A DNA stretch of 53,389 bases. Origin: Magnetococcales bacterium (lineage in GTDB: Bacteria > Pseudomonadota > Magnetococcia > Magnetococcales > JADFZT01). Each line of letters opens with the position of its first letter. Positions within the stretch are counted from its first letter, which is position 1. Made by a program: the position numbers and the translations under genes. Shown piece after piece: positions 1 to 53,389 of this stretch. Below the pieces are notes generated by a model that ran no database searches, was not told the origin of the DNA, and worked only from the letters and a program-made list of their open reading frames with translations. Location of the stretch: contig JADFZT010000028.1 in the NCBI GenBank assembly GCA_015232395.1, positions 1 through 53,389 on the forward strand. The letters run 5' to 3'.

Positions 1-3000
1 CCCCCGCACGATAAATTGCAATCCCCAGGATAAAGGCGGCTCCCGCTTTTCCGGATGCTTCGCCAAATCAATCAACAGCGCCCGATCCCCCTCACTGGAG
101 CGCCGGGCTATGTGCTTCGCCAGCGCAGGCCAGAGGGGATCCCCTTTGTAAGCTTTGAGAGCGTTTATGAATGCTGTGTCATAATCTGAAGGATTAAAGG
201 AGAGCCTGGCTGCATACCGAAAAAGGTCAAGTTCAGGAGAAAGGCTTCCTATGGTATTAGCTAAGAGAAAACGAGGACTGATTCGACCTATAGAAAAGAG
301 TTCTACGTGAACAAAATTTCGATATACAGGAGCATCTGAATTGAGTCCCAACTCCATAGTGAAAGCGAGTTCTGCAAGCCCCAAGTCGTGCTTCAGTTGG
401 TGTGTCGAGTTGTGTCTTGAGTTGTGCAAATCCAAGCACCTGTGAACCATATTGTATGTTGAGCTGTTGGCAAAGTTGCGTGCAAAATTATATGCCAAGC
501 TATACGCCCAGTCGCGTGCTGAATTATGCGTCAAGAGGTATGATATATCTTGCACCATGTGCTGTGCCCAGTAGCTTGTCCAGTTGTACGTTAAGTTGTG
601 TGTCCAGTAGCGTGTCAAGTAGCGTGAAGAATCGCGTGCCCAGTCGCGTGCCCAATAGCGCCCTAAACTGTGTGCCAAACTGCGCGCCGAATCGCATGCC
701 AACGAGTCATGATCTCTGTTAAGTGTTGTTTTGAAAATCGTTTTTGATGTTTGTTTTAAAATTTCCATACCAGAAGTAAGGTTGGCTAGTGACTGCAGAC
801 GGAGGCCAGCCTGTAAACGATGAGCAGGCCAACACTGCAACAGCATCAATGGCCATTGTTCTTTCCCCGGCCAACCCGGCGCACCACCACTCAATATTCG
901 ACCGACAGCCAGGGAGTGATCATCTTTAGGGGAGCCTTCCAGATTATTGATGATGGCAAAGCAGTTGGATTGAGAGGAAGGTTTTTGCAGTGGTGGCAGG
1001 TTGGCTAACTCACTGGCCTTCTCCAAACGCAGGAAAGAGATCCACTTGGCAGAGGCCGCTTTTTTTTGAAAATGGTCGGTCAGTTTGTTTCTGCGCTCCT
1101 CCTGGCGACTGGCTCCCCAGGCTTGAAAACAGCGATCTGTGGCATCAGAAAACCATTGCCAGAGGAGTAGATCGCTGCTCTGTTGCAGCCATGCATCGAA
1201 AACCGATTCTTCTCCAATACCATCCGCCAACAGAGCCCCGGCAAACCAGAGGCCGCTTTTTTTGTCCTGCAAGAGCCCCTGTAACACGGAAACCATTTTC
1301 CCTGGGCTGCCCCCACCCACCAGTGCACCCCAAAGCCTCAGTGTCTCCCACCAGTCACCTTCTTGGCATTTTTTCTGGCACATCTTAAGCCGCACAGAGT
1401 CGCCTTCCACTTCTTCCTTCAGGTGCCAGGCGGTGAGAAATTCCTGAAAGCTCAAGTGGGCAAAGGCAAGAGTGCCGTCCGTCCGATCTACCAGTACTCC
1501 AGCCGGTCCTGCAAGCCAAGCCAGGAAACCAAATCGTTGATTCGTGCCCCAACCTTCAGGGAGCATTCGGGCCATCTCACGAGTTTTGAGGACGATGGTT
1601 GAGCGACTGTTTTTCTCGTATCCCTTTTCCTGAACCCTGAAGGCCAACTCTGCTGTTACCCGGATTCGTTCAGCTTGTTTTTCCGGTCGCCAGTGTTCAG
1701 CCCCCAGCTGTGCCCCGCTTTTTTCCTTGCGATCCGGGAGGGCGGTGAGGAAGTTTTCGATGCAGAGTTCATAGAGTCGATGCCGCTCATCCGGGAGGGG
1801 GCTGGAGCGGGAGATGAGGAGCATCATGGTGAGGAGGAGGGCGGTGCGGGAGAGGGCTTGGGCATCTGGAGAGCGGGAGAGGGCTTCCTGAAATTCAGTG
1901 AAAGCGGTAGCCGAGGTGTTTTCCTCCTCCCCATAACACACCTGGAAAAAACGTTGGCCCAGGGTGTTGATTTCGGCATCGTTCAGCGGTTGGATATCCA
2001 GCACCTCAAAGCCATCGCTGTGGGAGGGGCGACCATCACCATAGGGGCGGCTGCTTACCACTACCAGCACCCGGGGATGGACCTTCATAAATCCAAGCAA
2101 CTTGGCGCGCAGATCCTCCCCCAACTCTCCCAACTCATCCCAGCCATCCACCAGGAGCACGGGGCGGGGGCTTTTCTTTTGGGTGAGAAATTGTGTGAGT
2201 TTTTTCCCATCCAACCGATTTTCAGACAACCACTCTTCCAGATAACCCTCCAGGGAGAGCTTTTCCCCATGCTCTTCCCTGTTCCAAAGCCGGGCAAGAT
2301 TGCGCAACTCCACCATGATCGGTAGCGCCACCTCCCCCTGTAAAAGCTGCCGAAAAGTCCACCGCATCCAAGTGGTCTTCCCGGAACCAGCCACCCCACG
2401 AATCACCAGAGGCCTTTCCCGTTCGAGCAGAGAATCGGGATTCAGGATGGCACCTCGGTCAAGTTCGTTCGGGTCGAATCCTTCCCCAAGCCGAAGGGGC
2501 AGATACATCGCTTCCAACCCGGCATCAATAGGCCTTCCCGCTCCACCACTCTGAGCCACCCCCGCATGTTTCAAATCCCAACGCCCAAAGAGTGCCGACA
2601 TCCGATCCCGATAAGATTGAAGAAAGCCGGAATAGTCTTTGGCCGGAGAGAGAGGTGAAGAGGGCTTGCCTTGGGTCGGTTGCCAGCTTTGAAAATGGGC
2701 CGGTAGATGCAGCTTCCAGGACTCTCCATTCAGCTTGGCACCATTGGGGATATAACGGCCTGGGGTCACATGGTCTGAAGCTGGAGCTTGGGGATCATAT
2801 TTGAGGATCCAGTTGCGGATCTGTTTCTCAGCGGGATCGAGAAGAACCAGCTGGCAAGCGTTGGGTTCATCCTTGGGGAGCTTGTGGGGGGTGCAAGCCC
2901 AGCTCCCGGCGGAGAGTAGGGGAGCGACGCCGGATTCACCGGAGCTCCATAACTTATGGCCACTGGCGTGGTGGTGCCCATGGAGCAGCAGTTGCACCTC

Positions 3001-3795
3001 CCGCTCTTTCACCAGACGCTCCAAAAAAGGCCTTCCCTCAACCCCATTCAAATCCGCAGCAAAGCGCCGAACGAGTTTGGCATCCAACGATTTGTCAGCG
3101 GCATACGCCATCCATTTTTCAATATTCCCAGGCACCGTCCCATCCGGATTGTGATGGAGCAGCACCAGTTTCATCCGTTCCGTATCACCCTGCCAATGAT
3201 CCATCACCCCTTGAGCCTGCTCTTTACTAATTGATCCCACATGATCCTCTATCCGATGGGATTCAAGCTCACAGGAGTTGAGAATAGCCGAAGTTAACGA
3301 AAGCTTGGGAAAGTCAAACACCCAAACACCAGAGCCAAGACGGGTGCCAAACAGCTCGGGATCACGCCTATAGAAAGAGCGTAAAAAATCCTGAAATGTT
3401 TTAAACTTAACCCCATCCATCCGCTGGCGAAGTTCATCATTATCGAAACCTTCCTCATCCTGAAAAGCCGCTACAGCCAGGCACCGGCTCCAGGAAACAT
3501 CGTGATTCCCCGGCGCGAAGAGAAAATGGTCCCGGGGGATTTCAAGCTCATCGGAGATCACCTCAAAAAAGAGCTGTGCCTCCTCATACTCATCGGGAAA
3601 AGCCGCCTCCGCCACATCCCCCGTCACCGCCGCCAAAGCAAAGGGAACACCTCCCGCCACCCGATCCCGCTCCTCCCTCACCGAAGAGGCAAACCGACTC
3701 CCCAACTCTTTTTTATCCATCCCGGCAAAGCGGCTGTGCTTGCCAAAATGAAGGTCGGAAAGATGCAATATCAGGATGGGATCACGAGAAGCCAT
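1..3795 (-). CDS. Metallophosphoesterase-NACHT NTPase (STAND/NLR-like), 3' end beyond window
   Basis: The frame is open without a stop from the ATG at 3795 to base 1 (1265 codons), so the C-terminus is missing. The N-terminus is a calcineurin-like metallophosphoesterase: SDLHFG (D14, H16), a TGD motif, GNHD (96-99), LLHHNP and HGHHH (272-276) supply the usual metal ligands. A NACHT-type P-loop NTPase follows, with Walker A GVAGSGKTT (K473) and an acidic Walker B, LLVDGWDELGE (D550, D553, E554). After a helical region (including FAHLSFQEFLTAWHL, typical of NACHT proteins) lies a block of tetrapeptide repeats at about residues 1031-1138. Known bacterial NACHT proteins are often anti-phage STAND sensors in which the N-terminal domain is the effector; that role here is inferred. 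An upstream in-frame ATG exists at 3954, but the start at 3795 places the phosphoesterase motif correctly. Confidence 0.85.
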   Translation of the reverse strand, partial: MASRDPILILHLSDLHFGKHSRFAGMDKKELGSRFASSVREERDRVAGGVPFALAAVTGDVAEAAFPDEYEEAQLFFEVISDELEIPRDHFLFAPGNHDVSWSRCLAVAAFQDEEGFDNDELRQRMDGVKFKTFQDFLRSFYRRDPELFGTRLGSGVWVFDFPKLSLTSAILNSCELESHRIEDHVGSISKEQAQGVMDHWQGDTERMKLVLLHHNPDGTVPGNIEKWMAYAADKSLDAKLVRRFAADLNGVEGRPFLERLVKEREVQLLLHGHHHASGHKLWSSGESGVAPLLSAGSWACTPHKLPKDEPNACQLVLLDPAEKQIRNWILKYDPQAPASDHVTPGRYIPNGAKLNGESWKLHLPAHFQSWQPTQGKPSSPLSPAKDYSGFLQSYRDRMSALFGRWDLKHAGVAQSGGAGRPIDAGLEAMYLPLRLGEGFDPNELDRGAILNPDSLLERERPLVIRGVAGSGKTTWMRWTFRQLLQGEVALPIMVELRNLARLWNREEHGEKLSLEGYLEEWLSENRLDGKKLTQFLTQKKSPRPVLLVDGWDELGELGEDLRAKLLGFMKVHPRVLVVVSSRPYGDGRPSHSDGFEVLDIQPLNDAEINTLGQRFFQVCYGEEENTSATAFTEFQEALSRSPDAQALSRTALLLTMMLLISRSSPLPDERHRLYELCIENFLTALPDRKEKSGAQLGAEHWRPEKQAERIRVTAELAFRVQEKGYEKNSRSTIVLKTREMARMLPEGWGTNQRFGFLAWLAGPAGVLVDRTDGTLAFAHLSFQEFLTAWHLKEEVEGDSVRLKMCQKKCQEGDWWETLRLWGALVGGGSPGKMVSVLQGLLQDKKSGLWFAGALLADGIGEESVFDAWLQQSSDLLLWQWFSDATDRCFQAWGASRQEERRNKLTDHFQKKAASAKWISFLRLEKASELANLPPLQKPSSQSNCFAIINNLEGSPKDDHSLAVGRILSGGAPGWPGKEQWPLMLLQCWPAHRLQAGLRLQSLANLTSGMEILKQTSKTIFKTTLNRDHDSLACDSARSLAHSLGRYWARDWARDSSRYLTRYWTHNLTYNWTSYWAQHMVQDISYLLTHNSARDWAYSLAYNFARNFANSSTYNMVHRCLDLHNSRHNSTHQLKHDLGLAELAFTMELGLNSDAPVYRNFVHVELFSIGRISPRFLLANTIGSLSPELDLFRYAARLSFNPSDYDTAFINALKAYKGDPLWPALAKHIARRSSEGDRALLIDLAKHPEKREPPLSWGLQFIVRG
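382..705 (-). repeat. Degenerate 12-bp / tetrapeptide repeat block in the NACHT protein
   Basis: On the minus strand the reading frame cycles every four residues for about 27 units. Examples are YWAR, DWAR, YLTR, YWTH, NWTS, DWAY, SLAY, NFAR and NFAN. Position 1 is mostly S, D, Y or N; position 2 is W, L, S, F or M; position 3 is A, T or S; position 4 is R, H, Y or Q. In DNA this is a 12-bp periodicity with divergent third bases, so it is kept by protein-level selection or slow expansion rather than being a fresh tandem array. A four-residue period with small and aromatic positions suggests a long helix or solenoid; the structure is inferred. Confidence 0.8.
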
Positions 3796-4041
3796 GGTGG
3801 ATTCCAGGTGGTAAGAATGGATGGATACGAAAACCACTGGAATGATAGCGAATGCTCCATGGGATCTGCAATCATCTATCAGGGGAAATGAATAAAGGGG
3901 GGGGAGAGGTTTACAGGAGGGGAAGACTGTTCAATCCATCTACCGCAACCCATCCCGACCGGATCAGGCAGGCTGCTGACAGGTCAATCCGATCCAGGCC
4001 AAATTGGGGCAGAGGAGTTGGCGCTTGGGATGAAAAAACAA

Positions 4042-5184
4042 TCAGCCCATATGGGAGGGGGGCGGTGGGGAGGAGGGTAACTCAATATGGATTTGGATCG
4101 GTTGATCCTTTCTGAGGATATCCAGGATGAGTCGATCCCCCCAGGCAACACCCCGCAGAAGCCGAACCAGGGCATGGGAGGTTTGAATTGGGATATCGTT
4201 GAGGCGTTGGATTCGGTCACCAGCTTGGAGATCAGAGGTGGCAGCGATACTCTTCTCGCTGATCTTTTCAATCTTGACCGAGCCATCCTCTTCCACCAGA
4301 TGAATCCCCAACCGAACCGGGGGCAGTGTATCCGGGGATTCCTGGGTGCCCCACACATAAGTGCCAGCATCTCCAGGAGCCCAATCTCCCCCCACACTCC
4401 AAGGGATGACCGTAACCACCTGATCCACTCCACGGTGTTCCAGCTGATAGGGTATGCCAAATCCCTGCAACAGATGACCGCTACCAGCCAGCCCCACCAC
4501 CTGAGCCTCCGGATGATCAGCCAGCCAATTGACGATGGCATCTGCCATCACCCCATCCCACACCTGCTGCGCCTCGACAAAATAATCAAACCGCATCTTC
4601 CCGGCCATCATCGGATGGCTCTCAAAAATTTCCGATAAATAGCCCCGATAGGCTCCAGAGGCCGGGGCAATCTCCGGGAGTTGGTTTCGAATCTCCCGAG
4701 CCAGCTGGGCCATACCCTGCATGCGCACAGCGCGCACCACCTCTCGCCGCACATTCATGGCAAAGAGGGGGATCCCCTTTTCCTTCACAAATCTTAAAAT
4801 CGGTAGATAAAGGTCGGCATCATACCCCCAGGTAAAATACCAGGAGACCGCATCCAGAAAGGCCTCTTCTTCCAACTCCCCCGCTACCCACCGATCCAAT
4901 TCGGGTTGCAGATCTTTGGGAAACATCTCCATACCCACGGCGAGATTGGGGTTGGATTCATATGATTTTTTGATTATCGAGAGTTGAATAGCGTGATGAT
5001 GAGGGTTGGTATGGGACTCTCCAACCAGCACCACCTGTTTATCCTGCGCCTCCTGGATGAGGGTGGATTCGTCGATGGTGGTGCGATCTACAGCGCGGAC
5101 GATTTCACGATGGTCGATGTCGATAGGGCCTGCCATGAGTATGGATACCAGGGAAAAGAGGGCAAGGAGGGCGACTTGGACCAT
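4042..5184 (-). CDS. ChaN-family (haem-binding uptake-like) protein with C-terminal PDZ domain
   Basis: The 380-residue product has a short hydrophobic N-terminus (about residues 3-18) acting as a signal peptide or anchor, so it should work in the periplasm. Residues 45-270 match the ChaN/DUF399 family, with the characteristic VGESHTNPHHH (55-64), an AVGMEMF segment and a late GSGHLLQGFGIP segment. ChaN proteins bind haem and are linked to iron uptake, though their activity is poorly defined. The last ~90 residues (VRLGIHL ... LQAGDRIQRLNDIPIQT) form a PDZ domain ending in a proline-rich tail. The gene lies 48 bp after the cyclic-nucleotide-binding gene on the same strand and may be the last gene of that operon. 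Start ATG at 5184. Confidence 0.8.
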   Translation of the reverse strand: MVQVALLALFSLVSILMAGPIDIDHREIVRAVDRTTIDESTLIQEAQDKQVVLVGESHTNPHHHAIQLSIIKKSYESNPNLAVGMEMFPKDLQPELDRWVAGELEEEAFLDAVSWYFTWGYDADLYLPILRFVKEKGIPLFAMNVRREVVRAVRMQGMAQLAREIRNQLPEIAPASGAYRGYLSEIFESHPMMAGKMRFDYFVEAQQVWDGVMADAIVNWLADHPEAQVVGLAGSGHLLQGFGIPYQLEHRGVDQVVTVIPWSVGGDWAPGDAGTYVWGTQESPDTLPPVRLGIHLVEEDGSVKIEKISEKSIAATSDLQAGDRIQRLNDIPIQTSHALVRLLRGVAWGDRLILDILRKDQPIQIHIELPSSPPPPSHMG

Positions 5185-5232
5185 GGTTCCCTTTCTAGGT
5201 TACGATAACATAAAAAAATCAGAATAAAACAA

Positions 5233-5976
5233 TTATGTTGATAGGGCGACAATCCGATCATTCATCACTTCGAGATGTTCTGCCAGCCGGGTGATGAGTC
5301 GGTCCCGCACCCGCTCCAGGGTTTCCTGGGTGAGGTTTTCCATAGTGGAAAAATCGGTCATGAAGTCAGAGATGGAAGCGCCGGTATCCTCTTCCAGGAT
5401 GGCGTTGAGATCCTCTTCTATTTCAAACTCGGGCTCTTCATGGCTCAAGTCGGAAATTTTGCGGTGCATCTCATCCAGGATCCAGAGCAGGCGGCGAATG
5501 ACCTGATCCTTCAACTTGCCCCGCATCACCGTGCCCATGGGCTCCAATACGTCGTGTCCAAAGCGGATGGCCAGAGCCACCCCATCCGCAAGATGGTGGA
5601 TCACTTCGGGACTTAGCTCTGGTGGGGGCATGTCAGGGTCAGAGCGGGGGGCGTGGACAATGACATTGGTAGCGCGAGGGCGGCCGGTTAAAAATGAAAT
5701 TTCACCAAAAAAATCTCCCGGCCCCAGTGTCGCCAGGGGAATGGAGGTGCCGGTCTTGACCACACTGGCAAACCCCGCCAGGAGCAGATAAAACCCCCGC
5801 GCCTCCTCCGTACCCTCCCGAATCAAAAATTCACCCTTATCGTAACGGCGCAGGGTGATGAAAGCCTCCTGCTGTACCAGGATCTCCTTTTCGTCTGCCG
5901 TAAAGATCCTGAACAGGCGCTGGGAGTCCAAAATACCCAGAAGCTCATCCAGATCCAGACCGGAGATGGTCCTCAT
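5233..5976 (-). CDS. Cyclic-nucleotide-binding domain protein
   Basis: The 247-residue product carries a CRP-type cNMP-binding fold at about residues 20-130. The phosphate-binding cassette is visible as FGEISFLTGRPRATNV (90-105), with the conserved arginine that contacts the cyclic phosphate. There is no C-terminal winged helix typical of CRP/FNR factors. Instead the rest is helical and acidic (EEPEFEIEEDLNAILEED), so it is more likely a regulatory or adaptor protein than a transcription factor. Its ATG (5974-5976) overlaps the stop of the upstream HD gene (ATGA), which implies translational coupling. The ligand is unknown. Confidence 0.82.
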   Translation of the reverse strand: MRTISGLDLDELLGILDSQRLFRIFTADEKEILVQQEAFITLRRYDKGEFLIREGTEEARGFYLLLAGFASVVKTGTSIPLATLGPGDFFGEISFLTGRPRATNVIVHAPRSDPDMPPPELSPEVIHHLADGVALAIRFGHDVLEPMGTVMRGKLKDQVIRRLLWILDEMHRKISDLSHEEPEFEIEEDLNAILEEDTGASISDFMTDFSTMENLTQETLERVRDRLITRLAEHLEVMNDRIVALST

Positions 5977-7493
5977 AGTGCCTCATCAACAAAATGGGGT
6001 GGGTTGGCCAAAGTCAATCCTGGGTGGCTGAAACGCTTTTTCAGCAAAGATTCTACCGCACCTCTGGCCCGGGGATCTACAAACACCCGTGCCAGACGCC
6101 TGCGGCTGTGTCCTAAAAAATTGACGTGGGCCGAGGCTTCTTCCGCTGCCCGCACCCCGCCACTATCTACCACATGAATCGGATCAGACAAGGATACGGC
6201 ATATTGTAGATGGGCGTAAGGGGCTCTTTCAAGTTGATCCATCTGGACCAATAGTTTCAGGGGGCGCATATGAAGCTCACCGGAGTCATCCGCTACCGCT
6301 ACCATCCGATCCTGCTCCTGATGAAAAAACAGCTCCAGAGCATCTGCTGAGGCCCGATCCGGCAACAGATCCGACCCGCCCACATCAGCTCCGGCATGGT
6401 TCCAGAATAGCCGACGATAAACAGGCCGCCGGTTGCGAAAGAGGTGGCACTTCCAGCGCAACTCCTCCTGGGCGTCGGTTTCGGGCGTACGATCTGCCCA
6501 GTGCCCCACGGCATAATCCAATACCGCATCGTCCAACGCCAAAAAATCGACCATCCGTGGTTTGTGATGCCCCTTCACCGCCCCCTCCAGATAGGCCCGC
6601 AATTCTGGTGGTATTCCCGGTGGTGGAGCTCCTTCCAGCTTCCAGATCCAGAGGATGGTCCGGAATAGATGGATCAACAACACCTCAAAAGCCCGTACCG
6701 TCTTGTGGTCATACACCTGCCGATACATGTGATCCCGAGCGGTGATGTAGCTCTCCAAAGCCGCCGGTCCCCGGGAAATATCGAGACACAGCCGCCAACC
6801 ATCGGCCATATGTTGCACGGTCAGACTGTGCAGCACCCATTCCAAATCGTAGCGGCCATAGGAGACCCCGGTAAAATGGGCATCCCGCAAAAGATAGTCC
6901 ATGCGATCGGCATCCAGCTGGCTGGAGATCATTTGCCGTCCCCAATGGGGATGCTTGTTCGGAGGATGGCTCTTTTGCTTGAACCCTAAAATGGCACCGA
7001 TTCCAGAGAGAAAAAAATCATTATCGATAGTCAGGCGTTTGCAGTGGCTTTCGATAATTTTATTGACTTGGCTCTTGCCGGATAGAATTTCCAGCCCCCA
7101 CACTTCATGGCAGGGGGCTTGGGGGTCGATCTGTTCGAAGACGTGGGAGTAGGGGCCGTGGCCCAGATCATGGAGGAGGGCGGCTACTTTGACCTGCAAC
7201 ACTTCCACGCGATTGGGTTCGGTTCGGCCCCGGGGAAAGAGCGCTCCCAGCATTCGCTTGGCCAGATGCAGGGTACCCAAAGCGTGGGAAAAGCGGTTGT
7301 GCTCAGCCGAAGGATAGACCCGGCTTGCCGGACCCAGTTGGCGAATACGCCGCAGGCGTTGCATCTCCGGAGTGTCGATGAGATCAAGGAGCATCCCATC
7401 CCCCCAATCGAGCCAATCCGTGGCAGGCCCTCCCTCCTCACGGTGGAGGGTGATCATGTCGTGGACGGCATCCCGAAACACCTTGTGGGTCAT
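5973..7493 (-). CDS. HD-superfamily phosphohydrolase, SAMHD1/dGTPase-like
   Basis: The 506-residue product has the SAMHD1-type HD signature in order: EHNRFSHALGTLHLA (H65, H70), LLHDLGHGPYSH (H108, D109, H112, H117) and QLDADRMDYLLRDA. These are the metal and substrate residues of dNTP triphosphohydrolases, which hydrolyse dNTPs to nucleosides and triphosphate. Other members of this broad family have unknown substrates, so dNTPase activity is inferred. The second half (HLFRNRRPVYRRLF ... RVFVDPRARGAVESLL) resembles the C-lobe of these enzymes. The ATG overlaps the stop of the small alarmone-hydrolase-like gene (ATGA), and its own stop overlaps the next start. Confidence 0.85.
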   Translation of the reverse strand: MTHKVFRDAVHDMITLHREEGGPATDWLDWGDGMLLDLIDTPEMQRLRRIRQLGPASRVYPSAEHNRFSHALGTLHLAKRMLGALFPRGRTEPNRVEVLQVKVAALLHDLGHGPYSHVFEQIDPQAPCHEVWGLEILSGKSQVNKIIESHCKRLTIDNDFFLSGIGAILGFKQKSHPPNKHPHWGRQMISSQLDADRMDYLLRDAHFTGVSYGRYDLEWVLHSLTVQHMADGWRLCLDISRGPAALESYITARDHMYRQVYDHKTVRAFEVLLIHLFRTILWIWKLEGAPPPGIPPELRAYLEGAVKGHHKPRMVDFLALDDAVLDYAVGHWADRTPETDAQEELRWKCHLFRNRRPVYRRLFWNHAGADVGGSDLLPDRASADALELFFHQEQDRMVAVADDSGELHMRPLKLLVQMDQLERAPYAHLQYAVSLSDPIHVVDSGGVRAAEEASAHVNFLGHSRRRLARVFVDPRARGAVESLLKKRFSHPGLTLANPPHFVDEAL

Positions 7494-7942
7494 GGTGGGG
7501 GCCCGGTCTCGGTCGGGGGTGGGTGTCGGACTTTTTCCCAGGCAGCACGATATTTTTTCAACCGCGCCAAATCCCGGTCGCTCAACAGAGCCCCCAGGCG
7601 CTGGATGTTCATGTTGTCTTCAAGGTCCAGGCGTTTGATATTTCGGGCCAGGGGGTGGACGAGCACCCGCTCAAGATAGGCTTCGTAGGATTCATCCGGG
7701 AGGTGGGTGAGGGCTGTGAGGGCGGTAAGAACTGTTTCGCAAAATCCTTCAGCCCGGAGATCCTGAAGGGTGATGGGGCTATCCTCCACCACATCGTGGA
7801 GTACCGCTGTGATACGTCCCTTCTCTCCTGATATTTTCATCATCAGGCGTAGGGGGTGGAGAATGTAGGGCTCTCCTGCTTTATCCAATTGGCCGGCGTG
7901 TGCACTGGTGGCAATAGCTATGGCCCGCTCCAGAGTGGACAC
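7490..7942 (-). CDS. Single-domain SpoT/Mesh1-like HD hydrolase (small alarmone hydrolase candidate)
   Basis: The product is about 150 residues and consists only of the SpoT N-terminal type HD fold: AHAGQLDKAGEPYILHP (H15, H29), VLHDVVEDS (H49, D50, E53, D54) and KRLDLEDN near residue 110. Stand-alone proteins of this kind hydrolyse (p)ppGpp or NADPH; which one applies here is inference. The frame can be extended to a TTG at 7966, but a GTG at 7942 is preceded by GGGGGGAAG at good spacing, and starting there gives the usual family N-terminus. The gene follows nadA immediately and overlaps the SAMHD1-like gene by 4 bp. Confidence 0.78.
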   Translation of the reverse strand: MSTLERAIAIATSAHAGQLDKAGEPYILHPLRLMMKISGEKGRITAVLHDVVEDSPITLQDLRAEGFCETVLTALTALTHLPDESYEAYLERVLVHPLARNIKRLDLEDNMNIQRLGALLSDRDLARLKKYRAAWEKVRHPPPTETGPPP

Positions 7943-7969
7943 AGGCTTCCCCCCTATGATGATCAATCG

Positions 7970-9067
7970 TCAGACGACGGCAAGCATCCGTTCCAAAGCC
8001 ACCTTGGCTTGCTGGGCCTCGCCAGCGGGTACGGTGATGCGGTTGACCACATGGCCTTGTTCAAGATTTTCCAGCGCCCAACACAGATGCTGTGGATCAA
8101 TGCGGAACATGGTGGAGCACATGCAGATGGTGGGACAAAGAAAGTGAATTCCCTTGTCCGGCATCTCATTTTTGAGCCGATTGACCAGGTTCAACTCGGT
8201 GCCGATGGCAAAGTTGCTGCCTGATGGAGCTTCCCGAACCGCCTTTTGAATCTGTTCGGTGGAGCCCAAGGTATCCGCCTTTTGACACACCTCAAAGGAG
8301 CATTCAGGATGAACGACAATCTGGATGCCGGGAATGCGCTCCCGAAAGAGATCGATATGAGCCGGCTGGAACATCTGATGCACCGAACAAAAACCGTCCC
8401 AAAGAAGCACCCTGGCCTTTTTGATCTGGGCCTCGGTGAGTCCACCCATGGGTTTTCCAGCTTGCCAGAGGGCCATCTCCTCCAGGGGTATGCCGAGCTT
8501 GTGGGCGCTGTTGCGGCCCAAATGTTGATCAGGGAAAAAGAGCACCTTTTGTCGCTGGCTGAAGGCCCACTCCAAAATTTTCACGGCATTGGAGGAGGTG
8601 CAAACCGTGCCGCCGTGTTCCCCGCAAAAGGATTTCAGATCAGCGGTGGAGTTGACGTAGGTGATGGGGGTACAGGTATTTTCGACATCGAGAACCTGGC
8701 TTAACTCCTCCCAGGCCACAGAGACCGCCGGAAGGTCTGCCATATCAGCCATGGAGCAACCGGCTGCCAAATCGGGTAGAATGGCCGTCTGGTCGGGGCT
8801 GGAAAGAATGTCTGCCACCTCAGCCATGAAGTGTACCCCGCAGAAGACAATATATTCTGCCTCCGGGCGTTGGGAAGCCAGGCGGGCGAGCTTCAGGGAG
8901 TCACCGGTGAGATCAGCGAATTTATAGACCTCTTCCCGCTGATAGTGGTGCCCCAGGATGACGGCGCGCGTTCCTAATCGTTCCTTGACGGCAGAGATGC
9001 GCAGATCCAATGCTTCATCGCTGAGATCATAGAGTGGCTCCAGCGGGACCGGTGGTTGGTCGGACAT
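7970..9067 (-). CDS. nadA: Quinolinate synthase (NadA)
   Basis: NadA condenses iminoaspartate with dihydroxyacetone phosphate to quinolinate in de novo NAD synthesis, using a [4Fe-4S] cluster. Visible family motifs are ILGHHYQREEV, FCGVHFMAE (C76), GTVCTSSNA, the segment WDGFCSVHQMF (C227), HPECSFEVC and the C-terminal CPTICMCSTM region that supplies the last cluster cysteine. The length (365 residues) is normal. A TTG at 9082 would add five residues, but GAGGGA lies 7 nt before the ATG at 9067, which is therefore chosen. It heads the leftward operon and is divergent from queG. nadB and nadC are not in the window. Confidence 0.93.
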   Translation of the reverse strand: MSDQPPVPLEPLYDLSDEALDLRISAVKERLGTRAVILGHHYQREEVYKFADLTGDSLKLARLASQRPEAEYIVFCGVHFMAEVADILSSPDQTAILPDLAAGCSMADMADLPAVSVAWEELSQVLDVENTCTPITYVNSTADLKSFCGEHGGTVCTSSNAVKILEWAFSQRQKVLFFPDQHLGRNSAHKLGIPLEEMALWQAGKPMGGLTEAQIKKARVLLWDGFCSVHQMFQPAHIDLFRERIPGIQIVVHPECSFEVCQKADTLGSTEQIQKAVREAPSGSNFAIGTELNLVNRLKNEMPDKGIHFLCPTICMCSTMFRIDPQHLCWALENLEQGHVVNRITVPAGEAQQAKVALERMLAVV

Positions 9068-9105
9068 GACATTTTCCCTCAAGTGTCTGGGAGTGGCCTG
9101 AAAAA

Positions 9106-10266
9106 GTGCCGTACTTTAACAATCACTGGCAGGAACTGAAAGAGGCCTTGCGTGCCCAGGCCTTGGCTATTGGTTTTGATGTGGCCCGATTTGCCCCGGC
9201 AACCCCCCCTCCAACTGCCGATAACCTGTTGCCATGGCTGGAAAAAGGCTGTCACGGTGAGATGGCTTGGCTGACTCAAAATACCGCTCGGCGTCAGGAT
9301 CCCGGTCAGCTGATGGAAGGGGTTGGGGTGGTGTTGGTGTTGGGCTCCAACTATCGCCCGGCTGAATCCTTTTGCCATACTCCCCCAAGGATGGGCATTT
9401 CCGCCTACGCTCGCAACAACGACTATCACGATCATCTGAAAAAACGCCTGAAACGGCTCTCCCGCTGGCTGAGGGATCATCTGGGAGAAGAGGTCAATAC
9501 CCGGGGATTTGTGGATACCGCACCGGTGATGGAAAAGCCACTGGCCGCGACGTGTGGCATCGGCTGGCAGGGTAAAAATGCTCTGCTCATCTCCCGGCAA
9601 TATGGCGCCTGGTTGCTACTCTCCGAGCTTTTTTTGCCCTTCCCGTTGCCTCCTGATCCCCCTGAGCCCGACCGATGTGGCAGCTGCAATCGTTGCCAAT
9701 TGGCCTGCCCCACCGGCGCACTGGATATCCCCTACCGGCTCGAAGCCCGCAACTGTATCGCCTATCTCACCGTGGAATATAAAGGCCCGATCCCTCTTCA
9801 TCTGCGCCGGGCCATGGGCAACCGGGTGTTTGGTTGTGATGACTGTATCGAAGCTTGCCCCTGGAATCGTTTTGCTCCAGCTACGGGGGATGAGGCCTTT
9901 CTGCCCAGGGAGTCTTTGACTGCACCAAGTCTACTGGAATTTGCTGATTTGGATGAGGACACCTTTCGGGCGGTTTTTCGTAAATCCCCCATCAAGCGCA
10001 TCGGGCGGGAGCGGTTTTTGCGCAATCTGGCGGTGGCTTTGGGCAATTGGGGGGCTCCTGAGGCTTTATCCGCTCTGGAACGTTTGAGAGATGATCCATC
10101 CCCGTTGGTGCAAAGTCACGCGCTTTGGGGGCTTGATGCGGCTTTGATGCCGGATAAAAACACCCGGGAAAAGAATGATGATGTGAGAGATGCGGGGAAA
10201 AAGGGTTGTGTTGAATCGATGGGAAAAGCGTTTTATCTGTTTAAAAATGGCCAGCCAAATAATTGA
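9106..10266 (+). CDS. queG: Epoxyqueuosine reductase (QueG)
   Basis: QueG reduces epoxyqueuosine to queuosine in tRNA using cobalamin and two [4Fe-4S] clusters. The product (386 residues) shows the N-terminal DUF1730 region (FVDTAPVMEKPLAATCGIGW, GKNALLIS), two ferredoxin-type cysteine groups (CGSCNRCQLACP at C191, C194, C197, C201, and CDDCIEACPWN at C244, C247, C251) and a C-terminal HEAT-like repeat (LRNLAVALGNWGAPEALSAL). All expected cysteines are present. The start is a GTG. The 38 bp between this gene and the nadA ATG must hold both divergent promoters, or the promoters overlap the genes. Confidence 0.92.
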   Translation: MPYFNNHWQELKEALRAQALAIGFDVARFAPATPPPTADNLLPWLEKGCHGEMAWLTQNTARRQDPGQLMEGVGVVLVLGSNYRPAESFCHTPPRMGISAYARNNDYHDHLKKRLKRLSRWLRDHLGEEVNTRGFVDTAPVMEKPLAATCGIGWQGKNALLISRQYGAWLLLSELFLPFPLPPDPPEPDRCGSCNRCQLACPTGALDIPYRLEARNCIAYLTVEYKGPIPLHLRRAMGNRVFGCDDCIEACPWNRFAPATGDEAFLPRESLTAPSLLEFADLDEDTFRAVFRKSPIKRIGRERFLRNLAVALGNWGAPEALSALERLRDDPSPLVQSHALWGLDAALMPDKNTREKNDDVRDAGKKGCVESMGKAFYLFKNGQPNN

Positions 10267-10506
10267 TTCATGTATTTTTCGTCATGATCGGTTGGATTGG
10301 AGTGGCAAGGATTAAGGGGACTGTTCTTTATATGCAGGGTTTCGCTCATACCTTCATGAAAGGTCTCGCTCGGAGAGTGGAAAAAGTATAAAATTGTGTC
10401 TGTTTTTTCGATGGTTGGAAAATATATCTGGTCAGTTGATCTCCGAGGGGGCTTTCTGAAGATCATTCGGTGCAGATCCGGGGGGTTGGATCATCGGGGA
10501 GGAATC

Positions 10507-11370
10507 ATGTTCATTCGATCCATTATTGGGGTGTTGAGTTTCCTGCTGTTATTATCTGGTCAGGCCATGGCTGAGACGCCTGTCTACAATTTTGCCATTC
10601 CCCCCTGGCAAAAAGGGCGAGCGGTTGATGACATTCGCATTCTCTACAAGCCCATGCTCACTTGGCTGGGTGAGCAGACCGGCAGCCGGTTTAATTTTAT
10701 CCAGGGGCGCAGCTATGCCCATATAATCGAAATGGTCGCCAATGGCCAAGTGCAGCTTGCGGGGATGTCCCCAGTGCCGTATGTGCTGGCCAAGCGGATG
10801 AATCCGGAGGTTTCGGTTCTCACTACCGAGCTAAAATGGAACAAAGACAAGACCCGCCTGATCGATGCCTACCGGGGTTATATTTTAACACACCAGGATC
10901 GGGAGGATATCCAGCAGGTTGAGGATCTGGCAGGCAAGCGTTTTGGTTTCGTCAAGCTGGAATCCTCCAGTGGCTATAAATATCCCAACGCCCTGTTGCG
11001 AGATCGGGGGATCATTCCGGCACAGTTTTTTTCGGATATTTTTTTTCTGGGTGGCCATCCCCGGGTCACCGATGCCATCGCAGCAGGCTCCATTGACGCT
11101 GGGGCTACCTGGGATTTTAACTGGTCTCAGGCAGAGAAAAAGCATGGCCAGATTTTTAAGCCCATTTTGGAAACCCCTCCCATTCCCAATCTCTGTATCG
11201 TGGCCCACCCATCGTTGCCAAAATCGATACAGGATAAAATTCAAGGCCTGCTGGTCAATATCGATCCGGCACTCCTGAAAGGATTGCCAGCACAAGGCTA
11301 TGCGGTGCGACCAGACAGTTTTTACGACATCGTCCGCACCCTGGTGGATCAGGAGGAAGGCGAAAAATAA
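10507..11370 (+). CDS. PhnD-like periplasmic substrate-binding protein
   Basis: The 287-residue product begins with a Sec signal peptide (MFIRSIIGVLSFLLLLSG, cut after AMA). The mature part has the PhnD/phosphonate-binding fold: VYNFAIPPW near the N-terminus, IIEMVANGQVQLAGMSPVPYV, LAGKRFGFVKLESSSGYKYP and DAIAAGSIDAGATWDF. No ABC permease or ATPase lies nearby. The next gene, 52 bp downstream, is a large hybrid histidine kinase, so this is more likely the ligand-binding partner of that sensor than a transporter component. The frame extends upstream to 10396, but GGGGAGGAATC before the ATG at 10507 and the signal peptide fix the start. Confidence 0.82.
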   Translation: MFIRSIIGVLSFLLLLSGQAMAETPVYNFAIPPWQKGRAVDDIRILYKPMLTWLGEQTGSRFNFIQGRSYAHIIEMVANGQVQLAGMSPVPYVLAKRMNPEVSVLTTELKWNKDKTRLIDAYRGYILTHQDREDIQQVEDLAGKRFGFVKLESSSGYKYPNALLRDRGIIPAQFFSDIFFLGGHPRVTDAIAAGSIDAGATWDFNWSQAEKKHGQIFKPILETPPIPNLCIVAHPSLPKSIQDKIQGLLVNIDPALLKGLPAQGYAVRPDSFYDIVRTLVDQEEGEK

Positions 11371-11422
11371 TTTTCGATGGTTCCAACCAACCGCCATATC
11401 ATAATGGCGCTGGGAGATTTTT

Positions 11423-14400
11423 TTGTTCACTCTGCGGATTAAACTACTTATTCCAACCCTCCTGACCACCCTCCTGTTTGCAGCAGGCATCGGTTACATC
11501 ACCGTTCGCCAGTATGACGCCTTCCAAAAGGCCTCCACTCAGAGAACTGAGACGCTCCGGCAAGGCCTTTTCAGTCGCATTGATCAGCTTTTTGATCGCA
11601 ATGACGATTTGACCAATCTGCTCCACAACAACTGGCAGTTTGTCGACAATCTGATTCTGCGGGATATGGAAGGGCTGCTTGACGTCATCACCCCCTACTA
11701 TGAAGGGTTGGATTTTGATCTGGTGGCGTTTTACGACCCAGAAGCCAAACTGCTGGTGAGGGCGGATAAACCCGGTTTTTTTGGTGAAACCGACCAACTG
11801 ATGAACCGTGTACTCAGTGCCAATGATCATATGGGCGTGCTTGATTCTCTGGTTCTCTTTGAAAATAAAATGATCGCCCTCTCTCTTTCCCGGATGGATG
11901 GTATGTCCGGTCCCATTGGCGTTTTGGCGGTAGGGCATCAGATCAGTCAGGTTTGGTTGGATCGTTTTATAGCTCATAATGATCACCTCATGATTTCTCT
12001 CTCTCTGGGAGAAACCACTCTGCAAAATGAACATTACGACCTGAAAGTCCTTGAGGCTGCTCATCTTAAAAAAACCCACATGATCTATCAGATCCCGGGA
12101 AACAGAAGAGACAATCTGGGGATCACCCTATGGGAAGATCCTTCGGTGATTGAGGCCCGTTTTCAGAGGGATCTCACGATTATCACCTTTCCTCTGATCG
12201 TGTTGAGCTTTTTGGTGGTTGTTATCTCCCACCGGGTGGTGCAACAGACGGTTCAAAGTCTTCAGGAAGCGCGAGAGGCGGCAGAGAGAGCCAAGCAGGA
12301 ACTGGAGGATCGGGTCGAGGAGCGTACAGTTGAACTTCGGGAGGTGGTCGGCGAGCTACAGGAGGAGATCGCCGAGCGCAAGCGGGTTGGGATTGCCCTG
12401 CGGGTTCAGGAGGAAAATGCCAAGCGAGCCAACGTCTTCAAATCCCAGTTTTTGGCCAACATGAGCCATGAAATTCGCACCCCCCTGAACGCCATCATCG
12501 GTCTGACGGGGTTGGCCCTGCAGGTGGAGCTTTCAGCCAAGGTTCGGGACTATCTGGAAAAAATTACCCGTTCTTCCCACTCTCTGTTGCGTCTGATCAG
12601 CGATATTCTCGACTTTTCCAAAATCGAAGCCGGCAAGTTGGAGCTGGAGCATACCGATTTTCTGCTGCGGGATCTTTTCGATCATCTCTCCAACCTGTTT
12701 CGTACAGCCACTTGGGATAAACAGGTGGAGCTGGTGATGGGCATCACCACAGAGTGTCGTCATCAGCTGAGGGGGGATCCCCTGCGTTTGGAGCAGGTTT
12801 TGATGAACATGATCTCCAACGCCCTCAAATTTACCGAGTCGGGTGAGGTGGTGGTGTGGGTGAGGGGGATGGACGAAACAGCTGACGGTGAGGTGGTTTT
12901 GCTGTTTTCCATTCGGGATAGCGGTATTGGTATGACCGAGGCCGAAACCGAGGGGCTCTTCGAGGCTTTCACCCAGGCTGACAACTCTACCACCCGGAAA
13001 TTTGGCGGGACGGGTTTGGGGCTCGCTATCAGCAAGCAGCTGGTGCAACTGATGAACGGCCATGTTTGGGTGGAGAGTGAGCCGGGTAAGGGGAGTACTT
13101 TTTTCTTTACCGTGACCCTGCCTCGTGGCAGCGAGGGTGAGGGAAGTGAGATGACTCCCCCGGAGGGTTTGGGGGGGCTGAAGGTGTTGGTGGTAGAGGA
13201 TAATGCCGCAGCCAGAGATTTTATTTCCGAGCTGCTGGGCTTTTTTGGCTTTGTGACAACCGCAGTGGCTTCCGAGACCGAAGGGTTGGCAGCTTGGAAG
13301 ATAGGGCTCACCTCTGATAGCCCCTATGAGCTGGTTATGATGGATGTCGCCTCCCAGGTCTCTGGACTAGCGCAACAATCCCAACAGTTTATCCATGAGA
13401 TCTCCTCCTCTGATCAGGGATCCCCCCCCAAAATCATCTTGATGGTGGGCAATGGTGAGGTAGAGGATATCCACCTGGGTGCTGGACAGGCCAATGTGGG
13501 AGCCCTTCTCGCCAAGCCCCTGAATTGTTCCAGCCTGTTTGACACCATCATGGATCTTTTTGGTCAGGAGGTGGAAAAGGTCTCCCGGCCAAGCCTGCAC
13601 GAGACTGATCCTGACGAGGTGATAGCCAAAGTGGGTGGCAGCCGGGTGTTGTTGGTGGAGGATAATGCCATCAATCGACAGGTGGCAGGGGAGGTGTTGG
13701 AAGGGGTGGGTTTGGTGGTGGAGATGGCAGTCAATGGTTTGGAAGCGGTGGAAATGGTTTCGAAATCAGACTATGACGTCGTTCTGATGGATATTCAGAT
13801 GCCTGAAATGGATGGCTATGCCGCCACAGCCCGGATTCGAGAGGATTCCCGTTTCATGAATCTGCCCATCCTCGCCATGACCGCCCATGCCATGGTGGGG
13901 GTACGGGAAAAGTGCCTGGCCGTGGGGATGGACGATCATCTGACCAAGCCTATCGATAAAAAGCAGCTTTTTGCTGCGTTGATTCACCACATCGAACCAA
14001 AAGATCGGCCACTTCCTGTTGCTGTTTTGAAGCCACCCCCCCTTCCTGAAGACGAGACCCTCTCTGTGCCGGAGACATTGGCTGGGATTGATACCAAGGC
14101 AGCGCTGACCCGGCTCAACCAAAATCAAGGCCTGTTTCGATCCATTTTAAAGGAGTTTCATCACGACTTTGCCGATTCAGCCACGATGATTCGTAAGGCG
14201 CTGGGCGGGCGGCGTAAAGGGGATATGGAGCTGGCTGAACGTCTCTCCCATTCGGTGAAGGGAATGGCGGGAAATCTTTCCGCCGAGCAACTGTTTCGTG
14301 CTGCCAGGGATCTGGAGGAGGGAATCCGAAAACAGCATCGGGAGACGTGGCCGGAGTTGCTGGATCGATATGAGGAGGCTTTGGGGGTGGTGATTACCTC

Positions 14401-14725
14401 TATTGAGCAGTTGCAAAAGAGAGAAGAGGAGAGCAACACGTCGGAAGAGTCGGTGGTTGCGGAAGTAGCAGGGGAGTTGGATCGGGAAGCGATCGCCCTG
14501 GAGATGAAAAATTTATTCCGATGTATCACTGAATTCGACCCGGAATCCCAGGAATCCTTCGACAGCCTGAAGGGGCTCCTGGCTGGGGCTCCGGGTGAAA
14601 TAGCTGCTGAACTTGACCTGATCGAGGGCCATCTGGATCGGTTTGATTTTGCCGATGCCCAGCTCTCCCTTGATAAGATTGGGGAGATGCTGGGGGGGTC
14701 GTCAGTGGAAGAGGAGGGGGGGTAA
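11423..14725 (+). CDS. Hybrid sensor histidine kinase (HisKA-HATPase-REC-REC-HPt)
   Basis: The 1100-residue protein has an N-terminal membrane helix (about 5-25), a periplasmic sensor region, a second helix (about 253-272, FPLIVLSFLVVVISH) and a coiled coil. HisKA follows with FLANMSHEIRTPLNA (H349), then a HATPase domain (NMISNALKFTESGEV, FGGTGLGLAISKQL). Receiver 1 (VVEDN 591-594, D641) lacks the usual MPxMDG after the aspartate and may be degenerate. Receiver 2 is canonical (LMDIQMPEMDG, D790; K in HLTKPID). An HPt domain has LSHSVKGMAGN (H943), and a further helical C-terminal tail follows. Start is TTG with GGGAGA upstream. It probably senses through the adjacent PhnD-like protein; no separate response regulator is present. 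Confidence 0.92.
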   Translation: MFTLRIKLLIPTLLTTLLFAAGIGYITVRQYDAFQKASTQRTETLRQGLFSRIDQLFDRNDDLTNLLHNNWQFVDNLILRDMEGLLDVITPYYEGLDFDLVAFYDPEAKLLVRADKPGFFGETDQLMNRVLSANDHMGVLDSLVLFENKMIALSLSRMDGMSGPIGVLAVGHQISQVWLDRFIAHNDHLMISLSLGETTLQNEHYDLKVLEAAHLKKTHMIYQIPGNRRDNLGITLWEDPSVIEARFQRDLTIITFPLIVLSFLVVVISHRVVQQTVQSLQEAREAAERAKQELEDRVEERTVELREVVGELQEEIAERKRVGIALRVQEENAKRANVFKSQFLANMSHEIRTPLNAIIGLTGLALQVELSAKVRDYLEKITRSSHSLLRLISDILDFSKIEAGKLELEHTDFLLRDLFDHLSNLFRTATWDKQVELVMGITTECRHQLRGDPLRLEQVLMNMISNALKFTESGEVVVWVRGMDETADGEVVLLFSIRDSGIGMTEAETEGLFEAFTQADNSTTRKFGGTGLGLAISKQLVQLMNGHVWVESEPGKGSTFFFTVTLPRGSEGEGSEMTPPEGLGGLKVLVVEDNAAARDFISELLGFFGFVTTAVASETEGLAAWKIGLTSDSPYELVMMDVASQVSGLAQQSQQFIHEISSSDQGSPPKIILMVGNGEVEDIHLGAGQANVGALLAKPLNCSSLFDTIMDLFGQEVEKVSRPSLHETDPDEVIAKVGGSRVLLVEDNAINRQVAGEVLEGVGLVVEMAVNGLEAVEMVSKSDYDVVLMDIQMPEMDGYAATARIREDSRFMNLPILAMTAHAMVGVREKCLAVGMDDHLTKPIDKKQLFAALIHHIEPKDRPLPVAVLKPPPLPEDETLSVPETLAGIDTKAALTRLNQNQGLFRSILKEFHHDFADSATMIRKALGGRRKGDMELAERLSHSVKGMAGNLSAEQLFRAARDLEEGIRKQHRETWPELLDRYEEALGVVITSIEQLQKREEESNTSEESVVAEVAGELDREAIALEMKNLFRCITEFDPESQESFDSLKGLLAGAPGEIAAELDLIEGHLDRFDFADAQLSLDKIGEMLGGSSVEEEGG

Positions 14726-14758
14726 AGCCATGGGCAAATTGACCTCTTGCCAGTCCGA

Positions 14759-16474
14759 TTAAAGTTGCGGGATTTGCCAGATGGCTGTGGCCTGAATAGC
14801 CATCCAGGCTTGGTGTTTGGCTATCCGTTCCGGCGTCCAGTTATCGTTTTCGGTAGCGACTCGTTTGGCCAGGGCGAACTGGCTTTCCTGAAACACTTCC
14901 TGCTTGGCTGGCCACGGTTTTGTACCCAGGTTCCGATTTTTTGTTGTTTCCAGTAAGACCATGTTGCCCAGGCGGAAGGTCATGGCCTCCTGCTCTGTGT
15001 TGGAAAACGCTTCCCAATCCGATGGAGGATTTTGAGGCAGGATATGCTCAATATTGAAGCGCTTGCTGTCAAAATCATGGTTGGTATGGGTCAGATGGCT
15101 TTCCAGTTGACTTAAAATATAACGCACTACCCGTTTGTTTCGGGATTGGCTGGTGCGGATCGATTTTTCGGTAAAGGCGGCTTTGAAGGCGCTGTCCTTG
15201 GGATAAAGTTCCTTCAGCCCGGTGATGACTTCCTGGATGGATGAAAGTTCATTTCTGCCGATGCGTTGTGCCAGGGTGTTGTAGGTCCGCTCCTGGTCGC
15301 TGGCGCGAAAGTTGCCGATAACGTTGTAGCGGAAGGAAATGATAACGCAGGCATGCAATAATTTTTCGAAATCCGTACTCATACTGTCAAATATCCGGGA
15401 AGCTGCGAGAAGAAGGGGAAAGGGCTGGCGAACATTGAACATTTTTAGCGTGGCAGCATACCGTTTGGATTCCGGAGACCAGGAGCCTGTCTCCGGCTGG
15501 GTCAACCCAAGATAGGTTTCCACATCCTCATCCATTTCATTGAGAAGCCTGAAAGCCTCTCCTCGCTGGCGGATTTTTCCTCGGATGGTTTTAAATAATT
15601 CGGTTTGACGAACGAGCATATGTCGGCTGTTCCAATGGGTCCGTAAAAAAATGGGGAAGCTTTCATTGCCCAAGCGACCAACCATTCCTTCCCAGCGATC
15701 CTCCAGGACTTTGAGTTCCTGTTCGTGCACACCCTCCCCGTGAAGAACGGCAAAGAGATAATTTTTCAGCAGATCGGTGGCTGAAAGCCGCACTCCCCGG
15801 GCATTGAGGGTTTCAAATACCTTGTAGGCATTGAGTTCATCGGTGACCGTGATAACGGTAAAAAAGAGCCGGTCACTCATGGTTTCAATCAATCGTGCCA
15901 GGGAACTTCCCTGATCCGTTTCACCTTTGACAAATTCCCGAACCCGCCTGTCAAACCATTCGAAGGCCTTGCGCAGGCCATGCTCCGAAGCCCGAAAGCC
16001 ACGCGTGGGTAGATTGCCCAGGGGAACGAGATAGTTTTGGTAGTAGTGGTCGTTGTTGCGGTTGAGGATCAGCTTGGCTTGGGAAAGCAGGGTGACGGGA
16101 TCGAGAAAACCGATATAGGTCTGCCGGATTTGCTCCAGTCGCTGCTGGTTGTTTTCCGGGTGGATGGCGTCATCGATCAGTCTTTGCAGGTTTTTCAAGG
16201 CGGCGAGGACGATGAGGCTCAGGGTGGTCAGGCGCTGTTGACCATCAATGACATCGAAGATTTTCTCATCCTTGGATTGAAGCACAAGATAGCCCATGTA
16301 ATGTGCGGGCTCCCCTCCCTCTCTGACGGTTTCCTTGATATCCATCCACAAATCATCCCAATGATCTTCCTCCCAGCTATAGTCCCGCTGAAAACGGGGG
16401 ATTCGGTAGCTCAAACCGCTGCCCATGAGCTTGCGGAAGGTGTCGTTTTTGGTGTTGAAATTGGAAGCGGACAT
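14759..16474 (-). CDS. GmrSD-like protein (DUF262 + DUF1524), putative type IV restriction enzyme
   Basis: The 571-residue product starts with a DUF262 (GmrS/ParB-like) domain: RIPRFQRDYSWEEDHWDDLW and FDVIDGQQRLTTLSL (D77-R81, the hallmark nucleotide-handling motif). It ends with a DUF1524 HNH-like nuclease region, FNIEHILPQNP (H477). GmrSD enzymes use NTP to cut DNA carrying glucosylated hydroxymethylcytosine; other DUF262 proteins act in other defence systems. That specificity is not readable here. The frame extends another 69 residues upstream to 16681, but that stretch is low-complexity and the DUF262 domain begins right after the ATG at 16474. It stands alone, converging on the histidine kinase gene with a 33-bp gap. 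Confidence 0.85.
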   Translation of the reverse strand: MSASNFNTKNDTFRKLMGSGLSYRIPRFQRDYSWEEDHWDDLWMDIKETVREGGEPAHYMGYLVLQSKDEKIFDVIDGQQRLTTLSLIVLAALKNLQRLIDDAIHPENNQQRLEQIRQTYIGFLDPVTLLSQAKLILNRNNDHYYQNYLVPLGNLPTRGFRASEHGLRKAFEWFDRRVREFVKGETDQGSSLARLIETMSDRLFFTVITVTDELNAYKVFETLNARGVRLSATDLLKNYLFAVLHGEGVHEQELKVLEDRWEGMVGRLGNESFPIFLRTHWNSRHMLVRQTELFKTIRGKIRQRGEAFRLLNEMDEDVETYLGLTQPETGSWSPESKRYAATLKMFNVRQPFPLLLAASRIFDSMSTDFEKLLHACVIISFRYNVIGNFRASDQERTYNTLAQRIGRNELSSIQEVITGLKELYPKDSAFKAAFTEKSIRTSQSRNKRVVRYILSQLESHLTHTNHDFDSKRFNIEHILPQNPPSDWEAFSNTEQEAMTFRLGNMVLLETTKNRNLGTKPWPAKQEVFQESQFALAKRVATENDNWTPERIAKHQAWMAIQATAIWQIPQL

Positions 16475-16790
16475 GGCTGGGGCCTTTTGGTCTTTGGAAA
16501 ACGATCCTGTCACAGAATACTCAATTACAGGAAATAGCGGAACTGAGTTCCGGTTTCGGTTAGAGATGGGAAGGAGTGGTGAAGGAGGGGGACTTATGAA
16601 TAAGGGGTGGCGAGAGAGAGGGAGAGAGGGGAGGAAATGGATTTTGAATGGATTGACAATACCATCCAGGATCGATTTCAACTTCGAAAGAGTCGAAAAA
16701 ATGTCGTGAGGTCATGGAATGTATTTCCAATCCAAACTGGATTACAATGAGTCCTTTCCATGGCTCCCCTAAATGATTGGAAGCATCATC
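16475..16790. other. Divergent intergenic region between the GmrSD-like and alpha-2-macroglobulin genes
   Basis: No gene is supported in these 316 bases. A purine-rich tract (GA/GGGA runs) lies at about 16560-16640. TTGACA occurs at 16653-16658, but no good -10 box follows at 17 bp. TACAAT at 16743-16748 could be a -10 for the rightward gene, with a poor -35. Both promoters must lie here, but neither can be assigned with confidence. Confidence 0.4.
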
Positions 16791-19700
16791 ATGTCACTGA
16801 AACGCTCTGGTTTACAAAGCCTGTTATTCGTCCTCATTTCAATCATTTGCCTCTCTGGCGCAGCCCAAGCCGATGGCCTTCGGGTGGTTGAGTTTAAGGA
16901 GCGGGCACTGGATGGCAAGTCGGCTCTGTCCCTGCTCTTTTCATCCCCCCTGTCGGTCAAGGGGGATGCGGATGCTTATATCACCGTGGACCAGGGGGAG
17001 GGAAAGCCAGTCGATGGCGCTTGGGTGTTGGGGGAAAATCGGCGGCGGCTCTATTTTCCCCATGTGTTGCCTGAGACCAGCTATCGGGTGCAGGTGGTGG
17101 CGGGGCTTACCGGGGAAAATGGGGTGCGCCTGGGAGTGCCTTTCGTCGATCAGCTCAAAACCCGCTCCATGGATCCCGCTTTTGGTTTTGCCAGCCGGGG
17201 AGCGGTGCTGCCAGCCCGGCTTTCCAACGGGCTCCCCATCATGACGGTCAACGTCCCTGAAGTGGATGTGCAGTTTCTTCGGGTGAAGTCCGACAAGCTC
17301 GGGGCCTTCCTCAATCAATTTTATTGGACCAGCCAGGGGCGGCATTGGGATACGGCGCTCGATCCCATGCATGTTTTTACCGAAAGCGTGCGCCTGGTTC
17401 GTTTCGAAACCAAAGCCCAAGCCAACACCCGCACCATCACCCACCTGCCCGTCGAGGATATTCCCGAACTCAAGCAGCCCGGGCTTTATATCGCGGTGAT
17501 GAGTCGTCCCAATCGGTTTGGGAAATATATCACCAGCCACTTTTTCATCAGCGACATCGGCCTGCACCTGCGAACCTATGCCGAAGGGATCTCCCTCCAT
17601 GCCGCTTCCCTTGAAACAGGCCAGCCCCTCTCAGGGGTGGATGTGGAGATATTGGACAGCAAGGGCAAGCTCCTGGAAAAGGGCATCACCGATCAGGAGG
17701 GGGGGCTGAAGCTGGGGGCTCACAGTAAAAACAATCAGGTGTTGGTGGCCAGGCAAGGGGCGCATCTGTCGTTTCTCTCTTTTCGGGAGCCTGCCCTCGA
17801 TCTTTCCGCTTATGAAATTTCCGGGCGGCCCCAGCTCAGTCGAGAGGCGTTTATCTATGGCCCCCGGGATCTCTATCGTCCGGGGGAGGAGATCGATTTT
17901 TCGGTACTGCTTCGGGATGGGGATGGTCGCGCCGTCGCTTCTCAGCCATTGACCGCTGTTTTGAAAAAGCCCGGTGGCAAGGTTGCAGCCCGCAAGATAT
18001 TGCCTCCCCAGGGGTTGGGTTATTACCGCTGGCAATCGATTCTGCCTGAGGATGCCCCCACCGGAAAATGGGAACTCACGGTCCAGGTGGATCCCGGCGC
18101 CAAATCCCCCCTCTCCAAGTTTCGCTTTCATGTTGAGGAGTTTTTGCCGGAGCGGATGAAGCTTGAGCTGGAGAGTGATCAAGCTCGCTTGAAGCCGGAT
18201 GAAGCCTTTCAGGTAGCGGTGTCAGGGGCCTATCTCTATGGCGCTCCTGCTGCTGGTAATCGTTTCAAGGCGGTTTTGAACATCCATCGGGATCATCACC
18301 CGGTGGCCGCGCTGGATGATTTTTTCTTTGGGGATCAGGACGCCAAAACCACCACCTCCCGCCAGGAGTTGTCCGACGGTCCCCTGGATGATCAGGGGCG
18401 GATGATCGTGACGATTCCCCCAGCCGCCAAAGCGGTACAAACCCCCCAAAAAATCCAGCTCACCGGTAGTCTTTTCGAGACCGGTGGCCGTCCGGTCACC
18501 CGCTCCATTGCCCGCACCATCTGGCCAAGTGAGGCACTGGTGGGGGTGCGGCCCCTCTATTCGGGCAAACATGCCGAGGGGGATTCAACCGCTTCCTTTG
18601 AGATCGTCAAGGCGGATTTTGCGGGATCGATGCTGCCTGCCAAAGGGTTGCAGGTGTCGGTGATTCACGAAGAGCGGGACTATTTTTGGAGCTACAGCGA
18701 GGGGGGGGGATGGCGCTATGAACACAGCGAGTCCCACTATCCGGTGTTGGAGCGGGATTTAACGCTGGCCCCAGGAAAAACCGGGCAGATCGATGTGCCG
18801 GTCAAATATGGCAACTATCGATTGGAAATCCGCGATAGCGAAACCAAGCTCCTCACCCGTTATCGTTTTGAAGCGGGTTGGAACTGGCAATCCCGGGCCG
18901 CCTCTGCCCAGGCGCGACCGGATCGGGTGGGGATGGCTCTGGATAAGGCGAGCTATCAAGCCGGAGATATTCTTCAACTCACCCTCACCCCTCCCCATGG
19001 GGGGGAAGCCTTGATTGTGGTGGAGGGAGATCGCTCTCTCTGGCAGGGTCGCATGGATGTGCCCGCTGAGGGAATTCAGGTAGCCATTCCGGTGGATGAA
19101 AGCTGGCAGCGCCACGATCTTTATATCAGCGCTGTGGTTTTTCGCCCCGGCTCCAACCGGGAAAAAATCACCCCCAACCGGGCCATCGGCTTGATTCATC
19201 TGCCTCTGGACCGACAAGCACGCAAGCTGGAAGTGGCTGTGGAGGTCGCTGAAAAAAGCGAGCCTGAAAAACCCCTGCCCATCTCGGTTAACCTCCCTGA
19301 AATGGCCGATCAGGAGGTGCTGGTGACGGTGGCGGCTGTGGATGTGGGTATCTTGAACATCACCGATTTTGCCACCCCGGATGCCCACGCCTGGTTTTTT
19401 GATAAACGCCGCTATGGGGTGGGTCAGCGGGATCTTTATGGGCGGGTGATCGAAAGCATGGATGGGGTGCGGGCCGGGATGCGCTTTGGTGGCGATGCGC
19501 CGCTGAAATCCCGCTCCAAAAAGCCCCATGCCGAAGTAAAAACCGTGGCTCTCTTCAGTGGTCCGGTGGCGGTGGATGGGGAGGGCCATGCCGAGGTGAT
19601 GTTGGAGGTGCCGGATTTTAACGGCGCACTCCGGGTGATGGTTCTGGCTTTTGGTGAGGAGCAATTCGGGACAGCGGAAAAGGAGATTATCGTTGCCGCC

Positions 19701-21626
19701 CCGGTGATCGCCGAAATCGCCGCCCCCCGCTTTTTGGCAGCTGGAGATCAAGCCTTTCTTACCTTGGATCTGACCAACGCCAGTGGCCACGATCAGGCGT
19801 TACAGCTACAGCTCAACGTCACCTCCCCCCTGGCCATGGCGCCGGTCAGCGAGACGGTTTCCCTGGGAGATGGCGAAAAAACCACCCTGCGCTATCCTCT
19901 CACCACGGAGTCTGCTTATGGTGTGGGCAAGATTCAATTGCGCCTGACAGGGAAGAGTCCTGAAGCCGGGGAGGGGAGCCCTGAAGCCGGGGAGGCTATC
20001 GCGCTTTCCCGCAGTTGGGAGTTGATGGTGCGTCCCGGTTATCCCGGAGAGCGGCGGGTGGAGCGGCAGGTGTTGGTACCTGGGGCCCAATGGACCATGC
20101 CCGATAACCTCATGGATGGATTGATGCCCGCCACGGCTGAGGTGGATCTGCGCCTTTCCAGCTGGCCCCCCTTAAACCTGCGACCGGTGCTCAAAGGGCT
20201 GTTGGGTTATCCCTACGGCTGCCTGGAGCAGACCACCAGTCGGGCCTTTCCATTGTTGGTGATGGGGGTCAATAAAGCCCAGCGGCTGGGGTTGAAACCT
20301 CTCTCCAGTAAAGAACGAAAAAGACGTATCGAAATGGCCATTGATCGCCTCTCCGGCATGCAGCGCCCCGATGGCAGCTTTGGACTCTGGCGCGCCAATG
20401 ATGATCCTGAAATCTGGCTCACCCCCTATGTGCTCGATTTTCTCCTGGATGCCCGGGTGCGTGGCTTTCAGGTGCCGGAAGCGATGATGCAAAAGGGGCT
20501 TGATTATCTCCTGAAAGGGTTGCGGGCCGGGGGGCGGCGGATGATCCCGGGGATGAGTGAAGCTGTGGACCATCTGCGTTTTGCCGCCAACAGCTATGCC
20601 GGATATGTGCTCTCCCGTTTGGGCCGGGCACCCCTGGGCGCTCTGCGCATTCTTCACGACAACGACCGCAAGCACGCCCTTTCCGGTTTGCCCTTGGTGC
20701 ATCTGGGGCTTGCGCTGAAGGCTCAGGGGGATGAACGCAGGGCGGATGAAGCATTGCAGGAAGCGGTGGACAAAGTCCGTAAGGGGGATGCCTATCTGGG
20801 GGATTATGGCAGCCCCTCCCGGGATACCGCTCTCATGATCTATCTCTTGCAGGGCCATGGCCATGAGATCGAGGATCTGCCCTTTCGCCTGGATCAGGAG
20901 ATGGGTGAGCGCCGTTGGTTCAGTACCCAGGAGCGCTTTGCCCTCTTTGCCGCCGGGGAAGCCCTCACCAAGAACAGCCAGCAGTCGTGGTCCGGCATCA
21001 TCCAGGTGGGGGAGCAGGGCTATCCCTTTACCATGAAGGGGGATCTGGCGATGCAGTTTAACTCGGAATCCTTGGCCCAAAAACCTGGCATCATCTCCCG
21101 GGCCGCCTTCCCCCTCTATGGCATTCTGGAGACCACCGGTTATGGGGAGAAACCCCCTTCGGAAAAATCGGACATCCTCCACATTACCCGGGATTATTAT
21201 CGTATGGATGGTACGGAGGCGACCTCCACCATACGCTCCGGGGATTTGTTGGTTGTGCATCTTCAGGTGAAGAGCACCAAAACCATGGAGCACGGCTTGG
21301 TGGTGGATCTGCTACCCGCCGGGCTGGAGATCGAAAACGCCAACCTGAGCCAGGGGGAGTCTTTGGGCGAGGTGGAAATCGCCGGGATCAAACCGGCTGC
21401 GGCCATGGCAGAGCGTCACATTCGCCACCTGGAATATCGGGATGATCGTTTTGTGGCGGCGGTGGCGTTGGGGCAAAATCGAATCCACCATCTTTTTTAT
21501 CTGGTGCGGGTGGTGAGCCCGGGGCAATTTTTTGTGCCGCCCCCCTTTGCCGAGGATATGTATAACCCGGACCGCTATGGCCTGGGAGCGAGTCCGGGGG
21601 TGATGACGGTTGTGGATCAACCCTAA
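16791..21626 (+). CDS. Bacterial alpha-2-macroglobulin (YfhM/ECAM type)
   Basis: The 1611-residue protein has a Sec signal peptide (LLFVLISIICLSGAAQA) and an array of macroglobulin domains. It keeps the thioester motif GCLEQTTS (C1144), which in this family forms the reactive bond that traps attacking proteases. MG-like segments (YRPGEEIDFSVLLRDG, the GPV...DGEGHAEVML bait-side strand) and the alpha-toroid after the thioester (IDRLSGMQRPDGSFGLW) are recognisable. There is no lipobox cysteine, unlike E. coli YfhM, so it may be soluble in the periplasm. The ATG at 16773 is possible, but GGAAG precedes the ATG at 16791 at better spacing. It overlaps the pbpC start by 17 bp, the classical partnership for defence at sites of wall damage. 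Confidence 0.9.
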   Translation: MSLKRSGLQSLLFVLISIICLSGAAQADGLRVVEFKERALDGKSALSLLFSSPLSVKGDADAYITVDQGEGKPVDGAWVLGENRRRLYFPHVLPETSYRVQVVAGLTGENGVRLGVPFVDQLKTRSMDPAFGFASRGAVLPARLSNGLPIMTVNVPEVDVQFLRVKSDKLGAFLNQFYWTSQGRHWDTALDPMHVFTESVRLVRFETKAQANTRTITHLPVEDIPELKQPGLYIAVMSRPNRFGKYITSHFFISDIGLHLRTYAEGISLHAASLETGQPLSGVDVEILDSKGKLLEKGITDQEGGLKLGAHSKNNQVLVARQGAHLSFLSFREPALDLSAYEISGRPQLSREAFIYGPRDLYRPGEEIDFSVLLRDGDGRAVASQPLTAVLKKPGGKVAARKILPPQGLGYYRWQSILPEDAPTGKWELTVQVDPGAKSPLSKFRFHVEEFLPERMKLELESDQARLKPDEAFQVAVSGAYLYGAPAAGNRFKAVLNIHRDHHPVAALDDFFFGDQDAKTTTSRQELSDGPLDDQGRMIVTIPPAAKAVQTPQKIQLTGSLFETGGRPVTRSIARTIWPSEALVGVRPLYSGKHAEGDSTASFEIVKADFAGSMLPAKGLQVSVIHEERDYFWSYSEGGGWRYEHSESHYPVLERDLTLAPGKTGQIDVPVKYGNYRLEIRDSETKLLTRYRFEAGWNWQSRAASAQARPDRVGMALDKASYQAGDILQLTLTPPHGGEALIVVEGDRSLWQGRMDVPAEGIQVAIPVDESWQRHDLYISAVVFRPGSNREKITPNRAIGLIHLPLDRQARKLEVAVEVAEKSEPEKPLPISVNLPEMADQEVLVTVAAVDVGILNITDFATPDAHAWFFDKRRYGVGQRDLYGRVIESMDGVRAGMRFGGDAPLKSRSKKPHAEVKTVALFSGPVAVDGEGHAEVMLEVPDFNGALRVMVLAFGEEQFGTAEKEIIVAAPVIAEIAAPRFLAAGDQAFLTLDLTNASGHDQALQLQLNVTSPLAMAPVSETVSLGDGEKTTLRYPLTTESAYGVGKIQLRLTGKSPEAGEGSPEAGEAIALSRSWELMVRPGYPGERRVERQVLVPGAQWTMPDNLMDGLMPATAEVDLRLSSWPPLNLRPVLKGLLGYPYGCLEQTTSRAFPLLVMGVNKAQRLGLKPLSSKERKRRIEMAIDRLSGMQRPDGSFGLWRANDDPEIWLTPYVLDFLLDARVRGFQVPEAMMQKGLDYLLKGLRAGGRRMIPGMSEAVDHLRFAANSYAGYVLSRLGRAPLGALRILHDNDRKHALSGLPLVHLGLALKAQGDERRADEALQEAVDKVRKGDAYLGDYGSPSRDTALMIYLLQGHGHEIEDLPFRLDQEMGERRWFSTQERFALFAAGEALTKNSQQSWSGIIQVGEQGYPFTMKGDLAMQFNSESLAQKPGIISRAAFPLYGILETTGYGEKPPSEKSDILHITRDYYRMDGTEATSTIRSGDLLVVHLQVKSTKTMEHGLVVDLLPAGLEIENANLSQGESLGEVEIAGIKPAAAMAERHIRHLEYRDDRFVAAVALGQNRIHHLFYLVRVVSPGQFFVPPPFAEDMYNPDRYGLGASPGVMTVVDQP

Positions 21627-23973
21627 GCGCTGGGGCAGGGGCGGGCTGATATTCATCGGGGTCGGGCTGTTTTTGTCAGCAGGATTTTTCCTGCTGGATC
21701 ATCTCTTCCCTCTGCCCCAAGCCCGTATCTCCGCCGGGGGCAGTGCTGTGGTGACGGCTCGGGATGCCACCCCGCTGCGGGCCTTTGCCGATCAGCGGGG
21801 GGTGTGGCGTCATCCGGTCTTGCCGGGTGAAGTCTCCCCCCTCTTTATCGAAGCGCTTTTGGGCTATGAAGATCGCTGGTTTTATCACCATCCCGGGGTC
21901 AATCCCTTCTCCCTGCTGCGCGCCTTCTGGCAGTGGCTTGATCAGGGCCGGGTAATCTCCGGGGGCTCCACCCTCACCATGCAGGTGGCCCGCCTGCTCG
22001 ACCCCCACCCCCGCACCCTGGGGGGCAAGCTTCGGCAAATCTTTCGGGCCTTGCAGTTGGAGCTGCACCATAGCAAAACCGAAATTCTCAGCCACTATCT
22101 CAACCTTGCCCCCTACGGTGGACCTCTGGAGGGGGTGCAAGCCGCCAGTTATGCCTATCTGGGTAAAAGTGCCGAGACCTTGAGCCATGCGGAAGCGGCT
22201 TTGCTTGCGGTACTTCCCCAAGCCCCCTCCCGCCTGCGTCCCGACCGCCATCCCCAGCGCGCTCAAAAGGCTCGGGACAAGGTGTTGGATCGTCTGGGAA
22301 AGTTTCATATCTGGGAGGATCAAACCATAGGGGAGGCCAAGGAGGAGCGGGTGGTCAACCTGCCCTTTGAATCCCCCATGACCGCTCCCCTCCTGGCCAG
22401 GCGATTGAAAGAGGCAGCCCGCAAACAGGGACGCCTCATCACCACCATTGATGCCCCCCTGCAATGGCATCTGGAAAGCCGCTTATCCGGATGGATTGAA
22501 GGGCTCCCCCCAGGCACATCCGGGGCGATCTTGGTGATCGATAACGAAGCGCTTCAGGTGCGGGCTTATCTCGGCTCGGCGGCTTTTGAGAATGACGGTC
22601 GTTTTGGTCATGTGGATATGATTCAGGCCAAACGTTCTCCGGGGTCAACGCTGAAGCCGTTTCTGTATGGATTTGCCTTGGATGATGGTTTGATCCACTC
22701 CGAAAGTTTGCTGGTGGATGCCCCCCAAAGCTTCAAGGGGTATCGGCCTGGAAATTTTCATGGGGGATTTTACGGGCCGGTGAGTGTGGGGGAGGCGCTG
22801 CATAAATCCCTGAACATTCCGGCGGTGGATGTGATGGATCGGTTGGGGCCGAAGCGGTTTGTGGCGCGGCTGAGAAATGGGGGGGTCAAGCTTGAGATAC
22901 CCGGGAGCGGGCAGCCGAGCCTGGCGGTGATTTTGGGGGGGGTGGGGGTGAGTCTGGAAGCCCTCGTCGGGGGGTATGCCGCCCTTGCCCGGGGAGGGAT
23001 GAGCGGGAGGGTGCGCTTGACCGAAGCCACCCCCTCGCAGGAGCGGCGCATGCTCTCTCCGGGGGCGGCTTGGATCATCCGGTATATTTTGGCGAAAAAT
23101 CCCCGCCCCAATGAATCTGTGATCGAAGTGGATGGCGTCTCTCCCCGGCGCTTGGCCTGGAAGACCGGCACCAGCTATGGTTTTCGGGATGCCTGGGCTT
23201 TGGGGGTGACGGATCGGTTGACCGTTGGGGTGTGGGTAGGGCGTCCTGACGGCACGCCGTTGCCAGGTCACTATGGAGCGGTGACGGCTGCACCGATTTT
23301 GTTTGATGTGGTGGATGGTTTGCCTGCCAGGCTTTTGTGGGGGGATCCGCCCCAGAAGCCTGCCAGTGTTTCCGAGAGGATCATCTGCTGGCCTTTGGGA
23401 ACCCTCCTGAAGCCGACTGACCACCAACGTGGTTTATGCCATCAGCAAAGGAGTGCCTGGATATTGGCCCAAACCGCTCCGGGGACTCTGCCGGATCGTT
23501 TGGAAAAAGTCTGGCGGAGCAATCCCCTGGCCTATTGGATCAATCCTGAGAGTGGTTTGCGGGTGGATGAGGGGTGTTCTGTTGCCAAGCGGGAGGCTCG
23601 TTGGTTGGCTTTTTGGCCTTTGGGGGTGCATCCGTGGCTCTCTGGAGATCTCATCCAAAAATCAACCCTGCCTCTCCGGGATCCTGCCTGTCCTGTCGGG
23701 ATTGATCACCACCCCGCTCCCTTAAAGTTGACCGGAGTGGAAAACGGCAGCGTGTTGCGCCGGGCTGGGGAGGGGGGAGAGGATCCGGTGGTGACCCTTT
23801 CGGCATTGGGGGGTGGGGAGCGGCTCTATTGGTTGGTCAATCGGGAGATGAAGCAGGAAAGCCGTGCTGGGGGGATGTTTCGGTATGTTTTCCGGAAGCC
23901 GGGGGGGTATGAAATAACGGTGATGGATGAGGCGGGGCGTTATGATCGGGTTCAGATCCGGGTAGCTCCGTGA
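21610..23973 (+). CDS. pbpC: Penicillin-binding protein 1C (PbpC)
   Basis: The 787-residue bifunctional wall enzyme has one N-terminal membrane helix (about 13-30) and then a GT51 transglycosylase domain (GYEDRWFYHHPGVNP with E87; GGSTLTMQVARLL). The transpeptidase domain follows, with SPGSTLKPF (S346), SLNIPA and KTGTSYGFRDAW (K518), and the C-terminal biPBP_C domain typical of PbpC. All catalytic motifs are intact. It polymerises and cross-links peptidoglycan at the outer face of the inner membrane. The start is a TTG inside the end of the macroglobulin gene, so translation is probably coupled. Confidence 0.92.
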   Translation: MWINPKRWGRGGLIFIGVGLFLSAGFFLLDHLFPLPQARISAGGSAVVTARDATPLRAFADQRGVWRHPVLPGEVSPLFIEALLGYEDRWFYHHPGVNPFSLLRAFWQWLDQGRVISGGSTLTMQVARLLDPHPRTLGGKLRQIFRALQLELHHSKTEILSHYLNLAPYGGPLEGVQAASYAYLGKSAETLSHAEAALLAVLPQAPSRLRPDRHPQRAQKARDKVLDRLGKFHIWEDQTIGEAKEERVVNLPFESPMTAPLLARRLKEAARKQGRLITTIDAPLQWHLESRLSGWIEGLPPGTSGAILVIDNEALQVRAYLGSAAFENDGRFGHVDMIQAKRSPGSTLKPFLYGFALDDGLIHSESLLVDAPQSFKGYRPGNFHGGFYGPVSVGEALHKSLNIPAVDVMDRLGPKRFVARLRNGGVKLEIPGSGQPSLAVILGGVGVSLEALVGGYAALARGGMSGRVRLTEATPSQERRMLSPGAAWIIRYILAKNPRPNESVIEVDGVSPRRLAWKTGTSYGFRDAWALGVTDRLTVGVWVGRPDGTPLPGHYGAVTAAPILFDVVDGLPARLLWGDPPQKPASVSERIICWPLGTLLKPTDHQRGLCHQQRSAWILAQTAPGTLPDRLEKVWRSNPLAYWINPESGLRVDEGCSVAKREARWLAFWPLGVHPWLSGDLIQKSTLPLRDPACPVGIDHHPAPLKLTGVENGSVLRRAGEGGEDPVVTLSALGGGERLYWLVNREMKQESRAGGMFRYVFRKPGGYEITVMDEAGRYDRVQIRVAP

Positions 23974-24225
23974 CCTATGACCTGAAAAAATATAGCGTGA
24001 TACATAACGCGTGAAGCGATATAAGGATTTGTCAGCGTGGAATCGCCTTTGATCCATTTTGGTGATTGATTCATGGGTCCATAGGGCTGTTTTAGGGGTT
24101 GGTTGGCCTCTCAATTGCACAAAAAATGTGAAAAGACCCTGTGAAAAGAGCTAGGCAGAGTAAGCGCACTGAAAACACTCTGGAGAGAGTGGTCTACCAA
24201 GCTCAAAACAAGAGGATTTTCAACC

Positions 24226-24357
24226 ATGAAAAGGCAAACCAGCTGGATTCGATCATCGCTGGAGATCTCCAATCCCCTCAAAAAGCTTCAGGAGAGCGCC
24301 CTCATCGCAGGCCTGCTCCTCACCCTGTTCTATCTGCCCTCCCTCTGGATCCGCTAG
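24226..24357 (+). CDS. Small single-helix membrane peptide (43 residues), unknown
   Basis: An ATG at 24226 is preceded by AAGAGG at 10 nt. It encodes a basic N-terminus (MKRQTSWIRSSLEISNPLKK) and one hydrophobic stretch (SALIAGLLLTLFYLPSLWI) before TAG. It ends 26 bp before the glycosyltransferase start, so the two are probably co-transcribed. The basic-then-hydrophobic layout predicts an inner-membrane peptide with its N-terminus inside. I do not recognise a family. It could also be a leader peptide. Confidence 0.5.
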   Translation: MKRQTSWIRSSLEISNPLKKLQESALIAGLLLTLFYLPSLWIR

Positions 24358-24383
24358 GGGAGATTCCCTGAAAGGAAACCGCC

Positions 24384-25394
24384 GTGCCACCCACCGGCAA
24401 GCCTTTGAAACTGCTGACTCTGAACTGCCACGAGGCGTGGATCCATCAGCTGGGATATCTCAAGGGTCACCTCGACATTGTCGATGGCCTGCCCAATCGC
24501 CAGCCAGCCTCTTGGGATACCTTTGCCCGTCCTGTGCCTGAAAAGGGTCGCCTGATCACCCTGTCAGAAGCTTTGGCAAAGGGCACCAGCCACGATTATG
24601 ACTGCCTGATCGCCCACAATCTGTCGGATTTGATGGATCTGAAAACCCTCCCCGGCCCCCGGATTTTGGTGCTGCACACCACCCTGGATGGTCGCATCCG
24701 GGGGAGCGCACCAGGGGGGCGAAGTCCGGAGCAGATTCGGGAGGTGATGAAGCAATATCTCGCCATGATCGGGGGGCATGTGGTGGCGGTCTCCCGTCTT
24801 AAGGGCCAATCCTGGGGAGCGCTGGGGGATGTGGTGCCGTTTGGAGCGGATGTTAATCAATACCCTCCCTGGCGTGGGGAGATTGCCGCTGGCATCCGCA
24901 TTGCCAATCAGATTACCGCCAAGGGGGCTGTTCTGATGTGGGATTTTCACGAGGCGGCTTTTGGATCATTACCGGTGAGGCTGGTCGGGCACAATCCGGA
25001 TCTGGCTGGGGTGACCCCTTCCAAAAGCTGGGATGATCTAAAAAATCTCCTTGCCTCCCACCGTTTTTTTATCCACACCGCCCATCCCGATCTGGAAGAT
25101 GGCTACAACATGGCCACCCTGGAAGCGATGGCAGCGGGGCTTCCGGTACTCGGTAACAACCACCCCTCATCCCCTATCAAGAGTGGCGTGAGCGGCTTTC
25201 TTTCTGACGATCCTCTGGAGCTCAAAGCCCGGGCCGAAGAGTTGCTTCAAGATCCCGAGCGTGCTCGAAACATGGGTGAAGCCGCCAAAGAAGCGGTCCG
25301 AACCAAACTTTCCACCCAACGCTTTGCCCGCTCCTTTAGAAAATCCATTACCACGGCACAAAAAAAATATCGGCGGTTTCGCTTCAAGAAGTGA
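24384..25394 (+). CDS. GT4-like glycosyltransferase
   Basis: The 336-residue protein starts LKLLTLNCHEAWIHQLGYL and has a GT-B fold. The C-terminal donor-binding part is typical of GT4: LEDGYNMATLEAMAAGLPVLGNN, then SGVSGFLSDDPLELKARAEELL and the closing helix with NMGEAAKEAVRTKL. The ExxxxxxxE pattern (E in EDGYN and in LEAMA) is present. The sugar and acceptor cannot be read from sequence. Start is GTG with GAAAGGAAACC upstream. There is no signal peptide, so it acts in the cytoplasm or at the inner membrane face. No polysaccharide cluster surrounds it. Confidence 0.82.
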   Translation: MPPTGKPLKLLTLNCHEAWIHQLGYLKGHLDIVDGLPNRQPASWDTFARPVPEKGRLITLSEALAKGTSHDYDCLIAHNLSDLMDLKTLPGPRILVLHTTLDGRIRGSAPGGRSPEQIREVMKQYLAMIGGHVVAVSRLKGQSWGALGDVVPFGADVNQYPPWRGEIAAGIRIANQITAKGAVLMWDFHEAAFGSLPVRLVGHNPDLAGVTPSKSWDDLKNLLASHRFFIHTAHPDLEDGYNMATLEAMAAGLPVLGNNHPSSPIKSGVSGFLSDDPLELKARAEELLQDPERARNMGEAAKEAVRTKLSTQRFARSFRKSITTAQKKYRRFRFKK

Positions 25395-25559
25395 TGTTTC
25401 ACTGCAAGTGTGGGGGAGGAAAATCGATTGATGGCAGAGAAGGGTGGCTATTTATCCAAGAGGGAGAGGGGAATTTGCTAAAGTGGGTGAGCTTTCAACC
25501 GTTTCTTTTGCAGGCAGGGTGTGAGGCCACAGCAGCGCGTATCGAGATAGGTGCTATGG

Positions 25560-25967
25560 CTATTCACCAAACTTCAATCTCATAAAATGAGCCAGCTTTC
25601 TGTCTGAACCAAAAGCGTGGCCGCCAAACCAGCCAACGAAAAAGAGATATAAATCTTGAGGGGATGGTTTCGTTTTGATGGCTTCCTTGGTCTTGTTGTG
25701 AAGCTCTTTGATTAAAAGGACATGATCACTGCGATGGTTTTCCGAATCCGGATATTCGTATATACGCATTAAAATGTCTTCAGACTGAAAGTGCCACTTG
25801 GTATAGGCCATCACATCGTCCATCGCCTCGACGATTTGTTTCTGCGTCTGAAATGTATTACAGGCATTCAGGGCTTTGTTGACAATTTCTGTTAACCGCT
25901 TGTGTTGAACATCGATTTCCTTCAGACCGATCAGATAGTCATCGCTCCACTCGATTATTTCAGCCAT
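25560..25967 (-). CDS. Bacteriohemerythrin
   Basis: The 135-residue single-domain protein has the full di-iron ligand set of bacteriohemerythrins: H22 (DVQHKRL), H59 and E63 (WHFQSED), H78 and H82 (ENHRSDHV), H117 and D122 (GGHAFGSD). These proteins bind oxygen reversibly and are thought to store, deliver or sense it in microaerophiles. A strong purine-rich ribosome site (GAGAGGGAGAGGGA) precedes the ATG. It converges on the glycosyltransferase gene. A second hemerythrin domain occurs at the end of the multidomain protein at 39560-42181. Confidence 0.93.
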   Translation of the reverse strand: MAEIIEWSDDYLIGLKEIDVQHKRLTEIVNKALNACNTFQTQKQIVEAMDDVMAYTKWHFQSEDILMRIYEYPDSENHRSDHVLLIKELHNKTKEAIKTKPSPQDLYLFFVGWFGGHAFGSDRKLAHFMRLKFGE

Positions 25968-26468
25968 TCCCTCTCCCTCTCTTTTTGCTTGACCAGGCGC
26001 TCAGATCATTCTGGTTTCTATAGTCATATATGACCATATCATACCTGTCATGATTACAGATAGCCACCTTTTCAGATGTTTTTGAATGATGGAGATATGG
26101 AGATATTGTGCGTATGGTGATGTCAGGGGCTGTGAAACTGGCATCCGCACCATCAAATTTTCTTTAAATAACATAGGCAAGCATTTGTGTGCGAATACAC
26201 GAATACACGAATACACGAATACACGAATACACGAATACACGAATACACGAATACACGAAACTAGTGTGCTCATTATTTTTTGTCAAGAGCGATTACCGTT
26301 TTGATGGTACCTATCCTTTCTGGATATCTGGTTGCCCAAGCCTGGGCTATGCCGAGATGTTGGATAGGGATGATAAGAGAAAAATGATTTGAAACAAAAA
26401 GGTCAGGCCCGTTACAGCATCAGGTAGGGAGCATGGCTTGAACCCTGTGTAGCAGAGGGAAAGGGGGG
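25968..26468. other. Intergenic region holding the 8-bp microsatellite
   Basis: These 501 bases carry no supported gene. Short open frames on both strands exist only because the 8-bp repeat (listed separately) has no stop in any frame. The region is AT-richer than the flanking genes. The promoter of the leftward bacteriohemerythrin gene should lie in the left part. Confidence 0.5.
26193..26256. repeat. Perfect 8-bp tandem repeat, eight copies (GAATACAC)
   Basis: Eight identical head-to-tail copies of GAATACAC are followed by a partial GAA. Perfect identity suggests recent slippage and variable copy number. The array lies about 225 bp upstream of the bacteriohemerythrin start and about 210 bp beyond the stop of the zinc-ribbon gene. 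Confidence 0.95.
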
Positions 26469-27002
26469 CTAACCGAAAAAATAGCCCCAGCCAACGCCTG
26501 CCAAAGCGCCGATGCCGGTGAGAACGAAGGTGGTGATGCTGAAAAGTTTTTCTTCGGTCAAGCCGTCCTTGCTGCTCCCCGCGACGATGATGCCGACGAC
26601 ATATCCGGCAGCAAGACCGATGCGTAACGGCACGGACAAAATATCTTTCAGGGTGAGGCTGTAGATGAGAAGGAGGGTGCCCAGAAAGCCAAACAGTTGA
26701 ATGAGGGTGGCGGTATCTATCCGGGGGTCGCCCTGCTCTGCCGATGGGGAAGGGGGCTCTTGCTGGTCAGGAGGGCTTGCTTCCACTTCTGAAACAGCCT
26801 GATCCCCTTTGGATGGATCATGGGGAAAGGCTCCCGGGGTGGAGCGAACAGCGCCACAGTCGTAGCAGTCATAGTTTTCCTCACCCCAACCGACCACATG
26901 GAGAGAGCCACATTCGGGACAGCGAAACAGGTCATCATCCAATGGATCGTCATCCAGAGGGTTTTTATCAACGGGTTCGTCATGGTCATGGTTGCTGGAC
27001 AT
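26469..27002 (-). CDS. Membrane protein with N-terminal zinc ribbon, unknown function
   Basis: The 177-residue product has an acidic N-terminus and then a zinc ribbon with two CxxC pairs (RCPECGSLH, C28/C31; YDCYDCGAV, C46/C49). After a proline-rich linker come about three hydrophobic helices (LIQLFGFLGTLLLIYSL, IGLAAGYVVGIIVAG, TTFVLTGIGALAGVGWGYFF). I do not recognise a named family. The layout suggests a cytoplasmic metal-binding head on a small membrane anchor. AGAGG lies 9 nt before the ATG. The small gene at 27028-27207 lies 25 bp upstream on the same strand. Confidence 0.7.
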   Translation of the reverse strand: MSSNHDHDEPVDKNPLDDDPLDDDLFRCPECGSLHVVGWGEENYDCYDCGAVRSTPGAFPHDPSKGDQAVSEVEASPPDQQEPPSPSAEQGDPRIDTATLIQLFGFLGTLLLIYSLTLKDILSVPLRIGLAAGYVVGIIVAGSSKDGLTEEKLFSITTFVLTGIGALAGVGWGYFFG

Positions 27003-27027
27003 CCATTAAGCCTCTGGTATGGCGCTA

Positions 27028-27207
27028 TCAACGCGGTCGATCATAAATGGATAGGGCAAACAGTTGCTGAATGCTCTCCATCAAGGATAAGGCGTCATCT
27101 CTTTTTTTGCCATCCATTTCCACTCTCCGTAAAATCGGGGTATGGCGTTCCGTTATCAGCGGAAAGTGGCTATGGCGGTGGTTTTTTTTGGGCTTAAGGT
27201 CTTCCAT
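27028..27207 (-). CDS. Small basic protein (59 residues), unknown
   Basis: The ATG at 27207 is preceded by GGGAGAGG. The product begins MEDLKPKKNHRHSHFPLITE and ends with LMESIQQLFALSIYDRPR: basic and His-rich in front, helical at the end. It has the same orientation and close spacing as the next gene (zinc-ribbon membrane protein), which supports a real two-gene unit. No family is recognised and chance coding is possible. Confidence 0.42.
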   Translation of the reverse strand: MEDLKPKKNHRHSHFPLITERHTPILRRVEMDGKKRDDALSLMESIQQLFALSIYDRPR

Positions 27208-27473
27208 GATCCTCTCCCGTGAGGGGGGCATTGAAGAAGAAGGGTTGACCTTCGGGCGCATTGTGCTTCAGCCTTTAGGGTGGGCAGCATGCCTTTGGCG
27301 TCTTTGTTCAAATGGGGTTGAGTGGTGGATAACGCCTCCCCAGGAGTGGCATAAACGGTTTCCAAAACAAACGGAAAACCGAAAAAAACCGCTCCACCCC
27401 TAAGCTGAATGGCTTTGGGAGTCATTGTGGCAAACAGTGTTAAGGCAGCTTCGTTATAGGGAGATTGAAACGC

Positions 27474-27947
27474 ATGAACGCATCACATGAGAAAACCCTT
27501 TCCCGCCGGGAGTTCTTCCGGGGGGCCGGACTGGCCGGATTGACCTGCATGGCAGCCGGACTGGCCGTACCCCGTGGGGCCGAGGCCTCTACGGTGGAGT
27601 CGTTGATCGCTGAAAAAATGGGCGGTGATAACATCACCATGGCCAAAGTCAATCTGGGCACCCCGGATACCGCCGAAAACGGTGCGCTGGTTCGGGTACC
27701 TGTCTCCGTGGATCATCCCATGGACGCTGACAATCATGTCCAAAGCTTGGCGGTCTTTGTGGATAATAATCCCAAACCCTTCGTGGCCCTCTATGAGTTC
27801 AGCCCCGCTGCTGGTAAGGTGGACCTGGAGTTCCGTATCCGTATGGCTGGTTCCTCCAAGCTGCGGGTGGTGGCCAAGAACAACAAAGGTGAGCTCTTCG
27901 GTGTCATGAAGGAAATCGCCGTGGCGGCAGGTGGATGCGCCAATTAG
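27474..27947 (+). CDS. soxY: SoxY, sulfur carrier subunit of the thiosulfate-oxidising Sox system
   Basis: SoxY carries sulfur intermediates on a C-terminal cysteine in the periplasm. The 157-residue product has a Tat signal (SRREFFRGAGLAGL ... AEA cut site) and the SoxY fold (VKVNLGTPDTAENGALVRVPVSV-like strands, HPMDADNHVQSLAVF). It ends GGCAN with C155, whereas classical SoxY ends GGCGG. The carrier cysteine is kept but the tail differs. A TTG at 27465 is in frame, but GGGAGA 9 nt before the ATG at 27474 favours the latter. soxZ follows after 100 bp. No soxA, soxX, soxB or soxCD is present here. Confidence 0.9.
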   Translation: MNASHEKTLSRREFFRGAGLAGLTCMAAGLAVPRGAEASTVESLIAEKMGGDNITMAKVNLGTPDTAENGALVRVPVSVDHPMDADNHVQSLAVFVDNNPKPFVALYEFSPAAGKVDLEFRIRMAGSSKLRVVAKNNKGELFGVMKEIAVAAGGCAN

Positions 27948-28047
27948 TCAGCCCAACTCCTGGCCCCAGACCCTGAACAGGACTCGGGCAAGGATGCGGC
28001 TTTACCGGAATTCGTAACGAATCGAACGATTTTGGAGGCAGTTCATC

Positions 28048-28383
28048 ATGGCAGCAATCGGTAAACCCAAAGTGCGCGGGCCCCGTAAACCCGTCAAGGC
28101 CGGCGATTCGGTGCTGATCAAAACCCTGATCAAGCACCCCATGGAGAGTGGACTTCGCAAAAACAAAGATACTGGCGAACCCATTCCCGCACATTTCATC
28201 AACTCCGTGGTCGCCGAATATGATGGCAATCAGGTGCTGAAGGCAGAGTGGACCGGTGCGGTTTCCAAAAACCCCTTCCTCTCCTTCAACGTCAAAGCCA
28301 CCAAGGCAGGCCCCGTGAAAGTCACCTGGACTGACAACCAGGGCGGCAGCTTCTCGGCGAGTGCCAATCTGAAGGTGGGGTGA
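28048..28383 (+). CDS. soxZ: SoxZ, partner of SoxY
   Basis: The 111-residue product has the SoxZ immunoglobulin-like fold: KAGDSVLIKTLIKHPMESG, IPAHFINSVVAEYDGNQV, SKNPFLSFNVKA and the closing TWTDNQGGSF. SoxZ forms the heterodimer with SoxY and holds the carrier arm. It lacks its own signal peptide, as usual, and would be exported with SoxY through Tat. GGAGG lies about 8 nt before the ATG. A bidirectional terminator sits 90 bp downstream. Confidence 0.92.
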   Translation: MAAIGKPKVRGPRKPVKAGDSVLIKTLIKHPMESGLRKNKDTGEPIPAHFINSVVAEYDGNQVLKAEWTGAVSKNPFLSFNVKATKAGPVKVTWTDNQGGSFSASANLKVG

Positions 28384-28470
28384 CGACGCGCTACCTTCAG
28401 GCGTCGGATTGATCCCGGTTTCTCCAAGGGGGGCGACCCCTGCCGGAAATTGTGAGATCCACTCCAGGCA

Positions 28471-28507
28471 AAAAAAAGCCATCCCGTTGGTCAGGGGTGG
28501 CTTTTTT
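28471..28507. terminator. Bidirectional rho-independent terminator (soxYZ / mla)
   Basis: A-run, then the stem GCCATCCC / GGGGTGGC with loop GTTGGTCA, then a six-T run. The A-run on the other side makes it work for the leftward mlaEFDC transcript too, which ends at 28634. Confidence 0.88.
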
Positions 28508-28633
28508 GCGTTTTGGAGCTTGGCTGGTCAGGTGAAAAATAGTCTGGCACTGTGAATCCATCCGGCAAAACCTGGCTTGATGCAGCCATGGGAGTTCATT
28601 GCCATGTTGAGGAATCTCCCGGCAGAGGCTTTT

Positions 28634-29245
28634 TCAGCCCTCCTCTTTTTCAAGCTTTTCCTCCAGCTTGGCCAGCAATCCATCTACGGAGGAATTTTTC
28701 AAAATTTGCTGAAACTGCGCCCGATAGTTGGCGATGACGCTCACCCCTTCGATGATGACGTCAAATATTTTCCAGTTGGCATCGTCTTTATAAAGCCGGT
28801 AGGAAAGGTCATATTTTTGGGATTTGGAGGTGACCACGCTATCCACCCGGGTGATCCGCTTGGTTTGACGGACCTCCTTGGTAAACTCCACTTCCTCCCC
28901 CTGATATTGCTCCACTCGGGCCAGATAGGTGTTTTCCAGAATGCGGGTGAAAAGGGGGATAAATTTTTCTTTTTGGCTCGGGGAAAATTTCCGCCATTTA
29001 CGCCCCACCGCCCCTTGGGCCATGCGGGCAAAGTCGAACTCCTTGTAGAGGGTCTCCCGCAAACGGGTACGGCGTAGTTCCAGATTTTCCGGTAGGGAAA
29101 GCTCCGGGTCATTGAGAATGGTGATCGCCTGATTCACCGTCGACTTGATGAGGTGGATGTTGTCCGGCTGAGCCCAGAGGGCGCTCGGCATGAGAAGGAG
29201 GCAGAGTAGGGGCAGGATAATAAAAAAGATGGGGCGTTGGATCAT
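28634..29245 (-). CDS. mlaC: MlaC, periplasmic phospholipid shuttle
   Basis: MlaC ferries phospholipid between the outer-membrane MlaA complex and the inner-membrane MlaFEDB. The 203-residue product has a signal peptide (IFFIILPLLCLLLMPSALWA) and the MlaC/Ttg2 fold: EFDFARMAQGAVGRKWRK, FTRILENTYLARVEQY, YDLSYRLYKDDANWKIFDVIIEG-type strand. It is the last gene of the mlaEFDC unit, 18 bp after mlaD. Confidence 0.9.
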   Translation of the reverse strand: MIQRPIFFIILPLLCLLLMPSALWAQPDNIHLIKSTVNQAITILNDPELSLPENLELRRTRLRETLYKEFDFARMAQGAVGRKWRKFSPSQKEKFIPLFTRILENTYLARVEQYQGEEVEFTKEVRQTKRITRVDSVVTSKSQKYDLSYRLYKDDANWKIFDVIIEGVSVIANYRAQFQQILKNSSVDGLLAKLEEKLEKEEG

Positions 29246-29263
29246 GTCAGACTCCCTGGTCCT

Positions 29264-29713
29264 CTATTCCGTCGTGCCATGAATAAATTGGCTGATCAGC
29301 CCTTCCAGATTGATGGCTGGTTCAGTCTGGGTAATGACTTCGTTGGCTTCAAGGATGATATCCGACCCCCCCGGCAGGATCATCACATATCGGTCGCCAA
29401 TCAAACCCTTGGTGCGTACCGAAGCGATCGCATCTTCTTGAATAGCGACATCGTTGCGAATTTTCAAGAGTACCCGTGCTTCATACTCTTCAAGATCCAA
29501 CTCGATGGAGTCCACCCGCCCCACCTCAACCCCGGCGATTTCGACGTTGGCGCCTGCCTTCAGGCCGGAAATGGAGGAAAATTGGGCGTAGATGGGGGTA
29601 TAGTTGCCACCGATCAGTTCCATACGGGCCAGTTTGACCGACATCCAGCCCAGAGCCAGAATTCCAGCCAGAACGAACAGGCCCACTGCCACTTCCAGTT
29701 TTGCGCTTTTCAT
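29264..29713 (-). CDS. mlaD: MlaD, MCE-domain lipid-binding subunit
   Basis: The 149-residue protein has an N-terminal membrane helix (AVGLFVLAGILALGWMSV) and one MCE domain (FSSISGLKAGANVEIAGVEV, SVRTKGLIGDRYVMILPG). MlaD forms a hexameric ring on the periplasmic face of the transporter that passes lipid to MlaC. Length is normal for a single-MCE MlaD. It lies between mlaF and mlaC. Confidence 0.92.
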   Translation of the reverse strand: MKSAKLEVAVGLFVLAGILALGWMSVKLARMELIGGNYTPIYAQFSSISGLKAGANVEIAGVEVGRVDSIELDLEEYEARVLLKIRNDVAIQEDAIASVRTKGLIGDRYVMILPGGSDIILEANEVITQTEPAINLEGLISQFIHGTTE

Positions 29714-29734
29714 GCTTGCATCACTCCACAGGGC

Positions 29735-30766
29735 TCAGACGACCTTGATGGGGCCTTCCAGCTCTCCGTTGATAAATTGCCGGATGATGGGGTTGGTTGA
29801 ATTTTTGATCTCCTGAGAGGGCTCCGAAGCGAGTATTCGGCCCTGGTGCAGGACGACCGCATGATGGCACCAATTGAAAATTTCCGGAACGGCATGACTG
29901 ATCACCACCATGGTGTATCGGGTCCGGAGATAGGTTTGGCAGATGAGATAATGAATCGCATTTTCGATGATGGGGTCAAGGCCGGCTGTGGGTTCGTCCA
30001 GAAGTAAAATTTCCGGATCGGTCACCATGGCCCGGGCCAGTGCCGCCCGCTTGCGCATGCCCCCGGATAGTTCATCTGGAAATTTTCCCCCCATCCCTCT
30101 GAGATTGACCTCGGAGAGACATTTTTGAACCCGTTGGGCTATTTCATGATCGGGCAGGTCGGTTTTTTCCCGAAGGGGGAAGGCGACATTTTCCCGGACG
30201 TTCATGGAGTCGAAAAGCGCCCCACCCTGAAACAACATGGAAAATTGGCGGCGTATGGCGTTCAGCTTGTTGCCGCTGAGGCTGGAGATATCTTGATCCC
30301 CCACCCACACCTTGCCTGCATCGGGTTTCATCAGGCCGATCATGTGTTTGAGGGTGACGCTCTTGCCGCCACCGCTCATGCCGATGATGGCGGTGATCCG
30401 GTTGGCGGGGATTTCCAGGTTGACGTGATCAAGCACCTTGCGGCCATCGAGTGTTTTTTCCACATCCTCAAAGCGGATGGCGGCGGTGGCCTTGCCAGGT
30501 CTGGCCCCATAGGTCCGCCGCTCCTGGGAAAACTGGCGGAAGAGGCACTTTTGCATCTGGGCGCGGTTGATAAAGCCCAGGTCGATCAGTGCTTCATCGA
30601 TGAAGGCTTCACTGCCTTTTGGGATCGGTTTGTTTTTGGCCGCCTGCAACTGCTCTTCGGTGATGCAGCCACACTCCACCAGACAGCGGCCTGGCTCATA
30701 AAAGCCGCGCTTATCGGGCTTGAGGGGAAATTGGCTGGATGGAGCGTCAGAACCGGTCATGGCCAT
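29735..30766 (-). CDS. mlaF: MlaF-type ABC ATPase with a GspE/MshE-like N-terminal extension
   Basis: The ATPase core (about 96-343) has Walker A GMSGGGKS (129-136), the signature LSGGMRKRAALARA, Walker B ILLLDEPTAGLDP and the H-switch VISHAVPE. It powers lipid transport with MlaE and MlaD. Unusually, about 90 residues precede the core. They resemble the N-terminal module of type II secretion/MshE ATPases: GRCLVECGCITEEQLQAA and DEALIDLGFINRAQMQKCL. Ordinary MlaF proteins start directly with the ATPase. In MshE such domains bind c-di-GMP; whether this one does is unknown. The gene starts 3 bp after the mlaE stop. No mlaB is seen. Confidence 0.9.
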   Translation of the reverse strand: MAMTGSDAPSSQFPLKPDKRGFYEPGRCLVECGCITEEQLQAAKNKPIPKGSEAFIDEALIDLGFINRAQMQKCLFRQFSQERRTYGARPGKATAAIRFEDVEKTLDGRKVLDHVNLEIPANRITAIIGMSGGGKSVTLKHMIGLMKPDAGKVWVGDQDISSLSGNKLNAIRRQFSMLFQGGALFDSMNVRENVAFPLREKTDLPDHEIAQRVQKCLSEVNLRGMGGKFPDELSGGMRKRAALARAMVTDPEILLLDEPTAGLDPIIENAIHYLICQTYLRTRYTMVVISHAVPEIFNWCHHAVVLHQGRILASEPSQEIKNSTNPIIRQFINGELEGPIKVV

Positions 30767-30769
30767 TTT

Positions 30770-31540
30770 CTAGAGCATGATGGAGGTGATGAAATAGTCG
30801 CAGACCAGTATCAGCACTGAACTGAGAACCACAGCGGAGGTGGTGGCTTGACTGACTCCCTCAGCCCCACGCTTGGTATAGTAGCCTTTATAGGTGCAGA
30901 CCCAGGTGATGATGAGGCCGAAACAGAACGCCTTGATCAAGCCCACGACGATATCCTTCATCACCACGGCTGATTCGATACCACCAAAATAGGTCCCGCC
31001 GCTCATGCCCAAAAGTTGCACCGCCACCAGATAGCCTCCCAGAATACCGATGACGTCAAAGATGACCGTCAGCAGGGGCAGGGCGATGAGGCCCGCTTCG
31101 ATTCTGGGGGCAACCAGAAACCGGATGGGTTGGATTCCCATCGATTCCAGGGCGTCCAGCTGTTCACGGATGCGCATGATACCCAGCTCTGCCGTCAGCG
31201 CCGAACCGGCTCGCCCCGTGACCATCAATCCGGAGAGCACCGGACCCAGCTCACGGATCATGGAGAGGGCCACCGCTGGCCCCAACAAGGCCTCGGAGCC
31301 AAATCGGGTGAGGGTGTAATAACCCTGAAGCGCCAAGACCATACCGGCAAAAATGGCGGTCAGGGTGATGACGAACAGGCTGCGGATGCCGATAAAGTGA
31401 ATCTGCTTGAGCAGGTTCCGAGGGCGGAAAGGGGGCGTGACAAAGGCGGCCAGACTGATGGCTAAAAAGACAAACATCCGCCCCATTTCCTGAACGGAAT
31501 CGAGGCTGGCTTGGCCGAGACGTTGGACAAAGAGGGGCAT
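30770..31540 (-). CDS. mlaE: MlaE, permease of the phospholipid transporter
   Basis: The 256-residue membrane protein shows the MlaE/YrbE permease pattern: GIRSLFVITLTAIFAGMVLA, RELGPVLSGLMVTGRAGSA, AELGIMRIREQLDALESMG and an EAGLIALPLLTVIFDVIGIL helix. It is the first gene of the leftward operon. The 172-bp region to the right separates it from mlaA, which is transcribed the other way and belongs to the same lipid-asymmetry pathway. Confidence 0.92.
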   Translation of the reverse strand: MPLFVQRLGQASLDSVQEMGRMFVFLAISLAAFVTPPFRPRNLLKQIHFIGIRSLFVITLTAIFAGMVLALQGYYTLTRFGSEALLGPAVALSMIRELGPVLSGLMVTGRAGSALTAELGIMRIREQLDALESMGIQPIRFLVAPRIEAGLIALPLLTVIFDVIGILGGYLVAVQLLGMSGGTYFGGIESAVVMKDIVVGLIKAFCFGLIITWVCTYKGYYTKRGAEGVSQATTSAVVLSSVLILVCDYFITSIML

Positions 31541-31712
31541 ACCGGGTATAAATTCGGTCCGTGTAGTGCGAAGGCATGTTACGGATCGTTCAGCTTCGCC
31601 ATTGATTAATTATTGAGAACGGCGAAATTATCATCCATCATCCGCCCCATTGGCAAGGACTGGGGATTGGTAAAATGTCGATTGGATCGAAGAGGTGGTT
31701 GTGGAGGGGCAA

Positions 31713-32474
31713 ATGAGAGTTTTTTTTGGATTCATATTGGTGCTGGCACTGTTCTGGATGCCGGTGGATACGCTGGCTGAATCCCATCAGGTTGGCGGAG
31801 AAATCCATCTTTCCGACTCCGAGCCCATTTCTGACGACGATCTTTGGGGGCCGGAAGAGGTGGGAATGGAAGTTTCCGATCCTTTGGAGCCCTGGAACCG
31901 TCTGATGTTTGCCGTCAACGACATTTTTTATCACGCCCTGCTCAAACCGGTCTCCCAGCTCTATGGCTTCATTATCCCTGAGTTTGGCCGGGTGGGCATT
32001 CGCAACGCCTTTCACAATTTGACCATGCCCCAACACTTTCTCAACGCCCTGCTCCAAGGTAAAGGAACTTTGGCAGCCCGGGAGTTGGGTCGTTTTGGTA
32101 TCAACTCCACTCTGGGCATTCTCGGCCTGATGGATATTGCCGAAAGCCGTTTTGGTATGCCCAGTGGGGATGAGGACTTTGGGCAGACCATGGGGGCCTG
32201 GGGCATCGGCGACTCCCTCTACCTGGTCTGGCCCCTGATCGGTCCATCCAATTTACGCGATAGCGTCGGCCTGGTTGGCGATGCAGCGGTCAATCCCTTC
32301 ACCTATGTCCCGGAGGATTCCCACGCCCGGGCCGGCATTTTTGCTCTGAAGGTGGTCAACAACACCTCCCTGCGTATTGGTGAATATGAAGCCCTCAAAG
32401 AATCCGCCATCGATCCCTATGTCTCTTTGAGGGATGCCTATCTGCAGTTGCGGCGGAGACAGATTACCGAGTGA
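31713..32474 (+). CDS. mlaA: MlaA (VacJ) outer-membrane phospholipid-removal protein
   Basis: The product (253 residues) contains the MlaA core: SDPLEPWNRLMFAVNDIF, LKPVSQLYGFIIPEFGR, FHNLTMPQHFLNALLQGK, and EDFGQTMGAWGIGDSLYLVW followed by GPSNLRDSVG. MlaA sits as a ring in the outer membrane and extracts mislocalised phospholipids. MlaA is usually a lipoprotein, but this one has a normal signal peptide (GFILVLALFWMPVDTLA) without a lipobox cysteine. A GTG at 31695 is in frame; GGAGG 5 nt before the ATG at 31713 sets the start. The stop overlaps the next gene. Confidence 0.9.
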   Translation: MRVFFGFILVLALFWMPVDTLAESHQVGGEIHLSDSEPISDDDLWGPEEVGMEVSDPLEPWNRLMFAVNDIFYHALLKPVSQLYGFIIPEFGRVGIRNAFHNLTMPQHFLNALLQGKGTLAARELGRFGINSTLGILGLMDIAESRFGMPSGDEDFGQTMGAWGIGDSLYLVWPLIGPSNLRDSVGLVGDAAVNPFTYVPEDSHARAGIFALKVVNNTSLRIGEYEALKESAIDPYVSLRDAYLQLRRRQITE

Positions 32475-33298
32475 TGGTTTCCCAGTTGGTGGCCTCCTCT
32501 TCCGATAGGAACGCCTTTTTTCCCGGCAACCCACCCCCTGTGCCTTCTTCTAAAATCCAATCCTCTTGGTTTTCTAGGGGGTTGCGTCTGCTTTCGAACC
32601 GATCCAGCTGGCTGCCGGGGGGGCTGGTGCTGCTGTTCCTTCTTACCGGATGTGCTGCCAACAATTCATCCACCGGCACTATTCAGGACGAAGGGTTTGA
32701 GCTGACCGATCTGGCCAAGACCGATATCGATCTGGTGGTGGCCAGCCATCGCCGGGAGGTGATGGGCTTGTTGGCCAGGATGATGGACTCCCTCTATGCC
32801 CATAATCCCGAAGCCCTGAAAAAATCCGGTTATTCCTTAGCCCAAGGGAGCCTGAAACGGGTTTTCGGCAAGCACCACAACTGGCGCTTTCCGGATCTTG
32901 GGGACAAACAGGGTACCGATGCCATTCTGCTCAGCATGGACAACCGGTTTCAGGGGGATCGGGTGCTCGCCTTTACCGTTGGGCTGGGGTCGATGCTGGC
33001 GGCTTCTTACAACATGAAACACGAATTTTACGTCCTCGACGATCTGGACCCCCAAAAACTCTATAACAGCGCCCGCAATGTTGAAATCGCCATGCAAAAG
33101 CTCTCCCGGGCCAAAAATGATCGGGGACGGCTCTTCCTGGTTACCAACCAGCTCAAGGGGCCTTTTCCCGACTTGAGCGTGGAGCGACTGACCGGGGGCA
33201 TTGTCGCCAGCCAAGACACCATTGCCCGGATTATCGCTCAAAAGACCAAGAGAAATATCAAACAGGCGATCCAGTTTTTGATGTTTTTGCCTATTTGA
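32474..33298 (+). CDS. Putative lipoprotein of unknown function, coupled to mlaA
   Basis: The product (274 residues) contains a lipobox (LVLLFLLTGCAAN, C60) after an unusually long, polar N-terminus. An in-frame TTG at 32582 would give a standard-length lipoprotein signal, so the true start is uncertain. The mature part is mixed alpha/beta with no family I recognise. Features include VVASHRREVMGLLARMMDSLY, a hydrophobic strand FTVGLGSMLAASYN and LPI at the end. Its start overlaps the mlaA stop (TGATGG), so it is co-translated and may act in outer-membrane lipid homeostasis. Confidence 0.75.
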   Translation: MVSQLVASSSDRNAFFPGNPPPVPSSKIQSSWFSRGLRLLSNRSSWLPGGLVLLFLLTGCAANNSSTGTIQDEGFELTDLAKTDIDLVVASHRREVMGLLARMMDSLYAHNPEALKKSGYSLAQGSLKRVFGKHHNWRFPDLGDKQGTDAILLSMDNRFQGDRVLAFTVGLGSMLAASYNMKHEFYVLDDLDPQKLYNSARNVEIAMQKLSRAKNDRGRLFLVTNQLKGPFPDLSVERLTGGIVASQDTIARIIAQKTKRNIKQAIQFLMFLPI

Positions 33299-33370
33299 TC
33301 ACGCCACTTTTTCGAATCCCGCCTTTTTCTTCAGTTCGGCACACCCCTTGCTCTCATTTGGCTTGATACA

Positions 33371-33505
33371 TGGTTTGACACATCATCTCAGGCAACCTGT
33401 GGGCTCAATCGTAGGCGGCCTGACACCTCATCGTAGGTAGTCTGACACCTGATCACAGGCGGTCTGAAGCATGCTGTAGGCGGTCTGACGCATGTTGTGG
33501 GCAGG
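33371..33505 (+). repeat. Degenerate 21-22 bp tandem repeats
   Basis: Four clear units lie at 33411-33432, 33433-33454, 33455-33475 and 33476-33496, each close to GTAGGCGGTCTGACACCTGATC. There is a partial unit after them (GTGGGCAGG) and a weaker one before (33371-33388). Each keeps a GGY-TCTGA core. The array sits between the lipoprotein stop and the TPR gene, about 70 bp before its start. There are no spacers, so it is not a CRISPR. Confidence 0.75.
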
Positions 33506-33573
33506 TGATGGGGTGGGTATACTGTCCGAAGGAACCGATTCGTTCATCATTTTTTACTTAGCGTGGCCTATCC

Positions 33574-34590
33574 ATGAAATCTCTCGTTGCCGTTTGTCTC
33601 TGTTTTGCACTTCTGACCGGTCTTTCCTTCCCGGAAAAGAGCTATGCCGATGAGTTGGAGGAGATCTATCGGTTGGCGGACCAAAGACGGTTCGATCAGG
33701 CCAATCGTCGCCTGAATGCCTACCTGAAGGAAAACCCCAAGGATCCCCAGGCACGTTTTCTCAAGGGCTTGGTGCTGACAGAACAGAAAAAACGCGGTGA
33801 AGCGATCAAAGTCTTCACAGCTCTCAGCCGGGACTATCCGGAGCTGCCGGAGCCATTCAACAATCTTGCGGTTCTTTTCGCCGAACAGGGGGATTACGAC
33901 AAGGCTCGGGATGCCCTGACCCGGGCCATCGAAACCCATCCCAACTATGCCACCGCCCACGAAAATTTGGGTGATATCTACGCCAAGATGGCCTCTCAAT
34001 CCTACAGCCGGGCTTTGCAGCTCAATCGCTCCAATGCCCAGGCCCAGGCCAAGCTGAACCTGGTCACCAAGCTTTTCACCATGATGCCGGGTCAGGAGGG
34101 TGAGAGCGCGGTTCCTGCCAGCACGGCCCAGGCCGCACCCGTCAAAAAGAGCTACACCCCCCCCCCACCCGCACCTCGTCGTGAAACGACTCAAGCCGCC
34201 GCCAAACCCAAAGCGGCCAAGGCCAAAAAGGACTCCAGTGCTGCCAAGCGGGCATCGGTGGAAAAAGCGGTTCGGGCTTGGGCTTCAGCCTGGTCGGCCC
34301 GGGATGTCAACCGCTATCTCTCCCATTATGGATCCAACTTTGAGCTGCCGGATGATGTAGCTGATCGTTCCGCCTGGGAGCAAAAACGGCGCTGGATCAT
34401 CCGCAAAGCCCGTTCCATCAAAGTGGAGCTGCGCAATCTGAAGGTTACGCTGGATAACGACAGTGAGGCCCGGGTGACATTTCAGCAGATTTATCGCTCC
34501 TCCCGCTACAAGGACAAGGTGGCAAAAACCCTCTTTATGGAGAAGGAGAGGGGGCGCTGGCGGATCGTACGGGAGGTCTCCGGCAGCTGA
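33574..34590 (+). CDS. Periplasmic TPR protein with C-terminal NTF2-like domain
   Basis: The 338-residue product has a signal peptide (VAVCLCFALLTGLSF ... SYA). About four TPR units follow (residues 28-165), including LADQRRFDQANRRLNAYL and LAVLFAEQGDYDKARDALTR. A Pro/Ala/Lys-rich linker (about 190-230) leads to an NTF2/SnoaL-like domain (VEKAVRAWASAWSARDVNRY, WIIRKARSIKVELRNLKV, RWRIVREVSG). Domains of this last type accompany L,D-transpeptidase and cell-envelope proteins in proteobacteria, so an envelope scaffold role is likely but unproven. The linker is low complexity (AAKPKAAKAKK). Confidence 0.8.
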   Translation: MKSLVAVCLCFALLTGLSFPEKSYADELEEIYRLADQRRFDQANRRLNAYLKENPKDPQARFLKGLVLTEQKKRGEAIKVFTALSRDYPELPEPFNNLAVLFAEQGDYDKARDALTRAIETHPNYATAHENLGDIYAKMASQSYSRALQLNRSNAQAQAKLNLVTKLFTMMPGQEGESAVPASTAQAAPVKKSYTPPPPAPRRETTQAAAKPKAAKAKKDSSAAKRASVEKAVRAWASAWSARDVNRYLSHYGSNFELPDDVADRSAWEQKRRWIIRKARSIKVELRNLKVTLDNDSEARVTFQQIYRSSRYKDKVAKTLFMEKERGRWRIVREVSGS

Positions 34591-34693
34591 TCTGGCTGGA
34601 TGTGGGACATTTTCGGCGACAGGTTTTGGCCGAAGAGTGCCGGGTTCAAGCACCCTGGATCCGGGCAGGCCATAGCCGTAAGCAGGCGGATAA

Positions 34694-35275
34694 GTGGTCT
34701 GTATTTCAAGTTTATTTTGGTGGACAGCTCCTCTGGGAGAGTCCCTTTCAAAGCATGGATGGATTCACTTGAAAGAGCCGACGGGAAATCCTGGTGGGTT
34801 TGATACGGGTAAGTTGGTCAGACCCACTGTATCCGTTCACGCCTTGATCATCGATCAGGCTTCCGGTGGAGAGGGGCAAGGCCCCCAACTGCTCATGACC
34901 CGGCTGGCTTATCGGGATCACCGCTGGCGGAAATGGTCCTTTCCGGGGGGATATGTGGATCAAGGGGAGGGGCTGCCGATCGCCCTGAAACGGGAAATTC
35001 AGGAAGAGGTGGGGATCGATATTTTGGCTTCGGAGCAGGTGGAGGTGGTGACTTGCCTGGAGCAGGATAAACCCCATATCGGTTTTCTCTTCCGCTGTGA
35101 CGCCTGGCAGGGGGAACCTCGGGCGTTGAGTCGGGAAGTTTTGGAAATTCTCTGGATGGATGAGGCTGAATTTGGTCGCGCCGTCACTGGAGAAACCCTC
35201 GCCTACCCCCAGATGGTTCAGCAGGTGGCCGCCGCTATGGGGTGGGGACCGTGGGATGTGCCTTCCTGCTCCTGA
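34694..35275 (+). CDS. Nudix hydrolase
   Basis: The Nudix box is complete: GGYVDQGEGLPIALKREI then QEEVGI (pattern GX5EX7REUXEEXGU). The surrounding fold fits (VHALIIDQ strand, LLMTRLAYRDHRWRKWSFPG). It hydrolyses a nucleoside diphosphate linked to another group; the substrate is not readable. The frame opens with a GTG at 34694, but a TTG at 34769 gives a more typical length (168 residues), so the first 25 residues are doubtful. It is on the same strand as, and about 100 bp from, the TPR gene. Confidence 0.85.
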   Translation: MVCISSLFWWTAPLGESLSKHGWIHLKEPTGNPGGFDTGKLVRPTVSVHALIIDQASGGEGQGPQLLMTRLAYRDHRWRKWSFPGGYVDQGEGLPIALKREIQEEVGIDILASEQVEVVTCLEQDKPHIGFLFRCDAWQGEPRALSREVLEILWMDEAEFGRAVTGETLAYPQMVQQVAAAMGWGPWDVPSCS

Positions 35276-35517
35276 GGGCTTCTCCAAAACGACTATCTAC
35301 CCAGGCGGATCTGGTTTGGCGTGTCGAAGCTGATTCAGAGTGTCCACATCAACGCCGCTACTGGGCCTCTGACAGCTCTCTGGGCTCACTGTTTTTTCCA
35401 GAATGAAAGATCGACCTCCTCTGGAGATATCGAAAGCGGATCCCCTGGCATGAAACAATTTCCCCCAACTCTCCACTACCTCTTCATGATTCAACTTTCA
35501 AATCCGGAGAAGCGTCG

Positions 35518-35919
35518 ATGAAATGGTCCAGGCTGGGTATGGCTTTGATGGTCGCTGGGGTGGTGGGAATGCCTCTTTCGGGGAGTGCCCAGGAGGGAGA
35601 TTCCGGGCCTGTTCCCCCTGTGGAGCCAAAGCCCTTGCCCAAGAGTTCCCAGGAGGCTGAGGAGGCGCTCAATCAGGCGGGTCAGCATCTTTTGGACGCC
35701 CTTGAGGCTTTGGGGAATGCGGGGCGTCTCACCTACGACAAGCACGCCCCGGCCTTGAACGAACGCTCCCGCCGGATGCTGGATAATTTGAAAGAGTTGT
35801 TGGGTGATTGGGAGGAGCGTTTGCAACAGCAGCAGCAAAAGCCACTCCCCAAGCCCTCTCCGGAGCCGACGCCGGATGACGATCCTCGCAACATTCGGGG
35901 GGGTGGTTCCTACATCTGA
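35518..35919 (+). CDS. Secreted proline/glutamine-rich small protein, unknown
   Basis: The 133-residue product has a Sec signal peptide (LGMALMVAGVVGMPLSGSAQ). A short proline-rich stretch precedes a helical core (about 43-105, SSQEAEEALNQAGQHLLDAL ... LLGDWEERL), and a poly-Gln run and proline-rich tail end in GGGSYI. GGAGAA lies 6 nt before the ATG. The amphipathic helices suggest a coiled-coil periplasmic protein. No family is recognised. Confidence 0.68.
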   Translation: MKWSRLGMALMVAGVVGMPLSGSAQEGDSGPVPPVEPKPLPKSSQEAEEALNQAGQHLLDALEALGNAGRLTYDKHAPALNERSRRMLDNLKELLGDWEERLQQQQQKPLPKPSPEPTPDDDPRNIRGGGSYI

Positions 35920-36023
35920 GCTCTATCCATCGGAAGCCTGGTGTGGGTTTGGTTTGTTGAAGAGATTGTCCCGACATGGTTTTCGGGCCTTCCCCATCAA
36001 GCTCTTTTTCCATCTCTGATACC

Positions 36024-36076
36024 AAAAAAAGCCCCCTTCCAAAATCCGGTAACGGAAATGGGAAGGGGGCTTTTTG
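36024..36076. terminator. Bidirectional rho-independent terminator
   Basis: Seven A, then the 10-bp stem GCCCCCTTCC / GGAAGGGGGC around a 20-nt loop, then TTTTT. It separates the rightward secreted-protein gene from the leftward DUF4412-like gene. Confidence 0.85.
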
Positions 36077-36128
36077 GTTTTTTCTGTGGTATGGCGTCGC
36101 TGGATGATTCGGGTGCCAACGTGCTGAT

Positions 36129-36974
36129 TTATCGATTTGGTTGCTGGCCACCACCTTGCTGCTGGCTTCTCTGACCTTGTTGGGGAGCGCCTAAAGGGCG
36201 GGCCGGGGGGGCTACTTTGCGGTAATCCTTGGGCAGGGTAAACAGCTGGCTGGATTGGGGGCCTACCTGGATATTGGTCAGCTCAAAGCCCGGGCGCTTA
36301 CTGTCCTCCACCCGAATGGGCACCAAAAGCTCCTGATCGATCCATTTGATGAGGCGTTTGGATTTGTCTTTGAAGCGGGTGGTTACTTCCCATTTTTCAG
36401 TGGGCCTGCCCTGGATATTTTCAACGCCCAGGAGTTTGCGTTCCATGGTGGGGCCATTTTCCGCCTGTTGCTTGATGATGATCTGCCGCTCGGGAGCGGT
36501 CCACAGGGTCATTTTCATCCCGTTACCCTGACGCCCTTTGGGCAGGGTGATTTCCCATTTGTTGGTTTTGTAGCCGTTGAGCTGTTCGGTGCCCAGCAGT
36601 TTGCACTGGGGACCATTTTGTTGTTGGCAGAGCTTTTTGGAGGTGCTGGGCAGGGGCTGTCTATCAGGCCGTGGGGGGCTTGGGGCCTGGCCGTAGCCGT
36701 CGTGATATTCTTTTTTGCCGGGATAGAGGGTCATGGCTTTTTTGGCCTGGGCATCGACAATAACCGCCTTGTGAACCCCTAGGTGTTTTCCTTCGGTACG
36801 AAAACGCTGCTTACCGATATAAATTTTCCCCTGGGCCTTGTCTTGGGGGTTGTTGGGGTTGGCCAGGGTGATGTCAGCAGAAAACTCTTTAGGATACCAG
36901 AGTTGCGCGGTGGCAGCGGCCGGGGTTAGGAGTGCAGCCGCAAAAATCAGTGTCACCAGTGTCCGTATGCACAT
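36129..36974 (-). CDS. Periplasmic DUF4412-like protein
   Basis: The 281-residue product has a signal peptide (LVTLIFAAALLTPAAATA). Beta-rich segments follow: FSADITLANPN, GKIYIGKQRFRTEG, MTLYPGKKEYHDGYG, GYKTNKWEITL, MTLWTAPERQIIIKQ and ELTNIQVGPQSSQLFTLPKDY. This alternating pattern matches the LolA/LolB-like DUF4412 group found in periplasmic proteins. The C-terminal tail is Gln/Pro/Gly-rich. The frame runs upstream to 37118, but GGGAGAGG before the ATG at 36974 and the signal peptide fix the start. Function unknown. Confidence 0.7.
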   Translation of the reverse strand: MCIRTLVTLIFAAALLTPAAATAQLWYPKEFSADITLANPNNPQDKAQGKIYIGKQRFRTEGKHLGVHKAVIVDAQAKKAMTLYPGKKEYHDGYGQAPSPPRPDRQPLPSTSKKLCQQQNGPQCKLLGTEQLNGYKTNKWEITLPKGRQGNGMKMTLWTAPERQIIIKQQAENGPTMERKLLGVENIQGRPTEKWEVTTRFKDKSKRLIKWIDQELLVPIRVEDSKRPGFELTNIQVGPQSSQLFTLPKDYRKVAPPARPLGAPQQGQRSQQQGGGQQPNR

Positions 36975-37155
36975 GAAACCTCTCCCGATGGTGGGACGGT
37001 GGGTGGATTTGCAGGGGAATTCAGACGATAATGGCGGCAATATATAGGTCGCGGTGGGGGTAAGCAAGCAGGATCGCATCTGCCTTGGAGTGCCGCGTCC
37101 AGCAGTCTCCGCTTTCATTCACACTACACCACAGGCCCGTTTCAGGAGGTTTTTC

Positions 37156-37581
37156 ATGTCCGTCGAACGTACCCTTTCCATTGTTAAACCCGATGCCGTC
37201 GCTAAAAATGTCATCGGCGAGATTCTTTCCCGTTTTGAAGGTGCCGGCTTGCAGATCGTGGCAGCCAAGATGATTCATCTCACCCGGGAGCGGGCCGGGC
37301 AATTTTATGATGTCCACGAGGGCAAACCCTTTTTTGACGACCTGACCTCTTACATGAGTTCCGGTCCCATCCTGGTGCAGGTGCTGGAAGGGGAGAATGC
37401 CATCGCCAAAAACCGTGAGGTGATGGGCGCTACCAATCCCGCCAATGCCGCCCCCGGCACCATCCGTGCCGACTTTGCCGCCTCCATCGATGCCAATGCC
37501 GTTCACGGCTCCGATGCCCCCGAAACAGCCGCTCGGGAGATCGCCTTTTACTTTACCGATGAGGAACTGTGTCCCCGTTGA
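37156..37581 (+). CDS. ndk: Nucleoside diphosphate kinase (Ndk)
   Basis: Ndk transfers the gamma-phosphate between NTPs and NDPs through a phosphohistidine. The 141-residue product has the family sequence throughout: [33 protein letters not shown] and the active-site NAVHGSDA with H117. AGGAGGT precedes the ATG. The frame upstream to 37054 is not coding. It overlaps the rlmN start. Confidence 0.96.
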
Positions 37582-38714
37582 CGATACCCACCCGCACCAG
37601 CTCCAATCCAGGGGCTGGTGCGGGCCTTGAACAGCTGGCCGAACCCATAGCGATGCCCGCCACCCCCACGGTCGCTCCTTCCACCATCGACCTGCTGGGA
37701 ATGAGCCGCCAGGAGCTGGCTGATCTGTTTGTTTCCTGGGGAGAAAAGCCTTTTCGAAGCAAACAGCTCTGGCGCTGGCTCTACGTGCGACTGGCCGGGG
37801 AAGTGGCGGCTATGACCGATCTCTCCAAGGGGTTTCGGGAGCGACTGGCGGCCAGCATTGTCCCCCTCAGGCCCGAAATACGTTCCCATGCGATCTCCCG
37901 GGACGGCACCCAAAAATGGCTGCTGGCCTTTGGTGATGGGGAGCGGGTGGAGGCGGTCCACATTCCCGAGGTCAATCGGGGGACGCTCTGTATCTCCTCC
38001 CAGGCGGGCTGTTCCCTCTCCTGCCCCTTCTGCCGCACCGGTACCTATGGGCTTTCCCGCAATCTGACCGCCTCGGAAATTGTCTCCCAGGTGGTGTTTG
38101 CCCGTTCGGAACTGGGCCCCCAGGAGCGCCGGGTCACCAACGTGGTGCTGATGGGCATGGGAGAGCCTCTCTACAACTATGATGCGGTGGTCAAGGGGGT
38201 GGGTATTCTGATGGATCCCAACGGTTTGGCCATCGGCTCCCGAAAAATTACCCTCTCTACCGCTGGTGTGGCGCCACGCCTGGTACGGGTGGGGCACGAC
38301 CTGGGGGTCAATCTGGCGATCTCTCTTCACTCTGTCAGGGATTCGGTGCGGGACCGGCTCGTCCCCCTCAATCAAAAATACAATCTGGCCGAGCTGAAAC
38401 AGGCTGCCTGGAACTATCCCCTGAAGGGAGGGCGGCGGATCACCTGGGAATATCTGCTTCTGGATGGGGTGAACGATGGCGTGGAGGATGCCCGGGAGCT
38501 GGCGGATTATCTGGAAGGGATTCCCTCCAAAATCAACCTGATCGCCTTCAACCCCTGGCCCGGTAGCTCCTTTTCACCATCCCCCCCTGAGGCTGTCGAA
38601 CGCTTTCAACAGGTGCTCTGGGATCGAAAACTGGTCACGGTGATGCGGGAGAGTCGGGGAGGGGATATCGCGGCGGCCTGTGGGCAGCTGCTGCCGGAAA
38701 AGGAAGCCTCGTAG
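37569..38714 (+). CDS. rlmN: 23S rRNA (A2503-C2)/tRNA (A37-C2) methyltransferase RlmN
   Basis: A radical-SAM enzyme that methylates A2503 of 23S rRNA and A37 of some tRNAs. The 381-residue product has the cluster motif CSLSCPFC (C148, C152, C155), the two methyl-carrying cysteines C141 (LCISSQAG) and C371 (AAACGQLL), and the RlmN blocks [15 protein letters not shown] and [15 protein letters not shown]. The GTG start lies inside ndk (13-bp overlap). An ATG at 37653 is an alternative and would remove a poorly conserved N-terminus. Confidence 0.95.
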
Positions 38715-38776
38715 AGGGAAAATCATCCCCCTTTCATTTTAAGATGGGTCATAAGGAGAAGGGCACAACTGAAAAC

Positions 38777-38825
38777 AAAAAGGGGGATTCGGGTAGCGTA
38801 TTTATTTACCCGAATCCCCCTTTTT
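38777..38825. terminator. Strong bidirectional rho-independent terminator
   Basis: A 19-base perfect inverted repeat (AAAAAGGGGGATTCGGGTA and its complement) flanks an 11-nt loop, with A and T runs at the outer ends. It lies between the converging rlmN and the leftward gene at 38853. Confidence 0.92.
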
Positions 38826-38852
38826 ATGGGAGCGTTGCGGTGTTGGGTGCTG

Positions 38853-39500
38853 TCAGCTTGATGCTTCCTCGGCGGCGTGGGCCTCATCTACCGATTTTTG
38901 CAGCGCCTCCCGATCGATCCACCAATCATCTCCCACCATATGTTCCAGGCCGGTCATCACCAGGGGAATGTAGTGGTCGGGGTCGTCCAGCTTGTTCAGC
39001 TTGACCCACTTGTCAAAGGCCGGTTTATTTTCCACCCCGGCGGTTTTGCACACCAGATCAAACATCTGCTGGGCTTGCCCCTGAGCCAGAGCCCGGTCGG
39101 GATGGTCGGGGGTGCGGTGTTTGGCGACCAGATGGGCCAGGGCTGCGATGGGGCCGGCCAGTTCATGCTTGGGCCCCAGGGTGTTGAGCAGATGAAAGAG
39201 GGCGATTACGGGCTCAGTCACCGGTGCCTGGGTTTTTAGACCCACCCAGACTCTTTGGGCCAGTGCTTTGTAAATTTCAACATTTTTAAACTTGGAGGAG
39301 AGGGCTTTCAGGATATTCAGCACTTCCTCCCAGTTGCCCTCCTTGCTGAGTTTGGTGACCGCCTCGCGTTTTTCCTTCCACTCTTTGCTGGCTTCAGCTT
39401 TGCGGGAGGTTTCGGAAGTGGCTTCGGATTCAAAGGCGGGGATGGCCTGTATTTTGATGGGTTTGATTAAACGGTCGTTACTGTTGGTGGTATCGTTCAT
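38853..39500 (-). CDS. Conserved-looking helical protein, unknown
   Basis: The 215-residue cytoplasmic product is mostly helical. It starts with a polar, lysine/glutamate-rich stretch (ETSRKAEASKEWKEKREAV), then TPR-like helices (WEEVLNILKALSSKFKNVEI, KALAQRVWVGLK) and helices ending in EALQKSVDEAHAAEEA. I do not recognise a family. AGGA lies about 7 nt before the ATG at 39500. It follows the MBL-cNMP-hemerythrin gene by about 60 bp on the same strand, so the two are probably co-transcribed and may act together. Confidence 0.72.
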   Translation of the reverse strand: MNDTTNSNDRLIKPIKIQAIPAFESEATSETSRKAEASKEWKEKREAVTKLSKEGNWEEVLNILKALSSKFKNVEIYKALAQRVWVGLKTQAPVTEPVIALFHLLNTLGPKHELAGPIAALAHLVAKHRTPDHPDRALAQGQAQQMFDLVCKTAGVENKPAFDKWVKLNKLDDPDHYIPLVMTGLEHMVGDDWWIDREALQKSVDEAHAAEEASS

Positions 39501-39559
39501 GAATTTTCCTGAAAAAAAAATGAGTGGCATGAAGCCCGCTGGATGGGGCCTGAGCCGGG

Positions 39560-42181
39560 TCAGTAGATTCCCTTCCCATTCAGGAAGGAGCCAAATTTTT
39601 TATCTTCCGGCAGAATGTGGTCGATGATCCACTCTTTGAAAAAACGCGGAAAATCGATACCTGACCAATCTGCTTCCATCTGGAGTTGGACCTGAAAAGC
39701 GTGGATTCGTTCCAATAGCACTTCATGTTGTTGCCGATGGCTGGCAAGGGCCTCATAGCCATGACGTATCATGAGTTCTTCTTCATCATGGAAGTGGCAC
39801 TTGGCAAACTCAATCAAAATTTTCAACGACTTGTGTACGCTTTGCTGGGGGGTTTCCGAGCGGTTTAAAACGGCGTGAATGGAGTCAGCCACCTGTAAAA
39901 GCTTGCGGTGCTGGGCGTCCATCACCTGGACGTTGATACTGAAAGCCTCCCGCCAGTGGAAAAGGGTCAGCCGTTTTTCGCTCTCCAGCAGGATGCCCAT
40001 GCGCTTACGGAAGGCTTCGAACAGCTTGAGGCGAACGATGGGAATGGCTCGGACCACCTTGGCGGGAATCCGATAGACATCTGTTCGAGAGACCGCTCGG
40101 ATACCGAACAGGCTGGGGGTATCGAAGACTGCCGTCTCCTCCCCGAAAAAATCCCGGGGGCCCAACATTTCGATGGACTCCTCCCCCAAGAATCGCTCCA
40201 TCCGTCCCCTTTTGACCAGATAGAGAAAGTCCCGCTCCTCTCCAGCCGCCACCTCTTCCCCGGTCTGGTATTGGTGGAGGTGCATCGATTCGGCCACTTC
40301 GATCTGGGTGGTGTGGGAGAGTCCCTCACCAAAGAGTGACGTCTGCTCCAACAGATCCCGGGCTTCGTGGATTGCTTCAATTTTGCTGTAGAGGTCGTTG
40401 CGTTTGACGAACTCCAGATAGATCCGGAAGGGAAATTTGAGCACCTGGACAAAGCTGGCGGTGCGATAGGTCGCCGGGGAGGGGAGTTGATAGAGCCCGG
40501 TAAGATCCCCCAGGAGGGAGCCTGCTGACAGCACGCTTTTGAGGTTTTGCTTGGTTTGGATCCGCTCCACACTACCGGCCAGGATCAAAAAGATGGTTTT
40601 ATTGACCTCATGTTCCTTGAGAATAATGGTCCCGGGATTCAGCTCCCCCAGTTCGCTGTTGAGCAAAATCCGGAAGTCGTGGCGCTTGGCTGTGGGAAAA
40701 TAGGAGCGTAAAAATTCATAGGCGCTGCGGCGCAGGCTATCGGAACGATCCGGTATCAGGGTATCGGTGACCCCAAAGGGGGCACTGGAGCCGATCTCCT
40801 TTTCGGCATCGGTCAACTCCCGGGCAATGTGGGAAAGCAATATTTTTCCCGAGGCATCGTCCCGAAAATCTTCAGCCCGGCCATGAATCAACCCCCCACC
40901 GATATCGAGTTTTTTAAGATCAGCCGGGGTGAGATAGGCGCTGCGGACCGTTTCGAAAAAGGTCGCGCTGATGCCCGGCTCGGTGGGGGAGTCGGTGATC
41001 ATCCGCTTGAGGACGTCAAAGGCGGAAATGTCGGCAAAGTGGGCATAGGTGGGATAGCCATTTTCCCAGAGAGTACGAAAGAGAAACAGGCTGGTTTCCA
41101 CCGGGTGGGGAGAAAAAATCGGTTTGACCTCAAGCCCCTCAATCTGGTTCCAGCGCTCGAAGGTGAGATCTTGAATGTCGAAAAAATCCGCAAAGGCCTG
41201 GGTGTCGAGGGAGAGCAGGGCCGACCATTTTTTTTCCACCGAAGCCCGCACCAGGGGGGTGGCATAATATTTAATCCGGTGGCCCGCCCGCATGAGGGTG
41301 GCGATACCGGCAAAATGGTCGTCGTGGGCGTGGGTATGAAAAAGACCTTCGATTTCGCTGATGCCGATACCGAGCGCCGTTAAGCTATAGAGCAGGTTGG
41401 GGCCCGCATCAATCAGATAGATTTTACCCTGGAACATCAGGATGGAGGACATGGTGGGGCGGTCCACATCCCAGCCGTCTCCTTCGCCAGAGTGGATGAT
41501 GCCGAAATATTCCCGCTTGATGCGTTGAAATCCCAGAGGATAGGCGGATTCATAGGCGTCGTTGGGGCCCAGATTGAGATCGACGCTAACCCGTTCATCA
41601 TCATATTGAAATTCGAAGACATTGAGCCGCTTACGTTGGATGAAGGCCCCGTTTTGAATTTCCACAGGGGAATCTTCAACGATGCGGGCTTCCAGGAGTT
41701 CCTGGAAGGGGCGGATGTTGCCAAAGGCAAACCAGCGCTTGATGCGCATCATCCATTCCGCATCTTCCGGCGGGGTGCCGGTTTCCAAAATTTCATCTTC
41801 GGAGATGAGACCATAATTGCCCCGAAAGATGGTCTGCATCTGGCTTTTAACCTGCTCCCCACGACCGATGAGCAGGGGTTTGGCACCGGTATTATTGGGA
41901 TGGTTGGGGAGAATCATGCCCTGTTTATAGAGCATCTGCATCACCGGGAATTCCGCCAGATTGGCGATGTGCCCATTTTGTATCACCAAGTCGGAGAGTA
42001 AAATGGCACTGGGGCCGGTTTCGTAAGGCACCCCTTTGGTTTCCATGGTGACGATGAGTCCCCGTTTCATGAGATGCTTGACGCTGTCGGCAGGGCAGCC
42101 GCAGAGGACTTTCAGCCCAGCCTGGGGAATTTCAACCCAGTAGACCCCTTTGCAGATTTGGATTTTGGTGATTTGGGACAT
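39560..42181 (-). CDS. Metallo-beta-lactamase / tandem cNMP-binding / hemerythrin multidomain protein
   Basis: The 873-residue protein has an N-terminal region of unknown fold (1-200). A metallo-beta-lactamase-type domain follows (about 225-450; HTHAHDDH 282-289, LIDAGPNLL before it). Two CRP-like sensor domains come next (about 500-600 and 620-720; the second has a clear cassette, FFGEETAVFDTPSLFGIRA). It ends with a bacteriohemerythrin domain (H758 in MDAQHRKL, H796/E800 in HFHDEEELM, H815/H819, H855 and D860 in DHILPED). No membrane segment or signal is present. The layout suggests a cytoplasmic hydrolase or di-iron enzyme gated by a nucleotide and by oxygen; this is inferred. Confidence 0.88.
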   Translation of the reverse strand: MSQITKIQICKGVYWVEIPQAGLKVLCGCPADSVKHLMKRGLIVTMETKGVPYETGPSAILLSDLVIQNGHIANLAEFPVMQMLYKQGMILPNHPNNTGAKPLLIGRGEQVKSQMQTIFRGNYGLISEDEILETGTPPEDAEWMMRIKRWFAFGNIRPFQELLEARIVEDSPVEIQNGAFIQRKRLNVFEFQYDDERVSVDLNLGPNDAYESAYPLGFQRIKREYFGIIHSGEGDGWDVDRPTMSSILMFQGKIYLIDAGPNLLYSLTALGIGISEIEGLFHTHAHDDHFAGIATLMRAGHRIKYYATPLVRASVEKKWSALLSLDTQAFADFFDIQDLTFERWNQIEGLEVKPIFSPHPVETSLFLFRTLWENGYPTYAHFADISAFDVLKRMITDSPTEPGISATFFETVRSAYLTPADLKKLDIGGGLIHGRAEDFRDDASGKILLSHIARELTDAEKEIGSSAPFGVTDTLIPDRSDSLRRSAYEFLRSYFPTAKRHDFRILLNSELGELNPGTIILKEHEVNKTIFLILAGSVERIQTKQNLKSVLSAGSLLGDLTGLYQLPSPATYRTASFVQVLKFPFRIYLEFVKRNDLYSKIEAIHEARDLLEQTSLFGEGLSHTTQIEVAESMHLHQYQTGEEVAAGEERDFLYLVKRGRMERFLGEESIEMLGPRDFFGEETAVFDTPSLFGIRAVSRTDVYRIPAKVVRAIPIVRLKLFEAFRKRMGILLESEKRLTLFHWREAFSINVQVMDAQHRKLLQVADSIHAVLNRSETPQQSVHKSLKILIEFAKCHFHDEEELMIRHGYEALASHRQQHEVLLERIHAFQVQLQMEADWSGIDFPRFFKEWIIDHILPEDKKFGSFLNGKGIY

Positions 42182-42606
42182 GGTCTCAACCTGGGCTCAT
42201 CCATCTTCTCCCGATCCTCTCCCGGGAGGGTGGATTTTGAATCTCCGGTTCATTGGAAATCATCCGGAAATTTAGGCAAATGGTCGGCTTTGTTCGCGGT
42301 CAATGCTGATAAGACCGATAAATCGTACCACAGCAGAGCTCTTCCGGAGAGACAAAAACGTTAGAGAAAGGTTTGAACGGATAAAAAGCGACCGATTGCC
42401 GGGGAGTTCCAAGAGAACGCTTTACGGCAAGCTCACGAAGCAAACCACTATTTTGGTAATGCCTTGGGAAAAAGTAAAGCGAGCCTGTTGGGTGGGGAGG
42501 GGGGAGAGGGAGGGGAAAAAAAAGGGTGTTGGCCTATTGGAAGCGATCCAGCCAACACCCTTTCTCAATCAGTAAAACCACCACTTTTCAGCTTGATGGC
42601 ATCCCG
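42182..42606. other. Intergenic region between ppdK and the MBL-cNMP-hemerythrin gene
   Basis: These 425 bases hold no supported gene. The left part should carry the promoter of the leftward MBL-cNMP-hemerythrin gene, but no clear -35/-10 pair is seen. The right end carries the ppdK terminator (listed separately). A G/A-rich stretch (GGGGAGGGGGGAGAGGGAGGGG) precedes the terminator. Confidence 0.5.
42513..42563 (-). terminator. Rho-independent terminator of the gly-ppdK unit
   Basis: On the minus strand, GAAAGGGTGTTGGC pairs with GCCAACACCCTTT across a 17-nt loop, followed by an eight-T run (AAAAAAAA at 42516-42523 on the plus strand). It lies just beyond the ppdK stop. Confidence 0.88.
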
Positions 42607-45324
42607 TCAGTTCAGTTTGATCGTCTGCTCCTCATAGGAGATGGTATCCTTCATCCCTCCCAGGGAGGCTTGGGCTGCGGCCAGCCGGGCTATATAGACC
42701 CGGAAGGGGGAGCAGGAGACATAATCCAGCCCCACCTGCTCGAAAAAGGCGATGGAGGCCGGGTCGCCGCCGTGCTCGCCACAGATGCCCAGTTTAATCT
42801 CCGGATAGGTGATCCGGCCTTGTTGCACCGCGATCTTGATCAACTGACCCACACCGGCTCGATCCACGGTGACGAAGGGATCCTGGGGGATGATCCCCTT
42901 GTCCACATATTCCATCAGAAAGATCCCGGCATCGTCCCGGGAGATGCCCAGGGTGGTCTGGGTGAGGTCGTTGGTGCCGAAAGAGAAAAATTCTGCGCTC
43001 TGAGCCAGTCGGCCTGCGGCAAGGGCCGCCCGAGGCAGTTCGATCATGGTGCCGATGAGCACCTTCAGGGTGACCCCTTTTTCTTTCTGGACCAGGTCGC
43101 ACTCCGCCTGACAGGTTCGGCGCATGGCTTCGAGTTCTTTATTGTGGCCTACCAATGGGATCATGATTTCCGGGGTGATGGTAAATCCTTCATTCTTGAC
43201 CAGATCACAGGCCGCTTCCATGATGGCCCGCACCTGCATCTCATAGATTTCCGGGTAGGTGATACCCAGGCGACACCCCCGGTGGCCCAGCATGGGGTTG
43301 AACTCCTTCATATCCTCCACCCGTTCCCGGATGTCGGAAATCGGCAGCCCCAGTGAGTTGGCTACCTCGGCCTGGCCTTTTTCATCCCGGGGGATGAATT
43401 CGTGGAGAGGCGGGTCCAGCAGACGGATGGTGACCGGCAAGCCCTGCATCTCCCGGAACAGCCCTTCAAAGTCTCCCCGTTGCATGGGCAGGATTTTTTG
43501 CAGGGCAGCCCGGCGGCCTGCTTCATCCTGGGCCAGGATCATCTCCCGCACCGCCAGAATGCGCTCTTCCTGGAAAAACATATGCTCCGTACGGCACAAC
43601 CCAATCCCCTCAGCGCCGAATTTGCGGGCGATGCGGGCATCTTCCGGGGTGTCGGCGTTGGCCCGAACCCCCATCCGGCGAATGCCGTCAGCCCAGCTCA
43701 TGAAGGTGGTGAAATCCTCACTGGGTTCCGGATCCCGGGTGGCAATGCGCCCCACCATGATTTCACCGGAAGCCCCATCCATGGTGAGCCAATCCCCCTT
43801 TTTGACCCGGGTGCTACCGACGTTGAAGCGTTCGTTGGCAAAATCGATGCGCAGATCCACACAACCCGAGACACAAGGCCGCCCCATACCCCGGGCCACC
43901 ACCGCCGCGTGGGAGGTCATGCCACCACGGGCAGTGACGATGCCTTTGGCCGCATGCATGCCCTGAATATCCTCGGGGTTGGTCTCATCCCGCACCAGAA
44001 TGACATCCCGTCCTGCTTCGGCTTCGGCCACGGCATCTTCGGCATTGAACACCACCTGCCCGGAAGCCGCTCCAGGAGAAGCAGGCAGTCCAGTGGTTAG
44101 CACCGGCTTGTCGGCCCGGGCTACGGGATCCAGGGTGGGGTGGAGAATTTGGTCGAGATCGGTGGGATCCAGGCGGCGGATCGCCTCTTCCCGGGTGATC
44201 AGGCCCTCCTTGACCATATCTACGGCGATGGTGAGCGCCGCTTCGGTGGTACGCTTGCCGTTGCGGGTTTGCAGAATCCACAGACGATTGTTCTGGATGG
44301 TAAATTCCAGATCCTGCATATCCCGATAATGGGTCTCCAGATGCCGGACAAACTGGCGCAATTCTTTGTAAAGCTCCGGCATGGTCTCTTCCATGGCCGG
44401 AAGGTCCGAACGATTGCGCTCCTTGCCTTCTACCGTAATCTGCTGCGGAGTGCGGATGCCTGCCACCACATCTTCGCCCTGGGCGTTGATGAGATATTCC
44501 CCATAAAAGCGATTTTCGCCGGTGGCCGGATCCCGGGTAAAGGCCACCCCGGTGGCACAGTCATCGCCCATATTGCCGTAGACCATGGCCTGGACATTGA
44601 CCGCTGTACCCCAGTGGTCGGGAATATGATGGAGTCGGCGATAGGTGATGGCCCGGGGGATGTTCCAGGATTTGAACACGGCACCGATAGCGGCCCATAG
44701 TTGTTCATGGGGATCCTCGGTGAGAGGTTTGCCGGTCTCTTGGAGAATGATCTCCTTGAAACGGCTGGCAAGCTCCTGCCAATCTTCAGCAGTGAGGTCC
44801 ACATCCCGCTCCTTGTTCCGGAGCTTTTTCAGCGCCTGGATCTTCTCTTCAAACAGGTGATGTTCCACCCCCAGCACCACCTCCCCATACATCTGGATAA
44901 AGCGGCGGTAGGAGTCATAGGCGAAGCGGGGATTGTTGGTCTTTTTGATGAGACCTTTGACGGCGGCGTCGTTCAAACCCAAATTGAGCACCGTATCCAT
45001 CATGCCCGGCATGGAGGCCCGGGCCCCGGAGCGCACCGAAACGAGCAGGGGGTTTTCAGGATCCCCAAAACGGGCGTCCATGGTTTTTTCCACCCAGGCC
45101 AGCGCTGATTCGACACTTGGCTGAAGATCCGGGGGAAACTGTTCACGGTTGGCCAAAAAGGCGTTGCACACCTGAGTGCCGATGGTAAACCCGGCTGGCA
45201 CCGGAATACCGATACGGGTCATCTCGGCGAGATTCGCCCCTTTGCCGCCCAGGATGGTGCGCATATCCGCATCCCCCTCGGCCAGACCGTCACCAAAGAA
45301 AAAAACCTGCTTGTTGCGTACCAT
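42607..45324 (-). CDS. ppdK: Pyruvate, phosphate dikinase (PpdK)
   Basis: PPDK interconverts pyruvate, ATP and phosphate with PEP, AMP and pyrophosphate. The 905-residue product shows the N-terminal nucleotide-binding part (KGANLAEMTRIGIPVPAGFT), the phosphohistidine domain (GGMTSHAAVVARGMG, H472) and the C-terminal PEP/pyruvate barrel (LCRTEHMFF, NPMLGHRGCRLG, FGTNDLTQTTLG). Length and motifs are complete. GGAG lies 6 nt before the ATG. It starts 9 bp after glyS, so it is in the glyQ-glyS unit. In sulfur oxidisers that fix CO2 it can feed gluconeogenesis; its pyrophosphate use would pair with the APS branch (inference). Confidence 0.95.
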   Translation of the reverse strand: MVRNKQVFFFGDGLAEGDADMRTILGGKGANLAEMTRIGIPVPAGFTIGTQVCNAFLANREQFPPDLQPSVESALAWVEKTMDARFGDPENPLLVSVRSGARASMPGMMDTVLNLGLNDAAVKGLIKKTNNPRFAYDSYRRFIQMYGEVVLGVEHHLFEEKIQALKKLRNKERDVDLTAEDWQELASRFKEIILQETGKPLTEDPHEQLWAAIGAVFKSWNIPRAITYRRLHHIPDHWGTAVNVQAMVYGNMGDDCATGVAFTRDPATGENRFYGEYLINAQGEDVVAGIRTPQQITVEGKERNRSDLPAMEETMPELYKELRQFVRHLETHYRDMQDLEFTIQNNRLWILQTRNGKRTTEAALTIAVDMVKEGLITREEAIRRLDPTDLDQILHPTLDPVARADKPVLTTGLPASPGAASGQVVFNAEDAVAEAEAGRDVILVRDETNPEDIQGMHAAKGIVTARGGMTSHAAVVARGMGRPCVSGCVDLRIDFANERFNVGSTRVKKGDWLTMDGASGEIMVGRIATRDPEPSEDFTTFMSWADGIRRMGVRANADTPEDARIARKFGAEGIGLCRTEHMFFQEERILAVREMILAQDEAGRRAALQKILPMQRGDFEGLFREMQGLPVTIRLLDPPLHEFIPRDEKGQAEVANSLGLPISDIRERVEDMKEFNPMLGHRGCRLGITYPEIYEMQVRAIMEAACDLVKNEGFTITPEIMIPLVGHNKELEAMRRTCQAECDLVQKEKGVTLKVLIGTMIELPRAALAAGRLAQSAEFFSFGTNDLTQTTLGISRDDAGIFLMEYVDKGIIPQDPFVTVDRAGVGQLIKIAVQQGRITYPEIKLGICGEHGGDPASIAFFEQVGLDYVSCSPFRVYIARLAAAQASLGGMKDTISYEEQTIKLN

Positions 45325-45333
45325 GGAGGGCTC

Positions 45334-47448
45334 CTAGCGATTTTCCGGAAGCACCAGGCGGCTGACATCGGCCACCTGCTGAAAGTTGTTGCGCACCTGG
45401 GCCAAGAGCGCCAGGCGATTGTTTTGTATCTTGGGGTCGGGATCCATCACCAACACCTGATCAAAGAAGGCATCAATCCCTTCCCGGAGTCCAGCGAGAA
45501 TTTTCAGGGCTTCCCCATAGTGACCTTTCTTGCAGGCTTGGGCCACCTGATCCCGGGAGCCGCTGACGGCTTGGTGGAGGTTTTCCTCCTCGGGATTTTG
45601 GAAAAGGGCGGCATCTGGTTCACCCAGAGAGTTGCCTGCCTTGGCTTTTTTGTCTGGATCGGCCTTTTCCAAAATATTACGGATTCGCTTGTTGGCCCCT
45701 ACCAGAGCGGTATAGGCTTCGAGCTTTTTAAATTCCGACAGGGCCTTCACCCGGGCAACGGCATCGTTGAGATCATCCAGACCCAATATTTGTACCGCAT
45801 CAATCAGGTCATAATCAAAGCCGTCCGATTTGAGATGGGATTTGAGACGGCCATAGAAAAAGTCCAGCAGGCTGGCGACGGTTTTGGTCCGGGTTTGATC
45901 CAGTATACCTTCCGGATAGAGCAGATGGGCAGAGCCCAGCACCTGGGAGAGGGAGAGGCGCAGACCTTCGCCATCCAGGATCATGCGGATCACACCGAGG
46001 GCGGCCCGGCGCAGGGCAAAGGGATCTTTGGTGCCGGTGGGAACAAGACCAATCCCAAAGCAGCCCACCAGGGTGTCGAGTTTGTCGGCGAGAGAGACGA
46101 TGGTGCCGGTGGGGGTTTCAGGCAGGGTATCTCCCGCTCCCTGGGGCCGATAGTGCTCCTCAATGGCGGTTGCGACCTCATTTTCGACGCCATCGTTGCG
46201 GGCATAATAGCCCCCCATGATCCCCTGCAACTCCGGAAATTCTCCCACCATGCCGGTCTGCAGATCACATTTGGCAAGCCTGGCACCCAGTTGGGCCCGC
46301 TCCACATTCCCCCCGGGTATGGCTTTGGCCAGATGGGCGGACAACCCTTCCATCCGACGGATTTTTTTCCCCACCGAGCCCAGACGGTTTTGAAAGACAA
46401 CCCGATCCAGTCCTTCCAGCCGGGATTCCAGGGGGGTGTTGCGATCTTCCTTCCAGAAAAAGGCGGCATCTTCCAGGCGGGCTCTAAGCACCCGCTCGTA
46501 GCCCGTCACCATGACGTTGTTGTCCGGGGTCTCCATGTTGGCGATGACGATAAAACGGGGTAGGAGCGTTCCATCGCTGTTTTCCACCGAGAAAAACTTT
46601 TGGTGGTTTTTCATGGAGGTGATGAGCACCTCCGGGGGAATCTCCAAAAATTTGGCATCAAAGCGGCCCATGAGGGGCACCGGCCATTCGGTAAGACACG
46701 CATTTTCGGAGAGGAGTTTTTCATCCATCACCGCACGCCCTCCGGCCTCTTCAGCCAGCTGTTCCACCCCTGCGCGGATCTGCTTCATGCGTTCGGAAAG
46801 GGAGAGAATGACCTTATTGTCGGCCAGGGTTTGCCCATATTCAGCCGCAGAGTGGACGGTGTGGGGGCCCCGGCCCATAAAGCGATGGCCTTCGATGGTA
46901 TCGCTGGAAGCGAGACCATCTTCAGTCTTGAAGGGAAGGATGGTGCCGTCCATCAGCGCCAGCATCGAATGGACCGGTCGCACAAAGCGCATCTCCCCAG
47001 CTCCCCAGCGCATGGTTTTGGGCCAGGGGAGGGTGGAGAGAATCCGGGTCATGATTTCTGGTACCACTTCCGTGGCAGAGCGTCCCGGTTTTTGCAGGGT
47101 ATAGCCGAGATATTCCCCCTTGGGGGTATCGATGCGCTGGAGTTGATCCACCTCCACTTTACAGCTGCGGGCAAACCCCTGGGCGGCTCGGGAGGGGTTG
47201 CCTTTCTTGTCGAAGGCCGCTTTCACTGCCGGACCCTTGCGCTGCTCCGATACGTCCGGTTGCTTGTCGGCCAGATCACGCACCACCGCCATCAAGCGTC
47301 GGGGGGTGCCTTGGCTATCCACCGATGCAAAGGTCAGATGGTTATCCTTGAGAGCTTTTTCCAGCTGCTCCCGAAAGGTGACGATGGCTTTGGGCAGCAG
47401 ACGGGCCGGTATCTCTTCACAACCGATTTCCCACAAAAATTCGTTCAC
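45334..47448 (-). CDS. glyS: Glycyl-tRNA synthetase beta subunit (GlyS)
   Basis: The beta subunit binds tRNA-Gly in the bacterial two-subunit synthetase. The 704-residue product starts FLWEIGCEEIPARLLPKA (the usual GlyS opening). It contains SMKNHQKFFSV and the HD-like and anticodon-binding C-terminal regions (LADKLDTLVGCFGIGLVPTG; PFALRRAALGVIRMIL). Length is typical. The start is GTG preceded by GGAGGAG. glyQ lies 124 bp upstream and ppdK 9 bp downstream. Confidence 0.95.
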   Translation of the reverse strand: MNEFLWEIGCEEIPARLLPKAIVTFREQLEKALKDNHLTFASVDSQGTPRRLMAVVRDLADKQPDVSEQRKGPAVKAAFDKKGNPSRAAQGFARSCKVEVDQLQRIDTPKGEYLGYTLQKPGRSATEVVPEIMTRILSTLPWPKTMRWGAGEMRFVRPVHSMLALMDGTILPFKTEDGLASSDTIEGHRFMGRGPHTVHSAAEYGQTLADNKVILSLSERMKQIRAGVEQLAEEAGGRAVMDEKLLSENACLTEWPVPLMGRFDAKFLEIPPEVLITSMKNHQKFFSVENSDGTLLPRFIVIANMETPDNNVMVTGYERVLRARLEDAAFFWKEDRNTPLESRLEGLDRVVFQNRLGSVGKKIRRMEGLSAHLAKAIPGGNVERAQLGARLAKCDLQTGMVGEFPELQGIMGGYYARNDGVENEVATAIEEHYRPQGAGDTLPETPTGTIVSLADKLDTLVGCFGIGLVPTGTKDPFALRRAALGVIRMILDGEGLRLSLSQVLGSAHLLYPEGILDQTRTKTVASLLDFFYGRLKSHLKSDGFDYDLIDAVQILGLDDLNDAVARVKALSEFKKLEAYTALVGANKRIRNILEKADPDKKAKAGNSLGEPDAALFQNPEEENLHQAVSGSRDQVAQACKKGHYGEALKILAGLREGIDAFFDQVLVMDPDPKIQNNRLALLAQVRNNFQQVADVSRLVLPENR

Positions 47449-47572
47449 ATCACTCCTCCCCGGCCCAGCATTGGAAAAATCACTGCGGCCGGTTTTGGTT
47501 GATTCAAATAGATCAGTCAGACTGATGGGGGACCATTTGGTTTCTCAAAAAAGTCCCTATCAGGGGATCACC

Positions 47573-48442
47573 TTATTTTTTGATCAGTGGAAATCCCATC
47601 GCTTCCCGCTCCGCTACATAGGCTTCCGCCACCCGGCGGGCGAGATTGCGCACCCGGGCGATATAACCGGCCCGCTCGGTGACGCTGATAGCCCCTCGGG
47701 CATCCAGGAGATTGAAGGTGTGGGAACACTTGATCACGGCATCGTAGGCGGGCAGGGAGAGCTTTTGCTCCACCAACCGCAACGCCTCGGCTTCGTGGGT
47801 GGTAAAGAGGGGAAAGAGCACCTCGGTATCGGCGGCCTCAAAGTTAAAGCGGGAGTAGGCTACCTCGTTGGCGTGGAAGACATCCCCATAGGTCAGCTCA
47901 CCGTTCCAGGAGAGGTCGTAGACATTTTCCACTCCTTGGATATACATGGCCAGGCGCTCGATGCCGTAGGTGATTTCACCGGAGACCGGTTTCAGCTCGA
48001 CCCCGCCCACCTGCTGAAAATAGGTAAACTGGGTCACTTCCATACCGTCGAGCCACACCTCCCAACCGAGCCCCGAAGCCCCCAGGGTGGGGGATTCCCA
48101 GTCATCCTCGACAAAGCGGATGTCGTGGGCCATGGGGTCGATGCCGATCGCCTTCAGCGACTCCAGATAGAGATCCTGAATGTCCGATGGGGAGGGCTTC
48201 AGGATCACCTGGAATTGATAATAGTGCTGTAAGCGGTTGGGGTTTTCACCGTAGCGGCCATCGGTGGGGCGGCGGGAGGGCTGGACATAGGCGGTGTTGA
48301 AGGGCTCCGGCCCCAGCACTCTCAAGAAGGTGGCAGGGTGAAAGGTGCCAGCCCCCATCTCCATATCGTAGGGCTGCAACACCACGCACCCCTTTTTGGC
48401 CCAGTAGGCCTGCAATCCAAAGATCAGTTCCTGAAAATTCAC
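47573..48442 (-). CDS. glyQ: Glycyl-tRNA synthetase alpha subunit (GlyQ)
   Basis: The catalytic class II core of the heterotetrameric enzyme. The 289-residue product has the family's near-invariant N-terminus ([38 protein letters not shown]). [38 protein letters not shown] and the closing [20 protein letters not shown] follow. The start is GTG with GGGAGT upstream. It is the first gene of the glyQ-glyS-ppdK unit. Confidence 0.96.
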
Positions 48443-48566
48443 GTCTGACTCCCTGTTTCAAGGAAAAACCCACCGATGATCCATGCCTGGACCCTTCGTG
48501 TCAAGAATCTGGGCAGTTAAGTGGATTATTTTTCTGTTTTCAGTATTCCTGGTAGGGAGTGAATTG

Positions 48567-49283
48567 TTATTTTGGCAGATTTAATGTTTTTAGCCAATCC
48601 AGTACATTGTCGTGGTCTTTTAGTGTAATTTTAGTTTTGTTTGACTCGGCAAAATCAAGCGCTGGTTTCGTGAAATTGGATGTAGTGACAATTAGTCCTT
48701 TGTGAGCTTTGTTGTGATTAACTACTCCAAGTAGTCCTCTGACAACTATGATACCAACTTTTTTGCGGACATATTTTTTGCACTCAATAAGGTTGACGGT
48801 GTCTCCTGTCAAGCCGCACTTTTTTATAGCAATAACGTCAAACCCGCCGTCATTTTTTTCAGGAGTTAACTCGACATCAAACCCATTATTGGAAAATATG
48901 CCAGCTATCAGTTCTTCATATTTTCGAGGCGTTAGTTCATGGATAAGGTGTTGCTTTTTTCTGCATATCTCAATCAACTCTTCTGTAACGTTTGGCAGCC
49001 AAATATCTGCCTTCTTTATTAGTGTGTTTTCTTTGCTTGGGTTTATCAAAACATCTGTAATTGTTTCTTCATTGAACAGTGTTTTGTCTTGTGTGTAACC
49101 CATATCTTTTATTATTTGATAGTATTGCCACTGTCCAGATGATGAAACGTGTTCGCCAACTTGTTTTCGAAAGTCGGGCGATTTGTGAAACATGGCTTCT
49201 TCAAAAGGGCTCAGCTCCCCTCCTCTGTCCAAATTTTCAGCTGCTCTTTGGATGTAAAAAAATTCGCCGAGTGTCGATCGCAT
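48567..49283 (-). CDS. Mrr-like restriction endonuclease family protein
   Basis: The 238-residue product has a helical N-terminal half of unknown fold and a C-terminal PD-(D/E)xK nuclease of the Mrr type. Visible are LTPRKYEELIAGIFSNNGFD, DGGFDVIAIKK (D149), VNLIECKKY (E167, K169) and GLIVTTSNFTKPALDFAE. All catalytic residues are kept. The gene is clearly more AT-rich than its neighbours and uses A/T-ending codons, which suggests recent transfer. A TTG at 49295 is in frame, but GGAGA 7 nt before the ATG at 49283 is better. Mrr enzymes cut modified DNA; the target here is unknown. Confidence 0.82.
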   Translation of the reverse strand: MRSTLGEFFYIQRAAENLDRGGELSPFEEAMFHKSPDFRKQVGEHVSSSGQWQYYQIIKDMGYTQDKTLFNEETITDVLINPSKENTLIKKADIWLPNVTEELIEICRKKQHLIHELTPRKYEELIAGIFSNNGFDVELTPEKNDGGFDVIAIKKCGLTGDTVNLIECKKYVRKKVGIIVVRGLLGVVNHNKAHKGLIVTTSNFTKPALDFAESNKTKITLKDHDNVLDWLKTLNLPK

Positions 49284-49379
49284 TTTTTTCTCCAAAATTT
49301 TAGTGTTTGCTGCTGATGTCTGGAATGAGCCTAGTTAGATTGCATGCGTTGATAGGCTAAATAATGCGAGAGTGTTTTT

Positions 49380-49643
49380 TTATCTGGCATTGATATGATC
49401 TGATTTGATCTCTCTGATCCAGGCTTCGGAATCCTCATGGCCTCCACACTGAGCGGCTTCTTTTAAAAATTGTTGGCGTTTTTTCCAGGCAGCAAGGGCG
49501 TCGGCGTTTTTTTTGTCAGACTTGAGAGGAGATCCTTCCTCCTCAATTTCAACACGAAGAGTACAGTTTGGATCGGGATGGAAGCGTTTTTTCCAGTGAT
49601 CCGGGAGCTCGGAAGGGCTTACTTGAGTAAAAATTGTTTTCAC
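49380..49643 (-). CDS. Small protein downstream of the ParD-like gene, unknown
   Basis: The 87-residue product begins MKTIFTQVSPSELPDHWKKR. A short acidic beta strand (TLRVEIEEEGSP) follows, then a lysine-rich helix and a C-terminal EAWIREIKSDHINAR. The tail resembles C-termini of small antitoxins, but no toxin fold is visible. It lies 38 bp after the ParD-like gene in the place where a ParE toxin would be expected. Confidence 0.6.
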   Translation of the reverse strand: MKTIFTQVSPSELPDHWKKRFHPDPNCTLRVEIEEEGSPLKSDKKNADALAAWKKRQQFLKEAAQCGGHEDSEAWIREIKSDHINAR

Positions 49644-49681
49644 AGTATGGGCTCCTTTTGGGCCGGAAAAAAGGCGAGAGA

Positions 49682-49942
49682 TCAGCCAGGTTCGGCCTTG
49701 GCAATCATTTCATCCATGCCTGCTATGACTTCTTCCAAGGTTGCGGTTTCACCCCGTTCGATCTGGTCCAAACCAATCTGGATTTCCCTGCGAAGCCAAG
49801 CCAGCTCTTTGGCTTTCTCCTGCTCCCTCTCCATCAACAGGTGCAGCCCTTCGCTGATGATTTCACTGGGGGAGGTGAAGGCGCCTTCATGAATGCGCTG
49901 TTTGATGAAGCTTTCCTGGCTTGGTGTCAGAGTGACCTCCAT
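49682..49942 (-). CDS. ParD-like (CC2985-type) antitoxin
   Basis: The 86-residue product has the ribbon-helix-helix antitoxin opening (VTLTPSQESFIKQRIHEGAF, TSPSEIISEGLHLLME), followed by a charged helix and a flexible C-terminus (EEVIAGMDEMIAKAEPG) of the kind that binds ParE. It would repress its own promoter and neutralise a toxin. No ParE gene is adjacent, so it looks orphaned. Confidence 0.8.
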   Translation of the reverse strand: MEVTLTPSQESFIKQRIHEGAFTSPSEIISEGLHLLMEREQEKAKELAWLRREIQIGLDQIERGETATLEEVIAGMDEMIAKAEPG

Positions 49943-49975
49943 GGGGGTTCCTTAGCCAAAATGGAAGTTTCGAAC

Positions 49976-50023
49976 AGTATGGCAGAAATGACTGGAATCA
50001 GTATGGCAGAAATGACTGGAATT
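49976..50023. repeat. 24-bp tandem duplication
   Basis: Two adjacent copies of a 24-bp unit starting AGTATGGCAGAAATGACTGG, differing only at the last base. It lies just upstream of the ParD-like gene, where its operator and promoter would be. Confidence 0.9.
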
Positions 50024-50084
50024 TGTCATTCACCGATTCCGCCACCAGGAAGCTTCAATCACTGTGTGGGTGTTCCCAGACAGA

Positions 50085-50831
50085 TCAATCCTCTCCCTGA
50101 TTTCCCCCGGAAGCTGGGGCCTGGGCCAGGATGCGTTCGGCCAGGCGGGAGAAGGGCAGGCTTTGCAGCCACACCTTGCCAGTGCCACTGATGGTGGTGA
50201 GGAACAACCCTTCCCCACCAAAAAACATCGATTTCAACCCCCCAGCCGTCTCAATGGAATAGTCGAGTCCCGGGGTGAAGCCGACCAGGGTGCCGGTATC
50301 GACTCTGAGGGTTTCTCCGCGCAGCTCTTTTTCGACGATGGCCCCGCAAGCGTGGATGAAGGCCAAACCATCCCCGGAAATTTTTTGCAGAATGAACCCT
50401 TCACCACCAAAAAAACCGGCTCCCAACCGCTGGCTGAAGGCGATGGAGAGTTGGGTGCCCAGAGCGGCGGCCAGGAATGAATCTTTCTGACAGAGGATCG
50501 ATCCCCCCAGTTGACCGAGGTCGAGAGGAATGATTTTTCCCGGGAAGGGGGCGGCAAAGGCCACCCGCCGTTTGCCGTGGCCTCGGTTGGTAAAGTGGGT
50601 CATGAAGAGGGATTCACCGGTCAACACCCGCTGGCCGATGTTGAGCAGGCCGCCGAAAAAGCCTCCGGACATATTCGAGCCATCCCCCATCTTGGCTTCA
50701 AATTCGATCCCTTCCTCCATGTAGCTCATGCCTCCGGCTTCAGCAATGACCGTTTCACCCGGATCCAGCTCCACCTCTACCAGTTGAATGTCGTCGCCGA
50801 TAATTTCATAGTCCACTTCGTGGCAGCGCAT
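50085..50831 (-). CDS. AIM24/TIGR00266-family protein
   Basis: The 248-residue product matches the AIM24 beta-solenoid family: [71 protein letters not shown] and [20 protein letters not shown]. The function of this widespread family is not established in bacteria. The frame extends upstream to 50954, but GGAGG lies 10 nt before the ATG at 50831 and conservation starts there. It stands alone next to the ParD-like region. Confidence 0.85.
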
Positions 50832-51171
50832 GATGGTTATTCCTCCTTGGGGGCGAATGTGAAAGTTTTTTTGACCACATTGGGTGAATCGACCGCACTC
50901 TCTGTTTATCATACCGCCGGTCTCAAGGTCATCCACATTGCATGAACAGGCCAAAATCTTCCCTGATCAAGGTTTTTTTGAAAGAGAGGGGAGGGGGTTT
51001 TTTGGCGTGTTGTCCGGGGAGAAATCCAGGCTTTTTGTTTCCCAAGTATATTCGATTAACGATAAAAAAATTTTATCCTGAAACAGGGTCTTGACAAGGC
51101 CAAATTAGCCATGCATAACATCCCCTATCAGAATTTGATAATACTCCGATATCCCAGGAAAAGCGCCCAAC
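50832..51171. other. Divergent intergenic region upstream of rdgB
   Basis: No gene is supported in these 340 bases. The right part carries a sigma-70-like promoter for the rdgB-sat-aprB unit (listed separately). The left part must hold the promoter of the leftward AIM24-like gene, not recognisable with confidence. The last 170 bases are AT-rich. Confidence 0.5.
51091..51119 (+). promoter_or_regulatory. Sigma-70-like promoter upstream of rdgB-sat-aprB
   Basis: A perfect -35 box TTGACA (51091-51096) is followed after 17 bp by CATAAC (51114-51119; 4 of 6 matches to the -10 consensus). It lies about 50 bp before the rdgB start and faces the right way. Confidence 0.6.
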
Positions 51172-51798
51172 TTGAAGATTGTCCTTGCCACCCGCAATAG
51201 AAAGAAAATCGAGGAAATACAAAGGATTGTATCTGGTTTGGCCGTCACACTGCTCACTCTGGACGATTTTCCGGAGTTTCCCGAGGTGGTGGAGGATGGG
51301 GAAACTTTTCAAGCCAACGCCGACAAGAAGGCGGTTGCCATCGCCAAACAGACCGGTTTGGCTGCTTTGGCAGATGATTCAGGGCTGGTTGTGGATGCTT
51401 TGGGGGGGGCGCCGGGGGTTCACTCGGCCCGTTTTGCAGGCCCCAACGCCAGTGACGCCGACAATTTGGAACGCCTGCTGAAAGATCTCGACGGCGTGCC
51501 GGATGAAAAACGCACTGCCCGTTTTGAATGTCTCCTCTCCCTGGCTCTTGGGCCGGATGAGGTTTTTCACTTTTCCGGCACTGTTGAAGGTCGGATTGGT
51601 CATACCAGGAGGGGGGAAAATGGCTTTGGTTACGACCCGGTTTTTTTCCCCTTGGAGGCCCCGGAACACACTTTTGCCGAAATGACAGCGGCCCAAAAAG
51701 ATGGCATGAGCCATCGGGGGCGGGCTCTCATCGGCTTTGCAAAGGCACTTGAAGAAGCCTCTTCAAATTCACCCCTGAAAATTGTTTTGCACCCTTAG
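51172..51798 (+). CDS. rdgB: Non-canonical purine NTP pyrophosphatase (RdgB/HAM1)
   Basis: Removes dITP, dXTP and ITP from the pool by hydrolysis to the monophosphate and pyrophosphate. The 208-residue product has the family motifs [58 protein letters not shown] and the late SHRGRAL. It starts with TTG; CAGGAAAAG lies about 9 nt upstream. It is followed after 11 bp by sat, so the pair is probably co-transcribed. Confidence 0.95.
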
Positions 51799-51809
51799 AG
51801 GAGATGCCC

Positions 51810-53027
51810 ATGTCGCGACTTGTTCCACCCCATGGAGGTGGGGAGCTCAAACCCCTGCTGCTGACCGGAAACGCCTTGACGGAAGGTCTGGCCAAGGCCA
51901 AAACCCTGACCCAGGTTAGAATGACTTCCCGTGAATCCGGCGATCTCATCATGCTGGGAATCGGGGCTTTTACGCCTCTGGACGGGTTCATGGGTAAGGC
52001 TGACTGGAAAGGTGTCTGTGATGATACCAAGCTCGCCAACGGCGTGTTTTGGCCCATCCCCGTCACCCTCTCCACCACCGAGGAGCAGGCAGACCAACTG
52101 GAAGTCGGTCAGGAAGTGGCCCTGGTCGATGACGAATCCAGCGAAATTCGCGGCATCATGAAGGTCGAGGAAAAATATACCATCGACAAGCAGCTGGAGT
52201 GCCGCAGCGTCTTTCAGACCGAAGACCTGGAGCATCCCGGCGTCCAAAAGGTGATGAACCAGGCGGCGGTCAACCTGGGCGGTTCGGTTCAGGTGCTCTC
52301 CGAAGGCGGCTACCCGGAAAAATATCCCGACATCTACAAATCTCCCGCTGAAACCCGGGCGATGTTTGATGAAAAAAAATGGAGCCAGGTCGCAGCTTTC
52401 CAAACCCGCAACCCCATGCACCGCTCCCACGAGTTTCTGGCCAAGATCGCCATCGAAATCCTGGACGGCGTGCTGGTTCACCAGGTGTTGGGCAAGCTGA
52501 AAGCCGGTGACATCCCCGCTGAAGTGCGCGCCGATGCCATCAACACCCTGCTGGAAAACTATTTCGTCGACGATACCGTGGTGATGGCCGGTTATCCCAT
52601 GGAGATGCGTTATGCCGGTCCCAAAGAGGCCCTGCTCCACGCCGTCTTCCGCCAAAACTTCGGCTGCTCCCATCTGATCGTCGGTCGTGACCACGCCGGT
52701 GTGGGTGACTATTATGGCGCCTTCGACGCTCAATACATCTTTGATCAGGTCAGTGAAGAAGAGTTGAAGACCCGTCCTCTCAAGATTGACTGGACCTTCT
52801 TCTGCTACAAGTGCGCTGGCATGGCCTCCATGAAGACTTGCCCCCACGGCAAGGACGACAGGCTTCTGCTTTCCGGAACCAAGCTGCGCAAAATGCTTTC
52901 CGAGGGTGAAGAGCCCCCGGCGGAATTCAGTCGGCCCGAGGTGGTCAAAATTCTTCAGGCCTACTATGCGAGCCTCAAGGATTCCGACAAGGTGGAAATC
53001 AAGCTGCACAAGGCAGCGACCGGCTAA
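51810..53027 (+). CDS. sat: Sulfate adenylyltransferase (Sat, ATP sulfurylase)
   Basis: Sat interconverts ATP plus sulfate with APS plus pyrophosphate. In sulfur oxidisers it runs towards ATP and sulfate. The 405-residue product has [17 protein letters not shown] (Q198 in [11 protein letters not shown]), [14 protein letters not shown] and [13 protein letters not shown], with no C-terminal APS kinase domain, as in dissimilatory enzymes. An ATG at 51804 exists, but GAGGAG then lies right against it; the ATG at 51810 has 6-nt spacing and is preferred. aprB follows after 60 bp, the classic sat-apr arrangement. Confidence 0.95.
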
Positions 53028-53087
53028 TAGCCAAGTGACACCATCCAGGAAGACTTTTACACACCCTTTTTTCCAGGAGAGTTTGTA

Positions 53088-53381
53088 ATGCCGAGTTTTG
53101 TAATCAGCGACAAGTGTGACGGATGCAAAGGTCAGGATAAAACGGCCTGCATGTATATCTGTCCCAACAACCTCATGAAGTTGGACAAGGATCGCATGAA
53201 GGGCTTCAACCAAGAGCCCGATCAGTGCTGGGAGTGCTACTCCTGCGTGAAGATCTGCCCCCAACAAGCCATTGAGGTTCGTGCTTATGCCGACATCGTA
53301 CCCATGGACGGTGCGGTGAAATATTCGGTGATGACCACCATGGCAGCGGTGAGCAACAGGCCGATGAAGGCAGCGCCGTAG
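53088..53381 (+). CDS. aprB: Adenylylsulfate reductase beta subunit (AprB), truncated or chimeric 3' end
   Basis: AprB is the two-[4Fe-4S] electron-transfer subunit that, with AprA, interconverts AMP plus sulfite with APS. The visible part is highly typical: CDGCKGQDKTACMYICPNNL and CWECYSCVKICPQQAIEVRA supply all eight cysteines. After the segment YADIVPMDGAV the frame becomes unlike AprB and ends at 97 residues, while the family runs to about 145-165. From about 53312-53320 onward the opposite strand reads as another gene (next entry). The last ~20 codons of this frame are therefore probably not aprB. Confidence 0.82.
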   Translation: MPSFVISDKCDGCKGQDKTACMYICPNNLMKLDKDRMKGFNQEPDQCWECYSCVKICPQQAIEVRAYADIVPMDGAVKYSVMTTMAAVSNRPMKAAP

Positions 53382-53389
53382 AGGGCTCC
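53312..53389 (-). pseudogene. Fragment of a membrane-bound proton-translocating pyrophosphatase (HppA), joined to aprB
   Basis: From base 53389 leftwards the minus strand reads GALYGAAFIGLLLTAAMVVI followed by TEYFTA, a pattern well known from H+-pumping pyrophosphatases (helix followed by the ITEYYT motif). The match ends where the aprB sequence begins, within the shared bases TGCGGTG (53312-53318). Only about 25 residues are visible, and the window ends here. HppA would hydrolyse pyrophosphate and pump protons. The call rests on memory of the family, not on a search. Confidence 0.5.

Follow-up and report, generated by a model that had tools for sequence, protein, structure and literature searches.

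Dictyostelium GbpA (DdPDE5) and GbpB (DdPDE6) are cyclic-nucleotide-stimulated class IIb phosphodiesterases, in which an MBL domain is followed by two CNB domains (PMC11988041). The class II phosphodiesterases that are homodimers include RNase Z and Apyc1, the latter acting on cyclic mononucleotides (PMC9117128). Long-form tRNase Z (ELAC2) carries its MBL units in tandem within a single chain, as the product of a tandem duplication (PMC3714273, PMC5646807). Hemerythrin-controlled c-di-GMP enzymes are a precedent for an oxygen-binding domain set over second-messenger turnover (PMC9388753, PMC8846402). The combination of MBL, CNB and hemerythrin domains is mentioned neither in the text of the hemerythrin sensor review (PMC9388753) nor in the main text of the 2016 hemerythrin survey (PMC4919030). 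A full-text search of the open literature likewise returned no description of the MBL-CNB-CNB-hemerythrin architecture, in keeping with the suggestion of an earlier note on this DNA that the system is a candidate for an undescribed one.

The fusion gene and its domains

The window, meaning the whole stretch of 53,389 nucleotides that was analysed, comes from a genome of 4.94 Mb, and all features described below lie on its minus strand. An open reading frame at 39560..42181 encodes a fusion protein of 873 amino acids, in which Pfam and NCBIfam profiles and the structure model delimit an N-terminal domain, an MBL domain, two successive cNMP-fold domains and a bacteriohemerythrin domain. The AlphaFold2 model of the whole chain had a pLDDT of 87.7 and a pTM of 0.83. 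The same strand carries, further upstream, a frame of 905 amino acids (42607-45324), which we take to be pyruvate phosphate dikinase.

The joining of MBL and hemerythrin domains in one signalling-type polypeptide had been proposed from the sequence alone, and profile searches, suggested at the time as a check, upheld both assignments with scores above the curated cut-offs. Pfam Lactamase_B matched residues 251-312 with 32.1 bits (cut-off 22.7) and Hemerythrin matched residues 751-864 with 41.4 bits (cut-off 25.3), the latter being joined by the NCBIfam bacteriohemerythrin model NF033749 at 101.8 bits (cut-off 84). Between them, cNMP_binding matched twice, with 64.4 bits against a cut-off of 27.5.

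The MBL hydrolase domain (residues 212-480; 40742..41548), placed by Pfam and alignment, has the full dinuclear ligand set. Its seven ligands are H284, H286, D288, H289, H359, D384 and H451 by alignment, the first four belonging to the HxHxDH motif H284-A-H286-D-D288-H289 (41315..41332), and the loop D426-I-G-G-G-x-I-H433-G434 is invariant in the homologue alignment. The bacteriohemerythrin domain (residues 740-870; 39572..39964), placed by NCBIfam and alignment, has all seven di-iron ligands in the expected alignment columns (H758, H796, E800, H815, H819, H855 and D860). Thus both the HxHxDH core and the complete hemerythrin ligand set that had been read by eye from the sequence are present. 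Their retention among homologues differs: all seven MBL ligands are invariant in 120 of 120 homologues, whereas a complete hemerythrin set is found in 65 of the 80 hemerythrin-bearing homologues, the remaining 15 of 80 being without at least one ligand.

A predicted MBL-like fold in the N-terminal domain

The N-terminal domain (residues 1-211; 41549..42181) was delimited by the model, by Foldseek and by conservation in 120 homologues. It contains the invariant residues C27xC29P..K35, L61-L62-x-D64, N74..E77F78P79, H94 and N97, and no HxHxDH motif. Sequence comparison gave no match for this domain in Pfam, none for its profile against PDB sequences, and, in a profile-profile alignment (hhalign), no significant relation to the MBL domain of the same family. 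The earlier note's statement that the first ~200 residues lack a recognisable fold has to be revised, since the predicted structure matches MBL folds even though there are no sequence relatives of known fold. Folded alone, the domain was modelled with a pLDDT of 88, and the top 30 PDB matches found by Foldseek were all MBL-fold proteins, with TM scores of 0.28-0.50. Apyc1 was the best of them (E 5e-4, probability 1.00, TM about 0.4-0.45). A fold search of the viral structure library BFVD gave nothing significant. In the full-length model the order of strands and helices also parallels that of the MBL domain. On these predicted structures, the N-terminal domain is quite probably a degenerate MBL-like domain. 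Since class II phosphodiesterases are homodimeric, a pseudo-protomer within one chain would be an economical explanation for its presence.

The cNMP-fold domains

The CNB fold of the two central domains is certain. Located by Pfam and alignment at residues 506-615 (40337..40666) and 616-735 (39977..40336), both have the tandem CNB domains of PKG and of PKA regulatory subunits as closest relatives. In an alignment with PKG, the position of the phosphate-binding arginine is occupied by S690 in domain 2, with R in only 10 of 120 homologues, and the corresponding position in domain 1 is S568, with R in 4 of 120. Because neither domain has this canonical arginine, cAMP or cGMP sensing is unsupported. 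The earlier description of two cyclic-nucleotide sensors therefore holds for the fold and not for the sensor role, the arginine being replaced here and in nearly all homologues.

Loss of this arginine has a counterpart in the trypanosomatid PKA regulatory subunit, which binds nucleosides instead of cAMP, aided by a glutamate (PMC10959531). Like the fusion, that protein has a tandem CNB fold with the phosphate-binding arginine replaced. However, the ribose-binding glutamate that marks nucleoside binding is mostly absent from the fusion family. Position 561 is S, A or P in the homologue alignment, and position 683 is G, S or T, with E in 11 of 120. Judged by these residues, the two domains appear to lack the signatures of both cAMP and nucleoside binding.

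A constant core with exchangeable inputs

Conservation is unevenly distributed along the chain. Over 120 homologues, the N-terminal and MBL domains each had a mean column identity of 0.71, with 50 of 211 and 60 of 269 positions, respectively, at least 98% invariant, whereas the cNMP and hemerythrin domains reached 0.47-0.54 with only 2-3 near-invariant positions. The domains attached to this core also change from one family member to another. The N-terminal fusion partner can be a receiver domain (REC), or SBP_bac_3 followed by a TM segment; hemerythrin is the C-terminal partner in some homologues, and others are without any extra input domain. The source genome itself encodes a paralogue with the order REC-core-hemerythrin. 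A tree of the core shows at least 9 gains or losses of hemerythrin on well-supported branches.

Since the core ligands are invariant while the fused domains vary or lose ligands, the MBL core is the constant part and probably the catalytic output, with hemerythrin as one of several inputs. This pattern of conservation suggests that hemerythrin is an optional regulator, and that what the family retains is the N-terminal domain together with the MBL domain. The topology of the SBP-TM fusions would place the core in the cytosol.

Distribution of the family

When the proteins of 61 relatives were searched, most genomes of the order proved to encode full-length homologues with an identity of about 50-55%, and the whole architecture was also found in named taxa such as Magnetospirillum, Gallionella and Desulfonema. 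This recurrence of the entire 873-residue design excludes a chance assembly. The core profile (residues 4-480) was positive in 48 of 48 genomes of the magnetotactic order Magnetococcales, compared to 7 in a sample of 350 other genomes of the phylum. At least 496 relatives were confirmed when the GTDB species genomes were scanned with a pattern, and the best 80 include Magnetospirillum, Paramagnetospirillum, Gallionella, Mariprofundus, Desulfonema, other Desulfobacterota, SAR324, Campylobacterota, Anammoxibacter and Planctomycetota. Judging from their names, most of the named relatives are presumably bacteria of low-oxygen or iron-rich habitats. The distribution among magnetotactic and microaerophilic bacteria, which the earlier note had proposed to examine, is thus that of a core present in every genome of the order searched and scattered elsewhere, mostly in bacteria that by name live at low oxygen. 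The core was not matched in the plasmid and phage collections searched, and as far as these collections reach it is not a mobile or anti-Pycsar gene. The fusion is a member of a real, widely conserved family of signalling enzymes, assembled from known building blocks.

Proposed function and alternatives

The best reading of the fusion is an O2- or redox-gated class II-type phosphodiesterase, acting as a cytosolic, one-component signalling enzyme, to which we assign a probability of about 0.5. A phosphodiesterase is proposed because, among sequences of solved structure, Apyc1 lies nearest to the MBL profile (E 4e-7, PDB profile search) and is also the best fold match of the N-terminal domain, the layout resembles that of GbpA and GbpB, class III cyclases are present everywhere in the order (48 of 48 genomes, 2-20 per genome, 12 in the source genome), and a search covering the PF02112 family alone found no PDEase_II in the source genome. 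Several observations count against this reading: matches to phosphodiesterase families are only weak, MBL folds serve many substrates, the MBL likeness of the N-terminal domain shows in fold comparison with modest TM scores and not in sequence, and some hemerythrin domains have lost ligands. The Apyc1 profile PF23023, for example, scored 19.5 bits in the fusion, below its curated cut-off of 50, and PF02112 matched nothing in the genome.

In the proposed mechanism, the degenerate MBL-like N-terminal domain and the active MBL domain would pair within the chain as the catalytic core, forming a pseudo-dimer of the class II phosphodiesterase kind, and the most likely substrate would be a cyclic mononucleotide that the class III cyclases of the genome produce. 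Between this core and the sensors, the two CNB-fold domains, of PKA-R/PKG type, would serve as an allosteric relay. The C-terminal hemerythrin would bind O2 or shift its redox state and, via the cNMP modules, set the rate of hydrolysis, with O2 either activating or inhibiting. In paralogues, a receiver domain or a periplasmic SBP with a TM segment would take the place of hemerythrin as the input.

A possible although unlikely alternative is that the MBL domain hydrolyses another substrate, such as RNA, a cyclic dinucleotide, a lactone, a sulfate ester or a phosphonate, under the same modular control. RNase Z (TIGR02651) gave the best NCBIfam MBL score, although at 35.4 bits it was far below the cut-off of 292.95, and arylsulfatase, PNGM-1, PqqB and a PhnP-like diphosphatase stand close to Apyc1 in the fold and sequence lists. 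Apyc1 is nevertheless the best match in both searches, and the tandem CNB domains and the abundant cyclases point to nucleotide signalling.

That the MBL site is instead a di-iron sensor of O2 or redox state in the style of flavodiiron/ODP proteins, with the cNMP modules as output and no enzyme activity, is highly improbable. The distribution of the family over magnetotactic, iron-oxidising and sulphate-reducing lineages is O2-related, and an O2-binding partner domain lies in the same chain. Flavodiiron-type sites, however, carry HxExDH, and this motif is absent here, the site reading HAHDDH and H286 being invariant in 120 of 120 homologues. Moreover, the sequences closest to the MBL domain in the PDB profile search are zinc hydrolases; the hemerythrin would be redundant beside a second di-iron sensor, and it is the core to which the REC and SBP-TM inputs are fused.

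More improbable still is an arrangement in which hemerythrin, storing or delivering O2 or iron, is the functional end and the core serves as input module or scaffold. The source genome does encode 19 hemerythrin copies, mostly single-domain, but in this family it is the core that stays invariant, whereas hemerythrin is missing repeatedly or has lost ligands, and REC-core and SBP-TM-core proteins occur without it.

Extended to the family as a whole, the phosphodiesterase reading would describe an undescribed, phylum-spanning second-messenger hydrolase, built as a pseudo-dimer, whose non-canonical CNB domains relay O2, REC or SBP+TM inputs to cyclic-nucleotide breakdown, and which, being universal in Magnetococcales, possibly links O2 sensing to nucleotide signalling. 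We hold this wider claim only tentatively. If it is true, bacteria of oxic-anoxic boundaries convert O2, phosphorelay or periplasmic signals into second-messenger changes through an unnoticed phosphodiesterase family, and the MBL-CNB-CNB design of Dictyostelium has a bacterial counterpart. Tandem CNB domains that lack the cyclic-nucleotide arginine would then also have a role open to testing, and the numerous class III cyclases of the order would have a candidate enzyme for turning over their product.

The neighbouring gene

An open frame 60 bp downstream of the fusion gene (38853..39500) encodes a helical protein of 215 amino acids, which matched nothing in the PDB. An alternative upstream ATG would extend it to 225 amino acids. 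The earlier suggestion that it is the partner of the fusion did not survive comparison across the order. Its family occurs in 40 of 48 genomes and adjoins the fusion gene in only 2, and in the single-contig genome G011 at least 65 kb separate the two genes. We therefore rejected it as a dedicated partner on synteny, and a two-protein O2-sensing system, for which only the co-directional adjacency here and the divergent one in G006 speak, is the least credible explanation of all. No conserved operon partner of the fusion gene was found, and the one recurrent class of neighbours consists of generic signalling proteins.

Comparison with known systems

Compared to the hemerythrin sensors DcrH, VcBhr-DGC and Ferrovum Bhr-HD-GYP, the fusion has in common a hemerythrin with H-HxxxE-HxxxH-HxxxxD ligands joined to a signalling or second-messenger domain (PMC9388753), and differs in its putative output, an MBL hydrolase with CNB modules. 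The HxHxDH dinuclear site is shared with the class II MBL phosphodiesterases Apyc1, YhfI, yeast PDE1 and RNase Z. Enzymes of the Apyc1 type are compact homodimers, whereas the fusion, according to its model, would combine a pseudo-MBL, an active MBL and regulatory domains in a single polypeptide. ELAC2 offers an analogy for such tandem MBL units in a single chain, although the two halves of the fusion have no significant sequence relation and the RNase Z model lies far below its cut-off.

The likeness to GbpA and GbpB lies in domain order: a cytosolic protein in which an MBL catalytic domain is followed by two tandem CNB-fold domains. The fusion differs in being bacterial, in its extra conserved N-terminal domain, in its hemerythrin, REC or SBP fusions, and in the missing phosphate-binding arginine of its cNMP domains. 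By architecture, it is best read as a bacterial counterpart of GbpA and GbpB.

Results and Discussion

In the N-terminal domain of the fusion (window 41549-42181, minus strand), residues C27, C29, K35, H36, D64, E77, H94, N97, R120 and K148 were near-invariant among homologues; the domain may hold a second metal or ligand site. Its conservation is striking, given that the metal motif is missing. The 215-aa helical protein encoded downstream of the fusion gene (window 38853-39500, minus strand) belongs to a family with no matches in Pfam, NCBIfam or PDB, whose members occurred in 40 of the 48 Magnetococcales genomes and were absent from every other genome sampled.

Hemerythrin domains number 19 in the source genome. 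Apart from the fusion gene, the window has a gene at 25560-25967 (minus strand) for a 135-aa bacteriohemerythrin that consists of this one domain. A second copy of the core (N-terminal domain plus MBL) in this genome occurs as REC-core-hemerythrin (G000:C18:1495-4614, locus L039/L068); upstream, on the same strand, is a TonB-dependent receptor gene.

In a SAR324 homologue (L174:7986-10673), the hemerythrin position is taken by a putative ATP-dependent zinc protease-like domain (PF05618). Short core forms without hemerythrin were found at L049:3789-5981 and L065:4869-6959, each directly preceded by a co-directional PAS-PAS-HD-GYP gene (70% identical between the two loci), through which these forms may be linked to c-di-GMP. 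SBP-TM-core variants from four related genomes (L055, L060, L061 and L064) lay within a conserved operon that also includes genes for a membrane protein of the ABC-2 type and for a YdjC/glycosyltransferase fusion (60-74% identity), and this context hints at an envelope or polysaccharide role for them.
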